A DNA stretch of 64,000 nt from Colwellia psychrerythraea. Its GTDB lineage: Bacteria > Pseudomonadota > Gammaproteobacteria > Enterobacterales > Alteromonadaceae. The DNA lies in the NCBI GenBank assembly GCA_002163005.1, contig MAAF01000025.1:124001-188000 (forward strand). The letters are read 5' to 3'. The notes beneath the pieces are model-generated. The model worked only from the letters and a program-made list of their open reading frames with translations. It had not been told where the DNA came from and did not search any database. Below, in pieces: positions 1 to 64,000 of the stretch. The first letter of the stretch is position 1. Each line of letters begins with the position of its first letter. The position numbers were made by a program, and so were the translations under genes.

Positions 1-1050
1 AAAATTGACCCAAATAACTTTCGCTTTCATATTGATGTTTCAAACGATAAAGGTGGAGCGTTTTGTCTGGGAGAAGATGATTTTTGCGATTTTTGGATTG
101 ACTTAGGCGATCGCCTAGAGAGTACTTCCTATAAGTATCTAATACTCGCGGAGTATATTGGCTATGAAGACATTTATAATCAGAAAATTCCAATGGTTAC
201 ATTTTCTGTGGTTTTACGGAAAAACCCTGTCATAGATTTTCCTAAAATGGTATCAGGGAAGGGTGACGATAGTTATTGGGATTATAAGTACAATAATCAA
301 AAGGCCATCATCGAGCAAAATGAAAATCAACTTGCCGTAAAGTGCGAGCCATTTTTTGACCATGACAGTAAGACAAGTGCGGCTCCAGAGCCTCCTATTA
401 TGACAAATTTTGGGGATGGTATTGTAAGAGCATGTGGTGCTATCGGGGGAAAAGTGAGTAGTCATGAATTTGAGGCACTAATTGACGATAATTGGAACAG
501 CTTGATCAAATTGTATCCCAGAGATTGGTCAATTTTACCTAAAAAAGAAATTGTATCCAAGCTTAAACAGATATGGCTCACTCAGGATGGATTTAATCAT
601 GTTTTTTGTGGTGATTGGGACGATGGTTTGATCGGTGGTCTCCATTTTCGAGGCCGCTATCTGCAATTGCAGAATGAGGGAAAAGCTTGCTACAAAGAGT
701 CTCCCGATGAAGAAGTTATTGATGGCAAAATATATACAATCGGCGTAGTTAGTAAAGATGGTTCCAATCGACACTATAAAAAAGGATACGCCCTTAAACA
801 AAGCGGATTAGATCTATTTTCTCTTGGTATTACCGCGTTTGAATACTGCAATAACGATGCAAACTGGAAGCCATATAAGTCCAATTTCGATAAGGTTTTC
901 TATATCAACGATACTGATGAGAAAGTTGACTATCAAGTGATATGCAAAGCTAAAGATCCACTAGATAAGCTTACTTACGGAATACTAACAATATACCCAG
1001 ACGCAACCCCTAACAAGAGTGCTACATTTAGTGTTAGCAAGAATGATTAA
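1..1050 (+). CDS. EndoU-like ribonuclease-fold protein (5' end outside window)
   Basis: The frame is open from base 1, so the first visible Met (base 193) is probably internal; 349 residues are visible. The C-terminal half has the motif order of XendoU/EndoU endoribonucleases: a first His in FNHVFCG (visible residue about 200), a second His in GGLHFRGRY (about 215), and a Lys in HYKKGYALKQ (about 260) followed by the hydrophobic stretch LDLFSLGITAFEYC. In known EndoU enzymes two His and one Lys form the active site cutting RNA at uridines. No signal peptide can be judged because the N-terminus is missing. The N-terminal half is not recognised. The assignment rests on motif reading only; a non-nuclease protein with a similar fold is possible. 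Confidence 0.5.
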   Translation, partial: KIDPNNFRFHIDVSNDKGGAFCLGEDDFCDFWIDLGDRLESTSYKYLILAEYIGYEDIYNQKIPMVTFSVVLRKNPVIDFPKMVSGKGDDSYWDYKYNNQKAIIEQNENQLAVKCEPFFDHDSKTSAAPEPPIMTNFGDGIVRACGAIGGKVSSHEFEALIDDNWNSLIKLYPRDWSILPKKEIVSKLKQIWLTQDGFNHVFCGDWDDGLIGGLHFRGRYLQLQNEGKACYKESPDEEVIDGKIYTIGVVSKDGSNRHYKKGYALKQSGLDLFSLGITAFEYCNNDANWKPYKSNFDKVFYINDTDEKVDYQVICKAKDPLDKLTYGILTIYPDATPNKSATFSVSKND

Positions 1051-1373
1051 ATTAAGGTATGTGTTGGCATGTTAAATCAACCAATCGCACTTCAGATTAT
1101 CATCCCTTTGTATTTGAGTTTTGCAGATATAGCAATGAGAGTTCCCCATAAAAAACTAATCCAAACTTGATATTTCATGTATAAATTTATGTCTTGAATG
1201 TGGTGTTTAGTGACGATTAAGTGATATTGTTTAAGCAATAAATTTGTAAATCAATCAGCTACACACATGCTACAAATAAAGAGTGTCGATTGGTCGTTAA
1301 TACTGTAAATTATTGATGCGTATCTAATTACAGCTTTTCTAAAAGTCATTAACAGGGCGTTAGTAGTTTCAAT
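1051..1373. other. Intergenic stretch, nothing recognised
   Basis: AT-rich gap of 323 bases between the EndoU-like gene and a membrane protein gene. I see no convincing ORF, RNA gene or strong terminator in it. Confidence 0.5.
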
Positions 1374-1838
1374 ATGAATTATCAAAATTTCGTAATCGCA
1401 AGAGTTCTACATGTTATTGCAGTCGTATTGTGGATAGGAGGGGTTGCCTTTGTTACAACCGTTCTAATTCCAGCAATAAGAAAATCTCAGGCTCCTGAAG
1501 AAAGGCTAAAAACCTTCGAATTACTAGAAAGTAAATTTAGTTTCCAATCAAAGCTCACTACTTTACTGGCGGGTATATCAGGTTTTTACATGCTTCATGC
1601 CATGGGCGGTTGGTTAACCATGTCATGGTGGACGTACTTAATGATATTTGTATGGTTTGTATTTACGCTCGTGTTATTTGTCCTAGAGCCACTATTTTTA
1701 CATAAATGGTTTCATCTAAAAGCTCAAGTAAACCCAGAAAAATCATTTTTTATTTTACAGGTAATGCATATCGTGCTGTTGCTAATTAGTTTACTTTCAA
1801 TTTTTGGTGGAGTTGCGGGGGCGCATGGTCTACTGTAA
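1374..1838 (+). CDS. Small integral membrane protein, CopD/HemJ-like style
   Basis: A 154-residue protein with four hydrophobic segments (about residues 7-32, 60-77, 83-105, 127-153) and an N-terminal ARVLHVIAVVLWIGGVAF stretch. The His and Trp in a first helix of this kind are typical of small membrane proteins related to CopD and HemJ families, where such His residues may bind haem or copper. It stands alone, with a hairpin about 28 bases after its stop. Function is unknown; the family resemblance is weak and based on the first helix only. Confidence 0.6.
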   Translation: MNYQNFVIARVLHVIAVVLWIGGVAFVTTVLIPAIRKSQAPEERLKTFELLESKFSFQSKLTTLLAGISGFYMLHAMGGWLTMSWWTYLMIFVWFVFTLVLFVLEPLFLHKWFHLKAQVNPEKSFFILQVMHIVLLLISLLSIFGGVAGAHGLL

Positions 1839-2262
1839 ATCCAAACCTCTACTAACAACTCATTGCACCGGAAATTTTAGGGCTGCACCCAAAAGTTCCG
1901 GTGAATTCCAATGTTATCGATACAAAACACTAATCCGAATTCAGTTTTTGCCCATTAGTGCTAATGTCTCGAATGTGGTAGCTAGTGACCTTAGAACAAT
2001 GAACTCAAGGCTCAAGGCCGTCATTGATAATTCATTAATAGCTTGACACAATATTGGATATAAAAACTCACTCTGTGGTATTTGTTGTCATAATAATAGT
2101 TTTGATGTGAACCTTAATGACTACACAGTGTCTAAACCATCTTGGTGGCTTATCACTACTTATTGATTTAAAGCATATTATAACATTTAAATAGTAATAA
2201 GCTGTTATGTATTTAAACCTAAACTTTCAATAAAACACTAAATATTATTAAGGGATAAAATT
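1839..2262. other. Intergenic stretch with one hairpin
   Basis: Gap of 424 bases. It holds the hairpin at 1866-1903 and otherwise AT-rich DNA. The 80-codon open frame here overlaps the preceding gene out of frame and has no protein-like character, so I do not call it. Confidence 0.5.
1866..1903. terminator. Stem-loop after the membrane protein gene
   Basis: CACCGGAA pairs perfectly with TTCCGGTG, and the inner arms TTTAGGG / CCCAAAA extend the stem around a CTGCA loop. There is no T-run after it, so it may be a processing or barrier structure rather than an efficient intrinsic terminator. Confidence 0.4.
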
Positions 2263-2493
2263 ATGGAAACACCTATTCATTCAATAGTTTCATTATTTGA
2301 TCAATTAGGGCTAAACAGCACAGAAGAAGGCATCAGCAACTTCATAGAAAAAAATGGTTCGTTGTCGGATAGTATAGAGTTGCACAAGGCATCCTTCTGG
2401 AACCCTTCACAAGCGACCTTTTTAAAGGAGGTGTTAGATGAAGATGCTGATTGGGTTGAGATAGTAAATCAACTAGATGAAATGTTGCGGTGA
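2263..2493 (+). CDS. DUF2789 family protein
   Basis: A 76-residue acidic protein matching the DUF2789 pattern: LFDQLGL near residue 11, the KASFWNPSQATFLKEV block in the middle, and DADWVEIVNQLDEML at the end. AAGGG lies 8-12 bases before the ATG. The family is common in gammaproteobacteria and has no assigned function. It is a single-gene unit here, followed by more than 1 kb without genes. Confidence 0.85.
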   Translation: METPIHSIVSLFDQLGLNSTEEGISNFIEKNGSLSDSIELHKASFWNPSQATFLKEVLDEDADWVEIVNQLDEMLR

Positions 2494-3550
2494 CGTCATA
2501 CATATCAAGGTAATCAAACGGACTTGTAACAGTTTACCGAGTTCCGTTTCGCTTCACATTATAGCCAACAATTACAAGCCGCTTATTTCGGCGTTATTGC
2601 TAATGTTCCCTTGGTGCGCTTTATAGACCTCTCTATAGGGTGTACCTAGTTCAAATGTGGTGGCTAAACTCCCTCCGTTCCGCCGGAGCCATAAGCTCAT
2701 GGAACTGCTTTCCCGCAACGCGTACTAGGTGTTGGTGATCTCCAGCCTCAAAATAAACTACATCCTGCTGACCAAGACAGCTTCTGTTGTCCCAGATAGT
2801 TTTTATTTCATATCATCCAAGGCGTTGGTTACACTGCTTAAACAGAAATACATCCGCGTCAAGTTTGTGTCGATTTCTCCCTCTCAAGACTAGCCTTTAC
2901 TGGATAGCTCTGACTAGGTCGAAAGCACCTTAGAAAATATTGCTTGTGTCTGCTATCTCAGAAAGAGAGACAATAATAAAATGATGTTTTAGTAAAAGTC
3001 TTAGACCGATTTGTGGCAGCTACTGCCCTTAGAGCAGTCTAGTGCATGCACTGTAAGTTTAACTTTAGAAACTCAATATTTAAAAAATACCCTAACGGCT
3101 TTTCAGTGCGCTAAGCGGAATAAAAATTTTGAAATTATTTGTGTTGGTCGAGGTCAACTGAACACCAGTTAGTTGACTTAAGCATGTAGGCAGCTAACTT
3201 GATAATCATTGGCATAGCAGACGTTCCAAAAATTGGTTTTGAGACTAATTTCATGATCAAAAAATCAAAATACAGTTATAGAGCGAGAACAATCTCTATG
3301 ACTGCTGCAAGCTCATTCCTGCCGTTAACCTTCCATTACTTGGTGTTAACTTTGAGCTATAAGCGTGCAATTATTTAGTAAAACCTACGATCATTCCTGT
3401 CTTCTTTGCGAGATATAAATGACATAATTTTACTCTTCAACATCATAATTAAATTAGTTTAAAAATATTTCACTTAAATTTCGTCTTTTTTTAACGTCCT
3501 TCGTCTTACTAGGTATAAATCACTTAAACTTAATATGAAGAGACCTAAAA
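2494..3550. other. Long gene-free stretch, possibly decayed element
   Basis: More than 1 kb without a credible ORF. The part at about 2560-2950 is richer in GC than its surroundings and, read on the minus strand, gives protein-like pieces broken by stops, which suggests a decayed element. At 3086-3120 and 5998-6045 there are similar short blocks ending in GCGCTAAGCGG, part of a dispersed degenerate repeat. Just before the GST operon the sequence TTCGTCTT occurs twice (about 3480-3507). Confidence 0.4.
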
Positions 3551-4249
3551 ATGATTAAAATAGTTAGTTACAAAATATGCCCTTTTGTACAACGTGTTAC
3601 TGCGGCATTAGAGGCCAAAAAAATACCCTTTGAAATTGAATATATCAGTCTTAAAGATAAACCACAGTGGTTTTTGGATATATCCCCTAATGGACAAGTA
3701 CCCATCATGGTGACAGAGACAGGAACTACACTTTTTGAGTCAGATGCCATTATTGAATATATCGAAGATGAATACGGTGCATTAGAAAAAGACGTGATTA
3801 ATGAGCAACGTGCTCTTGACCGAGCATGGAGTTACTTAGGTTCAAAAAATTATCTTGTTCAATGTGGAACGATGAGTAGTAAAGATGATGTAACCTTTAA
3901 AGAACGCTCTGAGAAATTAATTACTGCATTTACAAAAATGGAAAAACAATTATCTAGCAATTCTACATTCTACAAATCAAACACGTTAAGCAATGTAGAT
4001 ATTGCATGGTTGCCACTATTACACCGAGCATACATTGTAAAAAAATATACAGATTATGATTTCTTATGTGGATTACCCCAAACACAAGCATGGCAGAAAG
4101 CAGTGTTAGCTACAGGTATCTCAGAAAAAACAGTTTCAGAGGACTTCGAACAGTTATTTAAAGATTTTTACTTAACAAATACATACCTTGGTGAAGGAAA
4201 AGATGTTCAACAAAGTGAAGGTTGTGGCTCTACTAGTTGCTGCGGATAA
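3551..4249 (+). CDS. Glutathione S-transferase family protein with Cys-rich tail
   Basis: A 232-residue protein with an N-terminal thioredoxin-fold GST domain (YKICPFVQRV; Cys at residue 9 in the catalytic position, as in omega- and lambda-type GSTs), the cis-Pro segment GQVPIMV, the ESDAIIEYIE motif, and an all-helical C-terminal domain. A Cys catalytic residue normally favours deglutathionylation or thiol transfer rather than conjugation. It ends in an unusual tail, GCGSTSCCG, that could bind metal or form disulfides. It is the first gene of a GST-GST-sigma factor run; the second GST lacks the tail. Confidence 0.85.
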   Translation: MIKIVSYKICPFVQRVTAALEAKKIPFEIEYISLKDKPQWFLDISPNGQVPIMVTETGTTLFESDAIIEYIEDEYGALEKDVINEQRALDRAWSYLGSKNYLVQCGTMSSKDDVTFKERSEKLITAFTKMEKQLSSNSTFYKSNTLSNVDIAWLPLLHRAYIVKKYTDYDFLCGLPQTQAWQKAVLATGISEKTVSEDFEQLFKDFYLTNTYLGEGKDVQQSEGCGSTSCCG

Positions 4250-4314
4250 TTCCTTGAACAAGAGGTCGTTAAATACACCTCTTGTTTCTCTTACTTTTTA
4301 ATGAGGAAATCATC

Positions 4315-4950
4315 ATGATTAAAGTGATTAGTTTTAAAATTTGTCCATTTTATCAATATGTAACAGCGATGCTTGAAGCCACCAATACACCTTATGAAGT
4401 CGAATATGCTGATTTTGACAATTGTTTGTTCGATGTTTCACCAAACGGGAAAGCACCTATATTAATTACGGATATCAAAGAAGTGCTATTTGATGCCGAT
4501 GCTATTGTTAGTTATTTAGGCGCACTGTATAAAGGGTTATACATATCAAAAACCAAAGCGGAATCTGCATTAATTGAAGCTTGGGCAAATTACGGTTCAA
4601 AAAATTACGTACCACAGTGTAGTACAATGAGAAGCGCGAGCGAGGATGAGTATCAGTCAAATTTGACGATATTCACTAAATCTTTAGTCAATATCGAGCG
4701 ACAACTAGGTGAGTATACTTACTTTAATGGTGAGCAACTTAGTCTCGTAGATATTGCTTGGTTGCCTATTTTGTATCGAGCACACTTAATAGAAAAGCAC
4801 GCTAAGGTAGACTTTCTAGCTCAATACCCTAAAGTTAAAGCATGGCAGAAAGCGATGTTATTTCTCGATATTGCCGAAAAATCAGTTTCTCCCGATTTTG
4901 AACAAATATTTGTAGATTTCTACCTTTCCGCTAGCTACCTAGCTAAATGA
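4315..4950 (+). CDS. Glutathione S-transferase family protein, paralogue
   Basis: A 211-residue paralogue of the preceding gene, sharing FKICPFYQYV at the N-terminus, SPNGKAPI, and a near-identical centre and end (WANYGSKNYVPQCSTM, SVSPDFEQIFVDFYL). I take the ATG at 4315 because GAGG sits 8 bases upstream; an upstream TTG at 4282 in frame has no such site. The pair probably arose by tandem duplication. Only 25 bases separate it from the SigZ-like gene, which suggests one transcript. Confidence 0.85.
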   Translation: MIKVISFKICPFYQYVTAMLEATNTPYEVEYADFDNCLFDVSPNGKAPILITDIKEVLFDADAIVSYLGALYKGLYISKTKAESALIEAWANYGSKNYVPQCSTMRSASEDEYQSNLTIFTKSLVNIERQLGEYTYFNGEQLSLVDIAWLPILYRAHLIEKHAKVDFLAQYPKVKAWQKAMLFLDIAEKSVSPDFEQIFVDFYLSASYLAK

Positions 4951-4974
4951 TAAAAACATAAACGGTGATAGTTG

Positions 4975-5517
4975 ATGAATATAGAGAAAATTTGGTTAGA
5001 GTATCAAGCAAAACTGAAAGCATTCTTACGTAAGAATGTCTCTAACCCTGCTGACGTTGATGATCTTCTACAAGAAATTTTGATTAAAAGTTATCAGAAT
5101 TTTAATGCTGTAAAAGACACAAAAAAAGTTAAGTCTTGGTTATTCCAAATAGCTAATAACACGATTATTGATTTTTACCGAAAACGAGCTAGAACATCAG
5201 AGGTTACATCAAGCGATCTTTGGTACGAGGAAGCAGAAGAGGAAGTGCTCACTCAATTATCGCAATGCGTATTGCCGTTTATTAAAGGCTTACCTGATGA
5301 AGAAGCTAATTTGCTTATCGCTATCGAAATAGAAGGGGAATCACAAAAGCAATTTTCAGAGAAAAATAACATCAAATATTCAACGCTAAAATCGAGAGTA
5401 CAAAAAAGCCGTCAAATGCTCTTTCAGTTATTCAATGATTGTTGCGAATTAACTATTGATCAAAAAGGAAACTTGGAGAAGTTTCAGTCAAAAGGGCAGA
5501 GTTGTTCAAATTGTTAA
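4975..5517 (+). CDS. sigZ: ECF RNA polymerase sigma factor, SigZ type
   Basis: A 180-residue sigma-70 family ECF factor. Region 2 is at about residues 7-75 (VDDLLQEILIKSYQNF, then KVKSWLFQIANNTIIDFYRK), and region 4 at about 105-155 (QKQFSEKNNIKYSTLKSRVQ). The tail CCELTIDQKGNLEKF...SCSNC is the signature end of SigZ factors, whose Cys pairs may sense metal or redox state. ATG at 4975 is used; a TTG one codon upstream is possible. No anti-sigma gene follows. Its co-location with two Cys-type GSTs suggests a thiol- or metal-stress regulon, but this is inference. Confidence 0.85.
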   Translation: MNIEKIWLEYQAKLKAFLRKNVSNPADVDDLLQEILIKSYQNFNAVKDTKKVKSWLFQIANNTIIDFYRKRARTSEVTSSDLWYEEAEEEVLTQLSQCVLPFIKGLPDEEANLLIAIEIEGESQKQFSEKNNIKYSTLKSRVQKSRQMLFQLFNDCCELTIDQKGNLEKFQSKGQSCSNC

Positions 5518-6326
5518 TTTTTCTTTGCACACCAATAGGAAATTTTTAATATTTTTTGCATAATCGACTTATGGAAGTCATGCTAATACAATTACGCGAA
5601 CGACCGCTGTGGTGACTTAGTTAGCACTCAGGCTTAACGGGTTACTGGCAAAAACCATCATCAAGATACAGATGTCCATATCTATATCGAACGTCTGCTA
5701 TCAGGAAGCGGCTAACTTAATGTGGTTGTTAAGCCATGTCAGCTGTAGATCAAAACAGACTAAAAATTTTAGTGAAAATTATCAAATGCTAACTTCCGCA
5801 GTGTGGCCAGCCTGTGTGAAAACTATTTTGAACTGGTGTAATTCGATAATATCAACGAAATAAGGCGCTGTAGATTAAATTCTGAAGTGCGTTTGATAAT
5901 AAACCACCTATTAATTTACGTAGCGTCGCATAAAAAATTTACGCTGGGAGTTTTCACACAGCCTGTGGCATAAGTAACGATTAAAACAAATTCCCCAAAC
6001 GGCGTAGTTTTTTAGCACTAATTTTTTTAGCGCTAAGCGGAAGTCTCAGAGTCACTGTAGCCAAGGTCTGCTTCAATCTGCAAAGCTGACGTTAACATTA
6101 GGTCTGTGAATGTTAACTATGAGCCTAAAACAGCCATGAGTTTTAATTCTGTTTTTTATTATGTGTTTTACAATATTCTCATTTTCTCATTGATACAAGT
6201 GGAATGCAATCTTACACTTACTTACACTCTGTCTACACATTGATCACACGTACTTACTTAAAGAGCACCCCCTAACCTGTATAATGAATACAATATTAAC
6301 AAGCTCAAGTACAAAGGTATTCATTC
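5518..6326. other. Gene-free stretch with degenerate repeat
   Basis: About 800 bases with no credible gene. The segment around 6035-6130 has the GCGCTAAGCGGAAG block followed by a GTTAACATT...ATGTTAACTATGAGCC arrangement. Similar pieces occur near 3110 and 3320-3360, so I read it as a degenerate dispersed repeat. A 63-codon frame at 5672-5863 has no protein-like character. Confidence 0.4.
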
Positions 6327-6887
6327 ATGTTGAAAAACATACTAACCCTTACTCTCGTTTTATCAGCTAATGCCATGGCTAATCAAAATCAAGTAATTGA
6401 AAGTCCTCATTCTGTATTTATTGCCGCTGGATTCGGTGATACAGAATTTAAGCGTGAAAACTCTGAAAATATAACTTACGATTTTGATGATAATGCATCA
6501 ATCCAAATGGGTTACCGCTACCAATTTACAGATATATTTTCTGTTGATACGCGATATATCAACTCCTCCTCTTTTGGCTTTAAACAAGTTCTTTCTCTTG
6601 GCTTATTAGAAGGGTCTATTGATTACTCTACTTTTTCAGTATCAGGTCAAGCAAGGAAATCAATTACACAAAACTCATATCTTTATGGGAATTTAGGTGT
6701 CGCTAGGTATAACTGGGATTATGAAACATCTAAAATAGGTGTAGATGATTCTGGATTTGGAGGATTATTTTCTTTAGGTTATAGATATCAGTGGAGCAAA
6801 ATTGAACTTTCTTTAGAGCATCAATGGTTAACAATGGGTGATATGAAAGCAAGTAATTTAACTGCTGAAGTTGGCTATAGATTCTAG
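6327..6887 (+). CDS. Outer-membrane beta-barrel protein
   Basis: A 186-residue protein with a signal peptide (MLKNILTLTLVLSANAMA, cleavage near residue 18) and alternating beta-strand patterns such as SIQMGYRYQF, YGNLGVARYNW and FSLGYRYQW. It ends in EVGYRF with the terminal Phe typical of barrels inserted by the Bam complex. Size and pattern fit an eight-strand barrel of the OmpA/OmpX/porin-like families. Ligand or role is not visible. A run of ten C lies 25 bases after the stop. Confidence 0.8.
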   Translation: MLKNILTLTLVLSANAMANQNQVIESPHSVFIAAGFGDTEFKRENSENITYDFDDNASIQMGYRYQFTDIFSVDTRYINSSSFGFKQVLSLGLLEGSIDYSTFSVSGQARKSITQNSYLYGNLGVARYNWDYETSKIGVDDSGFGGLFSLGYRYQWSKIELSLEHQWLTMGDMKASNLTAEVGYRF

Positions 6888-7037
6888 TATTTCAATGGAT
6901 ATAGGCTAAATCCCCCCCCCCTAGGACTAAAAGACTATATTGTCGGATCACTTGCAGTTAGATAGGTAAAGGCTAATGTCCGCTTTCGTATCTAAACTGC
7001 CCCTTAACTGAGATGAATTTGGTTCATAAAAAACGTC

Positions 7038-7218
7038 CGCAAAGTGGTAGGAAGCGTCCATACTTCCTGAGTTCTTCATGATTCAAATATTTATAGTTTC
7101 AGACAGCTCTAGTGCGTCATCAACTTCGATACCAAGATAACGAACTGTACTTTCTAGTTTTGTGTGACCAAGCAATATCTGAACTGCTTTCAGGTTCTTA
7201 GTTTTTTTATAGATCAAA
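7038..7218 (-). pseudogene. Truncated copy of integrase 3' end
   Basis: About 180 bases nearly identical to 9121-9299, covering the end of a tyrosine recombinase gene (reading frame for LGHTKLESTVRYLGIEVDDA and the stop) and a short flank starting with GTGGTAGGAAGCG. The match stops sharply at ATAGATCAA, where the 37-base tandem repeat begins. Only the C-terminal part with the catalytic His and Tyr remains, so it cannot be functional. Confidence 0.8.
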
Positions 7219-7291
7219 AATCAATGGGGTCAGAGCGATTGATTTCAGCTAGTGAAATCAATGGGGTCAGAGCGATTGATTTCAGCTAGTG
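7218..7291. repeat. Perfect 37-base tandem repeat, REP-like
   Basis: Two exact copies, 7218-7254 and 7255-7291, with the core TCAATGGGGTCAGAGCGATT. The complement of the core, TCTGACCCC, returns near 7381, followed by another GACCCC. Such GGGGTCAGA palindromes resemble REP or MITE ends linked to Y1-type (RAYT) transposases; none is encoded here. Confidence 0.7.
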
Positions 7292-7571
7292 GGATTTAAT
7301 TGCTGATAAGTTTGTAGTACTTTGAAAACATGTCGATACAGATACCTGAAAGACCGCTTTAGTGGCTTTAATCAAATTGTTCTGACCCCTTAGATTGACC
7401 CCTTAGATTTCAGAAAATTTTATCAGCAGGTTTTCTAATGCTGATTTTAGCTACGTAATAGAGGTCAATATCATTTTTTAGGCATTAATAAAGACATACA
7501 GACAAAGTCAGTCATTTTGTATGCCTTAATCAACTTGTTGTGGAGCTAGCACTTAGGTCTAGAAAGATATA

Positions 7572-8078
7572 TTAAGCGTGAATTATTTGAGCTAACTCTT
7601 CATTAGATGGTAATTTTTCACTAATAATTTCTCCTGTCAGACTATGGTACGCTAAACCTGCCATCACTTTTTTAAATATACTTTTCATTACAGGTTGCAT
7701 TATCAATTGCCCCATAACCCAACCTAGCGGTCCACCTTTGACAACAAAATCCGCTGACATATAGATTTCACTGCTATTTTCATCAATAGGCGTCACTTTC
7801 ATTTCTGATTGCATGCTTTTTAGTGGCATTGAATGATTAGAAATATCCATCTTATAGCCTTGCCCTTCTTGGTATTCAATAATCTCTTCTACAAGGCTTG
7901 AGCCGTCATTAAAAGTACAGGTTCTTTTTGCGCCTAAACCTGAGCTAATTTCATTGGCGCTAGCTGATGATTTAATCGTCATAGCAAACTTTTTAATGTT
8001 GTTATAGTCCTCAAGAACCTTCCAAACTTTTTCTGCTGGTACGTTTACCTTTAATGTCTTTTCACAATGATGTGCCAT
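7572..8078 (-). CDS. SRPBCC family protein
   Basis: A 168-residue protein of the START/Bet v1-like SRPBCC fold. It shows VNVPAEKVWKVLEDYNNIKKF at the start (a polyketide-cyclase type opening), the central GLGAKRTCTFNDGSSLVEEI strands, and the long C-terminal helix. These proteins bind hydrophobic ligands. It lies 81 bases downstream of a TetR regulator gene on the same strand, so the two are probably co-transcribed and the regulator may respond to a ligand handled by this protein. Function remains unassigned. Confidence 0.8.
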   Translation of the reverse strand: MAHHCEKTLKVNVPAEKVWKVLEDYNNIKKFAMTIKSSASANEISSGLGAKRTCTFNDGSSLVEEIIEYQEGQGYKMDISNHSMPLKSMQSEMKVTPIDENSSEIYMSADFVVKGGPLGWVMGQLIMQPVMKSIFKKVMAGLAYHSLTGEIISEKLPSNEELAQIIHA

Positions 8079-8159
8079 GATATTTACCTTATATTTAATT
8101 AATTTCTACAAGCTAGCTAATAAATGATTAGATAGTGGAATGATTGTGCCTGTTGTTCT

Positions 8160-8822
8160 CTACCCGTTGGGTTGATTGCTTGCTTTTAAACCTTGAATAA
8201 TTATTTCGATTGATGTGGTTAAATCTTTTTCAAAATCTGGTTTCAATGCCTGAAATTCTTCAAGTTGATAAAGTTTTTTTAGTGCGTCACTTTGTGTGGT
8301 TGCTGTCCAAGAATTTGTCGTGGCTGCATAACTTAAGTTCAATAACTTAAAAGCCCTTTCACCTTCAATATCAGGGTAAACTCTCGTGATATCCAATGTG
8401 AGGCCATAAAGCAATTTCATCGCCAAACGCTTAAACTCCAGCAACTGTTCAAATGAGCTATTTCTTTCTAAAGAAGTAAAAAGAATAGGCATTAAATCTA
8501 GCAGATTGGGCTGTGACAACATCGAGTTTACCCAAATATCAGCAAAAGCTTTTGCCGCAACTTCTTGTTTAAGCGTTCGTAACTGCTGACTAAAATCACC
8601 TACCCACTGTTCAAATAAGTCGGCAAAGACATTCAAAAAAATTTCATCTTTCGAACTAAAGTAACGATACATGTTGGATTTGGTAAAACCTGCTTCAACA
8701 GCAATTGCGTTAAAACTCACTTTATCGTAGCCATTGTTTTTAAAAAGCGTAAAAGCAGCTTGATAAATAGCCTCTTTCCGCTCATTTTTCTTTTCGTCTG
8801 TTCTTGCTCGTTGCCAATTCAT
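8160..8822 (-). CDS. TetR/AcrR family transcriptional regulator
   Basis: A 220-residue regulator. The N-terminal helix-turn-helix is clear: KEAIYQAAFTLFKNNGYDKV, then FNAIAVEAGFTKSNMYRYFSSKDEIFLNVF (about residues 16-65). The C-terminal ligand-binding domain is all-helical and not specific. It is the first gene of a probable two-gene unit with the SRPBCC protein. By family habit it represses its own operon, with an operator expected in the gap beyond 8823; I could not point to a definite palindrome. The pair is bracketed by two integrase fragments, which hints at acquisition. Confidence 0.85.
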   Translation of the reverse strand: MNWQRARTDEKKNERKEAIYQAAFTLFKNNGYDKVSFNAIAVEAGFTKSNMYRYFSSKDEIFLNVFADLFEQWVGDFSQQLRTLKQEVAAKAFADIWVNSMLSQPNLLDLMPILFTSLERNSSFEQLLEFKRLAMKLLYGLTLDITRVYPDIEGERAFKLLNLSYAATTNSWTATTQSDALKKLYQLEEFQALKPDFEKDLTTSIEIIIQGLKASNQPNG

Positions 8823-9164
8823 ACTTACCTAATAAGTGTCCGCTAGTCTCTTAAGTGCAATGTAAGAGACTAGTGGTCTTTTGTCAACAATAAATATCAA
8901 TAAAGTGCTCGATATCAGAAGTATGTTTATGGAATTGTGTAAATCTTTAAGGGGAGCGATGATCAAGATGAACAGATAAAATTAATTCTTCATTACAATT
9001 TGTGGTTTAATAATGAGCTGAATTAAAGATTCTTCAAATAAGAAAATTAGCATTTTAGGTAAGGAGCTTTATAGCTGTTTTGTTGGAAAAGCTGTCATCT
9101 TGATTTTAAGTTCTTATGACCGCTTAGTGGTAGGAAGCGTCATACTTCCTGAGTTCTTCATGAT
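8823..9164. other. Intergenic stretch upstream of the TetR gene
   Basis: AT-rich gap of 342 bases. It should hold the promoter of the TetR unit. CTAGTCTCTTAAG and AAGAGACTAGT at about 8843-8874 form a short inverted repeat (AGTCTCTTA / TAAGAGACT) that is a candidate operator. From 9121 on it carries the flank shared with the other integrase fragment. Confidence 0.45.
8847..8873. promoter_or_regulatory. Inverted repeat, candidate TetR operator
   Basis: CTAGTCTCTTA and TAAGAGACTAG form a perfect 11-base inverted repeat about 25 bases upstream of the TetR start codon. Size, symmetry and position suit an autoregulatory TetR-family operator. Assignment is by position and symmetry only. Confidence 0.5.
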
Positions 9165-9515
9165 TCAAATATCTATAGTTTCAGACAGCTCTAGTGCGTC
9201 ATCAACTTCGATACCAAGATAACGAACTGTACTTTCTAGTTTTGTGTGACCAAGCAATATCTGAACTGCTCTCAGGTTCTTAGTTTTTTTATAGATCAAG
9301 GTTGCTTTGGTGCGTCGCATTGAATGAGTACCGTAGGATGTTATATCCAAACCAATACTCGCTATCCACTTTTTGACTATCCTTGCATATTGCCGAGTCG
9401 TTAGGTGGTAATTCTCTTTCACTCTACTTCCGAATAAATAATCACAGTAACGAAGTGATTTAAACGAGATCCATTTTTGCAGAGTGGCTCTCTTTCTTTT
9501 GGTTATTTCGTCATG
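9165..9515 (-). pseudogene. Truncated tyrosine recombinase (integrase), 3' part
   Basis: Reading back from the stop, the frame is open to 9515 and is then closed by TAA at 9516-9518, giving about 116 residues. It carries the C-terminal catalytic core: THSMRRTKATLIY (His-x-x-Arg), LLGHTKLESTVRYLG (His and nucleophile Tyr). Upstream of the annotated Val/Met the frame continues in family-like sequence (KRKRATLQKWISFKSLRYCD), so the protein has lost its N-terminal part, including the first catalytic Arg. The full-length relatives are about 190-200 residues. A shorter second copy lies at 7038-7218. Confidence 0.8.
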
Positions 9516-9773
9516 TTAGTGAGACGTCTCTTTAAAAACTAAATATTTATAGCTCAAAGATTGAAACGGAATTTTAGAGGGAGATATTGATACTGGTATC
9601 AACAAGGTGTTGTGGTTAAGATCATTGCAAGCATTGAAGATCTAGTTGTGATAGAAAGGATACTCTGCCTTTTAAATATTAAAAATGACAAAATCGTCAA
9701 AATTTTGCAGCAACAAAGTATCTGACCACTTTCACAACCTTTATTGTACTTAGCAAGTGCAACTAAATATAAG

Positions 9774-12011
9774 CTATAAATCTATCAAGTGTAGATTTGA
9801 GCAATTATTACTATCTGCTTCACATAACTGATAGGTCACAGTACCCGGCTCAATATTGCTTACCCTGTGAGTTTGCCGGCCATCATTTCGGGTAGTCATC
9901 ACTTTTTGACCATTAAAATAAATATCAACCTGGGCCGAGGTCGCACCGCTCCATTGTAGTCTTACCCGCAAGCGACTACTGGTATATAGTTTTTTCCACG
10001 AATGCGATAACTCAATAGGGTTAAGCGCCGCGCTGACAACACTGACTGTTTTAGTGACAGTATCTGTTGCCCCCAAATCGTCTGTGACTGTTAAGCTGAC
10101 CTGATAATCGCCGTTGGTTCCGTAAGTATATTGAGGGTTTTTCTCAGCTGATTCATTTTCATCACCAAAGTCCCAGTGCCAGAAAACAATAGTGCCATCA
10201 TCTGTGCTGTTTTCGATAAAAATAACATTGAGCTCATTAGTGCTAAAACTAAACTCAGCAACTGGTGGTTGATTAGTATAATTTAATACGGTTACTGTCT
10301 GAGTGATGGTATCAGTGGCCCCTGAATCATCAGTAACCTTCAAACTTACCTGATAATTACCTGCAACCAAATAACTGTGTTGCGGATTTGCTGAGTTGGT
10401 GCCATTTTCATCACCAAAGTCCCATACCCAGGAAATAATGCTGCCATCACTATCGGTACTGGTTTGGGTAAATGCAACATTAAGGCCATCGGTTATATAG
10501 GTAAAATCAGCCACTGGTGGTTGATTAAGCTCAGGCCCGCTATTGAGTGACATGACTGCGGCACCTGCATCAACAATGCCGGCACCGCATCCGCTGCAAT
10601 TCCCTGGTGCCAGACGGGCCGTAGTAATTAGTATATCTTTGACAGCATCCGGAGTCAGGTTAGGATCCTTCTGATAAAGCATAGCTGCAATACCGGCAAC
10701 ATGGGGAGTGGCCATACTGGTTCCTTGTGCATAAGCATAAGCACTGTTTTGCTCAGTAGTGCTACCGGTATTATACGTTGATAAAACACCATCTGATGCC
10801 AGCACATTAACTTCCCCGCCTGGAGCGCTAACAGTGAGATCACCATAGTTGGAATAATAAGCTCTGTTGCCCTGACGATCAGTAGCGGCTACGGATATTA
10901 CCCCGGCACAATTTGATGGCTGATGATTGGCAAAATTTTGTTGATCATTACCAGCGGCAACAATCACAGTGCTGCCATTATTAATCGCCTGATTTATTGC
11001 GGCCTGAAATGTTGAGCTGCAAGGGCCATTACCTCCTAAACTCATTGAAATCACATTAGCGGGTTTAGCAATGTTGCTCACTCCGCTGATGCTGCCGCCA
11101 GATGCCCAGACAATAGCATCGGCAATATCAGAAGTCCTTCCACCACATTTCCCTAACACTCGTACTGGGACAATGTTGCTGTTAAAAGCAAGTCCGGCGA
11201 CCCCGAGGTTATTATTAGTAACGGCAGCAACAGTACCCATGGTATGAGTACCATGCCAGCTGCTGGATACAAAGTTAGGCGGGTTGAAAAAGCCACAGTC
11301 CCAGGAATCCATCCAGTCGCCCGGATCATGAGCGTCACTGTCACGGCCATTACCGTCATTAGCCATAGTAACATCAGAAATAAAATCATGACCGGCAATT
11401 AAAGAGCCAACTAAATCCGGGTGATCTGTATAACCTGTATCTAATACAGCCACTATGGCATTTTGTCCGGTACTGTGCTGCCAGGCCACATCAGCTGCAA
11501 TACCTCCGGTAGTTTCAAATAACGGCCATTGCTGGGCATAAAAAGTATCATTAGGGGTAAATGTATGGCGAATAATCGAATCCTCTTCAGCACTTTCCAC
11601 CAGAGAAAATGACTGTAAAAGTTTAATTATCGCGGCAATCTGTACCGGGGATTTTCCGTCTTTAAACTTAACAACAAAACGACCGGCCAAAGCCAGTTCG
11701 CGGATTAATGTTAACTGTTCGCCAGTTTGAAAATTAAAGTGTTTAAATAAGGAATGAAGCTGTTGCCTTGCCCCGTCTGTGGTTAGGGAGGATTCTTGTT
11801 TTAAGCTGATGATTAGCTGGGTTGATAAAAAATGCTGATCTGTATTAAGCATCGATTGTGTTGGCTCAGGAAACGGCGTATCAATAATATTATCAACGGC
11901 TGACTGCACGGGAAAACTTAACTGGCTAAGCAAAAATATCAGTAAAGAATAACAAAGGAGGGCTTGGATTTTATCGTTAAGGAAAAACGCTGATATTGTT
12001 TTATTTAACAT
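9774..12011 (-). CDS. Secreted S8 family serine protease with two PKD domains
   Basis: A 745-residue subtilisin-like protease. After a signal segment (about residues 12-37) and an N-terminal pro-region, the catalytic domain has Asp191 (VLDTGYTDHPDL), His253 (HGTHTMGT) and Ser432 (GTSMATPHVAG). Two PKD domains follow (about 500-580 and 585-660; WVWDFGDENGTNS, WHWDFGDENESAE), then a short C-terminal beta domain with two Cys. PKD modules often bind protein or polysaccharide substrates. I chose the ATG at 12011 because GGAG lies nine bases upstream; a GTG 10 codons earlier is less likely. It lies downstream of the Att-like ABC genes on the same strand, 91 bases after the lipoprotein gene. Confidence 0.88.
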   Translation of the reverse strand: MLNKTISAFFLNDKIQALLCYSLLIFLLSQLSFPVQSAVDNIIDTPFPEPTQSMLNTDQHFLSTQLIISLKQESSLTTDGARQQLHSLFKHFNFQTGEQLTLIRELALAGRFVVKFKDGKSPVQIAAIIKLLQSFSLVESAEEDSIIRHTFTPNDTFYAQQWPLFETTGGIAADVAWQHSTGQNAIVAVLDTGYTDHPDLVGSLIAGHDFISDVTMANDGNGRDSDAHDPGDWMDSWDCGFFNPPNFVSSSWHGTHTMGTVAAVTNNNLGVAGLAFNSNIVPVRVLGKCGGRTSDIADAIVWASGGSISGVSNIAKPANVISMSLGGNGPCSSTFQAAINQAINNGSTVIVAAGNDQQNFANHQPSNCAGVISVAATDRQGNRAYYSNYGDLTVSAPGGEVNVLASDGVLSTYNTGSTTEQNSAYAYAQGTSMATPHVAGIAAMLYQKDPNLTPDAVKDILITTARLAPGNCSGCGAGIVDAGAAVMSLNSGPELNQPPVADFTYITDGLNVAFTQTSTDSDGSIISWVWDFGDENGTNSANPQHSYLVAGNYQVSLKVTDDSGATDTITQTVTVLNYTNQPPVAEFSFSTNELNVIFIENSTDDGTIVFWHWDFGDENESAEKNPQYTYGTNGDYQVSLTVTDDLGATDTVTKTVSVVSAALNPIELSHSWKKLYTSSRLRVRLQWSGATSAQVDIYFNGQKVMTTRNDGRQTHRVSNIEPGTVTYQLCEADSNNCSNLHLIDL

Positions 12012-12102
12012 CGAAATTATCTCCGCATAAATGACAGTCACTCCCGTGATTTTAGCATAAAACGGTCAAAAAGCAGTCAGTTCAATCTGTAATATCTGGT
12101 AT

Positions 12103-13251
12103 TTAGTATCCGGTTATCTCGGCATAGCCTTTACCATTAAAGCCTCCTGTAGCTTTAACTCGGCCTTCCCAATAGGGAATAGTTAATTTATTGCGCGAAT
12201 CTTTGGTGATACTTTCAATTATAATGGCAGGGGTATTTGGTAATTCAACTTGCCACTTGCTTGGATAATTGCGGTTATCTATTGTCACGGTTTCAACGAC
12301 AGACAGCTTAATACTTTCTTTCGAAATATCCGTTGCTTCACCATTGGGCGCTATGCGAGTACCGCGGCAATAATCATAACTATATTCGTTATTGTCTCTG
12401 CTGCTTTTATCGCTACTTTGCTCGGCTCTTTGTTCGTTATTTCGAATGCAAAAAAGCATTAACCCTTTTTGTTCTGATTTTTCTGATTGGGAATCGACTA
12501 GGCTAAACCAGTCCCAACCAAGTTGATTCTTGTCGAGTAAACTGGCGGACCATTCTCTGTCATACCAGGCATTACCTGATACTTTATACGTTTTTCCAGC
12601 AAATGTTAGACTGCCTTTTACCTGTAAAAATGGATAACTAAAGTAATAAGACGCATGGCCACTTTGAGTTTTTTGGCTGTAACCCTTATCGCCATGTAAT
12701 GTTATTGGACTGTCGCTTAGTGTTAACGCTATTTGGTAATTTTCATGTGCTGCAGCTAGCTTCAGTGGTAAAAAATTACTATTGATACTACTCAATTGCC
12801 AATTATCAATGGCGGCATTAAACGGTGAGCTAGTCACCTTGGCTTGACCCGCTCGTGAAAAACGTTCGAAAGCAACATGTTCTTGTTTGTGTTGCAGAGC
12901 AAAGTGGGCAAAATAAAGGTTGTTATCCCACCATTTTGATTCAACTTTACTTGGCATTAAGGTGCGAAATAGTGTCCATTGAACACCGAAGGTTTCACCA
13001 GTATCACTTTGTAAATTAGCCGTTAAATACCACCATTCAATGCCTTGTTCAGAATGAATACCATGATCCTTTGGAAAGACTAATTCAGTGCCTCTTGTTA
13101 CGGGCTTACCACTGGCCATTTGCAATGTAGATGGTGTCGATTTTTGCTCTACCGGCTGACAAGCAGTCAGTAAAAAAACAAAGACAAAAGCAAAGAACAT
13201 AACAACAAAGCCGGTAAGTAATACTCTTTTCACTATTCGTTTCTTCATCAC
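12103..13251 (-). CDS. Lipocalin-like lipoprotein, AttH/CrtC family
   Basis: A 382-residue protein with a lipobox (LLTAC, Cys about residue 31), so probably an exported lipoprotein. The body matches the AttH / carotenoid 1,2-hydratase-like fold: GIEWWYLTANLQSDTGETFG, QWTLFR, NLYFAHFAL, GNAWYDREW, GWDWFSLV. AttH proteins are the non-ABC partner in AttEFGH-type systems. It starts four bases after the permease stop, which argues for one transcript with the ABC genes. Substrate is unknown; hydratase activity is not implied. Confidence 0.8.
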   Translation of the reverse strand: MMKKRIVKRVLLTGFVVMFFAFVFVFLLTACQPVEQKSTPSTLQMASGKPVTRGTELVFPKDHGIHSEQGIEWWYLTANLQSDTGETFGVQWTLFRTLMPSKVESKWWDNNLYFAHFALQHKQEHVAFERFSRAGQAKVTSSPFNAAIDNWQLSSINSNFLPLKLAAAHENYQIALTLSDSPITLHGDKGYSQKTQSGHASYYFSYPFLQVKGSLTFAGKTYKVSGNAWYDREWSASLLDKNQLGWDWFSLVDSQSEKSEQKGLMLFCIRNNEQRAEQSSDKSSRDNNEYSYDYCRGTRIAPNGEATDISKESIKLSVVETVTIDNRNYPSKWQVELPNTPAIIIESITKDSRNKLTIPYWEGRVKATGGFNGKGYAEITGY

Positions 13252-13255
13252 GTGA

Positions 13256-15667
13256 TCATAGCTCCTTGACTTCTAAATTGGTTAATTTTCGAATTGGCAA
13301 GTAAGCACATAAAACAGATACAGCAACCAGCGTTAAACACATGATGAGTAAACTGGTTAAATCTAAACTAAAGTGAATGGTCCAGCCAAACGCAATGGGC
13401 ATAACAAACTTTAATAAGGCAAAACCAAGTGCAAAACCAAGAGGAACAGCAAACAAGGCGGTAAATAGCACGATACTTCCGGTTTGTAGCAGTTTCATGG
13501 TTAATAATTGCTGCTGTGTTACCCCTAAGTTGCGCAATATGGTTAATTGCTTTAATTGGTTAACACTTAAACTTAATAGGCTGGTACACAGGCTTAATAG
13601 AGCAATCGCGAGAATAAAACCATTAAGCGCTTTGGTGACGACAAAGGTGTCGTCAAATAAAGCATTGGCTATTTTTTTGAATCGTTTGTTGGGCAAAATT
13701 AATGTGCTGTCTTGTTTGAACTCGTTAACTAAACGCTCGCTAAATACCGCAACAGTGGTACTACTTTTTAGGCGAATTGAATAACCAACATATTCCGTAT
13801 TTAGCGCTGCTGCTTTTTGTCGTTTTTCCAAGGTGAGTAGCGACATACTTGGGTTGCCATAATCATAAAAAAAACCGGTTATGCGGCAGTTAAAATGCGT
13901 TAAGTTTTGCTCAAATACAGTCACATCACCTAAAGAAAAACCAAATTTAATTTTACTCTGTTCATTAGCCAAACAGCCTTTATCAATGAAGTTTTTATCA
14001 CTGATAGGGAAACCTGATGTAAGTGATATTTGCTGATAATGTTCAAAGCTTTCACCAAAGCTTGAAAGCTTTGCAGGCACATTATTTACTTTGCCCTCGC
14101 TTTTCATATAAATGCTGAGTTGTTCAACTTCAGGCAAGTTACTGAGTGTTTGTCTTAAATTTTGATCGATCGTATTTGAGCGCAAATAAATATCTGCACT
14201 CAGTTGTTTTTCAAGGTGTGCATTTAAGGTAGTACTAAAGCTTTTCACCATAATTTGCATGCCTATGGCACTACCAAGGGCAACTAAAATGGCAATAATG
14301 GCAATATGCAGATCTTTTATGTGGAATCGCGTATCAGCATGTAGCCACTGGGTTAGGGGATTAGTTATAGCAAAAGGTAATGCTACCAAACCCGATAGCG
14401 CTTTAGGCACAAGTAAAATAAACAACATCAACAGGGTAAAACACAGCAGTAAAGCTTGGTATTCGCTAGTCGCGTAATTGAGCAACCAAATTAGCCCCAC
14501 CGATGTACTTGCCAATAAGCCGTAAAACATAAATTGACCTTTATTAGCAACCTGCTTGGCTTGTGTTAACAATATTACCGCTAGCGCAGAGATATTGAGT
14601 GAAAAGCCCAATAAAACATTAGACCACTGCCAATGAATAACTAGCGCTTTATCGAGTTGATACAAGCCCACCAAAGTGCGATTTACATCAAGCACTAGCC
14701 CATTAGCAATGAAATAGCCGCCAAATGACCCTATAAGCGCGGTACAAATACTCACCATAACGAGTTCAATAGTAAGGCTAAGTTGAATACTTCGTTTGGT
14801 GCAGCCCAACAATTGCATTTGCTCTAACAATTTTTTTCGTGCGGTTAAGGTGAGTTTTATCGCGTTAAAACTCAAAAATGCCGCAACAATATAGCCAAGC
14901 ATGGCAAGTGCGGTAAGATTAAAAAAGAACGCTTGTGACAATACATCAAACGCTTGTTGTTCTGCATCAATGAGTTGTGCTTGCCCAGCAATTAACTGTT
15001 TTATTTGAACTAATTGCTGCTCGGTAACGTGTGACAATTCGATAAAGCTAAGTTGTCCTTTAGCCGCTAATAAATAATCAGCATGGGCAATGTCGGTAAT
15101 TGCCCAAAGTCCAATACCATCCGTTAAACTAATGTCTGGTTGAACTTGCCCATTTTTCAGCATAAATGGTACTTGGCTGCCCGTTGTTGGGTAAATTCGA
15201 TCGGCAAATTGCGAGTCTACTAACAAGGTAGAAAGGGAAAAGCGCGAGGGCGTTTTATTGTCGTTTTTATCACTTTGTTGGTATTGCCTGTTGTTTAACC
15301 ATAACAAGGTATCTACACCTTGAATTGCAAGGGTTTTGCCTTCATTGGTTTTTAATCTACCGCGTAAAACAGGTTGCGCATTTATAAAGCCCTGTTGCCG
15401 TAAATTTATCCATAAATTACCATCAATATACTGTTTTCCCGTGAGTGGTTTAATTAAATGCGTAACGGGGTTATTGATTAATGCGGAGGAATGTTGATAG
15501 CGTGTTTTTGCTTCTTGATTAAGCCCAGAAATTGCGGTTAATAGGGCGCTACCTAAACTAAACCCTAAAATAAACAATGCCATCAACCAAGGGTGTCGTC
15601 GATAAAACGCTATATGAGTGGCTAAAATTAGTTTAATTTCATTAGTCAAATTAGTCAAAGTGGCCAT
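13256..15667 (-). CDS. ABC transporter permease, FtsX/LolC type, fused AttFG-like
   Basis: An 803-residue membrane protein with two FtsX-type permease halves. An N-terminal helix (about residues 29-47) is followed by a periplasmic domain, then three helices (about 247-335) with a LEQMQLLGCTKRSIQLSL cytoplasmic loop. Further helices follow in the middle (about 345-470), then a second periplasmic domain and a C-terminal set of three helices with LRNLGVTQQQLLTMKLLQ. In AttEFGH systems two permease genes are usual; here one long gene serves. It overlaps the upstream ATPase gene by 17 bases. FtsX-type exporters move lipids, lipoproteins or peptides, or transmit force to the periplasm. Confidence 0.82.
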   Translation of the reverse strand: MATLTNLTNEIKLILATHIAFYRRHPWLMALFILGFSLGSALLTAISGLNQEAKTRYQHSSALINNPVTHLIKPLTGKQYIDGNLWINLRQQGFINAQPVLRGRLKTNEGKTLAIQGVDTLLWLNNRQYQQSDKNDNKTPSRFSLSTLLVDSQFADRIYPTTGSQVPFMLKNGQVQPDISLTDGIGLWAITDIAHADYLLAAKGQLSFIELSHVTEQQLVQIKQLIAGQAQLIDAEQQAFDVLSQAFFFNLTALAMLGYIVAAFLSFNAIKLTLTARKKLLEQMQLLGCTKRSIQLSLTIELVMVSICTALIGSFGGYFIANGLVLDVNRTLVGLYQLDKALVIHWQWSNVLLGFSLNISALAVILLTQAKQVANKGQFMFYGLLASTSVGLIWLLNYATSEYQALLLCFTLLMLFILLVPKALSGLVALPFAITNPLTQWLHADTRFHIKDLHIAIIAILVALGSAIGMQIMVKSFSTTLNAHLEKQLSADIYLRSNTIDQNLRQTLSNLPEVEQLSIYMKSEGKVNNVPAKLSSFGESFEHYQQISLTSGFPISDKNFIDKGCLANEQSKIKFGFSLGDVTVFEQNLTHFNCRITGFFYDYGNPSMSLLTLEKRQKAAALNTEYVGYSIRLKSSTTVAVFSERLVNEFKQDSTLILPNKRFKKIANALFDDTFVVTKALNGFILAIALLSLCTSLLSLSVNQLKQLTILRNLGVTQQQLLTMKLLQTGSIVLFTALFAVPLGFALGFALLKFVMPIAFGWTIHFSLDLTSLLIMCLTLVAVSVLCAYLPIRKLTNLEVKEL

Positions 15668-16304
15668 CTCTTAACACTTTAACGTGATCAAAATAATCCG
15701 TTAATTGATGACTATGAGTCACCATTATTAGGTTGATTTGTCGCGCTCTACATAACTCGGTAAGTAGTTTAACAACTTGGTGCGAGCGCTTTTGATCTAA
15801 GTTGCCTGTCGGCTCATCAGCAAAAATGATCTGAGGTTTATTCAGTAAGGCTCTAGCGATACCGACTCTTTGTTGTTCTCCACCAGATAGCTGATGAGGT
15901 AACGCATTGAGCTTGTTTTGTAGCCCTAATTCTTTGACGAGATGATCAAATTCACTCGCCACTTGCCCTGGAAAGTTTAGCTTGTACTGAAATAAAATAT
16001 TTTGTTTTACGGTTAAGCAATCAAGCAATTGGTAATGCTGAAATATTAGCCCAATTTTACGGCGGTAAAGCGCAAGTTCTCGCTCATTAAGTGATGATAA
16101 CTCTTGGTTGTTAACACGGACTGAACCACTATCTGCTTGTAACAGGCCGGCTAGAATGTGTAAAAAGGTGGTTTTACCTGAGCCACTATCACCGAGCAAT
16201 GCAAGGTGCTGTGCTGCGGGTACAAACAAATTAAGTTTATTTAAAATGTTTTGTTTGTTATCGCCATCATTACGAATAAAACACAAATCTTTTACTTCAA
16301 TCAC
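15651..16304 (-). CDS. ABC transporter ATP-binding protein, LolD/MacB type
   Basis: A 217-residue ATPase with Walker A GDSGSGKTT (about residues 38-46), Q-loop FQHYQLLDCLTV, signature LSGGEQQRVGIARAL, Walker B IIFADEPTGNLD and H-loop VTHSHQL. Size and motifs place it with LolD/MacB/FtsE-type ATPases, which pair with FtsX-type permeases. It is the first gene of the operon ATPase-permease-lipocalin lipoprotein, possibly with the S8 protease behind. It resembles AttE. Confidence 0.88.
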   Translation of the reverse strand: MIEVKDLCFIRNDGDNKQNILNKLNLFVPAAQHLALLGDSGSGKTTFLHILAGLLQADSGSVRVNNQELSSLNERELALYRRKIGLIFQHYQLLDCLTVKQNILFQYKLNFPGQVASEFDHLVKELGLQNKLNALPHQLSGGEQQRVGIARALLNKPQIIFADEPTGNLDQKRSHQVVKLLTELCRARQINLIMVTHSHQLTDYFDHVKVLRDGHFD

Positions 16305-16404
16305 GGTAACTCCTTGTTAGCATATGGCATTTTAGCGGTTATCGTTGGTAAAGGAAATAAAGAACACGGAGAACGAGCAGGGCACATTAGCCCCTTTGTC
16401 AGCA

Positions 16405-16914
16405 CTACTTGTATTTATGTAATATTTTCTTAGGAATATGACAATAATCATTGGGGAACCGAGTTAATCTTTCTTGGTGTTCCTCATCGCTTTTCACATA
16501 ATTTAGCAATGGCAAAATTTCGACTACCACTTTATCTGCATCATCGCGGCTAGAAATATACTCAATAGCGGTTTTGAGGTGACTGCTTTGTTTACTGTAT
16601 ATTCCAGTTCGGTATTTCTTGCCAACATCCTCGCCTTGTTTATTGATGCTGTAAGGGTCAATTATTTCGAAAAAATAACCTATAAGCTCAATAACATTAA
16701 CAACATTGGGGTAGAAAATTACTTTTACGCATTCAGCATAGCCATCATAACTACTCTTGGTTGTATCGGTTAAGCCATTAGCTCGACCTGCTTCTGTTGC
16801 AACAACGCCAGGTAGGTGCTTAATAAATTCCTGCACGCCCCAAAGGCAGCCCCCAGCAAAATAAATAACTTCTCGTTCTTGGTCATCATTCTTATTATGT
16901 TGTTGTGTTTTCAT
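16405..16914 (-). CDS. msrA: Peptide-methionine (S)-S-oxide reductase
   Basis: A 169-residue MsrA, reducing methionine-S-sulfoxide in oxidised proteins. The active site is GGCLWGVQEF; the usual motif is GCFWG, so Phe is replaced by Leu next to the catalytic Cys. Other family blocks are GVVATEAGRANG, TTKSSYDGYAECVKV, FFEIIDPYS and KYRTGIY, then the end with NDYCHIPKKIL. The ATG at 16914 is used rather than an upstream TTG. It is divergent from the TonB-receptor gene; two Fur-like boxes lie between them. Confidence 0.88.
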   Translation of the reverse strand: MKTQQHNKNDDQEREVIYFAGGCLWGVQEFIKHLPGVVATEAGRANGLTDTTKSSYDGYAECVKVIFYPNVVNVIELIGYFFEIIDPYSINKQGEDVGKKYRTGIYSKQSSHLKTAIEYISSRDDADKVVVEILPLLNYVKSDEEHQERLTRFPNDYCHIPKKILHKYK

Positions 16915-16954
16915 ATTTGGTCTTAACAAAACCTATAGATTATTGTAATAGCGA

Positions 16955-16973
16955 ATAAAGCATTATCATTCTG
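16955..16973. promoter_or_regulatory. Fur-box-like sequence 1
   Basis: Read on the minus strand, CAGAATGATAATGCTTTAT agrees with the Fur consensus at 12 of 19 positions, including the run AATGATAAT. It sits 41 bases upstream of msrA and about 280 bases before the receptor gene. Confidence 0.45.
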
Positions 16974-17009
16974 TTTATTATATGTTCAGTTGTAAATCAA
17001 TTATTAATT

Positions 17010-17028
17010 GAGAATGGTTATCATGTGT
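17010..17028. promoter_or_regulatory. Fur-box-like sequence 2
   Basis: GAGAATGGTTATCATGTGT agrees with the 19-base Fur consensus at 12 positions, with AATG and ATCAT both kept in register. Together with the first box it suggests iron control of the TonB-dependent receptor downstream. Confidence 0.45.
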
Positions 17029-17256
17029 AATATTTTGTTTCGCTAAGATATAATCCTGATTAACCTAACGATTACTACCTTCAACTGAACCCTGCCTATC
17101 ATACGATATATTCGTGTAGTTGTTCTAATATGTTAAGCCCACTGTATAGCACAAGTATGCGGAATGACTCTTTCTGCTAGCTGGTCATATGGTTGGCTGA
17201 GTGAAAAATAATCGTTTTTACAAATAGATAAAACAGTGTAAATAGAGAACATTAAC

Positions 17257-19152
17257 ATGATTCGAGTTGTACAAATCACTTTGCCCGCTTTGTTATTTAG
17301 CCTATCGACTTTTTCATCGGCCTCCGACGATATTCATGCCGGAAGTGATGAAGTAAGCACTAAAGTAAGTGAAGAAGTCAGTAATGATATTGAGAAAATT
17401 ACGGTTGAGGGCTCAACCACGGCTAATACTAAACCTGTGGGAACCTTTGGTTCGCCAGTTTCTAATTTAGAATATGACCCACGCGTTGACCTACAGTCAC
17501 GCAATATGGCAGAAGCTCAAGCCGATGTAACTATTCGTGGTGGCATTTTCGAAAATACTGGCTTTAGGGTGGGCAGCGCGACGTTACTTGATCCGCAAAC
17601 CGGACATTATTTTGCTGAAATTCCTATTGCTCAGGAAATGTTAAGTAACGCTAATGTACTGACTGGCTCAGATAATGCGCTTCTCGGTGTTAATAGCTCG
17701 GTAGGTACTGTTTCCCGCGACTGGACACCAATAAAAACGGCAGGTAGTGCTTCAATTGGTTCAGGTAATAACAACTTTAATTTACAACGAGTATACAGCG
17801 GTGTAAGTATGGCACTTGGTGACTCTACCGATTGGAGTATAGGTTTTGAAGGTGAATACTCTCGCTCTGAAAGTGATGGAACTATAGAAAATGGCGATCA
17901 TGATTTTCAACGTGCCTCTGGTCGTATTCAGTTAGTTGGGCCATCATCACAGACCGATCTGTTTTTTGGTTCTCAAGACAAATTCTTTGGCTGGCCAAAT
18001 ATGTACACGCCATTTAATGTCAATGAAACTGAAGACCTTGAAACACAACTATTGATACTTAATCATAAACAAGAATATGCACAAGACAGCACATTTGAAA
18101 TTTCCACTTATTATCGTCGTAACAAAGATCATTATGTTTTTTCCCGTGAAAACCCTGATATTTTTGAAGCTTTTCACGAAACTGATGTTAAATCGATAGC
18201 GTTATCCGGTCGTCATGCACAAACCGCAGCCTTTGCACTGAATTATTCAACACAGTTTATAGCAGACAGCATTGAATCAACCACGCTTGAAAATAATTTT
18301 ACCTCTCGTCATTATTACAAGCTCAGTGTATTACCTGAATACCAAATAGATCTACAAAACGATCAACGATTAACTTTCCGTCTTGGCGCTGCTTTTGACG
18401 ATACTAACCGAGACGATTCACAAGTATCACTGATTGGTGATATAACGTGGGACACAATAAATGCTGACGATACCTCTCAAACGATTTATCTCTCTTATGC
18501 AGAAGCCAGTCAAGTAGCAGGTTATACCGCTATAGGTGGTAGTGATAGCGGTGGATTGTTCAGAAGTAACTATAATCTTGAGCGAGAAACGACTAAAAAT
18601 ATAGAACTAGGTTTGGCATTAGATCGCGAAACGTGGCGCCTTGATTCTGCTATTTTTTATCGACAAGATAATGATTTAACCGATTGGACTTATAGCTTGA
18701 GTTCAACTTCTGCTCGTTCTGCAAATCCAGTCGATATAGATACGTTAGGTTTAGAACTACTTGCGGTAAAGCGTTTCGACAACGCAGAAATAATCACTAG
18801 TTATACCTTCCTTGAAAAATCGGAAAATTATGGCGCTGCGGATATAGATGCTAGCTTTTATGCATTGAACTTCCCAGATCATCGGGTAACCTTAGGTGTT
18901 ATTTGGCGTCCTACCGACATCGTTGAAGTGCGTGTTGATAATGAGTGGCGCAAACAAGAAGAAAATATTTTACGAAACAGTGACGACGATGCTTTATTCA
19001 CCCACCTCTCATTAAAGGTTTCTCCTACGCAGATTAAAGGTCTGGATATTATGCTTGCAGCAGACAACCTTTGGGATGAATCTTTTGAAGAGATACCTGG
19101 TACACCGGGTCGTGGAGAGCAATACACTATCAGTGCTACTTACAACTGGTAA
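17257..19152 (+). CDS. TonB-dependent outer-membrane receptor
   Basis: A 631-residue receptor. It has a signal peptide (cleavage near SSA, about residue 22), a TonB-box-like segment IEKITVEGS (about 45-53), a plug domain with VTIRGGIFENTGFRVG and the VGTVSRDW end, then a barrel of about 22 strands finishing in YTISATYNW with a C-terminal aromatic residue. Such receptors import iron chelates, vitamin B12 or sugars using TonB energy. Substrate is not visible; the Fur-like boxes upstream favour an iron compound. It is a single-gene unit, with no exporter, lipoprotein or periplasmic binding protein beside it. Confidence 0.88.
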   Translation: MIRVVQITLPALLFSLSTFSSASDDIHAGSDEVSTKVSEEVSNDIEKITVEGSTTANTKPVGTFGSPVSNLEYDPRVDLQSRNMAEAQADVTIRGGIFENTGFRVGSATLLDPQTGHYFAEIPIAQEMLSNANVLTGSDNALLGVNSSVGTVSRDWTPIKTAGSASIGSGNNNFNLQRVYSGVSMALGDSTDWSIGFEGEYSRSESDGTIENGDHDFQRASGRIQLVGPSSQTDLFFGSQDKFFGWPNMYTPFNVNETEDLETQLLILNHKQEYAQDSTFEISTYYRRNKDHYVFSRENPDIFEAFHETDVKSIALSGRHAQTAAFALNYSTQFIADSIESTTLENNFTSRHYYKLSVLPEYQIDLQNDQRLTFRLGAAFDDTNRDDSQVSLIGDITWDTINADDTSQTIYLSYAEASQVAGYTAIGGSDSGGLFRSNYNLERETTKNIELGLALDRETWRLDSAIFYRQDNDLTDWTYSLSSTSARSANPVDIDTLGLELLAVKRFDNAEIITSYTFLEKSENYGAADIDASFYALNFPDHRVTLGVIWRPTDIVEVRVDNEWRKQEENILRNSDDDALFTHLSLKVSPTQIKGLDIMLAADNLWDESFEEIPGTPGRGEQYTISATYNW

Positions 19153-19483
19153 AATACTTTGCATCGGCCACAGCTTATTGGCTGGGGTCAAATTGACACT
19201 TATACCTGCTCCACTTGAAGATGCATGGTTCAGCTGGAATTAGAAACGCCTTTAGGCAAGGCATTGATTGAAGAGAATGGTTATTCCCTTGTCGAAATCA
19301 ATAACGCAGCATACAGGTTTTCTAAACCAGCCCTATGGGGAAGACTGAGCAAATCATACTTTGCGTTACATTTCTTTTTAAGGGAATAACCCTTAATAAA
19401 AAAATGTGCCTTAATTATGAATCGCTCAGACTTCCTGAAATGAGCATCTACAAGTAGAACGGGTATATTATTAGAGATTTTTA
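19153..19483. other. Intergenic stretch filled by a MITE
   Basis: The gap between the receptor gene and the exporter gene is almost wholly the repeat element at 19200-19468; the exporter promoter must lie in or just after it. Confidence 0.6.
19200..19468. mobile_element. MITE-like element, copy 1
   Basis: A 269-base element. Its left end TTATACCTGCTCCACTTG and the complement of its right end, ATATACCCGTTCTACTTG, agree over about 25 bases with five mismatches (20/25). The inside contains GGCAAGGCATTGATTGAAGA and a following palindromic GAATGGTTATTCCC part. The complement of this block is found inside the element at 60552-60819, which has almost the same total length (268 bases). No ORF is present, so it would depend on a transposase elsewhere. 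Confidence 0.7.
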
Positions 19484-20344
19484 ATGATTTATCTAGTGAT
19501 CCCTACGCTGATTTGGGCTTTTTCCTTTGGTCTTATTGGCAACGCGCTCAAAGGTATTGACCCACTTCAAATAGCAGATACCCGCCTGTTACTTGCGCTA
19601 ATTGCTTTTCTTCCCTTTATAAAGTTACGTAACACCAACTGGCAAGAAAAGTGGCAGCTCATACTGCTTGGCGCACTTCAATACGGGGTAATGTACACCT
19701 GTTATCTTTCCGCTTTTCGTTATTTACCATCGCATCTGGTTGCGCTATTTAGCGTGCTTACGCCACTTTATATCGTTATTATCAACGATCTTCGACAACG
19801 TTGTTTTACGCCTTGGTATTTATTGGCCACGATACTTTCTGTTTTTGGCGCCGCGATTATAAAGATGGGCAATATAGACTCAAACGAAATTTGGCTAGGG
19901 TTTGGCCTGATGCAAATTGCTAATATGGCCTTTGCTTTTGGGCAAGTTTATTATCGCGATTGGAAAAAAAATCGAGCGAATATTAGTGACAGCTCTATAT
20001 TTGGCTTTTTATACCTAGGTGCTGCAATTTTTACCACCATTGCTACGCTAGTAATTTCTCAGCAACCACCAATTCCATTAAACGCAACACCAACGCAGTG
20101 GTTCGTTTTAGTTTATATGGGGATAATTGCATCAGGACTTTGTTTCTTTCTTTGGAATAAAGGCGGAACTCAAACAAGTGTTGGTGTATTAGCAGCGTTT
20201 AATAATGCGGTTGTGCCACTGGCTATGTTTGCCTCCTTGTTTATTTTTGGTGAAGCTAAGGGTGGAACGCCAGAAGAAATTGGCAGGCTTGCCATCGGAT
20301 CACTATTGATTGTGGCTGCTCTATTGATTGCAAAACGAAAATAA
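19484..20344 (+). CDS. DMT superfamily transporter, EamA type
   Basis: A 286-residue inner-membrane protein with about ten hydrophobic segments arranged as two EamA repeats. The first starts at residue 1 (YLVIPTLIWAFSFGLIGNAL, then DPLQIADTRLLLALIAFLPF), the second near residue 140 (GFGLMQIANMAFAFGQVYYR). The late segment LAAFNNAVVPLAMFASLFIFGE is typical. EamA proteins export amino acids or metabolites; substrate is unknown. Its start lies 15 bases after the end of the MITE. Confidence 0.85.
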   Translation: MIYLVIPTLIWAFSFGLIGNALKGIDPLQIADTRLLLALIAFLPFIKLRNTNWQEKWQLILLGALQYGVMYTCYLSAFRYLPSHLVALFSVLTPLYIVIINDLRQRCFTPWYLLATILSVFGAAIIKMGNIDSNEIWLGFGLMQIANMAFAFGQVYYRDWKKNRANISDSSIFGFLYLGAAIFTTIATLVISQQPPIPLNATPTQWFVLVYMGIIASGLCFFLWNKGGTQTSVGVLAAFNNAVVPLAMFASLFIFGEAKGGTPEEIGRLAIGSLLIVAALLIAKRK

Positions 20345-20727
20345 TTAGCTAGTCTCAATTCGTTTGTTATTTATTCAGTATCATGCCTTCGATGGTTAAA
20401 AACCTAGGTTGAAAGGGCACTTATGTTTGATTTCTGTGCTCTAAATGTGACGACTGAATGTTAAATCGCCATCTAAATTTTTTAGATTCCGTATTAATGG
20501 TCTGATTTTAGTCAATTTTAAGCATATAACAGCTTGTTTAAATCACACTATTATTAGCTCTAGCCCTTTAAAATAATAGCTTGTAGGTTGTTTAGAACAA
20601 ATATTAAACTGACGCTACGTGAATTCTGATTAACTTCAGCTGTTATTACAGGGGAATAATCACGTAGCGTGCTGTTTTAGCTCGTTATATTGGCTAACTT
20701 ATCATCATCTATGTTTTGTTGATCACC
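20345..20727. other. Intergenic stretch with an inverted repeat
   Basis: About 380 AT-rich bases between convergent genes (exporter and recombinase). The only structure I see is the inverted repeat at 20612-20670. Confidence 0.5.
20612..20670. repeat. Perfect 11-base inverted repeat beyond the recombinase 3' end
   Basis: ACGCTACGTGA (20612-20622) and TCACGTAGCGT (20660-20670) are exact complements 37 bases apart. They lie 58 bases beyond the recombinase stop. They could be a transcriptional barrier or a recombinase site. Confidence 0.6.
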
Positions 20728-21969
20728 TTAATCAACCTTTCTTCTTTTACCACTTTCAGCACGTTTCTTGTTTTCACTTTGAACATAAACGGTATCGGTT
20801 GTAGCCATACTTGCATGACCAAGATCTTCAGAAATATCCTTAAGAGGGCGCCCACGTTCAATTTCCATGCTGGCTCCGGTATGCCTTAACCAATGGGCAG
20901 AAGCTTCTTTCAATTTTAGCGCTTTGTTTTCACCTTCCGATCTACGCATATTTTCATGGGCTTGGTCAAAAACACTTTGTACTAAACGTCGTAAATGTCG
21001 AGATGTCATACCGCCTTGGCCACGGACTTTTTCAACAAGAATTGAATTTTCATTACTTGATGGCAAACCTAACAAACCACGGGAAGCACGATAACGCTCT
21101 AAAAAGGGCAAAAAGTCGATAGGAACCGTGATATCACGTAACTTACGGCTTTTACCAAAGACTTTAAGCCACCAATTTTCATCATCATCCTGCCAAAAGT
21201 GTCCCATTGTTGGGGACCAATTGGGTCGCTCAGATAGTTCTGAAATTCTTAAAAAGAGAGTTTTTAAGGCGGCAATAACAAATAAATTGCGTTCAAACAT
21301 GGAGTTTTCATCAGCCATAGCAACAGCGGTGTCTAAAACATATTGCCATTGGCTAGCGGTTAAACGTTTGATTTCTTTGACTTGAGAATCGATGATAAAG
21401 TGACGGCAATCTTTTTTAGCAATTTGCGCAGGGTTACCAATACAAAAATCTTCAGCCATTAAATAGTTATAAAAAACGATAATGGCGGTAAACATTGATG
21501 AAAGTGTTTGTTGTGATGGACGATATTTCTTCTTATCAATAACGTAGTCAGCTTTTAGACTTTTAGGTGCTTGAATTTTGTATGGAAACCAAAGTTCATT
21601 AGCTGCAGAATAACCATTAGTTATTTTGAAACGTTCCTGATTTGACGTACCAATCCAGTCAACTGGTGGTTGCCAACAAAAGTCAGCATATTCAAGTAAG
21701 TCTGATTTACGTAATTGGTCTATTGGTTTTTTCTTTTCAATGAATGACCATAAAAGAAAACGTTCAACGTCATTTCTAAATCGCTCATAAGTATGTGCAG
21801 ATTTGTTTCTACCAATATAAGTTAGGAAAATCTTTCCCCAATTAAATTGTTCAAGCCACCAGGGTTCATTTGATGAAAATATTTTATCTAACTCAGGATA
21901 GTCATCAAAATCGAAATCACATAAATCAACATATGGTGGATATAAAGGGACAGGCTTATTTAATAACAT
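20728..21969 (-). CDS. Tyrosine-type site-specific recombinase (phage-integrase family)
   Basis: A 413-residue intact recombinase. The N-terminal SAM-like core-binding domain spans about residues 45-160. The catalytic domain has Arg241 (LFLRISELSERP), a Lys in the beta-hairpin near 275, His359 and Arg362 (AHWLRHTGAS), His385 (DLGHASMATT) and nucleophile Tyr395 (TDTVYVQS). The ATG at 21969 is preferred to a TTG five codons upstream. Unlike most island integrases it has no adjacent tRNA or excisionase. It is flanked by a strong hairpin just upstream (22022-22061) and an inverted repeat just downstream (20612-20670), which may be its targets. Confidence 0.85.
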   Translation of the reverse strand: MLLNKPVPLYPPYVDLCDFDFDDYPELDKIFSSNEPWWLEQFNWGKIFLTYIGRNKSAHTYERFRNDVERFLLWSFIEKKKPIDQLRKSDLLEYADFCWQPPVDWIGTSNQERFKITNGYSAANELWFPYKIQAPKSLKADYVIDKKKYRPSQQTLSSMFTAIIVFYNYLMAEDFCIGNPAQIAKKDCRHFIIDSQVKEIKRLTASQWQYVLDTAVAMADENSMFERNLFVIAALKTLFLRISELSERPNWSPTMGHFWQDDDENWWLKVFGKSRKLRDITVPIDFLPFLERYRASRGLLGLPSSNENSILVEKVRGQGGMTSRHLRRLVQSVFDQAHENMRRSEGENKALKLKEASAHWLRHTGASMEIERGRPLKDISEDLGHASMATTDTVYVQSENKKRAESGKRRKVD

Positions 21970-22021
21970 TATTTGTAAAACCAAGCAGATAAGGCAGATG
22001 AAGCTAGTTTAAATCATTATA

Positions 22022-22061
22022 CCCACTATGTCCAATACTGAAGAGTATCGGACATAGTGGG
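22022..22061. repeat. Near-perfect 18-bp hairpin upstream of the recombinase
   Basis: CCCACTATGTCCAATACT pairs with AGTATCGGACATAGTGGG with one mismatch around a GAAG loop. It lies 53 bases upstream of the recombinase ATG. There is no T-run, so a plain terminator role is not favoured. Confidence 0.85.
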
Positions 22062-22313
22062 CTATATAAATGCTAGGGTGGTTGTCCCTGTCGTTATTCA
22101 GATTAGAAAAAGTTTAATAATGGTTTCCGATCATCATTTCATTATACCAAATATTCACTCTGACTTATCCTCGTTATATTGGTGTTTCATGTTTTTCACT
22201 GCGGTGCAGCTGCTCCTCGTTCATCACTTTAAACACCAAATGAATAAGAGTTGATTATTCACAGCTGGTAACGCTACGCATCACCAAGCTGAAAATTAAT
22301 CTAAATAATTTTA

Positions 22314-22421
22314 GTACCAAAAAGTTTATCCAGGAACAACAACCGGTTTTGATTTTGGTACTATTTAATTTTTATAAACATTGCGTTCGTACTTGCCCAA
22401 TAAGCTAATAAAGTACCAAAA
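22314..22421. repeat. Three GTACCAAAA motifs, two inverted and one direct
   Basis: GTACCAAAA at 22314-22322 and 22413-22421 and its complement at 22353-22361. The neighbouring bases are also similar (TTTTGATTTTGGTAC versus GTACCAAAACAAAA). They may bind the nearby recombinase or mark an old insertion edge. Confidence 0.5.
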
Positions 22422-22513
22422 CAAAAAACACCTCCATTTGGAAGTGTTCCCTAAGTTCTTAACTTCTACAGGTGTAGCCGTTATGGCTACCTTTAAATTG
22501 ACTACATTATAAC

Positions 22514-22747
22514 CTATTGACCTGCCATATAATCCAGATTATCACGCTGACTCTTATTTCGTGGCTGTCTTAAATGATCTTTTGTCTTCGATGTAGCTGC
22601 AACATAAACAGCATCAACCTGACCATTTCGAGTCATTCTTTTTGCTATATCTATTGATGTAAATGTACTATTCCCAGCTAATTTAACCGCTGAAATATTA
22701 CCATCACTATCTGCTTTTGCGTCTATAATCTTTCGTTTATCAGTCAT
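22514..22747 (-). CDS. DUF3892 family protein
   Basis: A 77-residue protein with the DUF3892 pattern: KIIDAKADSDGNISAVKLAGN at the start, IDIAKRMTRNGQVDAVYV in the middle and DNLDYMAGQ at the end. GGGG lies 7-10 bases before the ATG. The family is widespread in bacteria, often in accessory regions, with no known function. Here it stands between a solitary recombinase and other small genes. Confidence 0.8.
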   Translation of the reverse strand: MTDKRKIIDAKADSDGNISAVKLAGNSTFTSIDIAKRMTRNGQVDAVYVAATSKTKDHLRQPRNKSQRDNLDYMAGQ

Positions 22748-22982
22748 TATTATCCCCTTAAAGCATTAGTTTTCATTGATATAATCTGCTTTAATGTTCC
22801 TATTATATCAACAACAACTCTATGAGAATATAAAATCCCCCTAAATACCCCCACTGTAAACTATTGAAAAACAATGTATTTATGTTTTAACGCGTATTAA
22901 TATACGATATTAATGAAAATATGTTTCGCACTTCCTCTTCTTTGTTGCTCACTTTAAACAAAAAATAATATATGATGCTCGA

Positions 22983-23255
22983 ATGCTAATAAAAATATTT
23001 TCAGACGAACCTGAATTTCAAGAACGTATCAATTTACTCAGATTGAAATATAAGACAGGTGCAAACTCGAAAGCAGCTAAAGCCGCACTAAATGAGTTTT
23101 ATGAATTAGAAATTTAATGCGAAATATTGCGTGGTCAAAATGAATCGATGTCAGATGAAATTGAAAGGTTAAGAGAATTGCTTAGTCATGTTTCAAAGCA
23201 GAAGTACCACAAGCGATACCATACACGCCCCAAAACTCCACAGTTAACCAATTAA
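22983..23255 (+). pseudogene. Small gene interrupted by an in-frame TAA
   Basis: ATG at 22983 opens 44 codons that end at TAA (23115-23117), but the same frame goes straight on for another 45 codons to TAA at 23253-23255. The two pieces read like one protein: a helical N-part (EPEFQERINLLRLKYKTGANSKAAKAAL), then a coiled-coil-like ESMSDEIERLRELLSHV and a basic tail KQKYHKRYHTRPK. A single C-to-T change of a Gln codon would explain the stop. Alternatively these are two small genes, the second starting at ATG 23148. The product is not recognised; a DNA-binding role is possible from the basic tail but unproved. Confidence 0.5.
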
Positions 23256-23309
23256 AAAAGGGGGCAATAATAACAATCCCCCGTAAACCGCTGAATTTAG
23301 GCTCAAGGA

Positions 23310-23483
23310 TTAGTTATAACCTCGAATATAATTACAGGTGACAAAATCGTTATAAAGTGTCTCGTAAGAGACTTTAAATGGTACAGCCTTAACCTTTAAC
23401 TTCTCATCATCTGTTGATAGGCCGTTATATTGATCTTTGTTAGTTGTCTGCACTCTTTCCTGCCGCAATAGACTCTTATCCAT
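23310..23483 (-). CDS. Small hypothetical protein
   Basis: A 57-residue basic, soluble protein starting MDKSLLRQERVQTTNKD. The start at 23483 is chosen because a perfect GGAGG lies five to nine bases upstream; an in-frame ATG four codons earlier overlaps that site. Good ribosome binding is the main reason to call it a gene. No family is recognised. Confidence 0.5.
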   Translation of the reverse strand: MDKSLLRQERVQTTNKDQYNGLSTDDEKLKVKAVPFKVSYETLYNDFVTCNYIRGYN

Positions 23484-23580
23484 TCGTACCTCCATTTATC
23501 GTTAATTTGCTTACCATAGCGTTGATTATATGCAGTTAATTATGCACCATCAAAATATAATTCGATGGTGCATCGGGTGA

Positions 23581-24789
23581 TTAGTCAAGCAGTCTTACAA
23601 TGACAGCAGTACCCATACCGCCGCCGATGCAAAGTGATGCCAGTCCTAACTTGTTACCACGTTTTTTCATTTCATGCATCAAAGTGACGATGATCCGGTT
23701 ACCTGAGGCACCCAACGGATGTCCTAACGCAATAGCACCACCATTAACATTGGTACGTTGTTTTAGGTTATCCAAATCTTCATCGTGCTCAGCACATAAC
23801 TTCTTCATTACACCTAATGCTTGAGCGGCAAAGGCTTCATTGAGTTCCAGCAATTCGATATCAGAAAATTTAAGATTGGCTTTAGCCAGTGCCAGCTTTA
23901 TTGCGGGCACTGGACCCAGTCCCATTACGGTTGGATCGACGCCTACTTGAGCATAACTCACCAACTCGGCAACAGGATTAAGCTTATGCTTATCAACAGC
24001 TGCCTGCGAGGCAACTAAAATTGCAGCGCCGCCATCATTAACACCTGAGGAGTTGCCTGCGGTCACAGTACCTTCTTTTTTAAAGGCGGCTCGCATTTTA
24101 GCTAAAGATTCTTGTGAGGCATCTTGGCGCGGATATTCATCTGTAGCCACGACAGCAGTCTTGCGGCGCACTGTTACTTCAACAGGCACGATTTCATCGC
24201 TAAACTTGCCGGCTTCTATGGCGCTAACAGCACGGCGTTGGCTTTCTAAGGCAAATGCATCTTGCTCTTCACGACTAACACCGACTTGTTCCGCAATATT
24301 TTCGGCGGTAATGCCCATGTGGTAGTTATTAAAGACATCAGTCAGGCCATCGGTGATCAGCGAATCAGCTAATTCCAGATTGCCCATCTTGCTGCCAAAA
24401 CGAATATCTGACGTTACGATATAAGGGAAACGTGACATGTTTTCACCGCCACAGGCCATCACAAGGTCGGCATCACCGGCCTTGATGCGTGAAGCAGCAT
24501 CCATGACCACCTTCATGCCACTGCCACAAATCATGTTAACGGTATAAGCAGGAATTGTCTCGGGAACCCCAGCTGCAATAGCGGCTTGACGACCAGGTCC
24601 CATGCCCTGCCCGGCAGAAATAACGTTACCCATAATCAATTCATCTAATTGGTCTGGATTGACATTGGCTTCCACCAAGACACCTTTAACGGCTGCTGCA
24701 GCTAGATTAGCGGCCGGTACCGATTTTAATGCTCCGCCAAAACTTCCGATTGCGGTACGTTTTGCTGATACTAAATATACTTTATTCAT
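23581..24789 (-). CDS. phaA: Acetyl-CoA acetyltransferase (beta-ketothiolase)
   Basis: A 402-residue thiolase that condenses two acetyl-CoA to acetoacetyl-CoA. It has the nucleophile Cys in [13 protein letters not shown] (about residue 88), [34 protein letters not shown] with the catalytic His, and the second Cys in [14 protein letters not shown]. Length is standard. It follows phaB by 44 bases on the same strand, so the pair makes (R)-3-hydroxybutyryl-CoA for polyhydroxybutyrate. No polymerase phaC or phasin gene is in the window. ATG at 24789 is used; AGGA lies upstream. Confidence 0.9.
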
Positions 24790-24833
24790 CAATAATTCCT
24801 TTATTAAGTCTGTAAGTGTGTGATGTACTGGGA

Positions 24834-25580
24834 TTAGTGCATGTATTGGCCGCCATTAATATTAAGCGTTTCACCTGTGATATAAGCCGCATGATCGCTA
24901 GCTAGGTAGCTGACTGCCTTGGCAATTTCTTGTGGCATAGCCAGACGACGCAGTGGAATTTGCGCCTTAATAGAATCGAGAATTTCATCTTTCAATACAT
25001 TAACCATAGGTGTTGCCGTGTAACCTGGGGCAATCACGTTGACTGTCACGCCACTACGGGCAGATTCTAGCGCCAATGATTTTGAAAAACCTATCATACC
25101 GGCTTTGGCAGCGGCATAGTTTGCCTGGCCAAATTGTCCTTTAAGGCCATTGATAGAGGAGATATTGATAATGCGTCCGCTGCCTTGCTCACACATCGGG
25201 TAAAAGACAGGCTGGGTAACATTGAACAAGCTGTTAAGATTGGTGTTGATAACATCGTTCCATTTATCAAAAGTCATGCGCTTAAATGCAGAATCTCGAG
25301 TAATGCCAGCATTGTTAACCAAGACATCGATAGTGCCATAGTCCTTCATTACCTGCTTTAATATCTCAACGCAGCTTGTTGAATCGGTGACATCTAGGGC
25401 TAAAAGATTTAGTTTACCCGAGTCAAATGATTCATCTTCAAGCCATTGCATTGCGACATCCTCTTTGCCCGGGCGATGAGTGGCCAGTACTTTATAACCA
25501 TCTTCTAGCAACTGACGACATATCTCCGTGCCAATTCCACCCATAGCACCAGTAACTAAAGCAATATTCATATTTTCCAT
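24834..25580 (-). CDS. phaB: Acetoacetyl-CoA reductase
   Basis: A 248-residue short-chain dehydrogenase reducing acetoacetyl-CoA with NAD(P)H. It has the nucleotide motif TGAMGGIGTE (about residues 10-19), VNNAGITRDSAFKRM, the catalytic Ser in INISSINGLKGQFGQ, YAAAKAG (Tyr-x-x-x-Lys), and VIAPGYTATPM. This block is typical of PhaB. GGAGG lies ten bases before the ATG at 25580, which decides that start over an in-frame Met 14 codons earlier. It is the first gene of the phaB-phaA pair. Confidence 0.9.
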   Translation of the reverse strand: MENMNIALVTGAMGGIGTEICRQLLEDGYKVLATHRPGKEDVAMQWLEDESFDSGKLNLLALDVTDSTSCVEILKQVMKDYGTIDVLVNNAGITRDSAFKRMTFDKWNDVINTNLNSLFNVTQPVFYPMCEQGSGRIINISSINGLKGQFGQANYAAAKAGMIGFSKSLALESARSGVTVNVIAPGYTATPMVNVLKDEILDSIKAQIPLRRLAMPQEIAKAVSYLASDHAAYITGETLNINGGQYMH

Positions 25581-26288
25581 AACGAGCCTCCATAGCTTCT
25601 TAAGGTAATATATTCTTCTCATTATCGGAGCTTAAATTAATTGCCGATATGGCAGTTAGCCCCGATGGTTTATTAAACGCTTATTTACGGTAGACCCTAC
25701 AACTCCTAATATCACTTTCTTCCAGTCTTGCTACTACTTTTCAAAAACCAAGCACGTTTAGTGTGTTTTAAATACAATTCCAGTGCGCCTTTTTTCATCC
25801 TGTGTATAACTTAACAATGATCTGTGACGATAATATGACACTAATTTTTATTTGATAATTTAAGTGTAAGGTGGTCAGGCTAGTCAGTTCAAATGGTTAT
25901 ATTAACGCATTAAACAGCATGTTCTTACTGCGTTGACTACCCCACGACTAACAGTATTACAATTATCATACCACAATGTAACTTATTGTTTTATAGCAAC
26001 TAATTTATTTTGCTATCGTGTTTTAATAATGAATCTGTGATTAGATGGTGCGTAATATCCAGCCGATGCACTATTTAGCACCTGATAAATTGTTGCCTTT
26101 ACGGCAGTAGAATAGTGGTCTTGTACCACTTGGGTATTCACCCCACCATGCTCTATCGTTGGTGAATGGAACACAAAGGGGCGTTGTTTACTCAAACGCT
26201 TATGAAAAATTATCAAAGGGAAAACAATTAGCTCGCAGCGAAAAAGATATAGGAATCCTAAAATGTTTGAGCGGTTCTTAAAAGAAAA
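25581..26288. other. Intergenic stretch upstream of phaB
   Basis: About 700 bases. It must carry the phaBA promoter. A 67-codon frame at 26013-26216 (minus, TTG start, no ribosome site) is protein-like in part (SPTIEHGGVNTQVVQ) but I cannot support it as a gene; it could be a relic. Confidence 0.4.
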
Positions 26289-26726
26289 TCATGGCACTAA
26301 TACAATAGGTATACCGACAGTATGAGCAAGTTTATTTGCAACACTGCCAAATAAAGTATCAACAACACAAGATCTTCCATGACGGCCAACAAACAACATA
26401 ACTGCATGTGTTTCTTTAACTTCTTCTTTTATGATAACTGTTGGGTCTCCCCAAAATAACTCAGTGCTGATGTCCATTGCTACACTGTTATATTTTTCTA
26501 CCAACGGCGTTAATACCTTGGCTCTAACGGATATTTCTTCCGCTTCCTTATCTAATACTGGTGGAGCCGCACCTTCAATAATCATAGGATGTAAATATGG
26601 CCAATCTATGACAGTAACTAGCTTTATTTTAGCATGTGTTTTTTCAGCTAAACGAATTGCTCGATCAGCAGCACGGTCTCCCCATTGGCTTCCATCAACA
26701 GCAACGAGATACAATGATTTACTCAT
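26289..26726 (-). CDS. Universal stress protein, UspA family
   Basis: A 145-residue cytoplasmic protein with one Usp domain. It has the opening YLVAVDGSQWGDRAADRAI, the long helix-strand alternation, and the ATP-binding end VGRHGRSCVVDTLFGS followed by ANKLAHTVGIPIVLVP. The G-x2-G-x9-G-S/T pattern is nearly complete. Such proteins bind ATP and accumulate in stress. It is monocistronic. Confidence 0.88.
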   Translation of the reverse strand: MSKSLYLVAVDGSQWGDRAADRAIRLAEKTHAKIKLVTVIDWPYLHPMIIEGAAPPVLDKEAEEISVRAKVLTPLVEKYNSVAMDISTELFWGDPTVIIKEEVKETHAVMLFVGRHGRSCVVDTLFGSVANKLAHTVGIPIVLVP

Positions 26727-26910
26727 GTTAACTCTCCCAATAACTTATATTCTGAATATGATTTATTTAACCCTCTCGTTATAGCCATAATACGGGTAAT
26801 CAATTCTTTTAAAAGGAATTAATTAATAATTAGACTATAAAAAAGTCACTAAGTTGACCAATTCAGTCACTGTCATCACATCGTTAATATGCCCCTATAC
26901 ACCTGAGCCG

Positions 26911-27123
26911 TTATTGACGCTTTCGATATTTAGGATCTGTCCAACACTTAGGTAATTCTTCTCCTGAAAGAAAGATTAAATCCACTTTATTAAATTCTTG
27001 AGGATCTTGTAATTCTTCACCTACTTGATAACTTCCTAAAACTTTATCGTGAAATAAATTAGTTAAATCACAAAGGTTTTCTACATCTACTATATCGCCG
27101 TTATTTCTATTTTTTAAGAACAT
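26911..27123 (-). CDS. Small conserved hypothetical protein
   Basis: A 70-residue acidic protein with SYQVGEELQDPQEFNKVDLIFLSGEELPKCWTDPKYR, a block I know from a family of short gammaproteobacterial proteins often mislabelled as acetyltransferases; no catalytic fold fits in 70 residues. It is followed on the same strand by no other gene but lies 45 bases downstream of another small gene, so the two may form a unit. Function unknown. Confidence 0.7.
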   Translation of the reverse strand: MFLKNRNNGDIVDVENLCDLTNLFHDKVLGSYQVGEELQDPQEFNKVDLIFLSGEELPKCWTDPKYRKRQ

Positions 27124-27167
27124 ACCAGACTCCTATAGATCAAACGTTGTCTCAGTTTTCTCAATTA

Positions 27168-27386
27168 CTATAATGTGTATATATCTGCATCTGAGCGTTT
27201 ATGCATTTCACCTCGAGCAAGCAAACCATTAATTGCAGTTTGTACTTGATCAATATTATGAGAATACCTTTCATTAGCAAGCCACTGATTACAAATACGC
27301 TGTGCTGAAGCTGATGCTGTTGGGTGAATTGAAAGGTAATTGATAATACCTGTTTGAATTTCACTGTGGATGTCTAACATTTTCAT
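27168..27386 (-). CDS. Small conserved protein, winged-helix-like
   Basis: A 72-residue protein (MKMLDIHSEIQTGIINYLS...). It reads as three helices and a wing: NYLSIHPTASASAQRICNQWL, DQVQTAINGLLARGEMHKR. This layout resembles a small winged-helix DNA- or protein-binding domain. The ATG at 27386 is preferred because GAGGG sits about nine bases upstream. It probably shares a transcript with the 70-residue gene that follows. Confidence 0.65.
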   Translation of the reverse strand: MKMLDIHSEIQTGIINYLSIHPTASASAQRICNQWLANERYSHNIDQVQTAINGLLARGEMHKRSDADIYTL

Positions 27387-27535
27387 AATCACAACCCTCA
27401 TTTTATAGTATTCCTTAAATAAGTTTAGTTTGATTTAGAATATTTTTCCTACGCTCATTACCTTTGTTTTTACATGTTAACTTCTAAGGATTGTAATTAA
27501 GCTCAACACTAATCTATTCACTAAATAAAAATTAT

Positions 27536-27559
27536 AAAAAAGCCTCAATAAAGAGGCTT
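27536..27559 (-). terminator. Intrinsic terminator of the tehB-like gene
   Basis: Read on the minus strand, AGCCTC-loop-GAGGCT is followed by a run of T. It begins about 30 bases after the methyltransferase stop. Confidence 0.8.
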
Positions 27560-27590
27560 CGATAAGAGTTAGAACAAGTTTTGCAAAACG

Positions 27591-28157
27591 TTAGCTAGGT
27601 TTACGCGCCAATATTGTCGCAAACTGTAATTTGGCGCCGTTGTGCATAGTACCTACATCTTCATTGTACTTAATGAATTCCCATCCTTTATAAGTTTCAC
27701 GTAATTGATCCGCTTTTAGGGTGAATGGGAAACCAACAGGACATGGGTGTTCTTCAGTACTCATGGCGCATACAATCAAGTTATAACCACCGGCCACTGT
27801 ACGCTTTTGCATATCGGCAATAATATCATCAACACGAGTTGGATCCATAAACATTAACGTTACAGTACAGCTAATAAAACCATAGTCTTCACTAAGGTTC
27901 GCATTGTTAATGTCGTACACTTGCGCCTTAATATTGTTCATCTTCTCTTCATTAATAATGCTTTGTAGCATACTAATGGCACCGGGATTAACATCTATGG
28001 CGGTTACATTAAATCCGAGTTGGCCAAGGTGAACAGCGTTTCGTCCATTTGAACAACCCATATCTAACGTATCGCACGGCTCAATAATTTTACACGCTTC
28101 TACCACTTCACTGTGTGTAGGGCTTAAGCCGTAACGGCTATTTAGATCAACTACCAT
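27591..28157 (-). CDS. tehB: TehB-like SAM-dependent methyltransferase
   Basis: A 188-residue class I methyltransferase. Motif I is DTLDMGCSNGRNAVHLGQLG (about residues 29-48), motif II VTAIDVNPGAISML, and the tail FPFTLKADQLRETYKGWEFIKYNEDVG matches TehB. TehB methylates tellurite and is a resistance factor; enzymes of this group also act on other metalloids. A lone gene with its own terminator and no tehA partner in the window. Confidence 0.85.
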   Translation of the reverse strand: MVVDLNSRYGLSPTHSEVVEACKIIEPCDTLDMGCSNGRNAVHLGQLGFNVTAIDVNPGAISMLQSIINEEKMNNIKAQVYDINNANLSEDYGFISCTVTLMFMDPTRVDDIIADMQKRTVAGGYNLIVCAMSTEEHPCPVGFPFTLKADQLRETYKGWEFIKYNEDVGTMHNGAKLQFATILARKPS

Positions 28158-28290
28158 GATAACTCTTAATTTTTGAAATGAGGACGATTATCTTACTACT
28201 AATCTTGTCTAATTAACCTTGAATGGTCACGTTTTGATGAGGTAGATCAATATTTATTTTTCTCACTTTAGCCGACATTAATTACAATTG

Positions 28291-29217
28291 TTAATTCAGT
28301 TCAAGCAAGGCTAAAGCGACATTGTGCTTAAGTATATGTTCTTGTTTAAGCGTCTTTCTATAGGTTCGTAGGTTTTCAAATACATTTTGCCAGCGAGCAA
28401 CTTCTTGATCAGGAATAGTGCTTATCTTTTTTTGTAAAAAAGAGATTGAAGCGCCCTGCTTATACCATTCTTGTTCGTTGCCAGATAATTCCATCGTGAT
28501 TTCATTTTTATTTTCAACGGTTAACCAATAATCGGCATCACTAGTCAATGCTATTTCAATTCCTTTAGGGTCTAGATCACTAAAACAAACTAAGGGAATA
28601 TGTCCTTTAAAACGACGAAAAAATTGATAACTGGTGTTAGTTGTTTGTTGTGCTTTAACATCACCTCGATAAAGCCACAAAGCCTTACTTAAATCGATAT
28701 TACTTTTGATAGAGGCTAAATTAATCGCATTGAGATTAGCCATTACAGTAAGGTTTTCAACTAAAACAATGGCCGAGTGTTCAATAGACTTTATCTCTTC
28801 AGCTTTTATATAGATGCCTAACGAAGTTAACGGAGATATTTTGTGGCATTTTTGATTAACGTTTATATCAGTTAAACTATTAATTAAAATGAAATCTTTG
28901 CTAACAGCGTAACTATTTTCTTTTTCATTTCGATTTGTTTCTGCTGTAGCAAGTCTGTCTTCTTTACTTGGATACGGATCATTTCTTATATCAACACCAT
29001 GACTACTCTGCACTTCATTAGTCAGCGCTAAAATATCAGTAAGACTAAACGTCAACCATTGTTTAGTAAGATCAAACTGACCAAAGTGAAACTCTTCATA
29101 CAACCTTGTTGCAAGCGCAGAATTTTTTATTCGTCCGCCGTTGATATTTTTTTGAATGCTTTTTTGAATTTGATGTTGTGCGAACTTATAAAGGGTTTTG
29201 TTTATTGCTGTTTTCAT
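28291..29217 (-). CDS. Toprim protein, JetD/MksG-like (DUF7281-type)
   Basis: A 308-residue protein, last of a four-gene SMC operon. Its C-terminal half has a Toprim core: a Glu in VLVENLTVM (about 154), followed by LWLYRGDVKAQ and the DxD pair in CFSDLDPKGIEIAL (Asp214, Asp216). In Wadjet systems JetD, and in MksBEFG the MksG protein, is a topoisomerase VI-like Toprim nuclease that cuts circular plasmid DNA extruded by the SMC motor. The N-terminal half has no DUF3322 domain that I recognise, and the protein is shorter than classic JetD. Gap to the upstream gene is 69 bases. Confidence 0.65.
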   Translation of the reverse strand: MKTAINKTLYKFAQHQIQKSIQKNINGGRIKNSALATRLYEEFHFGQFDLTKQWLTFSLTDILALTNEVQSSHGVDIRNDPYPSKEDRLATAETNRNEKENSYAVSKDFILINSLTDINVNQKCHKISPLTSLGIYIKAEEIKSIEHSAIVLVENLTVMANLNAINLASIKSNIDLSKALWLYRGDVKAQQTTNTSYQFFRRFKGHIPLVCFSDLDPKGIEIALTSDADYWLTVENKNEITMELSGNEQEWYKQGASISFLQKKISTIPDQEVARWQNVFENLRTYRKTLKQEHILKHNVALALLELN

Positions 29218-29286
29218 TTTGCATTCCTTTGCGACGACACTATAAATTTTACTAAGCGCTTAACTGAGTTTTAATTCGGTTTTCAA

Positions 29287-30558
29287 TTAGGCGCTTAGTT
29301 CGGCTTTTAATTCAGCTCTTAGTTCGATAACTACATCACTATAACCGTAGTTATCTGTAGTGCCTCTTACCGCAACGCCTTTCATTTTTATATTCAAAGC
29401 ATTTTGCTGAGCGCTGGTTAATTTACAATAACAACTAAAGACCAATTCAATCCAGGCTTTGGGTGCAATGGTTTGTGATTGATCAAGCCACATATTTTGA
29501 AACTCTTGATAAAAACTCAGCGCTGAAATAGCGCAGTTATTAATGATCACGCGTTCAAACAATAATTCAGTTTGTTGTTCAAAAAAGTCTTCTTCTGCAG
29601 CAATTCTTTCAATTGGTTTTACGCTGACTTCGCTAGTTTCTCTTGCTTTAATTGGCGTAACGACACTTTGTTTACGCAGTGATTGCACCAATTCAAGTAA
29701 AGGTTGTTCAATATCCGTTTTCTTGGCATCAACATAACTTTTAAGCGGCATTGGTGGTGCGTATTTTAATGTTTCAGGTAAATTTGGTAACTCAAAAAGA
29801 TTATCATCCAAGCTAAATTCTGGGTGTTTACGTAAAAAACGCGCCATATTACGTAATTGGCTGGCTTGTTTTTCATCACGACGTAAGCGAAACAAACTAA
29901 TGCGCATGTTATCAATGATCAAACGCAGCTTAGGTAATATTTGGTTATACCAGTAAACAAAACTCGTTATTTTACGAGCAAACTCATTTGGGCAAGCCAG
30001 CCAATCAAGCCATTCATAACAGTCATGTGGGTCTATCTGTTGCAGCTCATTTAGTAATTTTTGCGCATGAGATAAGTAACGTTCATTTTGGCGTATTTTG
30101 TTAGACAAGCTACTTACGAAACCAAACTGACTGACAATAGCAAAATGCATTGTGTCTAAGTTATTGTTTAAGCTATCTTTTGTTTCATAGAGTAAATCAT
30201 CGAGTTGATCTAGATAATACTCGGCATCTTCTTGCTCTTTAGACGTAATGGCTAATTGATAATCGATAACGACTTCATCAATTGCATCAATCACTTTACC
30301 CATATCGGTAAGTTGTCGATAGCTTGATTGTTTGCGCATCAGTCGATTTAACATGCGCTTAAGATCGGTTGTTACTCGATACTCGCTAGGAGAATCATCA
30401 GGTCTGATCAAGCCAGATTTATGTAACAAACTAAGGGTGTTAGCATCTTGATCGTCACTTGCTATCGAGCCATAAACATAAGCATTGGCAAGCAATTCAT
30501 TGTACGCACCAATTTGTCTGAGTAAGCTTGCTACCTGATTTGAATCAAAACCAGCCAT
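29287..30558 (-). CDS. MksF/JetA-like kleisin subunit
   Basis: A 423-residue mostly helical protein. The N-terminal part (about residues 1-70) reads as a winged helix (IGAYNELLANAYVYG, LLHKSGLIR, YRVTTDLKRML), the middle is long amphipathic helix and the end is a small helical/strand domain. Size, position next to an SMC ATPase and a MksE-like gene, and the layout fit a kleisin of the MukF/MksF/JetA type. There is no single diagnostic motif, so the call leans on context. It starts 25 bases after the MksE-like gene. Confidence 0.6.
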   Translation of the reverse strand: MAGFDSNQVASLLRQIGAYNELLANAYVYGSIASDDQDANTLSLLHKSGLIRPDDSPSEYRVTTDLKRMLNRLMRKQSSYRQLTDMGKVIDAIDEVVIDYQLAITSKEQEDAEYYLDQLDDLLYETKDSLNNNLDTMHFAIVSQFGFVSSLSNKIRQNERYLSHAQKLLNELQQIDPHDCYEWLDWLACPNEFARKITSFVYWYNQILPKLRLIIDNMRISLFRLRRDEKQASQLRNMARFLRKHPEFSLDDNLFELPNLPETLKYAPPMPLKSYVDAKKTDIEQPLLELVQSLRKQSVVTPIKARETSEVSVKPIERIAAEEDFFEQQTELLFERVIINNCAISALSFYQEFQNMWLDQSQTIAPKAWIELVFSCYCKLTSAQQNALNIKMKGVAVRGTTDNYGYSDVVIELRAELKAELSA

Positions 30559-30583
30559 TAGAACTCTCCATTAAGGCTTGTCA

Positions 30584-31207
30584 TTAAAAAAGTAACTCAT
30601 CTTGTTGGCTTTTTTCTTGTTCAGGTAAGCTGATCAGCTCGGCATCATTTAAAAACTCAATCAGTAAATAAATTAAGTCAAACCGTGCGGTGGCATAATA
30701 TCGACTGCTACCGGTATTTTTACGGACAAAATAATGCATTTCTTCAAGCTTTTGAAAAACCATCACTAATTGCTCACGCGTTTCAGTTTTATTGGTTTTG
30801 AAAGGCTTTATTGATGTCAGTCTACGTAATTGCTCACTCAAGGTTTGATCATGTTCAAAGGGTTCGAATAGCTCATTGATATTCAAAACAGATTTAGCAC
30901 GAATAGGTAAATCAGCTTGCGTTGCCGTTAACAGTAAATCTAAAAATTCGACTAAAGGTCTGAAGGTGCTGCGCATTTCACTAAATAAAATACTGAGTTC
31001 GTGATGGTTATTTTCATCGACCTGATTAAATGTACAGTAATAAGCATCGGCGCTATCAAGGTAGGTTAGTTTTCTATCTAAATTAGCTAAAAAGTCATTC
31101 ACTTTGTCATTATGACTTTCAGCTTTTAAGTACAAATATTCGGCTTCATGCGCCGTTTGACAGATAACTGCGCCACAAAGTAGCTTTTGAATACTTTCTT
31201 TAAACAT
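30584..31207 (-). CDS. MksE/JetB-like subunit
   Basis: A 207-residue helical protein (MFKESIQKLLCGAVICQ...). It has a C-terminal winged-helix-like section, REQLVMVFQKLEEMHYFVRKN followed by YYATARFDLIYLLIEF, as in MksE/MukE dimers that bind the kleisin. The start is the ATG at 31207, overlapping the SMC stop as ATGTTTAA, with AGGGGAG upstream; an earlier in-frame Met lies inside the SMC gene. This overlap implies translational coupling. Confidence 0.62.
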   Translation of the reverse strand: MFKESIQKLLCGAVICQTAHEAEYLYLKAESHNDKVNDFLANLDRKLTYLDSADAYYCTFNQVDENNHHELSILFSEMRSTFRPLVEFLDLLLTATQADLPIRAKSVLNINELFEPFEHDQTLSEQLRRLTSIKPFKTNKTETREQLVMVFQKLEEMHYFVRKNTGSSRYYATARFDLIYLLIEFLNDAELISLPEQEKSQQDELLF

Positions 31208-34200
31208 GACTTGGCTCCCCTGCTTTATCTTCTTGTGCACTTGTTACTGTTTGATTACGTTGCGCGAGTAATTCGTCTAAACGAGATTGTGGAATATCTG
31301 CATGATAAATTTTGTTATCTTTTAACTTATAATGACGGTGATATAAGGACAAAATATGGCGATCTGTTGATGGAGATGCAGATAACATACTGATATGGTT
31401 GTCATTAAACATTTGTAATAACAGGTCAATATTTTCTGCTGCCAGTTCGCCAAGCTCATCAACCGGTAAAATTATTTGGCTAGCATGTTTGCTGTCACCA
31501 CGTAACATCGCTAATAAACCGGCGAATAAAGACAACATAGCTAGATAAGATAAACCTGTTGAGCTCACTTTTTTAAGCTGCTTAGCATTACGCGCGTGTT
31601 TTACTTGGCCTTTTTCGACAATAGTAAATTCTAAATCAAACAAGTTATTGTGCGCTAATACAAAACCTTCGTTGGGTAAGTAACTTGCCAGCTTTTGCAT
31701 AGCGAATACTAAATCATCGGGCACATCCCCCAAACCATCACGCAATTGATCTTTATATAACTCAAACACTTGTGCAAATTTTTGCAAAGGACCCCAGTAA
31801 TCTAGCTCTTCTTGCTTCATTACTGTGGTTACACTGATATCGGCTAAGGCCTCAAAATGTGCTAACGCAGTCACTTTAGTGGATAAACGTTTACCAATTT
31901 GTTTGATACGGCGACCAAAGTTTTCAATGTGCTGATAAAACTCGTTAATCATGGTGGCATTAACAGTAACCAGTTGATAAGTACTTTGCTGCTTTTGTTC
32001 GGCACTATTTAACAATTCGCTAATAGGCTCGCGATACTTAAATAAAGCTTTTGCACCTGAGAAGTTGTCGTTATCAAGCAGTAGTTTTTGCCAGTTTTCA
32101 TAAAGCTCACTGCCAGAGTGATCTTTTCTAAAACGTTCACTAAAGGTATTTAGTTGCGTGGTCAAACGTTTTTCAATGGTTTTAAATTGTTGATAAAAAT
32201 CATGACAAAAACTGACGGTTAAATCCGCTTGGTTTGCTGGTTCTTGCTCAGATAGTTCACTATCAATCGCTGACATTTCACACAGGCGTTTATTATCATT
32301 GAGTTGAACGAGTAAATCATCAGTTGCTTGTTTTTCTTGATTATTTTTTCTGATTAACAGTTTTAAGTCATTAATTTTTGCTGTCAGTTCAATATTACTG
32401 TCTTCATGATTTGACTCTAGATTACGCTTGGTAATTTTTCGGTTTTGGTTTTCTTCAACCAAAGCATCACGGTGACAGTAACGTTCTTTAATAAAACTTT
32501 GATAGTCTCGTGCTTTTTGGGCAAACACTGCACATTGCTGAAGGTCTTGTTCTAAAAGCACGCGCTTAGCAATACTTTTATCGACTTCACCTTCAGGATC
32601 AAGATGTTTAATATCACTGGTTTGCTGCTTTTTAAGTTCAGCGGTACGTTGCTTGGCATTAGTTTTTAATGTGACTAGTTGTTCAGATAATAATGTTAAT
32701 TGATTATCTCTATCACTTTCAACCACCATGCATTTTTCTAATTTATCATTAGTCAATTCATGCAATTGCTCCGCTTTATTTTCTTCAAAGCTGTGCTGCT
32801 TTTTATCAAGGGTTTTTAATTGTTGATTAAAACTTTGTAACTGTGTCTCAATCGTTTGGCGATGAGCTTTAATGGCTAGCTGTTTTTTTACTACCAGGTT
32901 TTCTTGTTGTGTTTGCAACTGACCTAAAGTTAATTTTTTTTGATTTACACTTTGTGTATGTTCACTCACGCTAATTTTTAACTGATTAATCTCTTTAGCT
33001 ATAAATTTAAGATGTTCATCAAGCTGAGAAATTTTATCTGTTTGTGTTTGTAACTTAGTTTCTATTATTTGGCGCTTTTCTCGTAGCTGCGCTTCGTCTA
33101 AAAATAATGAATCGTCACAAGGCAGTTGTTGTAAATCTATCGATAAACCATAAAGACTTACCGGAGTATTGTTACTCTCTAGCCACTGCGGATTTAAATC
33201 AGTACGCGAAAGTTGCTCTGTAGTAAGTAAACGACCAATAGTATTTTGCCAATCAGCGGCTTGAGGTTCGTTATTTAGGTAATGGTGCAAAGAGTCAGCT
33301 TGTGGCAGCAGTTGTAATTCAACTTGTTGATAATCTTGTCGTAATTGTTCAAGATAACGATTTGCTTCACTGCGCAGGGTTAATTGCTGATCTTGTCGTT
33401 TATCTAATTGATATTGCTGTTTTTGCAGGGTTGACTCGTGTTGCAGCAATTGATTATAACTTTGCTGTGCCTGAGATAACGCTTGTATGTTTTCTTCAAT
33501 ATCACTCGTTAACTGTGTAGATATTACCGGCTGTGTTAATTGCTGTTGAGCACTACTTAATTGATGTTGTAAGTGTTGCTGATCTTTTTGTAGCTTCAAC
33601 TCTTCTTTATGAAGTTGGGCATTAAGCGATTGTTCTTGTTGATGAAAAACTTCATTGATATGTGCTAGTTGCACATTCGATTGGCTAGTAATTAGGGCTG
33701 ACTTTTCTTTATTACTGCTGAAGGCTTTAAGTTTTTCTACTTCAATTTTTTGAATCAGCTTATCAAACTTTTGGCCTATTTTGGTGATATTACCTTCAAA
33801 AGCATCAATAACGGCAATAACTTCATTAAGCTCCGCTTGAATTTGTGGTGCTTGCTCGGCCTTGATTTGATAACTACTGGCATCATCGTCATCATAGTTA
33901 AGTTTGTCATCATCGAGTAATTCAATTTTACTTAAATCGGCTTCGATTTTGGCATTGAGATCTGATTTAGCTTTTTGATATTGTTCAATGGTATTGGCTA
34001 ATTCAGTCTCAAGTTTACTGCGAATTGCGATACTGCTTTTTTTAAGCTCGTCTCGTTGTTGTTGCTTTACTTCAAGGCGACCTTGATGCGCTATTGTTTC
34101 CGCATGAAGATGTTGTAACTTATTGACTAAGCTAGCAAATGCACTGAAATCGTTTTGCCAAACCGAAATTTTATCAGCTACCTTTTTAATGGCACGACTA

Positions 34201-34931
34201 GCCTGGATATCAGCAAGCCAGCCAGTTATATCGGCTTTATTTAAACTGAGTTGCTCTTTTTCATCGCTGGTATTACGGGCAAGATGATCACTGGCAATCG
34301 CCACTAACATGCGTTTAACTGCTTCAAAATCGAGATTTTTTTCTATAGTACCGTTGATTACTTTATCAATGTGCGGGCAAGCTTGTTCACTAAAAGAAAA
34401 ACGATTTTGCAGTATTCTTATTTCTTTATGTTTACGGCCACTGCGCAAATTTTGAATAACTTGACGGTATTTATCAATGCCTAAAAACTTTGAACTTTCA
34501 CTACCGATATTACGGTAGTTTCTCTCTATTTCATTGATAGTAAAAGGCTTAGCTTTGCTACCTTGAGTACTGGAAATAAAATGCTGACTGTCATAAGCAC
34601 CATCAATAAATTTAAAATGCACACCTCTACCATCACTGGTCGCTAATACTTGGCATTTCTGGCCAAATGGTCTTGCATATTCGTACACTAAAATACTGGA
34701 TTCGCGTGGTAAGTAAAAATCTGCAAAGTTTTTTGCTTGATCAACCTTACTGACAATATCACTCGGTCGCATACCGTAAAAAAGTGGCAACAAGCGCATT
34801 AATGAGGTTTTACCTGCGCCGTTAGTGCCTTCAAGTTGAGTGTGGCCAGTTAAATCAAGCTCGTTGACTTGTCCTTGCCAAAAACTGTCAATAATAATAA
34901 TGCGTAGCAGCGAATAGCCATGTTCTGCCAT
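31200..34931 (-). CDS. SMC-like condensin ATPase, MksB/JetC type
   Basis: A 1243-residue SMC-family motor. Walker A is GTNGAGKTS (residues 35-43); the two ATPase halves are split by long coiled coils (about 240-500 and 600-900) rich in Gln/Leu. The C-terminal half has KKVSSTGLSYLAMLSLF in place of the LSGGQ signature and Walker B ILPVDELGEL. This layout, with a short ATPase head and very long coil, matches MukB/MksB/JetC rather than canonical Smc. It is the first of four co-directional genes. SMC motors of this class extrude DNA loops; in Wadjet they detect small circular DNA. Confidence 0.75.
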   Translation of the reverse strand: MAEHGYSLLRIIIIDSFWQGQVNELDLTGHTQLEGTNGAGKTSLMRLLPLFYGMRPSDIVSKVDQAKNFADFYLPRESSILVYEYARPFGQKCQVLATSDGRGVHFKFIDGAYDSQHFISSTQGSKAKPFTINEIERNYRNIGSESSKFLGIDKYRQVIQNLRSGRKHKEIRILQNRFSFSEQACPHIDKVINGTIEKNLDFEAVKRMLVAIASDHLARNTSDEKEQLSLNKADITGWLADIQASRAIKKVADKISVWQNDFSAFASLVNKLQHLHAETIAHQGRLEVKQQQRDELKKSSIAIRSKLETELANTIEQYQKAKSDLNAKIEADLSKIELLDDDKLNYDDDDASSYQIKAEQAPQIQAELNEVIAVIDAFEGNITKIGQKFDKLIQKIEVEKLKAFSSNKEKSALITSQSNVQLAHINEVFHQQEQSLNAQLHKEELKLQKDQQHLQHQLSSAQQQLTQPVISTQLTSDIEENIQALSQAQQSYNQLLQHESTLQKQQYQLDKRQDQQLTLRSEANRYLEQLRQDYQQVELQLLPQADSLHHYLNNEPQAADWQNTIGRLLTTEQLSRTDLNPQWLESNNTPVSLYGLSIDLQQLPCDDSLFLDEAQLREKRQIIETKLQTQTDKISQLDEHLKFIAKEINQLKISVSEHTQSVNQKKLTLGQLQTQQENLVVKKQLAIKAHRQTIETQLQSFNQQLKTLDKKQHSFEENKAEQLHELTNDKLEKCMVVESDRDNQLTLLSEQLVTLKTNAKQRTAELKKQQTSDIKHLDPEGEVDKSIAKRVLLEQDLQQCAVFAQKARDYQSFIKERYCHRDALVEENQNRKITKRNLESNHEDSNIELTAKINDLKLLIRKNNQEKQATDDLLVQLNDNKRLCEMSAIDSELSEQEPANQADLTVSFCHDFYQQFKTIEKRLTTQLNTFSERFRKDHSGSELYENWQKLLLDNDNFSGAKALFKYREPISELLNSAEQKQQSTYQLVTVNATMINEFYQHIENFGRRIKQIGKRLSTKVTALAHFEALADISVTTVMKQEELDYWGPLQKFAQVFELYKDQLRDGLGDVPDDLVFAMQKLASYLPNEGFVLAHNNLFDLEFTIVEKGQVKHARNAKQLKKVSSTGLSYLAMLSLFAGLLAMLRGDSKHASQIILPVDELGELAAENIDLLLQMFNDNHISMLSASPSTDRHILSLYHRHYKLKDNKIYHADIPQSRLDELLAQRNQTVTSAQEDKAGEPSHV

Positions 34932-34969
34932 AGTGTAACCTTAGAGAAATTTAGTGAATGTCGATAATG

Positions 34970-35836
34970 TTAATGAAGAGGTTTTACTTTCAAAACTAGC
35001 GCGGGATCAATTTTGACATTGAACCAGTTTATACGCCAGTCTAAATGAGGTCCGGTTGCCCTGCCACTTTTACCAACTGCGGCGACTACTTGCCCTTGCT
35101 CAACAGTATCACCTTGTTTTACATAAGAATTACTTAGATGTAAAAAGGTAGAACTTACGCCATGACCATGGTCAATAATCATGGTTCCACCCGAGTAAAA
35201 CATATCGGGTACCCAAAGTAATACTGTACCTGATGCCGGAGCTTTAACCGGATCGCCAGTGTTACCAGCATAATCTAAACCAAAGTGTGGGTTTTTAGGT
35301 ACGCCGTTATAAACACGTTGGCTACCATATACGCCTGTGATTGTCCCTTCAATGGGTGGAATAAAACCTTGGGCAAAATAGTTGAGTGAACTGGCAACTT
35401 TTCGAGCTGTTTTAACCTGCTTGCTGTCTTGTCTCGCTCTGGCAACCGATTTTGGGTTGGGTTGCATGATGCTTTTTTTAATACCTTCGATACGCTGAAT
35501 ATTATAACTGCGTTTTTCGGGCGTTAATGTTTTCTCTACCCGATCACCATTAACCGAGGTGATCACTAATTGATAGCTTTGTTTGTCATCACGGGAAAAG
35601 CCAAAGGTATAATCACCGAATTTTGAAACGGTGATCGCTTTACCATTTAAGGACACTGTATTTTGCGCTAATGTTTTACCAACCAGTAAACCGCCCTGCT
35701 TAATTTCACCGGTTAATGCTATCTGTTCTTGCGCTGCCACTGCTTCAGAGCTGGCAGTAAAACTAGTGATAAGTGCTAAGGAAATTAAGGTTTTGCTTAA
35801 TGTTTTAGCTAAAGTATTGTTTATCGGGTTAACCAT
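34970..35836 (-). CDS. M23 family metallopeptidase (LytM domain)
   Basis: A 288-residue exported peptidase with a signal peptide (ISLALITSFTASSEAVAA) and a C-terminal LytM domain. Zinc-site residues are all seen: HFGLDYAG (His, Asp), and GHGVSSTFLHLS with the H-x-H type pair, then GPHLDWRI. It would cut peptidoglycan peptide bridges in the periplasm. The ATG at 35836 overlaps the stop of the QueD-like gene (ATGGTTAA), indicating coupling. The SMC operon starts 38 bases downstream, so read-through is possible. Confidence 0.85.
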   Translation of the reverse strand: MVNPINNTLAKTLSKTLISLALITSFTASSEAVAAQEQIALTGEIKQGGLLVGKTLAQNTVSLNGKAITVSKFGDYTFGFSRDDKQSYQLVITSVNGDRVEKTLTPEKRSYNIQRIEGIKKSIMQPNPKSVARARQDSKQVKTARKVASSLNYFAQGFIPPIEGTITGVYGSQRVYNGVPKNPHFGLDYAGNTGDPVKAPASGTVLLWVPDMFYSGGTMIIDHGHGVSSTFLHLSNSYVKQGDTVEQGQVVAAVGKSGRATGPHLDWRINWFNVKIDPALVLKVKPLH

Positions 35837-36719
35837 GAACAATTGCCCCTTTAGCAACGCCTTCATAAGCAATAACTTTCACTTCGTTATCTGCCAGTTC
35901 GCTATGTTGTGCTTTTATTTGTCTTAAAATAAAGTCTGCTAATAATTCTACCGTTGAATCACAATCAACTACATCAAGTACTTTGCTATCAACGGCGATA
36001 TCAAATCGACCTTGAGGTGCATGGTAACTAAAATATTGGTGATCGGGTGTTAAATTGTTTATTGCTTGAGCTGATAGCTGAATATCGTTGACAGAAATTC
36101 TGTCGGCTTCACTGGCAATATAAATATCTTTCCAGCGCTGACACCACGCAGCTTCTAACTTAGCGCTTCGTTCGCCATCAACTAAAATTTGAATTTTAGA
36201 ACGGTGACCATGCGCAATACGTTGACAATTACCATCATGTAACTTTAAGCCATGAGTATAATGATAATAATCCGTTGGAATATTTTCAGGACGCAAGACA
36301 AGTGTCAAACCTTGTACGTTATCTGGCAAGTGCGCCAAAATAATAGCCGTTAAGTGTTTAGTCACCTCAGGTATCGTGATGGTTAAACAATCGATTGAGG
36401 CAAAAGCACACGCTGGAGATTGTAAATAGTAACTTGCTGCATCACTGATAAAGTCTATCGTTTGATGACCGTCATTATGCGGCGATTCTGCCAAGGTTAA
36501 TGCTTGCTCTTGAATAGGTAATAACAATTTATGGTCAACAGCATCATCAATAATGGCTTTGATTTGCTTTTTTACTACGGCAAAATCAAGCACCATACTC
36601 ATTTCGTTTAACGATCCATCGAGTAACACATCCACAATCCAGCTCTCACCAACTATACCGCGCTGTTTACACAGGTATGAGAAATCAATAACGGTAAGAT
36701 CATCTACAAATAATTGCAT
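35829..36719 (-). CDS. 6-carboxytetrahydropterin synthase-like protein, tandem domains
   Basis: A 296-residue protein of the QueD / 6-pyruvoyl-tetrahydropterin synthase fold. It is about twice the normal size, with a first domain around GIVGESWIVDVLLDGSLNEM and DHKLLLP, and a second around RIAHGHRSKIQILVDGE and HQYFSYHAPQGRF. The usual zinc-binding His set is only partly visible in the first domain, so one half may be structural. It is coupled to the M23 peptidase gene. Its reaction in vivo, whether in queuosine or folate/pterin metabolism, is uncertain. Confidence 0.7.
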   Translation of the reverse strand: MQLFVDDLTVIDFSYLCKQRGIVGESWIVDVLLDGSLNEMSMVLDFAVVKKQIKAIIDDAVDHKLLLPIQEQALTLAESPHNDGHQTIDFISDAASYYLQSPACAFASIDCLTITIPEVTKHLTAIILAHLPDNVQGLTLVLRPENIPTDYYHYTHGLKLHDGNCQRIAHGHRSKIQILVDGERSAKLEAAWCQRWKDIYIASEADRISVNDIQLSAQAINNLTPDHQYFSYHAPQGRFDIAVDSKVLDVVDCDSTVELLADFILRQIKAQHSELADNEVKVIAYEGVAKGAIVHG

Positions 36720-36783
36720 TTTTTTCCTTATATTAAACTTAGGTTTACTTTTAGCTCTCTAATCATTTTTACAGGGTTAACTC

Positions 36784-36826
36784 ATACCAAGCCACTTGAA
36801 GATACTTGTTTCAGGTAGCTTGGGGT
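36784..36826. repeat. Short palindrome related to MITE ends
   Basis: CCAAGCCACTTGAA pairs with the complement of TTTCAGGTAGCTTGG around a short loop. The ATACCAAGCCACTTGAAG left arm is similar to the ends of the MITE at 19200-19468. It lies between pyrC (downstream side) and the QueD-like gene and may also slow transcription. Confidence 0.55.
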
Positions 36827-36832
36827 TAATCA

Positions 36833-37900
36833 TTAACCTTCTACTTGCCACAAAATATCTTCATCGGCACGAACAGGTACAACAACATCATCGCCAAAGC
36901 TCATTGTGGCTGGTACTTTCCATGCTTTTTTAACTAAGGTTATTTTATCTGTGCTTACCGGTAATTGATAGAAGTTTGCACCATTAAGGCTGGCAAATGC
37001 TTCTAATTTATCCAATGCATTTTCTTGTTCGAATACTTCGGCATATAACTCAATCGCTGCGTGGGCAGAATATACACCTGCACAACCACAAGCAGACTCT
37101 TTGGCATGTTGAGCATGTGGCGCAGAATCAGTACCTAAGAAGAATTTTTTGTCGCCACTGGTTGCTGCTTCTATTAACGCTTGTTGATGCGTGTTGCGTT
37201 TTAAAATAGGTAAACAGAAGTAATGTGGACGAATACCACCAACTAACATGTGATTACGGTTAAACAATAAATGATGAACGGTAATAGTAGCGCCAACATT
37301 CTCACCAGCAGCTTTAACAAAATCTACCGCATGTTTAGTGGTGATATGCTCTAACACGATTTTCAGATTAGGGTAATTAGCAACTAACGGCTGTAAAATT
37401 GTATCAATGAACACTTGTTCTCTATCGAAAATATCAATATCAGCAGCGGTTACTTCGCCGTGAATTAATAGTGGCATACCAACTGATTGCATTGCTGCAA
37501 AGACGTCAGTTAAATTGGCAACATCAGTTACACCCGATGAAGAGTTTGTCGTTGCACCTGCTGGATATAGTTTTGCCGCATAAACTAAACCTGCTTCTTT
37601 CGCTTCAATAATATCTTGTGCGCTGGTGTTATCTGTTAAATATAAAACCATTAATGGCTTGAAATGAGCACTAGGTGCTGCTGCCATAATTCGCTGATAG
37701 TAACTTTCTGCTAAAGCTGCATCTGTTACAGGAGGTACTAAATTTGGCATAATAATAGCTCTACCAAAATAACGGCTAATATCAGCTACGGTGTTTTTTA
37801 ATACGGCGCCGTCACGTAAATGTACATGCCAATCATCAGGACGAGCGATAGTTAACGTGTTAATTGAGGTATTTCCTGAACTATTATTTTCATTTGTCAT
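36833..37900 (-). CDS. pyrC: Dihydroorotase
   Basis: A 355-residue zinc enzyme that cyclises N-carbamoyl-aspartate to dihydroorotate in pyrimidine synthesis. It has the metal motif [27 protein letters not shown], the carbamylated Lys in [53 protein letters not shown] and [12 protein letters not shown]. This is the E. coli-type (class II) PyrC, with an N-terminal extension of about ten residues. It is a single-gene unit. Confidence 0.95.
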
Positions 37901-38107
37901 GATTTAACTTCCAATTTTTCTAATTACAATTTAGGTACAATCAAATTACCGTTGATTTTCGAGAAGTGATATTCATTCATTCAAATCAAAGGTAACTAAT
38001 TGTTTTATATGTTTAAATTACACTGGTAAATATTGTAAAATAAAAGTAACGCGACACCAGTAAAGTAACGTGTTACCAAAGTAGTCTACTATTTATTGTT
38101 CGTTGTT

Positions 38108-39163
38108 CTATTCACTCTCGACTTTTTCACTATCAAGAAGCGCCATTAACTGTTCTTTTAAATTCGGCGGTACTTTATAGATCACTAACGAGTCATTATG
38201 CGGATTATAAACGACATCTTCACCAAAATGGCTACGCTCAAAGCTTAAACTTATGCCATTACCGTAACCTGAATATTTAGTGATTTTGTTCACCACTGCT
38301 TGTTCATGCGGAAACGATTCTTCTATGGGGTATGATTGCGTTTGGCAGAACTGATAAAAATCTTGTTCTGATCCTGCACTTTCAATAACTTTACCTACCT
38401 CTTGAAGTGATACATCTTGAGAACTCGCTTTTTGCTCTTTACAGTAACTGAGCAAATCTTTACGTGTTTTTTGCTTTTCTGCTGGGTCTAATTGATTAAC
38501 TGAAACATAATCTTCAACCGCTTGTACTAATGTTTGTGTTTGCTCTTTCGAGTTTAAACCTTCCTCACAGCCTAAAAAGTCTAAAAAGAAGTCAGATACT
38601 TTACGACCGGCTCTGCCTTTAACAAAAGAAATATAACGGTTGCCTTGGCTATTGTCTTTGTAATCGAATAAATCAATTCGAGCAGCGAGTTGTAATTTAT
38701 TTGTATCTAGGTGCTGCGCGGCTGAAATATTTAACTCGCCGTCAACGCTGTAATGCTCTGAAACAGGGATAACCGCAACAAATAAGTAACGACCACCCAT
38801 GTATTCATAATGACATATAACAAAATAACCTGTCTCTTCTATGTCATATTTTTCGATTTCATTTTTTAATACATTGCCCGCCTGCACACTAAAATCATAA
38901 AAATTTTGTTGTTCAGTTAAGTAGCTTTCCATTAAATCAACAAAGCGCGCTGAATCACCTTCACTAGGCATAGATGAAAAACTGCCATAAGCCTTACTAC
39001 CCTTTGCATTATAAATGGCATGTAAACCATCAACAAAGTTAGTTACCTTCGCATTTTCTTGTGCGAATTCAGTATTTTCTGGCCCTAGGCGTAATACTAC
39101 TTCACCTGTTCCTTCTTTTTTAGACAAAAAATGTAGTGCAATGTTATTAATTATTAAGCTCAT
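38108..39163 (-). CDS. yejK: Nucleoid-associated protein YejK (NdpA)
   Basis: A 351-residue member of the NdpA/YejK family. It has the family opening IINNIALHFLSKKEGTGEVVLRLG, VTNFVDGLHAIYNAKGSKAYG, then GNRYISFVKGRAGRKVSDFF and the end ISLSFERSHFGEDVVYNPHND. It binds nucleoid DNA in E. coli; precise role is unclear. It is divergent from yejL-yejM, the arrangement known in other gammaproteobacteria. Confidence 0.92.
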   Translation of the reverse strand: MSLIINNIALHFLSKKEGTGEVVLRLGPENTEFAQENAKVTNFVDGLHAIYNAKGSKAYGSFSSMPSEGDSARFVDLMESYLTEQQNFYDFSVQAGNVLKNEIEKYDIEETGYFVICHYEYMGGRYLFVAVIPVSEHYSVDGELNISAAQHLDTNKLQLAARIDLFDYKDNSQGNRYISFVKGRAGRKVSDFFLDFLGCEEGLNSKEQTQTLVQAVEDYVSVNQLDPAEKQKTRKDLLSYCKEQKASSQDVSLQEVGKVIESAGSEQDFYQFCQTQSYPIEESFPHEQAVVNKITKYSGYGNGISLSFERSHFGEDVVYNPHNDSLVIYKVPPNLKEQLMALLDSEKVESE

Positions 39164-39310
39164 ATGATTCTTATGTTCAGTTACTGATGTTAATTAAAGT
39201 TGGTGTTTTGTACTACTGCTGCTGCTATTTTTATATCAGGTATATATTAAAGTGTGCAGGCTTTTGATAAACTAGAGAAATTAAATTTATCATTAACGAA
39301 AACTATTATT

Positions 39311-39517
39311 ATGCCTATTGTATCTAAATATTCGAACGAACGTGTAGAAAAAATTATCCAAGATTTGTTAGATGTTCTTGTGAAAGAAGAAGTAACACCA
39401 GATTTAGCCCTAATGTGCTTGGGTAACGCTGTTACTAACATTATTGCCCAAGTACCTGAAAGCAAACGTGTTGCTGTTGTAGACAACTTTACTAAAGCCT
39501 TAAAACAATCGGTTTAA
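39311..39517 (+). CDS. yejL: YejL family protein (UPF0352)
   Basis: A 68-residue protein ([20 protein letters not shown]) ending KALKQSV, standard for the family. The ATG at 39311 fits relatives; an in-frame upstream start at 39254 would add 19 residues without support. It is 44 bases upstream of yejM, probably in the same transcript. Function unknown. Confidence 0.9.
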
Positions 39518-39561
39518 ACCCTTTTATTTAATTTTACCTGCAACAAGAAGAATTATTATCA

Positions 39562-41322
39562 ATGGTTTCATTTGATACAAAAAGCTACAGTAAAAAACTA
39601 TTACATTTGATCAGTTGGAGCCATTGGTTCACATTTTTCAATATTTTAGCAGCAATTGCTCTCTCCTCTTACTATTTATTTAGTGAAGCTGCGCCAACGA
39701 CACTCTTTGGCCAAGCTTACTTAATAACTACCTGGGTGAGTCATATTGCGTTTCTAACCTTTATGAGTTTTGTTTTGGTGTTATTTCCTTTAACACTGAT
39801 CCTGCCACACACAAAGTTTATTAGAACCAGTGGCTCTATCATTTTTACCATTGGTTTATTACTTTTGGTATTAGATGGTTTTATCTATAGTCGCTTGGGT
39901 TATCACTTAAATGCTTCTTCTAGTGCACAAATTATAAGCTTGATACAAGAAATAGCTCAAGAAAACAACCTGTTGTATACCTTTATTGGTGCTCTGGCTA
40001 TTATTGTTTTAAGCTTTGAGTTCATCGTAAGTAATTACGCGTGGAAACATTTAAAGCAATTACAAAAAACAATTTTTGCTCGTTTTGTTATTTTTGCTTT
40101 AGTCTTATCATTCTTCTTTAGCCATATAAGTCATATTTGGGCTGATGCTAACCTTGATTATGATATTTTACGTCAAGATACGGTTTTACCATTATCTTAT
40201 CCAGCAACAGCAAAAACATTACTTACCAAATACGGTTTATTTAACATTGAAGATTATATAGAGCGTAAAAATAGCCCACTATCATTTAGTCATGCTATTC
40301 CTACTTACCCGACTATTGATTCTGGTCTTTGCCTCAGTGAAAATGCTGATCCCCCCCCGACTAATTCAACTTTTTTGATTCTAACGGAGCAACAAGTATC
40401 GGTTACTCAGCTTAATCAATTTATTAACCGAGCCAGTGCTACCACCTTACATTTAACCAACAATATTGATACTGGTCTTAAAGATGATGCTTGGTTTAAC
40501 CTGTTATATTCTTTACCGAGTATTTATCAAGAAGATATTTTAAAGCAAGGTGTTAAGCCACTTTTGTTTCAGCGCCTTGACCAACAAGCCCTTACAACGA
40601 GCTTAACGGTTATCTCTGATGAATTTTCAGCGACAGTCCCACAAGATAACTCCCCATCTGAAAATGATGCTGTAATTGAGCCTCGTTGGTTCGAAGCATT
40701 ATTCAGTGAAAAAACGGAACTAGAAAATGTCTCAAGTTTACTGTTTGCTGAAAAATTAAATAATAAAGCACCGGGTTTGCATATTATCTACTTTAAAAAT
40801 AGCCTTGCTGTTGATGCTAATAAAGCAGTAAAAAATAATAATCAATACCAATTTGAGTTGTTTATTGATGCTTTGTTGTTAGCTCAAAAACAAAAAAGTC
40901 AAAAAGATATTATTTGGATTAGCTCTATAGGCAATCAAAGTAACGAAACGCGTTTAAATACCAAACCTGCGTTATTTATTTACCCGCAGCCTGGCAAGGT
41001 TCGCCATAAGGATGTAAGTTTTAACACCAGTAATATGGACTTACAGCCAACGTTGATGAATCAATGGTTAGCGTGTAACTTTACCATTAATAGTAATGGT
41101 AGTGATTTACCAGCCTTGAATAAAGATAGAGTTATTGCCAATACCACTGATAAAGGCATTATTATCTTCGATAAAGATAAATCTGTTTTTGTTGACCAAA
41201 ATGGCAACTTTCAAAGTTATTCGCGTCAATTTTCATCGCCAATAACCGTTAATTCTGACTTTCCATTAATGATTGATGGTGTACACTTTATTAAACTGTT
41301 TACCCAGCAAGAAAAGCCGTAA
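39562..41322 (+). CDS. yejM: Inner-membrane LPS regulator YejM (PbgA)
   Basis: A 586-residue protein with an N-terminal DUF3413 region of five transmembrane helices (within about residues 15-195) and a periplasmic sulfatase-like C-terminal domain. NNIDTGLKDDAWFNLLYSLPSIYQEDIL corresponds to the NTDTGLFGLFYG block of E. coli YejM. The catalytic metal site of true sulfatases is not seen, as in the E. coli protein, which monitors LPS and controls LpxC turnover. The C-terminal domain is strongly diverged. Codons near residue 264 contain a run of eight C (40351-40358). Confidence 0.88.
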   Translation: MVSFDTKSYSKKLLHLISWSHWFTFFNILAAIALSSYYLFSEAAPTTLFGQAYLITTWVSHIAFLTFMSFVLVLFPLTLILPHTKFIRTSGSIIFTIGLLLLVLDGFIYSRLGYHLNASSSAQIISLIQEIAQENNLLYTFIGALAIIVLSFEFIVSNYAWKHLKQLQKTIFARFVIFALVLSFFFSHISHIWADANLDYDILRQDTVLPLSYPATAKTLLTKYGLFNIEDYIERKNSPLSFSHAIPTYPTIDSGLCLSENADPPPTNSTFLILTEQQVSVTQLNQFINRASATTLHLTNNIDTGLKDDAWFNLLYSLPSIYQEDILKQGVKPLLFQRLDQQALTTSLTVISDEFSATVPQDNSPSENDAVIEPRWFEALFSEKTELENVSSLLFAEKLNNKAPGLHIIYFKNSLAVDANKAVKNNNQYQFELFIDALLLAQKQKSQKDIIWISSIGNQSNETRLNTKPALFIYPQPGKVRHKDVSFNTSNMDLQPTLMNQWLACNFTINSNGSDLPALNKDRVIANTTDKGIIIFDKDKSVFVDQNGNFQSYSRQFSSPITVNSDFPLMIDGVHFIKLFTQQEKP

Positions 41323-41407
41323 AGGCTTTAACAAAGGTGTTTGAGTGTAATATTGAGTAATAGTTAGCCATTTAGTTCATCCAAACTAACTATTCTCTTA
41401 ATTGTCA

Positions 41408-41435
41408 TTGCATTACGTTGATAAATCATTAATAT
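41408..41435 (+). promoter_or_regulatory. Candidate promoter of tRNA-Pro
   Basis: TTGCAT (-35) and TAATAT (-10) are spaced by 16 bases and end 39 bases before the tRNA, leaving a short 5' leader. Identified by eye only. Confidence 0.4.
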
Positions 41436-41474
41436 ACAAGCGGTAAACTTGTTAAGCCCTAGAGTTTACATTGT

Positions 41475-41551
41475 CGGGGTATAGCGCAGCTTGGTAGCGC
41501 GCGCGCCTGGGGGGCGTGAGGTCGACAGTTCGAATCTGTCTACTCCGACCA
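41475..41551 (+). tRNA. tRNA-Pro (anticodon GGG)
   Basis: A 77-nt cloverleaf with encoded CCA. Acceptor CGGGGTA pairs with TACTCCG (one G-T), the anticodon stem CGCGC/GCGTG encloses CTGGGGG with anticodon GGG, and the T arm is GACAG-TTCGAAT-CTGTC. It is followed by a terminator at 41567-41611. Its 3' 49 nt are repeated at 46042-46090, suggesting use as an integration site. Confidence 0.95.
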
Positions 41552-41566
41552 TATTAGTAAAACATA

Positions 41567-41611
41567 AAGCCACTTAACAGTAGTTGTAATGACTATTCAA
41601 GTGGCTTTTTT
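41567..41611 (+). terminator. Terminator after tRNA-Pro
   Basis: AAGCCACTT pairs with AAGTGGCTT, followed by a T-run. An almost identical copy follows the partial tRNA at 46108-46153. Confidence 0.85.
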
Positions 41612-41659
41612 GTGTCTGTTGTTTGAGGTAAATTTGACGGACTAACTGAAAGTTGATTG

Positions 41660-41681
41660 TGTCTAACACATGCCTAACACT
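41660..41681. repeat. Paired CTAACA motif, left
   Basis: TGTCTAACACATGCCTAACACT contains two half-sites of the form CTAACA. Eighteen of 22 bases agree with 45931-45952. Position, about 110 bases inside the element, suits integrase arm-type sites. Confidence 0.45.
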
Positions 41682-41826
41682 CAACTAATTATTTTCAATT
41701 ATGTTTTATTGGTCATTTCCCTACCTACCGTCAGTTGTAGTTTTTTGCTGACTATCAAATGTTACGTTTAACTGAATGAGTACAAACACCCAAAAGTATC
41801 ATGAGGTGATATGTACACACCCATCT

Positions 41827-42939
41827 CTAGCCTGCATTAGCACGGCAGGCAACAAAGTTATCCATATTTTTTAGCCATTCATCATCTTTTTCAAACAAAA
41901 ACCGCTTTTCACTCAGTATTGACTTCACTTTATCCAATGAGTTTCCAGCCGCCAGCATACCCGTTAATTGATATCGCGTAGCTCCTGCATCATAAGGGGC
42001 TAGTTCTACTGCTTGACGAAAATCGGCTAAGCCATCCATACCCCGCCTAAATTGCACCATACCGCGTAATAGATAGGCATCCACCTTCAACGGTATACGC
42101 GTGACGGGATTGGTTAAAACTCGGCTAAAACTGTTGTGTGCAGCTTGCCAATCGCCTCGAAGCACTTGAAAAATACCGCCAGCCATATCGGTGAATTCAG
42201 AGGTTTGCTTCGATATCTTAGGAAGTGACACGTAGCCTTCATTATTTTCACTACGCAATTTGGTAGGGGCGTTGGGTAAGTGGCGATTAAATTCTAGAAA
42301 TTGTAGATCGTCACCTGTGTAGCCTATTACCTTCTTACTATGAATTGACGGGGTAATAGGCAATCCTTTGACTTCACGAAATCTTGCCACTACAGCCTCA
42401 TCTAAAACTATGCCCGCCATATTGTAGCGACGTCTTGGCAACGGCGTGTAGAGCTCCTGTTCTCCGCATAGTAATGGCCAAACCTCGAGGTTTTTTTGAC
42501 GAAAATCGCAAGGCTGATTGACATTGAAATCACAACCTTTGTGAGAAGATTGGTAACTAGGAAGCAATATATCGACTTCAACTACCACTTCACTACCAAA
42601 TTGCTGTGTGTTGCCTAGAACAATCATTTGGGCAAGTAAGTTATTCGATTGTGCGATGCTAAGCGCCTGTTTGTATTGGCTCACACCGTAAGCCGCACCG
42701 TCCCACTTGATCATGCCTCGTCCAAAATCTAAGTTTTGAGGATTATGTGGCCAAGGCTTTTTTCGTGTTGTTTGCGCCAGTTCCAGCGAAAGTACTGTGC
42801 TTACATTTCGGCCCAATGACTCTTGGCCCGTAAAGGCAGGAAAATACACAGTAATTTGATCGGGGTTAATCTGCGCTTTAAGGGGCAAGAAGCATCCAGT
42901 CAAGCAGAGGCAATATACTAGGACTCTCATCGATTGCAC
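41827..42939 (-). CDS. Exported protein with TPR-like end, unknown function
   Basis: A 370-residue protein, last of four overlapping genes in the tRNA-Pro island. The N-terminus (MRVLVYCLCLTGCFLPLKAQ) is a short signal; LTGC fits a lipobox, so it may be a lipoprotein, although cleavage after KAQ is an alternative. The C-terminal third (about residues 255-345) has TPR-like helix pairs: GGIFQVLRGDWQAAHNSFSRVL, AYLLRGMVQFRRGMDGLADFRQAVELAPYDAG. The middle has several Cys (GCDFNVNQPCDF, LLCGEQ) and is not recognised. It overlaps the previous gene by 13 bases. Confidence 0.65.
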   Translation of the reverse strand: MQSMRVLVYCLCLTGCFLPLKAQINPDQITVYFPAFTGQESLGRNVSTVLSLELAQTTRKKPWPHNPQNLDFGRGMIKWDGAAYGVSQYKQALSIAQSNNLLAQMIVLGNTQQFGSEVVVEVDILLPSYQSSHKGCDFNVNQPCDFRQKNLEVWPLLCGEQELYTPLPRRRYNMAGIVLDEAVVARFREVKGLPITPSIHSKKVIGYTGDDLQFLEFNRHLPNAPTKLRSENNEGYVSLPKISKQTSEFTDMAGGIFQVLRGDWQAAHNSFSRVLTNPVTRIPLKVDAYLLRGMVQFRRGMDGLADFRQAVELAPYDAGATRYQLTGMLAAGNSLDKVKSILSEKRFLFEKDDEWLKNMDNFVACRANAG

Positions 42940-43604
42940 TCCACTCTAAGGGCTTGAATGCTATCTACAATCATTGTTTCCAGCTTTTCGCCGAGTTCGG
43001 GTTGCTGCTCGGAAACTGCTTTAGCACGCTTTTGTGCTTCACTTAGTAAGGCTACTTTTGAGGTAAAATGCGTACATTGCACATCAGGTTGATTAGCAAT
43101 GGCATATAAAATGGCAACTGAGTGACTATCAAAAGTAGTATCATAAAATTTTCCTACTAAAGGCAATTGTAAGTCGATCACCTTCTGTTTGCTCGGCGAT
43201 TCGATTTCTCCCCAATAGAGAGTTGTGTGAATGTTGGGTACATCACCACGATCATTTACTACACCAGTAAGTAATGCCAATGCGCCAGTATCTCGCCAAT
43301 ACCTTTGTTTTAGCTGGGAATTTCCAATTAGGTCTGCTGGGCGGCGCAACTTTTTGTTTTTGTCCATTACGGGTACAACCATAAGGGCATTTAATGCGGG
43401 CCAGTCATCACCCAGTGCCAGTTCATCTGACAACCTTGGCATTTTTTGTTCTAACACATAGCGAAAGTCCTCAAACAAGGCTACACGCTGTTTAGTCGTG
43501 GTCAGTCCATATTGAAATAGATGTATATTTGCGCGCGGCTCAGCCGTTGAGTGGGAAGCCGTTATTACTAAAGCTAGGCCTATTAAGACTTTGGACAAGG
43601 ACAT
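42927..43604 (-). CDS. Secreted or periplasmic protein, unknown function
   Basis: A 225-residue protein with a signal peptide (MSLSKVLIGLALVITASHSTAEP) and no further membrane segments. The mature part has mixed alpha/beta character (YVLEQKMPRLSDELAL, TGALALLTGVVNDRG, HTTLYWGEI) and one Cys near position 175 plus one near the end, which could form a disulfide. I do not recognise a family. It overlaps both neighbours (22 and 13 bases), so it is co-translated with them and likely acts with them in the envelope. Confidence 0.65.
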   Translation of the reverse strand: MSLSKVLIGLALVITASHSTAEPRANIHLFQYGLTTTKQRVALFEDFRYVLEQKMPRLSDELALGDDWPALNALMVVPVMDKNKKLRRPADLIGNSQLKQRYWRDTGALALLTGVVNDRGDVPNIHTTLYWGEIESPSKQKVIDLQLPLVGKFYDTTFDSHSVAILYAIANQPDVQCTHFTSKVALLSEAQKRAKAVSEQQPELGEKLETMIVDSIQALRVECNR

Positions 43605-44113
43605 TTCACATCTCTAAACGAAGATTTTTGGTTGAAAGAAATACTGTACAAACGAACTTGAACAATACACGTTTCTTGCTGACGGGCTGAGTATGGCGCC
43701 AAGCCTCCAGGACTTATATGATCATCTGTGGTCAATAAAATTGAACGCGTCTGTCCGCCTTCTATAAGCTTTTTTTCTGCACTAAGCTGCATTTGAAGCG
43801 GCTTAAATTTTCCTTTGTTAGTGGTAAATTCAGCATGGGTAAAAATAGCAGCGCGATTCCCCTGATTACTGGCAAATAATTCAATTTGTTTTGCCATACA
43901 CGCGGCCAAGGTAAATTGTAAATCTGATGTTTTTGTTTCTAATTTATCGTAGATAAATGCGAATGCAAGAGTAGAAATAGGTACCAATGCAATTAAACTA
44001 TTGAGCATACTGCTTGACAACCAACGATATCCAAGGCTTTGAAATTCACCACATTTGGTACACTTCTGGGCTTTTTCCGGTATAGGATGTCCACAAACTC
44101 GGCAGTCCATCAT
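43583..44113 (-). CDS. Zinc-ribbon membrane-anchored protein, unknown function
   Basis: A 176-residue protein. It begins with a zinc ribbon, CRVCGHPIPEKAQKCTKCG (two CxxC pairs, residues 4-22), followed by one transmembrane helix (about 37-55) and a C-terminal part of about 120 residues with beta-rich sequence (ISPGGLAPYSARQQETCIVQVRLYSI). Such ribbon-helix-domain proteins usually keep the ribbon in the cytoplasm and the C-terminus outside. Its ATG overlaps the previous stop as TAATG. No family assigned. Confidence 0.65.
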   Translation of the reverse strand: MMDCRVCGHPIPEKAQKCTKCGEFQSLGYRWLSSSMLNSLIALVPISTLAFAFIYDKLETKTSDLQFTLAACMAKQIELFASNQGNRAAIFTHAEFTTNKGKFKPLQMQLSAEKKLIEGGQTRSILLTTDDHISPGGLAPYSARQQETCIVQVRLYSISFNQKSSFRDVKCPCPKS

Positions 44114-44430
44114 TATCGCTCAAATCCCAACTGTTTAAGCAAAACAGAACTAATTTGTCCATCGATCTCCATACCTTTATCATGCTGAAAAGACCGGATA
44201 GCTCGACGCGTATTGGGCCCAATGATGCCGTCGGCAGTACCCGCGTCGAAGCCCATAGAATTAAGTTTTTCCTGTACTGCACGGATTAAGTTTTCTGGCC
44301 AATGTGTGCGATCTGATGGGCGGTGTAAAAGTTCGCCACCAAAGGATGCAGACGTATAAATGGAAGTGACAAATAGAGCTACTAAGCCCTTCAGAAGTCT
44401 GCGTTTTGAACGAGAGGTTGTTAATGGCAA
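44113..44430 (-). CDS. Peptidoglycan-binding domain protein
   Basis: A 105-residue protein with an N-terminal hydrophobic signal (LLKGLVALFVTSIYTSASFGG) and a PG_binding_1 domain: LIRAVQEKLNSMGFDAGTADGIIGPNTRRAIRSFQ (about residues 53-88). I chose a TTG start at 44430 because AGGG lies eight to eleven bases upstream and the signal peptide then has a normal length; an earlier TTG at 44535 lacks this. It is the first gene of the overlapping four-gene cluster. The domain anchors proteins to the cell wall. Confidence 0.7.
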   Translation of the reverse strand: MPLTTSRSKRRLLKGLVALFVTSIYTSASFGGELLHRPSDRTHWPENLIRAVQEKLNSMGFDAGTADGIIGPNTRRAIRSFQHDKGMEIDGQISSVLLKQLGFER

Positions 44431-45000
44431 AGCGTTTTCCCTAATGCTATGAATGAAGTGTGGTTGCGAAGCTGTAGAATGACAAAATCTTGCAATTGAA
44501 CAATCCACCGCTGAGCTAAGTATAGTCAAAAACAATAATTTTTATAATAAAACTTAGACATGATGAAAAAGTGATATTAAATATGTGAAATATGGCGAGG
44601 GAGTTGCATTTTAAAATAGTGATTTACTTTGCTGCTCAATGTCTAATCAAAATTTGACTGTTGGCGCACGTTTTTAAGGCTATGTTTCATCTGAAATGTG
44701 CACAAGGTTATGATAGATACCACTCAAGCTGGTTTAACCAATCAACGCATATAATTAAACACCCATGTATCTATATAATTGCCCCCGCCGATCTTGTGTG
44801 CTGTGGTCGGTGGGGGGGCTAATAACTGTATTAATAATGTTATAGCCTGGTACAGAGAGCATTCAGGGCTTATTGGGTTGGTTAATCAGTTAAATCAAAA
44901 GTAACCTCATGAGATAATTATCTTATCTATCCTACACCTGCATTGTACTCGCCCGCGATTGCTGGCATATTCACCCCATAATTAAACTCAAAGTACAATA
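44431..45000. other. Intergenic stretch of the island
   Basis: About 570 bases between divergent genes (peptidoglycan-binding protein leftward, endonuclease rightward). It should hold both promoters. It includes the GC-rich hairpin at 44781-44819. Confidence 0.5.
44781..44819. repeat. GC-rich hairpin in the island
   Basis: GCCCCCGCCGATC pairs with GGTCGGTGGGGGGGC across an 11-base loop (TTGTGTGCTGT), with a few mismatches or bulges. It stands out in AT-rich surroundings and has no T-run. Confidence 0.6.
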
Positions 45001-45735
45001 ATGAAAATAATAAGCTTATCAGTAGCAACTTTAATCACCACAACAACCTTAGCGGCCAACCAAGAAGTACAATCATTTAGTAAAGCTAAAAAAATATTAG
45101 AAAAGCAGGTTTACAACAATCATCGCACAACACTTTATTGCGGTGCGACGTTTGACGCTAAGAAAAAAGTAACTCCACCACAAAGATTCACCACAACTAA
45201 ATATGTTAAGCGAGCTAAAAAAATCGAGTGGGAGCATGTTGTACCAGCAGAGAATTTCGGTCGAACCTTTAGCGAGTGGCGTGATGGCCATAAACTGTGC
45301 GTTAATAGCAAAAGCAAAGCATTTAAAGGCCGTAAGTGCGCTGAAAAAGTAAACATTGAATATCGCTATATGCAAGCCGATATGTTTAACCTTTACCCAG
45401 CCATTGGTGCGGTTAACGCACTAAGAAGTAATTATAACTTCACCATGTTACCTACTGTGAAAAACGACTTCGGTAGTTGCGCAATGAAAATAGATAATCG
45501 TAAAGCAGAGCCACCTGAAATAGCTAGAGGTCAAATAGCTCGCACATACCTATACATGGACGGCGCTTATAAACGATATAGCATGAGTAAATCACAGCGC
45601 CAGCTAATGAGTGCTTGGGATAAGATGCACCCCGTAGATGACTGGGAGTGCGCGAGAGCGAAGAAGATTACTAGCCTGCAAAAAAGTAAAAATAATATTA
45701 TCAAAAAACGATGTCAAACTGCAGGTATTTGGTAA
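45001..45735 (+). CDS. endA: Secreted endonuclease I (EndA/Vvn family)
   Basis: A 244-residue periplasmic or secreted nuclease with a signal peptide (MKIISLSVATLITTTTLAA). It shows the family blocks TLYCGATFD, IEWEHVVPAENFGRTF (catalytic His with Glu), GRKCAEKVNIEYRYMQADMFNLYPAIGAVN, and DWECARAKKITSLQ. Four or more Cys allow the disulfides known in Vvn-type enzymes. It degrades DNA and RNA non-specifically. It lies inside the tRNA-Pro-bounded segment, transcribed opposite to the four-gene operon. Confidence 0.9.
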   Translation: MKIISLSVATLITTTTLAANQEVQSFSKAKKILEKQVYNNHRTTLYCGATFDAKKKVTPPQRFTTTKYVKRAKKIEWEHVVPAENFGRTFSEWRDGHKLCVNSKSKAFKGRKCAEKVNIEYRYMQADMFNLYPAIGAVNALRSNYNFTMLPTVKNDFGSCAMKIDNRKAEPPEIARGQIARTYLYMDGAYKRYSMSKSQRQLMSAWDKMHPVDDWECARAKKITSLQKSKNNIIKKRCQTAGIW

Positions 45736-45930
45736 CGATGTAGCCTTTGACGCCGATAGAACAACAATTTACTTAGTTGAATATCAATATCGGTTATAGC
45801 GTACCTTTTAACACGAGAAACAGTATCAGAGATCAATTTATTAGTTAATTTTACTGCTTTATTAGGCGTTTTTTTGTGGTGATTGAATAGATGTTATCGA
45901 GTATTAATGTAGTCATTATTAAAGTGATAT

Positions 45931-45952
45931 TGTCTAACAGGTATCTAACACT
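45931..45952. repeat. Paired CTAACA motif, right
   Basis: TGTCTAACAGGTATCTAACACT, 18 of 22 bases as at 41660-41681 and in the same direction. It lies 89 bases inside the right boundary of the element. Confidence 0.45.
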
Positions 45953-46041
45953 TTAGCAGTAAAACTGTAGTAAAACACCTTGCCAGCCGTAACGCGTTAC
46001 AGTATAACCGATTGTTTTATCAGTGTTATATTATTGGTGAT

Positions 46042-46090
46042 GCGCCTGCGGGGCGTGAGGTCGACAGTTCGAACCTGTCTACTCAGACCA
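46042..46090 (+). pseudogene. Partial tRNA-Pro copy (right attachment site)
   Basis: Forty-nine bases matching 41503-41551 with three differences: one G to C in the anticodon loop, one T to C in the T loop region and one C to A in the acceptor. The 5' half of the tRNA is absent, so it cannot be functional. The repeat continues through the following spacer and terminator to about 46163, as expected if an element integrated in the tRNA 3' end, or if the tRNA had been duplicated in tandem. Confidence 0.85.
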
Positions 46091-46107
46091 TATTATTAGT
46101 AGAACAT

Positions 46108-46153
46108 AAAGCCACTTAACAGTAGTTGAAATGACTATTCAAGTGGCTTTTTT
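46108..46153 (+). terminator. Second copy of the tRNA-Pro terminator
   Basis: AAGCCACTT / AAGTGGCTT stem with T-run, identical in design to 41567-41611. It now faces the end of the thiolase-like gene (minus). Confidence 0.75.
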
Positions 46154-46199
46154 GTGTCTGGATAACACAAAACCTTCTAGCGCGTTGTTTTAAGATTAT

Positions 46200-47270
46200 T
46201 TACAGGTAGCGCTCTACAATTGCGATTCCTTGTCGATAACCTAAACCACCATTTCCATGTATCAAACCAAGTTTCTCTTGGCCATCACATAAGCGATGAT
46301 GCATTAATACCAGTGCATTAAGCGCTGGATTATTCCATGCAGCTCTGGCTAAATTCATGCCGCCAGTAATGGTAATACTATGCTTAGCAAGAAAATCTGG
46401 AATATCCTCTAACACCTCAACCAAACCACTTACTAATAAAAAGGCCATTGGCACAACAGGATAACAAGTGTAAGTTTCTAATAAAGCATCACCACTTTTG
46501 AACCGTTGTACAAAGTCGATATTCGCTTCGTCACAGGCTAGTTGATAAGCTTGTTGTAAATGTTCATATCGAGAGATATCCGTTAAAAAGTCTCGTCCAT
46601 CACCATCAAGGCGGCTGAGCCCTACGGCTTTCACCTTTAACCATTGGCTTTTATCTACGCCCAATTGCTCGGCGATATCTGCGCGCGTTATTAATAAGCG
46701 GCCTGAAAAATCTACCATAGGGTTTGCACAATCAACCCCTCTAAATAAATCTGTTATCGGTTTATGCCAACGTAGATCGGGCAATAACTCTGGGGTAAAG
46801 CTATCTGACAAAGCGTTACGAAAACTCACTTGGTAATTTTCGAATAGCGCACTAGAAAATTCTTTAAATTGTTGTTCGGTAATGGTGTGATTTTCACTGA
46901 AGGTACGCGCCAAATCGGTATAAGCTTGCGTTAATGGATAGCTTTGGCCATAAACAGCCATTTTACTTAACCGCTGTTCTCGGCTATAACCCGTTTTTAT
47001 ATGGTCTTCACCACTAATGACAACCGCAGCTTCGCCGCTTTCAATTAATTTTTTTGCTTCAGCCAACGCTTCAATAGGAGCGCAACCACTTCTAAAGTGA
47101 TGCTCTTTCTCAGGGCTATGCCAATCAGACTGTAAAGGCTCGATAACTAAATGTTTTGGCGTAATGCCACTTTGATGTAATTGAGACTCGAGCAATAGAA
47201 CCTGATCAAGACTACCTACCGAATCTTGTTGTTTAGCTGCGCCAATAATAAATGCCGATGGGGGTTTCAC
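46200..47270 (-). CDS. Thiolase-like protein (acetyl-CoA acetyltransferase family), atypical
   Basis: A 356-residue protein with the thiolase fold layout: N-terminal FIIGAAKQQDSVGS, a region HFRSGCAPIEALAEAKKLIESGEAAVVISGEDHIKTGY where the Cys sits in the nucleophile area, and a C-terminal GGMNLARAAWNNPALNAL and GLIHGNGGLGYRQGIAIVE. The normal second Cys motif (C-x-G-G-G) is replaced by HGNGG, as in some thiolase-like proteins acting in lipid or sterol pathways. It lacks a usual beta-oxidation partner here. Activity is uncertain. Confidence 0.7.
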   Translation of the reverse strand: MKPPSAFIIGAAKQQDSVGSLDQVLLLESQLHQSGITPKHLVIEPLQSDWHSPEKEHHFRSGCAPIEALAEAKKLIESGEAAVVISGEDHIKTGYSREQRLSKMAVYGQSYPLTQAYTDLARTFSENHTITEQQFKEFSSALFENYQVSFRNALSDSFTPELLPDLRWHKPITDLFRGVDCANPMVDFSGRLLITRADIAEQLGVDKSQWLKVKAVGLSRLDGDGRDFLTDISRYEHLQQAYQLACDEANIDFVQRFKSGDALLETYTCYPVVPMAFLLVSGLVEVLEDIPDFLAKHSITITGGMNLARAAWNNPALNALVLMHHRLCDGQEKLGLIHGNGGLGYRQGIAIVERYL

Positions 47271-47618
47271 AAGTTATTTAATCCACTAAAAATGAGAGTC
47301 GACAACTTTATGCTATTTAAAGAAAATTAAAAACCTAAAAGCAGTAAAGATATTCACTTAAAAAAGTACTTTGGGATAATTGATGGCTACTACAATATCG
47401 ATCAAACCATACCAAATACCTATAGTGGCAACGCGTAACCGTATAAGGTATTGTTATACATGTGGTTATTATTTTTTACGTCGTCATAAAATAGCACGGT
47501 AGAATATTACTACTTCGGGTACAGTTAGAGTCTTTCTTAATATAATTGAGTAAAAAAACCTGCCGTTTTAATAAATAGAGGGTTTTATTATTCGGTTTAA
47601 TTGATAAATGTCATCGCG
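47271..47618. other. Intergenic stretch, nothing certain
   Basis: AT-rich gap of 348 bases. It has a CATACCAAATACC piece at about 47409, like a remnant of MITE ends. No gene or terminator stands out. Confidence 0.4.
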
Positions 47619-47834
47619 CTAATCATCATTAACCAAAGTGATTTTATTCGAATAAGTCTGCAAAAAATAATGAATCCGATTAGACCGTCTTTTCGATAAC
47701 ATCACTCTAATATGTCCTGCGAGTTTAGCCTCACTTCGTTTGACCTTAACTAATGGCACAAAAGGTTTGTTATCAATGCTGATAGTGGTCATGTGATGGC
47801 ATATTGCTTTTATTCGTGCTTGTTCGATATCCAA
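47619..47834 (-). CDS. Small hypothetical protein
   Basis: A 71-residue basic protein (DIEQARIKAICHHMTTISIDN...) with a TTG start; AGGA lies about 12 bases upstream, so initiation is plausible but weak. The sequence reads as mixed helix and strand and ends ...SNKITLVNDD. No family recognised. It could be a real small gene or chance. Confidence 0.4.
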   Translation of the reverse strand: MDIEQARIKAICHHMTTISIDNKPFVPLVKVKRSEAKLAGHIRVMLSKRRSNRIHYFLQTYSNKITLVNDD

Positions 47835-47971
47835 TGATCCAATCCTAATAGAAGTTATTTATGCGTATGATAACTAGCGCAAAATATATAACTGCTTTAA
47901 GTTGTTCTGCAATTGTGTCTTTTTGTTTTTGCTTACAGAATTAATCACTATGATAACAAAGAGATAACAAG

Positions 47972-48223
47972 CTATTTACACCAAACTTTACCGCCGATCA
48001 TTTTATAAGCAGGCGTGCCTCTAATTAAGCAATCACGGGCGAATATCTTATGGCATTGCGGACATATACAAGGCGTTTCGGTAAAGTTTTGACTGATGCG
48101 TTCTTTAAAACATTTAAGTAAAGCGCCCTTACCTCCTTTTCGATATTTAAACAAAAGGAAGTTACAGCCTTTACAATATATATCGACTGTTTTACTAGGG
48201 CCTTTTTTATTGGGCTTTGACAT
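47972..48223 (-). CDS. Small zinc-ribbon protein
   Basis: An 83-residue basic protein. It has two Cys pairs, YCKGCNFLLFKYRKGGKGALLKC and PCICPQCHKIFARDC, forming a likely zinc ribbon, and a conserved PAYKMIGGKVWCK end. It is two bases downstream of the peroxiredoxin gene, so both are probably co-transcribed. Function unknown; a nucleic-acid-binding role is possible. Confidence 0.75.
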   Translation of the reverse strand: MSKPNKKGPSKTVDIYCKGCNFLLFKYRKGGKGALLKCFKERISQNFTETPCICPQCHKIFARDCLIRGTPAYKMIGGKVWCK

Positions 48224-48225
48224 TT

Positions 48226-48798
48226 CTATTTCTTAGCGATACCTAAAGCACCTAAATTATTAGCCATATCTTGAGCGGCAGACTTTGGTGAAATATCGTC
48301 ATCAATTTTAATGATTTTACCTTCTTTAGAAATATAAAAAGTGATGCGACTAGCAACTTTGAACATATTAAGTACCTGATACGCTTTTGCTGTTGATTTA
48401 GTTGGATCACTTAACATGGGAAAGTCAGCACCCGTTTTCTCAGCAAAGTCTCTGTTATCATCAATGGGATCAACACTAGCCATAACGTAGCTGACATCAA
48501 ACTCTCGAATAAGGTGTCCTTGCTCAGTCAACGACTTACATTCAATCGTACAACCACGTGTATTTGCCATTGGATACCAAGCTAATACTACTGCTTTTTT
48601 ACCTTTATAATCACTTAATTGGTAATAATCACCTGTCGTTGCTTGGAGTTTGAAATTTGGTGCGGTATCGCCCACTTTTAAATCAGTTGCCAAGGCCGAA
48701 AACCCAACGAGACTCATTAAGCTACAAATGATTAGGATTGATTTTTTCATATTAATGTTCATGCTATTTTTCGTATTAAGGTTCATGTTAACTTTCAT
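48226..48798 (-). CDS. Exported peroxiredoxin (AhpC/TSA, BCP-like)
   Basis: A 190-residue peroxiredoxin with a signal peptide (KKSILIICSLMSLVGFSALAT, cleavage about residue 38). The active site is YPMANTRGCTIECKSL, with the peroxidatic Cys and a second Cys three residues later; the usual neighbour Pro is Arg. The rest has DPIDDNRDFAEKTGADFPMLSDPT and DDDISPKSAAQDM. It would reduce peroxides in the periplasm. The translation start is uncertain: M1 is used, but M17 (48750) would also give a signal peptide. Confidence 0.8.
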   Translation of the reverse strand: MKVNMNLNTKNSMNINMKKSILIICSLMSLVGFSALATDLKVGDTAPNFKLQATTGDYYQLSDYKGKKAVVLAWYPMANTRGCTIECKSLTEQGHLIREFDVSYVMASVDPIDDNRDFAEKTGADFPMLSDPTKSTAKAYQVLNMFKVASRITFYISKEGKIIKIDDDISPKSAAQDMANNLGALGIAKK

Positions 48799-48862
48799 GT
48801 GTTTACTCTTTAATTAAAGAATTAGCTACAGTGTATGGTGTTAGTTCGTTGATTAAAAGTTA

Positions 48863-49597
48863 TTAAGTGACATTCTTAAATCGGTCACGGTAATAAAATC
48901 CTTGAACAAAATCGCAATTAAGTTTTTGAGCTATCTGTATGTGTTCATAGGTTTCTACGCCTTCGAGGATCACTTTTTTATTGGTACTGTGCGCGTAATC
49001 GATTATGGATTTAACGAGAAACATGAAATTGCGATTCTTTTTGTTTTTTATGACAAACTTATCCAGTTTGATGTAATTAACTAATTGAATAACAGAGGTA
49101 GAAATCATGGATTGAGGATTGCAGACATCGTCTATCGCGGTCTGAATACTACTTTTCGCTAAGTTATCAATCATGGCCAAACTCATGATGGCATCATTAA
49201 TTTCTGAGTTTTCAATTAACTCAACTACAACATTAGATTTTTGAAATTCTTTAAATAATTTTAGAAAAGGATTGCTTTGACCAATGACACCGCTTGAAAA
49301 ATAGGAGTCTTGATCTAAATTAACGAAAATATCGTGGTCATTAACGGCATAGGACAGTTGTAATTTTTTCTGTTGGTATTCAACTTGGAACAAACTCAGC
49401 GGACTGCTATGTAGTGACTCATAAACAAGATCTGGCCGTATAAGCTCATTATCAGCAGAATAGAATCTAGCCAGCGACTCGTAGGCAAAAATCTCTTGGT
49501 TTTTACAACTTACTATTGGCTGATATTCAACACCAAAGCGTCTATTTTCAATCAGGTCGATTAAACACTCGGGGCTGAGTAATGTCTTATCTTTCAT
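48863..49597 (-). CDS. EAL-domain protein (c-di-GMP phosphodiesterase-like)
   Basis: A 244-residue protein made almost only of one EAL domain. Motif one is EIFAYESLARF, so the EAL triad reads ESL. VVVELIENSEI keeps the second metal-site Glu, QTAIDDVCNPQS keeps the Asp pair of DDFG(T), YIKLDKFVI keeps the Lys, VILEGVETYEH the Glu and VQGFYY the Gln. Most catalytic residues are therefore present, although the loop after DD is altered. It follows the FtsZ-like gene on the same strand by 96 bases. Confidence 0.8.
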   Translation of the reverse strand: MKDKTLLSPECLIDLIENRRFGVEYQPIVSCKNQEIFAYESLARFYSADNELIRPDLVYESLHSSPLSLFQVEYQQKKLQLSYAVNDHDIFVNLDQDSYFSSGVIGQSNPFLKLFKEFQKSNVVVELIENSEINDAIMSLAMIDNLAKSSIQTAIDDVCNPQSMISTSVIQLVNYIKLDKFVIKNKKNRNFMFLVKSIIDYAHSTNKKVILEGVETYEHIQIAQKLNCDFVQGFYYRDRFKNVT

Positions 49598-49693
49598 TCA
49601 TTGAGGCCGACAATTTCTTACTCGACCATTCCTATAACAGTTATTTAATAAAGACTGTAAATAAGAATGATTATCATGTAAAGGGTTGTTTCA

Positions 49694-50830
49694 TTAATTG
49701 CGATTGATTGCCATTAATTTGCGCGTTATAGCCGGAATATCGGTCATTGTTTCACCTTGATTAATAAAACTCAGCTCATCATCGATATATTCTGGCTCAG
49801 TTGGTTCATAGTTTTGCGCTAAAGTTGCCTCGTCTTCAGTGACAACCACGGCTTTGATAGGCTCAGGTTCAACACTACATATGCCTGATCCTATGATCAA
49901 TATTTCAATTTCTGAAGATAAATTAGGATCAAGACTAACACCCGGTACAATGAGAACAGATTGATTCGTTACCCTTGTTCTGATGTGATCAATTAAACCA
50001 TTATAAGTCGATAATTTGGGCTCTGATTTACAAAATAATTGAAAGATAATACCTTTCGCTGACGCTATGTTTGCAATAGAAACTAGCGGATTATTAAGGG
50101 CTTGATCGAGCGCGTCAAAAGCTTCTTCTTCTGAGTTGGCTTTGCCAACGCCTAAAATAGACTCACCTTCAAAAGACAAAATAGTTGAGAAATCATTTTT
50201 GTCGACATTGACATAACCTGTTTCTTTAAGCATTTGTACTAAGGCAATTAGTAGGTTTTTTAGCACTTCATTACTTTGGTTAAAGGCAGAAAACAAACCA
50301 ACGCTTTCACCTAAGCCTGCAAGTAAAAGATCATTTGAAAGCGTAATATAGGCGTGTATTGGCTCTTTAATGTCATCAATACCTTGCAGGGCATAATCCA
50401 TTCGAATTTTCCCTTCTGACTCAAAAGGTAAAGTGACAATAGCTAAACAGTTTATATTAAGCTCACGGGCTATTTTAGATACTAAAGGGCTTGCACCTGT
50501 ACCCGTGCCACCACCAAAACCAGCGGTAATAATAACGATGTCACTGTCCATTATCGCACTACGAAGCAGCCCCTCACTTTCTTGTGCTGCTTGATAACCG
50601 ATACGAGGATCAGAGCCTGCGCCATATCCATTTGTTAAGTTCTCACCTATTAGGATCTTGTTTTCAACGTTAATGCTATTTAATGCAGCAAGATCAGTAT
50701 TGACTGCAACAAGATTAACTTGGCTTGATAGATTATTTTCATGAAGCATATTTACTGTGTTACATCCACAGCCACCTATACCGATCACAGTTATCAATAA
50801 TTCTGGATTACCGTTTAAAAGTTCTTTCAT
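49694..50830 (-). CDS. FtsZ-like GTPase (second FtsZ paralogue)
   Basis: A 378-residue tubulin-family protein. N-terminal GIGGCGCNTVNML, the tubulin signature GGGTGTGAS (residues 106-114), and T7-loop NVDKNDF (Asn208-Asp213, canonical N-x-D-x-x-D) are present, so it should bind and hydrolyse GTP and polymerise. After a short linker the C-terminus DIPAITRKLM imitates the FtsZ peptide DIPAFLRKQ that binds FtsA/ZipA. The T-loop region and core identity are weaker than in division FtsZ, and no mra/fts genes are near. It is therefore an accessory paralogue, not the main FtsZ. Confidence 0.82.
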   Translation of the reverse strand: MKELLNGNPELLITVIGIGGCGCNTVNMLHENNLSSQVNLVAVNTDLAALNSINVENKILIGENLTNGYGAGSDPRIGYQAAQESEGLLRSAIMDSDIVIITAGFGGGTGTGASPLVSKIARELNINCLAIVTLPFESEGKIRMDYALQGIDDIKEPIHAYITLSNDLLLAGLGESVGLFSAFNQSNEVLKNLLIALVQMLKETGYVNVDKNDFSTILSFEGESILGVGKANSEEEAFDALDQALNNPLVSIANIASAKGIIFQLFCKSEPKLSTYNGLIDHIRTRVTNQSVLIVPGVSLDPNLSSEIEILIIGSGICSVEPEPIKAVVVTEDEATLAQNYEPTEPEYIDDELSFINQGETMTDIPAITRKLMAINRN

Positions 50831-51313
50831 AACATTCCTTATTCGATCAATAAAGCAATCGCCTAATCTGCTCCCTAATATTTAATTAAAGCCTAGGGAA
50901 AGCCAACTATTTACTCGCTAATTTTAGGTCTTATTTCTGACGAATTAATCTCTCATTTCTTTCATTATAGAGATCAAATTCTGCATGATCCAGACTAAAT
51001 AGATAACTCTAAGCACTCTAGCTTAATAATTCATAAACAACTCAATTCTTATGACCAGTATCTTCATTAAATCTTACGTTAAAAATTTAAATAGAAATAT
51101 TAATACTGACTACCAAAAAGCTTTATTAATAGTAAACAGTCACACACAGGACAGTTTAAGGGTTGCCAGAGTTATCAAGTATGTATATGCAGGGTTAGCG
51201 GGGTTATTGCAGGGCGGGTATACAGGGTTGTTAGGGTTATAGAAATGTTGCATCAAGGGGTTATCGGGGGTATTATATTTTATAGGCCGTTTTAGTCGTG
51301 TTAGGAGTTAAAA
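50831..51313. other. Intergenic stretch with clustered G-runs
   Basis: About 480 bases between the divergent FtsZ-like gene and hicB. It holds a cluster of six G-tracts (51192-51236). The 63-codon frame at 51051-51242 is not credible. Confidence 0.5.
51212..51236 (+). other. Potential G-quadruplex motif
   Basis: GGG at 51212, 51216, 51224 and 51234 with loops of 1, 5 and 7 bases fits the G3N1-7 pattern; further G-tracts lie at 51192 and 51200. This is unusual in AT-rich DNA upstream of hicB. Confidence 0.6.
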
Positions 51314-51736
51314 ATGAAGTATGCAATTGTATTTATTTACGATGAAAAAAAACTTGGTTATCAGGTGACAGTACCCGATCTTCCAGGCTGTGCAATTACA
51401 GAAAAAACCATTGATTTAGGCATGGAAGAAATTACAAAAGCGATTAAATCTCACCTTGCCATATTGGCCGAATACGGTGAAAAAGTGCCTAATGCAAAGG
51501 GATTAGAAAGCCATCGACAAAACTATATACTGGAAAATCCGCATACATTTTCACAAGCTTTTTGGGCAATAGTAAGTATTGATATTACCCCCTACCTTGG
51601 TAAGAGCCATAAAATAAATGTAACTCTACCTGAGTTACTCATTGCTCAAATTGATGACAAAGTGAGTAAGTCTTCAGATTACAAAACGCGATCTGGATTT
51701 ATTGCCAGTGCTTGTTTTACTGAATTGGAAAAATAG
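51314..51736 (+). CDS. HicB-family antitoxin-like protein (orphan)
   Basis: A 140-residue protein. The N-terminal part is a HicB domain (YEVTVPDLPG-type strand, here GYQVTVPDLPGCAITEKTIDLGMEEITKAIKSHL). The C-terminal part (INVTLPELLIAQIDDKVSK, then TRSGFIASACFTEL) is a ribbon-helix-helix DNA-binding segment. HicB normally pairs with the small RNase HicA, whose gene sits directly upstream or downstream; I see no HicA-like ORF on either side. It may be a stand-alone regulator or a relic. Confidence 0.78.
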   Translation: MKYAIVFIYDEKKLGYQVTVPDLPGCAITEKTIDLGMEEITKAIKSHLAILAEYGEKVPNAKGLESHRQNYILENPHTFSQAFWAIVSIDITPYLGKSHKINVTLPELLIAQIDDKVSKSSDYKTRSGFIASACFTELEK

Positions 51737-51942
51737 TGTCGGTTAGTTTTTAGAAATTAATTTGATGTTGTAAAATTTTTGATGTGGTCGACAGAGAGAT
51801 TAAATTTTATTCATCTCATTCGCTTACCCCTACTTTAATTCTAACTAGGCCGAGTTAATGTAAACGAAGGTGGATTGTATTTTAGGTAAGTTGATTTAAG
51901 TGACGTTAAATCAACTTTAGAAAATAAAAATAAAAAACTTTA

Positions 51943-52764
51943 TTAAACCAACACAGATAAATTAATTTTGTTGGCCGCACGATTAATTTTTTCATGGTAA
52001 GAAATGTTGTTACCTGCTTCATCTACATCAGTTATAAAGTCGAACTGTGCAATCTTAGGTATAGGCAAAAGTTTTTCTAACTCAGAAATATTTTCTGATA
52101 AATTATTCATCGCATCACTAGCAGCACAATTTGCAATCCAGGCGATACACTCCAGACCATCTGCCTTAATTGTTTCATACGTTAACAGCGCATGATTCAA
52201 ACACCCTAATTTCATATTAACAATTAAAATGACTTCTAGCTTAGCACCTTTGACAAAATCAGATAAAAATTGATAAGGCAGCTTTTTATTATCACTAGTT
52301 GTTTCGGTATTATGATTAGAAAAAGTCGACTTCGCATCAAGTGTTACAGGACTATGTGGTGACGGACCTAAAGGTAAACGCCATCCCCCAGCACCTTCTA
52401 CTAACGTAACATCAGCGTTAAGTGATTTCACTTGTTGGTAATGGTGACTTATATCTGCAATCGTAATCTGCTGATTTAGTTTTTTTGCCGCAATGTGTGG
52501 CGCAATAGGTTGTTCAAAAGCTATCGGATTAATATGAGCAATACTTTGATTGCAGTTTGCAAACTCACTGAGTAATTTTGCATCTTCATTAATAAGCTGA
52601 CCATCGACTAATTCACAACCGGCAGAAATAGGTTTAAACACCGCAACTTTCATTGTCTCATTAGTCGAAGCGCTGTTATGGTGAGTCAACGCATGAATCA
52701 AAGCGCAGCTGACAAATGTTTTACCGGCATCGGTATCGGTCGCAGTAACAAAAATTTGTTTCAT
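51943..52764 (-). CDS. bioD: Dethiobiotin synthase
   Basis: A 273-residue ATP-dependent enzyme closing the ureido ring of biotin. It has VTATDTDAGKTFVSCAL (P-loop GTDTDVGKT type), VFKPISAG, VEGAGGWRLPLGP and ILIVNMKLGCLNHALLT. The insert in the middle makes it longer than the 225-residue E. coli protein. A clear terminator lies between bioC and this gene, so it may have its own promoter. Confidence 0.92.
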   Translation of the reverse strand: MKQIFVTATDTDAGKTFVSCALIHALTHHNSASTNETMKVAVFKPISAGCELVDGQLINEDAKLLSEFANCNQSIAHINPIAFEQPIAPHIAAKKLNQQITIADISHHYQQVKSLNADVTLVEGAGGWRLPLGPSPHSPVTLDAKSTFSNHNTETTSDNKKLPYQFLSDFVKGAKLEVILIVNMKLGCLNHALLTYETIKADGLECIAWIANCAASDAMNNLSENISELEKLLPIPKIAQFDFITDVDEAGNNISYHEKINRAANKINLSVLV

Positions 52765-52860
52765 ATTTAGCTCTTAAGTAAAGGTTCTTAATTTGGTTGG
52801 TTGTTTAGTTTTATTCATTCGATTGTTCAGCGTGGCTTCGATACTCATATTTCGAGAATA

Positions 52861-52900
52861 ATAAAAAGCCTTAGAACTTTGTTTAGAAAGGCTAAGGCTT
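52861..52900 (-). terminator. Terminator between bioC and bioD
   Basis: Read on the minus strand, AAGCCTTAG and CTAAGGCTT form a 9-base stem followed by TTTTATTATT. It sits 33 bases after the bioC stop and about 97 bases before bioD. Confidence 0.75.
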
Positions 52901-52932
52901 GAAAATCTCTTTATCTGAAATAATTGTATAAG

Positions 52933-53730
52933 CTAGTTATTTAATTTAACTACTAAACCAGAAAACAAACGATAGGTAGCTGGGTAAATACCATTAGGCT
53001 CTAGAAAATCTTGATAATGTTCTGTCATTTTAAACCACTTATCTTTTCCTGACAGACCTCTATTTTGTTTCTGAGCCAAATGATTAGCACCTAAGCCTTT
53101 TAACTCACGTGCTAAATGAATGACGTTTTGATATTCCAAAATAATATCTTGGCACTTTTGTTCGACCAACTTACCGTTTTCATTATTGAATAACGTATTG
53201 AGCTCAGTGACAGTTTTAAAATCGATAACGTGCTGGTCATCATCTACTTGTTTCCAAGAAGATTTTAGTTCGTGTAAAGTACCGTCTACTAAGGTGGTAA
53301 AAATAAGTAATCCACCCGGCTTTAATATTCTTAACATTTCAGTAATGGCTTCATCGAGCGGATCAAACCATTGGATCACTAGATTCGAATAAATAAAATC
53401 TATGCTGTTATCTTGAAGCGGTATTTTATGGGCATCAGCTTCTAGCCATAATATTTTTTTATTACGGTGTTCTTTGGCAAAGTTAAGCATCTCATTTGAA
53501 ATATCTAAACCAATAACTTGGCTATAAGTGCTCGCTAATAAATCGGTAAAAAACCCCGTGCCTGAGCCTAAATCTAAAACAGTAAGATCATTACGATTTG
53601 GTAACCAAGGCATTAAATGCTTACCAGAAAAACGTTGTAATCTTGCTGATACATCATAAGATTTACTGGCAGATCCAAAACTTTTACCAATATTTACTCT
53701 GTTTGCGTTTTTATGTTCCGTTTGAACCAT
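52933..53730 (-). CDS. bioC: Malonyl-ACP O-methyltransferase
   Basis: A 265-residue class I methyltransferase masking malonyl-ACP to start pimelate synthesis. It has IGKSFGSASKSYDVSARLQ, VLDLGSGTGFFTDLLA (SAM site), VIGLDISNEML, the WLEADAHKIPLQDNSIDFIYSNLVIQW block and LKPGGLLIFTTLVDGTLHEL. Its ATG overlaps the bioF stop (TAATG), so the two are coupled. Confidence 0.92.
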   Translation of the reverse strand: MVQTEHKNANRVNIGKSFGSASKSYDVSARLQRFSGKHLMPWLPNRNDLTVLDLGSGTGFFTDLLASTYSQVIGLDISNEMLNFAKEHRNKKILWLEADAHKIPLQDNSIDFIYSNLVIQWFDPLDEAITEMLRILKPGGLLIFTTLVDGTLHELKSSWKQVDDDQHVIDFKTVTELNTLFNNENGKLVEQKCQDIILEYQNVIHLARELKGLGANHLAQKQNRGLSGKDKWFKMTEHYQDFLEPNGIYPATYRLFSGLVVKLNN

Positions 53731-54878
53731 TAAGCTATTGCCTTATTAATGCATTCTGCTAAATATTTGATATCTTTAGTGTTATGGTTAGCGCAAATAG
53801 TAACGCGTAACCTAGAGCTGTTAATTGCAACCGTTGGAGGCCTTATTGCTGTTAACCAAATACCTTGTTTTTTGAGGTTATCACTTAACGTAAGCGCTTT
53901 TTTCTCATCGCCAATTATTATGGCATGAATTGAAGATTTTGTGGAAACTAACTCTATTTCAGGTGCCAATAACTGAGCAAACAAGGTACTTAATTCAGTG
54001 ATTTTTTCTCTACGCCAATGCTCTTTTTGAATAAGCTCAATGCTCTTTTTTGTTGCCCAAGCAATAGCGGGTGATATTGCTGTAGAGTAAATATAATGAC
54101 GTGAAAAATTTACTAAGTACTCATGCAGATCTTCATTACATGTTAAAAATGCGCCACTGGTGCCAATGGCTTTACCCAGTGTTGCCATCGTAATATCAAT
54201 GTCAGCAAAGTAATTACTGCCCTGTCCCTCATTACCAATAACACCAATACTGTGTGCATCGTCTAAATAAAGCCAAGCTTGTTTTGCTTTCGCAAGCTGT
54301 GCGAGTTCAAATACTTTAGCTTGGCAACCATCCATACTAAAGACACCTTCAGAGGCGATTAATTTATTTGGAGAGTCTGTTGCATTGCTTAGTAATGTTG
54401 TGAGTTGTTCAATATTATTATGATTAAAACGTTTAACCTTTGCTTTGCTATGATAAGCACCATCAATCATAGACGCATGGCTAAGTTTATCTAGATAAAA
54501 ATGGCTTTCTGAACTTTTACCTAATGCTTGAAATAGCGCTAAGTTAGCGGCAAAACCACTAGAAAATAAAAGACATTTAGGTTTATTTAACCACTGACAA
54601 ATATCATTTTCTAAAGCTTGATGAGCATAGTGATAGCCCGTAACTAAACTAGAGCTACTGGAACAAATACCATATTTGTCAGTCCCTTCTTGAAGCGCCT
54701 TATTTATTTCAACATGATTATTTAAACCTAAATAATCATTAGACGAAAAATTAAGATACGACTTTCCATTTATAACAATTTGATTACCTTGGCTTGTTGT
54801 ATTATTACAAACCAACTGACGATAGCGAGACTTAGTTTTTTGCTCATTAACATCATGTCGGATAAAATCAAAATTCAT
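53730..54878 (-). CDS. bioF: 8-amino-7-oxononanoate synthase
   Basis: A 382-residue PLP enzyme condensing pimeloyl-thioester with alanine. It has NFSSNDYLGL, GICSSSSSLVTGYHYAHQAL, YLDDAHSIGVIGNEGQG, and the Lys-containing TMATLGKAIGTSGAF (PLP Schiff base). The ATG at 54878 fits E. coli length (384 residues); a frame start 12 codons upstream is not needed. It follows bioB by 135 bases, in which a short palindrome sits. Confidence 0.92.
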   Translation of the reverse strand: MNFDFIRHDVNEQKTKSRYRQLVCNNTTSQGNQIVINGKSYLNFSSNDYLGLNNHVEINKALQEGTDKYGICSSSSSLVTGYHYAHQALENDICQWLNKPKCLLFSSGFAANLALFQALGKSSESHFYLDKLSHASMIDGAYHSKAKVKRFNHNNIEQLTTLLSNATDSPNKLIASEGVFSMDGCQAKVFELAQLAKAKQAWLYLDDAHSIGVIGNEGQGSNYFADIDITMATLGKAIGTSGAFLTCNEDLHEYLVNFSRHYIYSTAISPAIAWATKKSIELIQKEHWRREKITELSTLFAQLLAPEIELVSTKSSIHAIIIGDEKKALTLSDNLKKQGIWLTAIRPPTVAINSSRLRVTICANHNTKDIKYLAECINKAIA

Positions 54879-54984
54879 CAATGAATATCTACCTAAAATG
54901 GTCAAGTTCAACAAAGGGATAGCGGTTTTAAGTCGCTAGCCATTTTTTGCTAGCGATCTAGTCTGAAAGTATATATCCGCTACC

Positions 54985-55012
54985 AATCCTTCAAGTGGCT
55001 TGGGTATAACTA
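54985..55012. repeat. Short MITE-end palindrome between bioF and bioB
   Basis: CCAATCCTTCAAGTGGCTTGG is an imperfect palindrome whose TTCAAGTGGCTTGGGTAT side is the complement of the motif at 36784. It belongs to the same dispersed family. Confidence 0.4.
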
Positions 55013-55013
55013 T

Positions 55014-56132
55014 TTATGCAGATGCGTTGTAAAATAAGTCACTGTTTTGCTGATCAACAATCGCAGTTTTAATAATCTTGTCAGACAGCTCAGTATCACC
55101 AGCCACTGTCTCAGTATTTATACCTAATTTTTCAAATAAAGCAATATCTTGATTCGTTTCAGGGTTTTCCGCAGTAAGCAATTTGCAACCATAAAATATT
55201 GAGTTTGCGCCAGCAAGGAAACACATAGCTTGCATCTGTTCATTCATGGCGGTACGTCCAGCTGATAATCTAACATGGCTATTTGGCATCATGATACGTG
55301 CCACAGCGATACAACGAATAAAATCAAAACTCTCTAAATCATCGATATCCGCTAAAGGTGTACCTTCAACTTTAACTAACATGTTAATTGGCACACTTTC
55401 AGGTTGTGGGCTTAAATTCGCAAGTTGTATTAATAAAGAAGAGCGATCAACGGCTTTTTCACCTAAACCAACGATACCACCACTACATACTTTCATACCG
55501 GCACTACGCACATTGCTCAACGTATCAAGCCTATCTTGAAAGGTGCGAGTAGTAATAATTTGATTATAATGCTCAGGGGAAGTATCTAGGTTATGATTAT
55601 AATAATCTAAACCGGCACCATTTAGCTGGTCTGCTTGGTCTTCCGATAACATACCTAAGGTCATGCATGTTTCCATACCAAGCGCTTTAACACTTTTGAC
55701 CATATCTAGTACATAAGGCATATCGCGTTCTTTAGGATTACGCCAAGCAGCGCCCATACAAAAACGGGTTGAACCCATTTCTTTGGCTCTTTGTGCCGCT
55801 TCGAGTACTTTTTCAACGGCTAATAAACTTTCTTTTTCCAAGTCTGTTTTATTACGTGCACTTTGAGAACAGTATTTACAATCTTCTGGGCAAGCACCGG
55901 TTTTAATCGATAATAAAGTACTGACTTGTACTTCATTAGGATTAAAGTTTTCTCTATGAACCGTCTGTGCTTTAAACATTAGGTCATTAAAAGGCATAGC
56001 AAATAGTGCTTCTACTTCTTTTAAATTCCAATTGTGGCGAACGATAGAGTTTAACGAATGTATTTGTGGTGATAACGGTGGTGTTACTACTGCTTCGGAC
56101 ATATTTAAATCTGACATAGAACTCAATTGCAT
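55014..56132 (-). CDS. bioB: Biotin synthase
   Basis: A 372-residue radical-SAM enzyme inserting sulphur into dethiobiotin. It has the cluster motif [17 protein letters not shown] (C-x3-C-x2-C), [29 protein letters not shown] [10 protein letters not shown], and [19 protein letters not shown] with cluster ligands. The start is uncertain: three Met lie within the first 11 codons (56132, 56117, 56102). It is the first gene of the leftward bioBFC unit, about 40 bases from a BirA-like operator. Confidence 0.95.
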
Positions 56133-56150
56133 CTAATTAACTTAACGAGT

Positions 56151-56178
56151 AGTCTAGCCACACTACTCATGATGTCAA
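56151..56178 (-). promoter_or_regulatory. Candidate bioB promoter
   Basis: Read leftward, TTGACA (56178-56173) and TAGACT (56156-56151) are 16 bases apart. The -35 hexamer lies within the left half of the BirA-like operator, so BirA binding would block it. Confidence 0.5.
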
Positions 56179-56204
56179 CGATTAATAATACTTTTGGTTC
56201 ACAA
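56172..56204. promoter_or_regulatory. BirA-like biotin operator
   Basis: ATGTCAACG-N15-GGTTCACAA agrees with TTGTAAACC-N15-GGTTTACAA at 14 of 18 positions, with the expected spacing. It lies between divergent bioB and bioA. It also argues that bioA translation begins downstream of it. Confidence 0.65.
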
Positions 56205-56225
56205 ATGCACAATAAACATACAATA

Positions 56226-57542
56226 ATGACTCCGTCTGAGCAAAATTCACTACTTCAATTTGATAAAGAGAACGTTTGGCACCCTTATACTTCCATGTCG
56301 GAGCCACTACCAAGCTATTTGGTTGATAGCGCACAAGGCGTAACAATCAATTTGGCCAGCGGTGAACAACTCATTGATGGTATGTCCTCCTGGTGGTCTG
56401 TTTTACATGGCTATAATCACCCTAAGTTAAATGCAGCCCTTGTTGAACAAGCGTCAAAAATGTCGCATGTTATGTTTGGCGGGTTAACACATCAAAGTGC
56501 TATTACCTTGTGTGAAAAATTGATTCGTTTAACGCCCGAAGGATTAGATAAAGTTTTTTTGTCTGATTCTGGCTCGGTAAGTGTTGAGGTAGCGATGAAA
56601 ATGGCATTGCAATATCAACATGCAGTGGCTGAAAAAAATAAGAGAACACTAACCAAAACGAAATTGCTAACGGTTAAGAATGGTTATCATGGCGATACCT
56701 TTGCCGCTATGTCGGTATGTGATCCAATTACCGGTATGCATCAAATATTTGAGCAAGTATTAATGCAGCACTATTTTGCTCCGGCGCCTTCGATTAAGTT
56801 CGATGAAGAATGGTCAACTGACGATGTTACTGAGTTAACCGCTTTATTTGCAGAACATCATAATGAAATAGCCGCGTTTATTATCGAACCTATAGTACAA
56901 GGTACCGGTGGTATGCGTTTTTATCACCCTGAGTATTTAAAAGCCTGTCGGTTGCTCTGCGATAAATATGATGTGTTACTTATAGTAGATGAAATTGCTA
57001 CAGGTTTTGGTAGAACGGGGAAATTGTTTGCCTGTGAATGGGCTGGCATTAATCCAGACATCATGTGTTTAGGTAAAACCTTAACAGGTGGCTATATTAC
57101 GCTAGCGGCAACCTTATGTACCAAGCACATAGCACAAACCATCAGTGAAGGCGCTGCAGGTTGTTTTATGCACGGTCCTACTTTTATGGGCAATGCCCTA
57201 GCCTGTGCTGTTGCTAATGCGAGCATTGATTTATTATTAGAAAATGATTGGCAATCTCAAGTACAAGCTATTGAAAATACCCTTGTTAACCATCTTACGC
57301 CTTTAGCAAAACATGCAAGAGTCAAAGATACGCGTGTGCTGGGGAGTATTGGCGCAATAGAGTGCAAGCAAAGTGTCAACGTAGCGCAGATACAAAAACG
57401 TTTCGTTGAATTAGGTGTTTGGATCAGACCTTTTGGCCAACTAATCTATATTATTCCGCCACTTATCATTAGTACTGAGCAATTAACAACCTTGGTCAAT
57501 GCCATGGCTACAGTTTTAGATGAAGATGAATGTTTTAATTGA
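56226..57542 (+). CDS. bioA: Adenosylmethionine-8-amino-7-oxononanoate aminotransferase
   Basis: A 438-residue class III aminotransferase using SAM as amino donor. It has NVWHPYTSM, LIDGMSSWWSVLHGYNHPKL, MSHVMFGGLTHQSA, DSGSVSVEVAMKMALQY, YHGDTFAAMSVCDP, and CLGKTLTGGYITLAAT with the PLP Lys. The ATG at 56226 is chosen because the distance to WHPYTSM then matches E. coli BioA and because the operator lies upstream; Met at 56205 is an alternative. Confidence 0.93.
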   Translation: MTPSEQNSLLQFDKENVWHPYTSMSEPLPSYLVDSAQGVTINLASGEQLIDGMSSWWSVLHGYNHPKLNAALVEQASKMSHVMFGGLTHQSAITLCEKLIRLTPEGLDKVFLSDSGSVSVEVAMKMALQYQHAVAEKNKRTLTKTKLLTVKNGYHGDTFAAMSVCDPITGMHQIFEQVLMQHYFAPAPSIKFDEEWSTDDVTELTALFAEHHNEIAAFIIEPIVQGTGGMRFYHPEYLKACRLLCDKYDVLLIVDEIATGFGRTGKLFACEWAGINPDIMCLGKTLTGGYITLAATLCTKHIAQTISEGAAGCFMHGPTFMGNALACAVANASIDLLLENDWQSQVQAIENTLVNHLTPLAKHARVKDTRVLGSIGAIECKQSVNVAQIQKRFVELGVWIRPFGQLIYIIPPLIISTEQLTTLVNAMATVLDEDECFN

Positions 57543-57601
57543 TTGCTTTAGTTTTTAATTGTTCAATTAGTTCAGTGTGCAGTAGTCAGTGTAACTGGCA
57601 A

Positions 57602-57976
57602 TTACTGTACCTTAACTAATATATACACTAGCCAAGTCAGGTTAACAGCTAGTAAGAATATCAAATTACCAAGAGGCGCGTCACTGCGCCGCCGACTGCG
57701 ATATTTGTCCGTCATTAGCGCTAAATAACTGCCCAGTGCACTAAGCCATAACAAAATATAAAGATAACCCGTTAATGGTGTTAACCAAAATTGGCGGATC
57801 TCTATATCATAATAGCGTAAAACCCCATAATCCTTATCCGGCGCTGCATAATAAGACATTACCAGCGCGATTATAAAAAGTAACCAACTTAGCAGCACTA
57901 AGGTAATTTGGGCGTAACTCCAAAAATCTGCCGCTGTTCTTCTGTCGATTTTTTGTTTTACCTTGGTTTGTTTCAT
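57602..57976 (-). CDS. Small membrane protein, unknown function
   Basis: A 124-residue protein with three hydrophobic segments (about 22-42, 62-86, 100-121) and a conserved-looking loop YYAAPDKDYGVLRYYDIEIRQFW. The start is uncertain: ATG at 57976 or a GTG five codons upstream. It is convergent with bioA. No family known to me; relatives would be expected in Alteromonadales. Confidence 0.6.
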   Translation of the reverse strand: MKQTKVKQKIDRRTAADFWSYAQITLVLLSWLLFIIALVMSYYAAPDKDYGVLRYYDIEIRQFWLTPLTGYLYILLWLSALGSYLALMTDKYRSRRRSDAPLGNLIFLLAVNLTWLVYILVKVQ

Positions 57977-58134
57977 TACCGTTACTTTCACCCATTTATG
58001 CGCTTTAGTTTACTATAGCAAATGCTCAATAAATTAGACTGTTTGCTATTAAAGCACTATTTGTTATTGTTCATTGCAATTAAGCATTGCATTTACGCCT
58101 TGTCACGGTAACATATCACCCCATTTTTAGCGTA

Positions 58135-58196
58135 ATACCAATTATTGTAAATTTAACCCTCACTTAGCGTGATTGGGGAATAACTTATTTGACTTG
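58135..58196. repeat. Palindromic MITE-like remnant upstream of asnS
   Basis: TAATACCAATTATTGTAAAT at the left and ATTTGACTTGGTAAA at the right are imperfect complements. The ends resemble those of the element at 60552-60819. It lies about 45 bases before asnS, so it may affect its promoter or leader. Confidence 0.45.
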
Positions 58197-58242
58197 GTAA
58201 AACGCAATTTCAATCAATTACATAAGAATAAGAGGTCATTAA

Positions 58243-59643
58243 ATGTCAGTTATAGCAATTACTGATGTATTAGCAGGTAACTTCCCTGTTAATGAGAGCA
58301 TTACCGTCCACGGTTGGATCAGAACACGCCGTGACTCGAAAGCTGGTATTTCATTTTTAGCATTACATGACGGCTCATGTTTTGATGCTATTCAAGCCAT
58401 TGTGCCTAATGAACTCGACAATTATGAAAGCGACATTCTTAAATTAACGACTGGCTGCTCAGTAAAAGTAACCGGTATTTTGGTTGAATCTCCTGGTAAA
58501 GGTCAAGCATTCGAAATTCAAGCAACTTCGGTAGAAGTTCTAGGTTTTGTTGAAGACCCTGATACTTACCCAATGGCAGCTAAGCGTCACAGCATTGAAT
58601 TTTTGCGAGAACAAGCGCATTTGCGTCCTCGTACTAATATTGGCGGTGCCGTAACACGTGTACGTAACTGTTTAGCGCAAGCTGTTCATAGATTCTTGCA
58701 TAGCAAAGGATACTTCTGGATCAGCACACCGCTTATCACTGGCAGTGATTGTGAAGGCGCTGGCGAGATGTTCCGCGTAAGTACCTTAGATATGGAAAAC
58801 TTACCACGTAACGACGAAGGTAAAGTTGACTACAACAAAGACTTCTTTGGTAAAGAGACCTTTTTAACGGTATCTGGCCAATTAAACGTAGAGACTTATT
58901 GTAACGCGTTATCAAAAGTATATACTTTTGGCCCTACTTTTAGAGCAGAAAACTCTAATACTACCCGTCACTTAGCTGAGTTTTGGATGGTTGAGCCTGA
59001 AATCGCTTTTGCTGATTTATCAGACGCGGCTGACTTAGCAGAAGAAATGCTTAAGTATGTATTTAAAGCGGTACTTGAAGAACGCGCTGATGATATGGCT
59101 TTCTTTCAACAACGTGTAGATAAGACTGTTCTTGACCGTTTAAACTCAGTAATTAATACCGACTTTGTTCGCCTTGATTACACTGACGCTATCACTATTT
59201 TAGAAACCTGCGGTAAGAAATTTGAAAACCCAGTGTCTTGGGGCGTAGATTTAAACTCTGAGCATGAACGTTACTTAGCTGAAGAGCATTTTAACGGTCC
59301 AGTTGTTTTACAAAACTACCCGAAAGATATTAAGTCTTTCTACATGCGTTTAAATGATGACGGTAAAACGGTTGCTGCGATGGACATTTTAGCACCAGGT
59401 ATTGGTGAAATTATTGGTGGTAGCCAACGTGAAGAACGTCTTGACGTATTAGATAGTCGTTTAGAAGAAATGGGCTTAGATATTGCTGATTACGGTTGGT
59501 ATAGAGATTTACGTCGCTATGGCACAGTTCCTCATTCTGGTTTTGGTTTAGGTTTTGAACGTTTAGTAGCGTATGCAACAGGTATGCAAAACGTACGTGA
59601 CGTAATTCCATTCCCAAGAACGCCTAACAACGCAGCGTTCTAA
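58243..59643 (+). CDS. asnS: Asparaginyl-tRNA synthetase
   Basis: A 466-residue class IIb aminoacyl-tRNA synthetase. The N-terminal OB-fold anticodon domain ([20 protein letters not shown]) is followed by motif 1, motif 2 ([21 protein letters not shown]) and motif 3 ([27 protein letters not shown]). The length and all motifs match E. coli AsnRS. It has its own strong terminator 45 bases after the stop. Confidence 0.97.
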
Positions 59644-59687
59644 TTAAGAATTTTAGCATTAGTTAAAATTAGCGTGTTAGACACGAG

Positions 59688-59713
59688 AAAGGCGACAATA
59701 TGTCGCCTTTTTT
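59688..59713 (+). terminator. Terminator of asnS
   Basis: AAAGGCGACA and TGTCGCCTTT form a 10-base perfect stem with an ATA loop, followed by T. Confidence 0.9.
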
Positions 59714-59817
59714 ATTGTCTTATCAAACGGGTTTTTTCTATATTCAATGCTGTTAGCAATCAATGAACCGTGTTGATTAATTACCTAGTATAAATCTACT
59801 ATTAAAAACGTCATTAG

Positions 59818-60414
59818 CTATTGCCAAAAAGTAACATTATCTTGATAACTTTTGGCTGGCTTTGTATTACATACTTTCTTTGGGGTGCCTATATATAAAA
59901 ATCCGGCTATATCATTACCTTCCTCTAACCCTAAACCTTGTTTAACCGTGTCATTGTATGCTAAATCACCCGTACGCCACATAGCGCCGTAACCAAGTGA
60001 AAATGCCGCCATTTGCATTGCTTGCACGCAACAACCTGCGGCGACTAATTGTTCTTGCTTAGGGACTTTATTGTGCTCAACATATTGCGTAGAAATAACA
60101 ATGATCATCGGTGCTCTAAATGGCATTTTAGCAACTTTCGCCATTTTCTCACTTAAGGCTTGCTCATCAATACTTGCCCCTTCAATTAGCCCTGTTTGGC
60201 TAGCTATATTGATAGTCGTTGCTTCAACGTAAAGCTCGCTTAACCGCTGTAAGCCTTGCCCAGTGATAACATGAAAATGCCAAGGTTTTAATCCTCCATG
60301 ATCAGGTACTCGCATGCCGGCTGATAATAAAGTGGTTAGATCTGCTTCAGTTGGTGCAGGATCTATTAAAACTGGCGTTGACTGTCGTTGTAATAATAAT
60401 TCAATAGCGTCCAT
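59818..60414 (-). CDS. Nitroreductase family protein (YdjA-like)
   Basis: A 198-residue FMN-dependent oxidoreductase. It has RQSTPVLIDPAPTEADL, AGMRVPDHGGLKPWHFHVI (typical of YdjA), VAAGCCVQAMQMAAFSLGYGAMWRTGD and FLYIGTPKK. YdjA-type proteins are the minimal nitroreductases; substrate is unknown. Divergent from the next unit. Confidence 0.88.
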   Translation of the reverse strand: MDAIELLLQRQSTPVLIDPAPTEADLTTLLSAGMRVPDHGGLKPWHFHVITGQGLQRLSELYVEATTINIASQTGLIEGASIDEQALSEKMAKVAKMPFRAPMIIVISTQYVEHNKVPKQEQLVAAGCCVQAMQMAAFSLGYGAMWRTGDLAYNDTVKQGLGLEEGNDIAGFLYIGTPKKVCNTKPAKSYQDNVTFWQ

Positions 60415-60551
60415 AAAATACCTCTAACAAGTGGTTATCATAGAAGTTTATCGTTAAGTTTGTGCTTGTGCACGTAGTTATAATAAAAAGTTAAAATTAA
60501 ATATCATGGAATGGTTTTTATCCTTGACTTAAATTTACCCAACCGCCAATA

Positions 60552-60819
60552 TAATACCAATTCCATTAAATTTATTCTCACCTCAGAGCTATGTCAAAGA
60601 AGCTATAACAAATAAAATTTGTGCTGGTATAGTCATTCTATATCTAACAAATTTGTGCAGTTATTGCTTTTATGACAAGCTCCCAAGGGCGAGTTGAAAA
60701 GGCTTACATACAGCGTTATTGATTTTGACAATAGAATAACTATTCTCTTCAATCAATGCCTTGCCTCTAAGCCTTTTAATTCTCGCTGAGTGTGAAATAA
60801 CTTAATGGACTTGGTATAA
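60552..60819. mobile_element. MITE-like element, copy 2
   Basis: A 268-base element with long imperfect terminal repeats: TAATACCAATTCCATTAA at left, and the complement of its right end, TTATACCAAGTCCATTAA, continuing for about 30 bases. The inner block around 60700-60790 is the complement of the inside of the element at 19200-19468. No ORF inside. Confidence 0.75.
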
Positions 60820-60893
60820 AACGTAACTAAACTGTAAATTAAAACTTAAGATAAAATAAGATTACTTAAACAATGCAAAATACCTTACTCGCC

Positions 60894-61019
60894 ATGATAA
60901 ATATTCGAAACCTTAAACCGCTAGCTATCAGCTATCTGTTTGTGGTCAATCGACTGTGGCTAGTTAAGCGCCAGTCAAATTGGCCTCCCCTCTGCGAAGC
61001 ATTGAAAAATCAGAATTAA
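60894..61019 (+). other. Short ORF, possible leader peptide
   Basis: ATG at 60894 opens 41 codons ending 25 bases before a terminator stem; the peptide has two Trp and ends in AL-KNQN. There is no good ribosome site. Its place before a terminator upstream of a transporter gene is the only reason to mention it. Confidence 0.25.
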
Positions 61020-61044
61020 TCAAATTTTTAATTAGTTCACTTTT

Positions 61045-61077
61045 AAAGCCGCAGAAATCATCTCTTGCGGCTTTTTT
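61045..61077 (+). terminator. Terminator upstream of the DMT transporter gene
   Basis: AAAGCCGCA and TGCGGCTTT form a 9-base stem with T-run after it. It follows no recognised gene on the + strand, which suggests either attenuation or an unrecognised small transcript. Confidence 0.75.
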
Positions 61078-61211
61078 GTTTTCTCTGTCCCTCACAAAAA
61101 ACCGCAACTGTCTGCTTTATATCAAACGAATTAATAAGTTAGTCCGTTTGATATTTACTTTAAAAGCTAACTTTAACGACATAAATTTTAAACGTATAAA
61201 AGGAGAGAGAA

Positions 61212-62108
61212 ATGTCAGTGTCAATTGCCTATTTGGCGGTACTATTAATATGGTCTACCACCCCATTGGGTATAGTGTGGAGTAGTGAGTCAATTAATCC
61301 AACTTTAGCGGTATTACTAAGAATGCTGATAGCCTTAGTATTGGGCACGCTAGTGATTAAAGTACGCCGAATTAATATTCCTTGGCATAAACAGGCATTA
61401 AAGTTATACAGCTTTTCGGCATTAGGTATTTTTGGTGGCATGCTCTGCTCTTACTTATCTGCCGCTTATCTATCTTCTGGTATTATTTCTTTGGTCTTTG
61501 GCCTGTCGCCCGTTATTTCTGCATTATTAGCAAAGAAAATATTAGCCGAGCCTAATATCAGTGGGATGCGTAAATTCTCTATGGCTATATCATTGTTTGG
61601 TTTAGCCGTGGTTTGTTCTGATAATTTTACCTTGGCGGATGATGGTATTTACGGAGTCATTTTTATTTTAATGGCGGTATTTTTCTTTAGTTTAAGTGGT
61701 GTATTAGTTAAAAGTGTCTCATTGGCTATTCATCCATTAGCAACCACGATCGGGGCGCTATCGGTTGCAACACCACTATTTTTACTGAGCTGGTTATTAC
61801 TCGATGGCACTTTACCGATTGATACTTGGCAAGCAAAGTCACTTTGGGCAACATTATATTTAGGTGTCTTTGGTTCATTGATTGGATTTTATGCCTACTT
61901 TACTGTGTTACAAAAATTATCAGCAAGCAACGTGACTTTGATTACTTTAATTACACCAGTAATTGCCTTGACCTTAGGTGCAGTACTAAATGGAGAGGTA
62001 ATAAATAACAAGTTGATAGTAGGTGCGTTTATGGTTTTGCTGGGGTTAAGTATTTATCACTTTGGCCATTTACTTCCTCGCTTTAAAAAGAAACGTGTAA
62101 GAAGTTAA
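61212..62108 (+). CDS. DMT superfamily transporter, EamA type
   Basis: A 298-residue inner-membrane protein with ten hydrophobic segments in two EamA repeats. It starts MSVSIAYLAVLLIWSTTPLGIVW, an opening common in EamA proteins, with LGIFGGMLCSYLSAAYLSSGIISLVFGLSPVISALLA in the first repeat and GVFGSLIGFYAYFTVLQKLSASNVTLITLITPVIAL in the second. AGGAGAGAG lies just before the ATG. It is not closely similar to the other DMT protein in the window. Substrate unknown. Confidence 0.88.
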   Translation: MSVSIAYLAVLLIWSTTPLGIVWSSESINPTLAVLLRMLIALVLGTLVIKVRRINIPWHKQALKLYSFSALGIFGGMLCSYLSAAYLSSGIISLVFGLSPVISALLAKKILAEPNISGMRKFSMAISLFGLAVVCSDNFTLADDGIYGVIFILMAVFFFSLSGVLVKSVSLAIHPLATTIGALSVATPLFLLSWLLLDGTLPIDTWQAKSLWATLYLGVFGSLIGFYAYFTVLQKLSASNVTLITLITPVIALTLGAVLNGEVINNKLIVGAFMVLLGLSIYHFGHLLPRFKKKRVRS

Positions 62109-62247
62109 CGATATAACATAATAACTAGATTGGTCATTGAAGAAGTCACTGAAACTGGAATGCATTGTTCTTAAAAGCTGGCTCTTCACCTATTACTCCG
62201 TCTGTTACTTTTAAAATGCCGGGGTGATAAATGATCTGTTGATAAAA

Positions 62248-62280
62248 AAAGCCGAACCACTCTAAGAGCAGTTCGGCTTT
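62248..62280 (-). terminator. Terminator of the DoxX gene
   Basis: AAAGCCGAAC and GTTCGGCTTT form a perfect stem; on the minus strand a T-run follows (complement of A7 at 62244-62250). It also could stop + strand transcripts from the DMT gene. Confidence 0.85.
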
Positions 62281-62311
62281 ATACATACATATATTTATTA
62301 GATTAATTTCA

Positions 62312-63010
62312 CTAACTAAATCTTTTTTCTTCGATCAAAAATCGCTTCGCAAAAAAATGGTCAACGCTGGTATAGCGCCCTGCACCAATGAAGAATAATG
62401 ACAGCAGCATAATGAAATAGGTAGTAGAAAACTCTATACCGTTATTTAGCACTACAATATTACCTTTTTCATAAAGCCAATCGGTATTACCATTCTCTTC
62501 AATTAATTCTCGCATTTTTTCAAGACGGGTAGCCGTTTGTTCGCTGTTATCTAAGCTCGCCTGTGCACTATCAACACCAAGCCAAATCGCAACTTTAGCG
62601 GGACTAATTTCACTATTTGTTGGGGTAATCGCAAACCAACCATTATCTGCATGAACAGAGGTCGCAGCCACTATCATGGTGAACATAAGCGGAATACTAA
62701 TTAAACGGGTTAACGCACCGAATAATAATAACCAACCGCCAAAAAATTCTACCAAAATAACTAAATTAGCCAGGAAAACCGGGAATGGCAAGCCTAAACC
62801 CCAATCACTATTACCAAACCAAGCAATAATATTAGGATCAGCCATAAAGGCACTAAAACCTGTAACCTCTTCATTAAGTAATTGGGTTTTACTAAAACCA
62901 GCCATGATGAATACGGGGGCAAGGTACAGTCTTAGTAATAAGGCTGGGATACCGTCAAAGTTTTTAAGTTGTGCTAAAAAGCATTGGTAGTAATATTGTA
63001 ATCTTTGCAT
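62312..63010 (-). CDS. DoxX family membrane protein
   Basis: A 232-residue protein with four transmembrane helices. It has the DoxX opening LLLRLYLAPVFIMAGFSKTQ, NLVILVEFFGGWLLLFGALTRLISIPLMFTMIVAA, and a late helix FIMLLSLFFIGAG. A polar insert of about 75 residues (HADNGWFAITPTN...) lies between the third and fourth helix. DoxX proteins are linked to redox systems or, in the HvfX group, to copper-binding peptide maturation; no HvfABC genes are seen here. Confidence 0.82.
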   Translation of the reverse strand: MQRLQYYYQCFLAQLKNFDGIPALLLRLYLAPVFIMAGFSKTQLLNEEVTGFSAFMADPNIIAWFGNSDWGLGLPFPVFLANLVILVEFFGGWLLLFGALTRLISIPLMFTMIVAATSVHADNGWFAITPTNSEISPAKVAIWLGVDSAQASLDNSEQTATRLEKMRELIEENGNTDWLYEKGNIVVLNNGIEFSTTYFIMLLSLFFIGAGRYTSVDHFFAKRFLIEEKRFS

Positions 63011-63212
63011 AGTGGTTATCTTTTAATAAATAATACGATTAATAATAAGAACGCTTAAACCAGTAAAGACTTTCAAAAAAAATTTGAACGTCTTAATAAA
63101 GCCAATTGCCATAAATAGTTACAATCTAGCTAAGGTCATTTGTTAAGTTTTGGTAAGCATTAAGGTAGTATAGCTATGAGTTTTTAATTTAATCAATTTA
63201 AGATAAATATAT

Positions 63213-64000
63213 ATGAATAATAATCCAGGCATTATAAAACGGATCTTTTCTTCAATCTGGCGTGTATTAAGTATTACCCGCTCTGTGGTGCTAAACCTAG
63301 TGTTTTTTATACTGCTCTTTTCATTCATTGGCGTCATTCTATCAAGTGGCGAAGAGCAAGTACCAGTGCCGGATAAAACAGCCTTAGTACTGAACCTTGT
63401 TGGTGATGTGGTAGAACAAAAACGTGAAGTTGATCCTATGGAAGCTTTTTTAAGTGAAGCGATGGAACAACAAGAGGATCAGCCAGAAATTTTACTTGCT
63501 GATATCCTTGATGTTATTGGTAAAGCTAAAAAAGATGATCGGGTAGAAATATTAGTTTTACAGCTACAAGGCTTAAGTAAAGCTGGCTTAACTAAGTTGC
63601 AAGACATTGCCGTTGCGTTAGAAGACTTTAAAAGTGAAGGCAAACAAATTATTGCCCTTGGTGACCAATTTTCCCAAGACCAATATTACCTCGCAAGTAC
63701 AGCCAACAACATTTGGCTAAACCCACAAGGTTTTATGTTACTTGATGGTTATGGCCGTTATAAAATGTATTTTAAATCAGCATTAGAAAAATTAGCCATT
63801 AACCAACATATTTTTCGTGTCGGTACTTTCAAATCAGCGGTAGAACCTTTTATTCGTGATGACATGTCTGATGCAGCCAAAGAAGCGAATAAATTGTGGT
63901 TAGCCGATTTATGGATGCAATATAAAGAAGATGTTGCTAAGCGTCGTGGTTTTGGTGTGGACAATTTTGATGAGAATATTGATAACTTAGTTGCCAAATT
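63213..64000 (+). CDS. sppA: Signal peptide peptidase SppA, 67K type (3' end outside window)
   Basis: Open from ATG 63213 to the window end (262 codons visible). It starts with a single membrane helix (LNLVFFILLFSFIGVIL, about residues 27-43), then ALVLNLVGDVVEQKREVDP, LADILDVIGKAKKDDRVEILVLQL and EDFKSEGKQIIALGDQFSQDQYYLASTAN, and the catalytic Lys region FRVGTFKSAVEPFIRDDMSDAAKE. This matches the E. coli-type long SppA, which degrades cleaved signal peptides in the membrane. The serine nucleophile lies beyond the window. Confidence 0.92.
   Translation, partial: MNNNPGIIKRIFSSIWRVLSITRSVVLNLVFFILLFSFIGVILSSGEEQVPVPDKTALVLNLVGDVVEQKREVDPMEAFLSEAMEQQEDQPEILLADILDVIGKAKKDDRVEILVLQLQGLSKAGLTKLQDIAVALEDFKSEGKQIIALGDQFSQDQYYLASTANNIWLNPQGFMLLDGYGRYKMYFKSALEKLAINQHIFRVGTFKSAVEPFIRDDMSDAAKEANKLWLADLWMQYKEDVAKRRGFGVDNFDENIDNLVAK

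Follow-up and report, generated by a model that had tools for sequence, protein, structure and literature searches.

What does an operon that joins an SMC-type ATPase to a candidate nuclease do in Colwellia psychrerythraea: does it destroy plasmids, organise the chromosome, or both? The locus lies in a window of 64,000 nucleotides (contig MAAF01000025.1, positions 124,001 to 188,000), which is the whole stretch of DNA analysed, and had been described in an earlier note, made from the sequence alone, as a four-gene SMC-Toprim operon that may be either a distinct defence branch or a host condensin with a nuclease. The results point to something of both, the genes being mobile and Wadjet-like and encoding, in some cold-ocean hosts, the sole SMC complex of the kinds searched. 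It appears to be a new offshoot of Wadjet, a group of systems that destroy plasmids, and it probably encodes a four-subunit SMC-nuclease complex, separate from Wadjet types I-III, which would restrict plasmids when it holds its fourth subunit, G, and whose core would have a nuclease-independent role.

The operon in the window

The four genes are co-directional on the minus strand, in the order SMC-E-F-G:

31200..34931, minus strand: SMC-type ATPase of 1243 aa (Pfam DUF3584), with a putative MukB/MksB-like role
30584..31207, minus strand: E, KITE-like (MukE/JetB-like) protein of 207 aa, by its PADLOC JetB match
29287..30558, minus strand: F, kleisin-like (MukF-like) protein of 423 aa, by Foldseek
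28291..29217, minus strand: G, candidate Toprim nuclease of 308 aa (Pfam DUF7281), with the motif SDLDPKG and conserved E154, D214 and D216

The ATG of E at 31207 overlaps the SMC stop codon by 8 bases, as ATGTTTAA, and opens a frame of 207 aa, while an upstream GTG start gives the longer listed E ORF of 218 aa; 25 bases separate E from F and 69 bases separate F from G. The coupled or short junctions described for the two middle genes are therefore real, and the Walker A (GTNGAGKTS) and Walker B (PVDELGEL) motifs of the SMC, as well as the Toprim DxD (SDLDPKG) of the fourth protein, are present as the earlier note had read them. Its placing of the SMC gene first extends well beyond the window: among loci holding SMC, E and F, the order SMC-E-F was found in all 37 that were read (17 from Colwellia, including the window, and 20 chosen from other genera of the same order, Enterobacterales), with G, where found, downstream of F. 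Promoter and terminator scans returned chance-level matches only. The four-gene operon is genuine, far beyond chance, since its SMC matches DUF3584 over the whole length and G matches DUF7281 at 1e-40.

The SMC, E and F subunits

The SMC matches PF12128 (DUF3584) with 1105.5 bits over profile positions 1-1191 (curated cut-off 31 bits), and residues G35, N37, G40, K41, S1124, G1126, D1158 and E1159 are invariant in 46 SMC sequences, two of which are repeats. The MukB N-terminal domain PF04310 is absent among its Pfam matches up to E 10 and gave no match in the window's genome, and PADLOC-DB 2.0 returned no family at E up to 10, so no JetC model is matched. Searches of the PDB gave nothing useful with the single protein and, with a profile of 25 SMCs, coiled coils and P-loop matches, with neither MukB nor JetC above the coiled-coil noise. 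In hhalign comparisons of SMC head profiles, MukB and canonical SMC tied, with only 22 and 36 columns aligned, around the P-loop. NCBIfam holds no relevant family for any of the four proteins.

E and F matched no convincing Pfam family, and PDB searches with their profiles (A5 and A2) gave nothing useful. E shows a weak match to PADLOC JetB (2.7e-5, residues 2-54); of five E relatives compared with the JetB models, one (L250) matches four models, weakly, two (L248 and L185) match one each and two (L254 and L190) match none. F gave no PADLOC-DB 2.0 family at E up to 10, and thus no JetA match, and its predicted structure, a model with a pLDDT of only 71, is nearest to MukF and then to JetA in Foldseek. 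These likenesses support the reading of the middle genes as E-like and kleisin-like. By profiles and predicted fold, SMC, E and F have the composition of a MukBEF/MksBEF-like motor, which would assemble into a complex and extrude DNA loops.

The Toprim protein G

G matches Pfam DUF7281 with 139.7 bits at 1e-40 (curated cut-off 27 bits), and has no Pfam match to JetD_C or the other JetD domains; PADLOC-DB 2.0 again returned no family at E up to 10, JetD included. In predicted fold it most resembles topoisomerase VI-A, MksG and JetD. When a profile of 18 G relatives was run against 177,635 PDB sequences, Topo VI-A and MksG ranked first, weakly (E 0.13 and 0.16), the glutamate of the VEN motif aligning with both and the DxD with that of Topo VI-A; PDB searches with G as a single protein and with the G profile A3 gave nothing useful. 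One plasmid-borne relative falls narrowly short of the cut-off for TOP6A-Spo11_Toprim, at 6e-5, and two plasmid-borne relatives come near JetD_C or DUF2399, both below cut-off. E154, D214 and D216 are invariant in 35 G proteins (two of them repeats). The Toprim fold proposed for the 308-residue protein thus agrees with both its predicted neighbours and its invariant acidic residues, and G is most likely a Toprim protein of the Topo VI-A/JetD/MksG type and a candidate nuclease, which would cut DNA.

Plasmid and phage copies

Of 45 plasmid records matching the SMC, six were examined, together with the single phage record. The complete set in the order SMC-E-F-G is present on five of the plasmids, from Pseudomonas, Marinobacter, Rhodoferax, Acinetobacter and Vibrio, of which the first and the last are each near 0.9 Mb; the sixth, from Citrobacter, holds only a short SMC piece adjoining an IS element. 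Dolichospermum phage Dfl-JY45, a cyanophage of 209 kb, likewise encodes a complete SMC-E-F-Toprim set (L254 5971-12326). In these five plasmids and the phage each gene was recognised with profiles built in this analysis, the fourth gene being DUF7281. Three further records were found through G. A Vibrio vulnificus record has the four genes in order; in an Enterobacter hormaechei plasmid the SMC is cut by an IS element, and Tn7-like and CBASS genes are adjacent; in a V. campbellii plasmid SMC and F are annotated in pieces. The E. hormaechei and V. campbellii copies (L009, L010) look broken. Two scans of viral contigs with single proteins, which detect close relatives only, found none. The transposition and CBASS genes beside one copy, and a plasmid copy lying about 7.6 kb from BrxL, are the company that a system devoted to defence would be expected to keep.

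A variable site near the terminus

In Colwellia a variable site close to the replication terminus carries the operon as cargo, as follows from the shared borders, an empty form of the site in one complete genome (G324) and a GC-skew maximum nearby. The borders in the window are:

34970..35872, minus strand: M23 peptidase (Pfam), the conserved border
20731..21969, minus strand: tyrosine recombinase of 413 aa (Pfam Phage_integrase, 5.8e-9), the other border

The M23 gene adjoins the SMC gene in all 19 other Colwellia loci and also stands at the empty site, and the same four genes precede the operon in 19/19: a NA37 nucleoid-associated gene (presumably yejK), an amidohydrolase gene (which we take to be pyrC), PTPS and M23. 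Beyond the operon, the recombinase was found in the window and in 9 of 16 other complete-core Colwellia loci (counting G304), and not in the stretch read at the other seven, among them all four from outside the main clade. In G324, which has no operon, 663 bases separate M23 from the recombinase. The variable interval spans 20731-34970 in the window and 449945-452716 on contig C1 of G324 (L292), where it is empty; some 12 kb away from this empty site is a Lamassu LmuABC set (L291 16141-19561). Such behaviour as variable cargo fits a purely defensive system.

Over the 500 kb of G324 that were read, the cumulative GC-skew maximum falls about 4 kb from the empty site, and on the G304 contig a skew maximum lies about 24-29 kb from the operon; the window itself has no clean switch at the operon, and its cumulative skew peaks at the left end. 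No dif-like site was found in the window; in a scan that also took in four 20-kb loci, the G304 contig and 500 kb of G324, the one match had 7/28 mismatches and was not near the site. Coordinates of four complete genomes, in which the operon has three different gene neighbourhoods, place it almost diametrically across from recF: measured from recF, its fractional position on the circle is calculated as 0.505 and 0.514 in two Colwellia and 0.499 and 0.539 in two Psychromonas (L174, L164, L181, L183). The terminus is a known acceptor of foreign DNA, and the position may reflect either a function there or merely that acceptance.

A tree of six proteins around dnaA, dnaN, recF, gyrB and glyQS (46 genomes, 2804 columns, eight genomes less than 80% filled) gathers 16 DUF3584 carriers into one Colwellia clade of 17 (support 0.88). 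The clade's lone non-carrier, G323, is an assembly of 430 contigs with 87% completeness and fills 37% of the alignment columns. Only 4 carriers occur among the other 22 Colwellia, a patchiness that also suits defence. Compared with the window, these four have SMC identities of 85-91%, against 83-94% within the clade, whereas their recF is 64-69%, M23 56-59%, dnaA 84-87% and gyrB 88-91% identical; the high SMC identity beside diverged recF and M23 suggests transfer, again as expected of a defence system, and the four copies were likely acquired by transfer or by replacement at the same site. The window's genome and G326, which are close, differ at synonymous sites by 0.98 in SMC and 0.21 in pyrC, a more than fourfold gap that is a sign of allelic exchange.

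Condensins in the order

Across 148 genomes of the order, DUF3584 was found over cut-off in at least 57, DUF7281 in 34, true MukB in 49 and ScpA in 72; DUF3584 counts are lower bounds, the best four candidates per genome (best six in Colwellia) having been scored. DUF3584 and MukB nearly exclude one another, occurring together in 1 of the 57 carriers listed, against MukB in 48 of 91 non-carriers, which argues against a role in defence alone, although the pattern runs along family lines and the Fisher tests on this census ignore kinship. ScpA is also present in 41 of the 57 listed carriers, a point against the explanation that we prefer. Fifteen of these carriers, including the window's genome and eight listed genomes of the Psychromonas family, have neither ScpA nor MukB, and 17/148 genomes matched none of the three.

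Neither ScpA nor MukB was found over cut-off in the 39 Colwellia genomes, and canonical SMC, recognised as an SMC_N match in a reading frame of roughly 1170 aa, in 0/39 Colwellia and 0/4 Psychromonas among the matches listed from at most 50 candidates scored per genome; canonical SMC was seen in 3/3 controls, and ScpA in 21/21 other genomes of the Colwellia family. With DUF3584 in at least 20 of the 39 (three of these loci being cut by contig ends), the DUF3584 SMC is the sole one found of the kinds searched (beside ScpA, MukB and canonical SMC) in 20 Colwellia, which lends some support to a condensin function. Matches to MukB in G191, G192, G266, G273, G287 and G304 were set aside, with 20-25 bits over 45-65 positions, those of G266 (Psychromonas family) and G287 being nominally above the 23-bit cut-off; three ScpA matches (G241, G256, G268) were set aside as below cut-off.

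DUF3584, ScpA, MukB and canonical SMC are all unmatched in the remaining 19 Colwellia (G291, G292, G294, G296, G297, G301-G303, G306, G309-G311, G313, G316, G317, G319, G321, G323, G324). That these are mere search misses was rejected, the F profile, with all candidates scored, having given 17/39, with the other three carriers cut by contig ends. Since the operon is missing from 19/39, where the searches turned up no replacement, the core is not generally essential in Colwellia, and these genomes are the strongest point against essentiality.

Loss of G and selection on the core

Among 17 complete Colwellia cores, G adjoins F in 12, is displaced by 20.8 kb in one (G304) and was not found in four, as judged from a stretch of up to 20 kb read at each locus. 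G304 was a candidate for absence of G, rejected when the gene was found on the same contig. Two of the four keep remnants of G in place: in G320, 16 residues from its end (E 5e-4), and in G315, 22 residues (E 3e-7). The core is intact in both genomes; the remnants are probable deletion scars, and the losses may in part be recent. At the 20 loci from other genera, G lay within the stretch read in 12 and not in 8, and in P. ingrahamii about 5 kb of other genes separate F from G. A DUF7281 match over cut-off is missing in 24 of the 57 listed DUF3584 carriers, spread over eight families. G thus appears to be an optional part of the system, and the description of the locus as one four-gene unit, correct in the window, proves too narrow, since G is optional and the whole is cargo of a variable locus.

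In 12 Colwellia pairs, pairwise dN/dS is 0.04-0.12 for SMC, 0.01-0.04 for E and 0.04-0.06 for F, beside 0.04-0.10 for pyrC and 0.04-0.16 for M23, so that purifying selection on SMC-E-F is about as strong as on pyrC; for G it is 0.14-0.20 (seven pairs). In three Colwellia pairs where G adjoins F in neither genome, the core values are 0.011-0.064, one of these genomes having G displaced and the pair tests including time before the loss of G. Synonymous sites are saturated in the G-less pairs of other genera, which yielded no usable dN/dS. A core that is not decaying without G is unlike a pure four-part defence system that has lost its cutter.

Proposed function and alternative explanations

The closest functional parallels are probably Wadjet and MksBEFG, and the complex would fall outside the three described Wadjet types. 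With G, the complex would most likely act in the manner of Wadjet, extruding DNA and cutting small closed circles that it can reel in fully. Such plasmid restriction is suggested by the Wadjet-like make-up, by mobility and by a nuclease that evolves fast yet keeps its acidic residues unchanged. SMC-E-F would in addition have a nuclease-independent role, suggested by the retention of the core where G has gone, by purifying selection and by the distribution of the genes. This role would most likely be chromosome organisation where no other recognised condensin is present, for which the retained core and the lack of any other searched condensin speak. Against this explanation weigh the SMC profiles, which bring the motor no closer to MukB than to canonical SMC, the pLDDT of 71 of the F model, the Colwellia genomes without the operon and the cargo-like behaviour of the site.

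A Wadjet-like anti-plasmid system with no housekeeping role, whose G-less copies either are in decay or draw on a nuclease gene at another location, would account for the neighbouring defence and transposition genes, the variable site with its empty form, the signs of transfer and patchy distribution, and the displaced G of G304. We nevertheless regard it as unlikely: the G-less cores show no decay, carriers in eight families gave no DUF7281 match over cut-off, and MukB and DUF3584 almost avoid each other, though along family lines. That SMC-E-F organises the chromosome and G too acts there, for instance near the terminus and not on plasmids, would explain the position opposite recF, the skew maximum near the empty site of G324 and the lack of ScpA, MukB or canonical SMC matches in Colwellia, but is very improbable. 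Plasmids and a phage carry these four genes as well, the terminus is a known landing place for foreign DNA, half of the Colwellia genomes have no copy of the operon, and the SMC of other families is scattered, for example at about 0.15, 0.28, 0.70 and 0.87 of single-contig genomes (G150, G171, G247, G147; raw contig coordinates).

A bolder and rather doubtful conjecture is that Psychromonas and the C. psychrerythraea clade rely on this complex, nuclease included, as their working chromosomal condensin, SMC-ScpAB having been lost, a Wadjet-like motor replacing it and the nuclease being discarded in one species after another. If true, it would be a surviving link from plasmid defence to chromosome folding, with the scars still visible. 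One motor family is found together with its nuclease on plasmids and in a phage, together with the nuclease in chromosomes where it is the only SMC complex of the kinds searched, and in chromosomes from which the nuclease has been deleted. Close relatives within Colwellia that differ in the presence of G, or of the entire operon, allow the link between defence and chromosome folding to be tested in a single genus.

Comparison with known systems

No description of a DUF3584 SMC-E-F-G family was found in the open-licence PMC literature, as far as the retrieved parts of its papers go. There, no paper mentioning DUF7281 and none combining MksBEF with Colwellia or MukBEF with Psychromonas was found, the DUF3584 papers are not about Wadjet by title or abstract opening, and the listing for Colwellia and condensin held nothing relevant.

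Wadjet JetABCD unites a kleisin, a KITE-like protein, an SMC and a Topo VI-A-like Toprim protein in one operon, and all four roles are matched here, the kleisin and KITE roles resting on the pLDDT-71 model and weak profile matches. Its order A-B-C-D differs from SMC-E-F-G, which holds in the window and 36/36 other loci, and in PADLOC-DB 2.0 the JetA, JetC and JetD profiles are unmatched by F, SMC and G, JetB alone being matched, weakly, by E. The earlier comparison with JetABCD and MksBEFG therefore stands for composition, whereas a variant of JetABCD or MksFEB is not what the profiles indicate, and the operon adds a Wadjet-like family that PADLOC-DB 2.0 misses except weakly at one subunit. 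According to one review, three Wadjet types are described and some Wadjet systems are plasmid-borne (PMC10586767).

MksBEFG of Corynebacterium glutamicum likewise has a fourth subunit of the Topo VI-A type, with the published order mksFEBG (PMC10123090), against SMC-E-F-G here. In the C. glutamicum control genome JetD_C matches and DUF3584 does not; JetD_C is unmatched in the window's genome. In that species MksBEFG is reported to co-exist with SMC-ScpAB and to act on non-chromosomal DNA only (PMC7083940).

MksBEF of Pseudomonas aeruginosa is, by description alone, the same kind of SMC complex (MukBEF/MksBEF). MukBEF, which is not known to have a nuclease subunit, supplies the nearest predicted fold for F, and its MukB is near-exclusive with DUF3584 in the order, whereas the MukB domain PF04310 is missing from the SMC here. 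For P. aeruginosa MksBEF a chromosomal role is reported, and MksBEF is described as typically found alongside SMC-ScpAB or MukBEF (PMC7485682). The same review of Wadjet speculates that MukBEF and MksBEF were once defence systems (PMC10586767).
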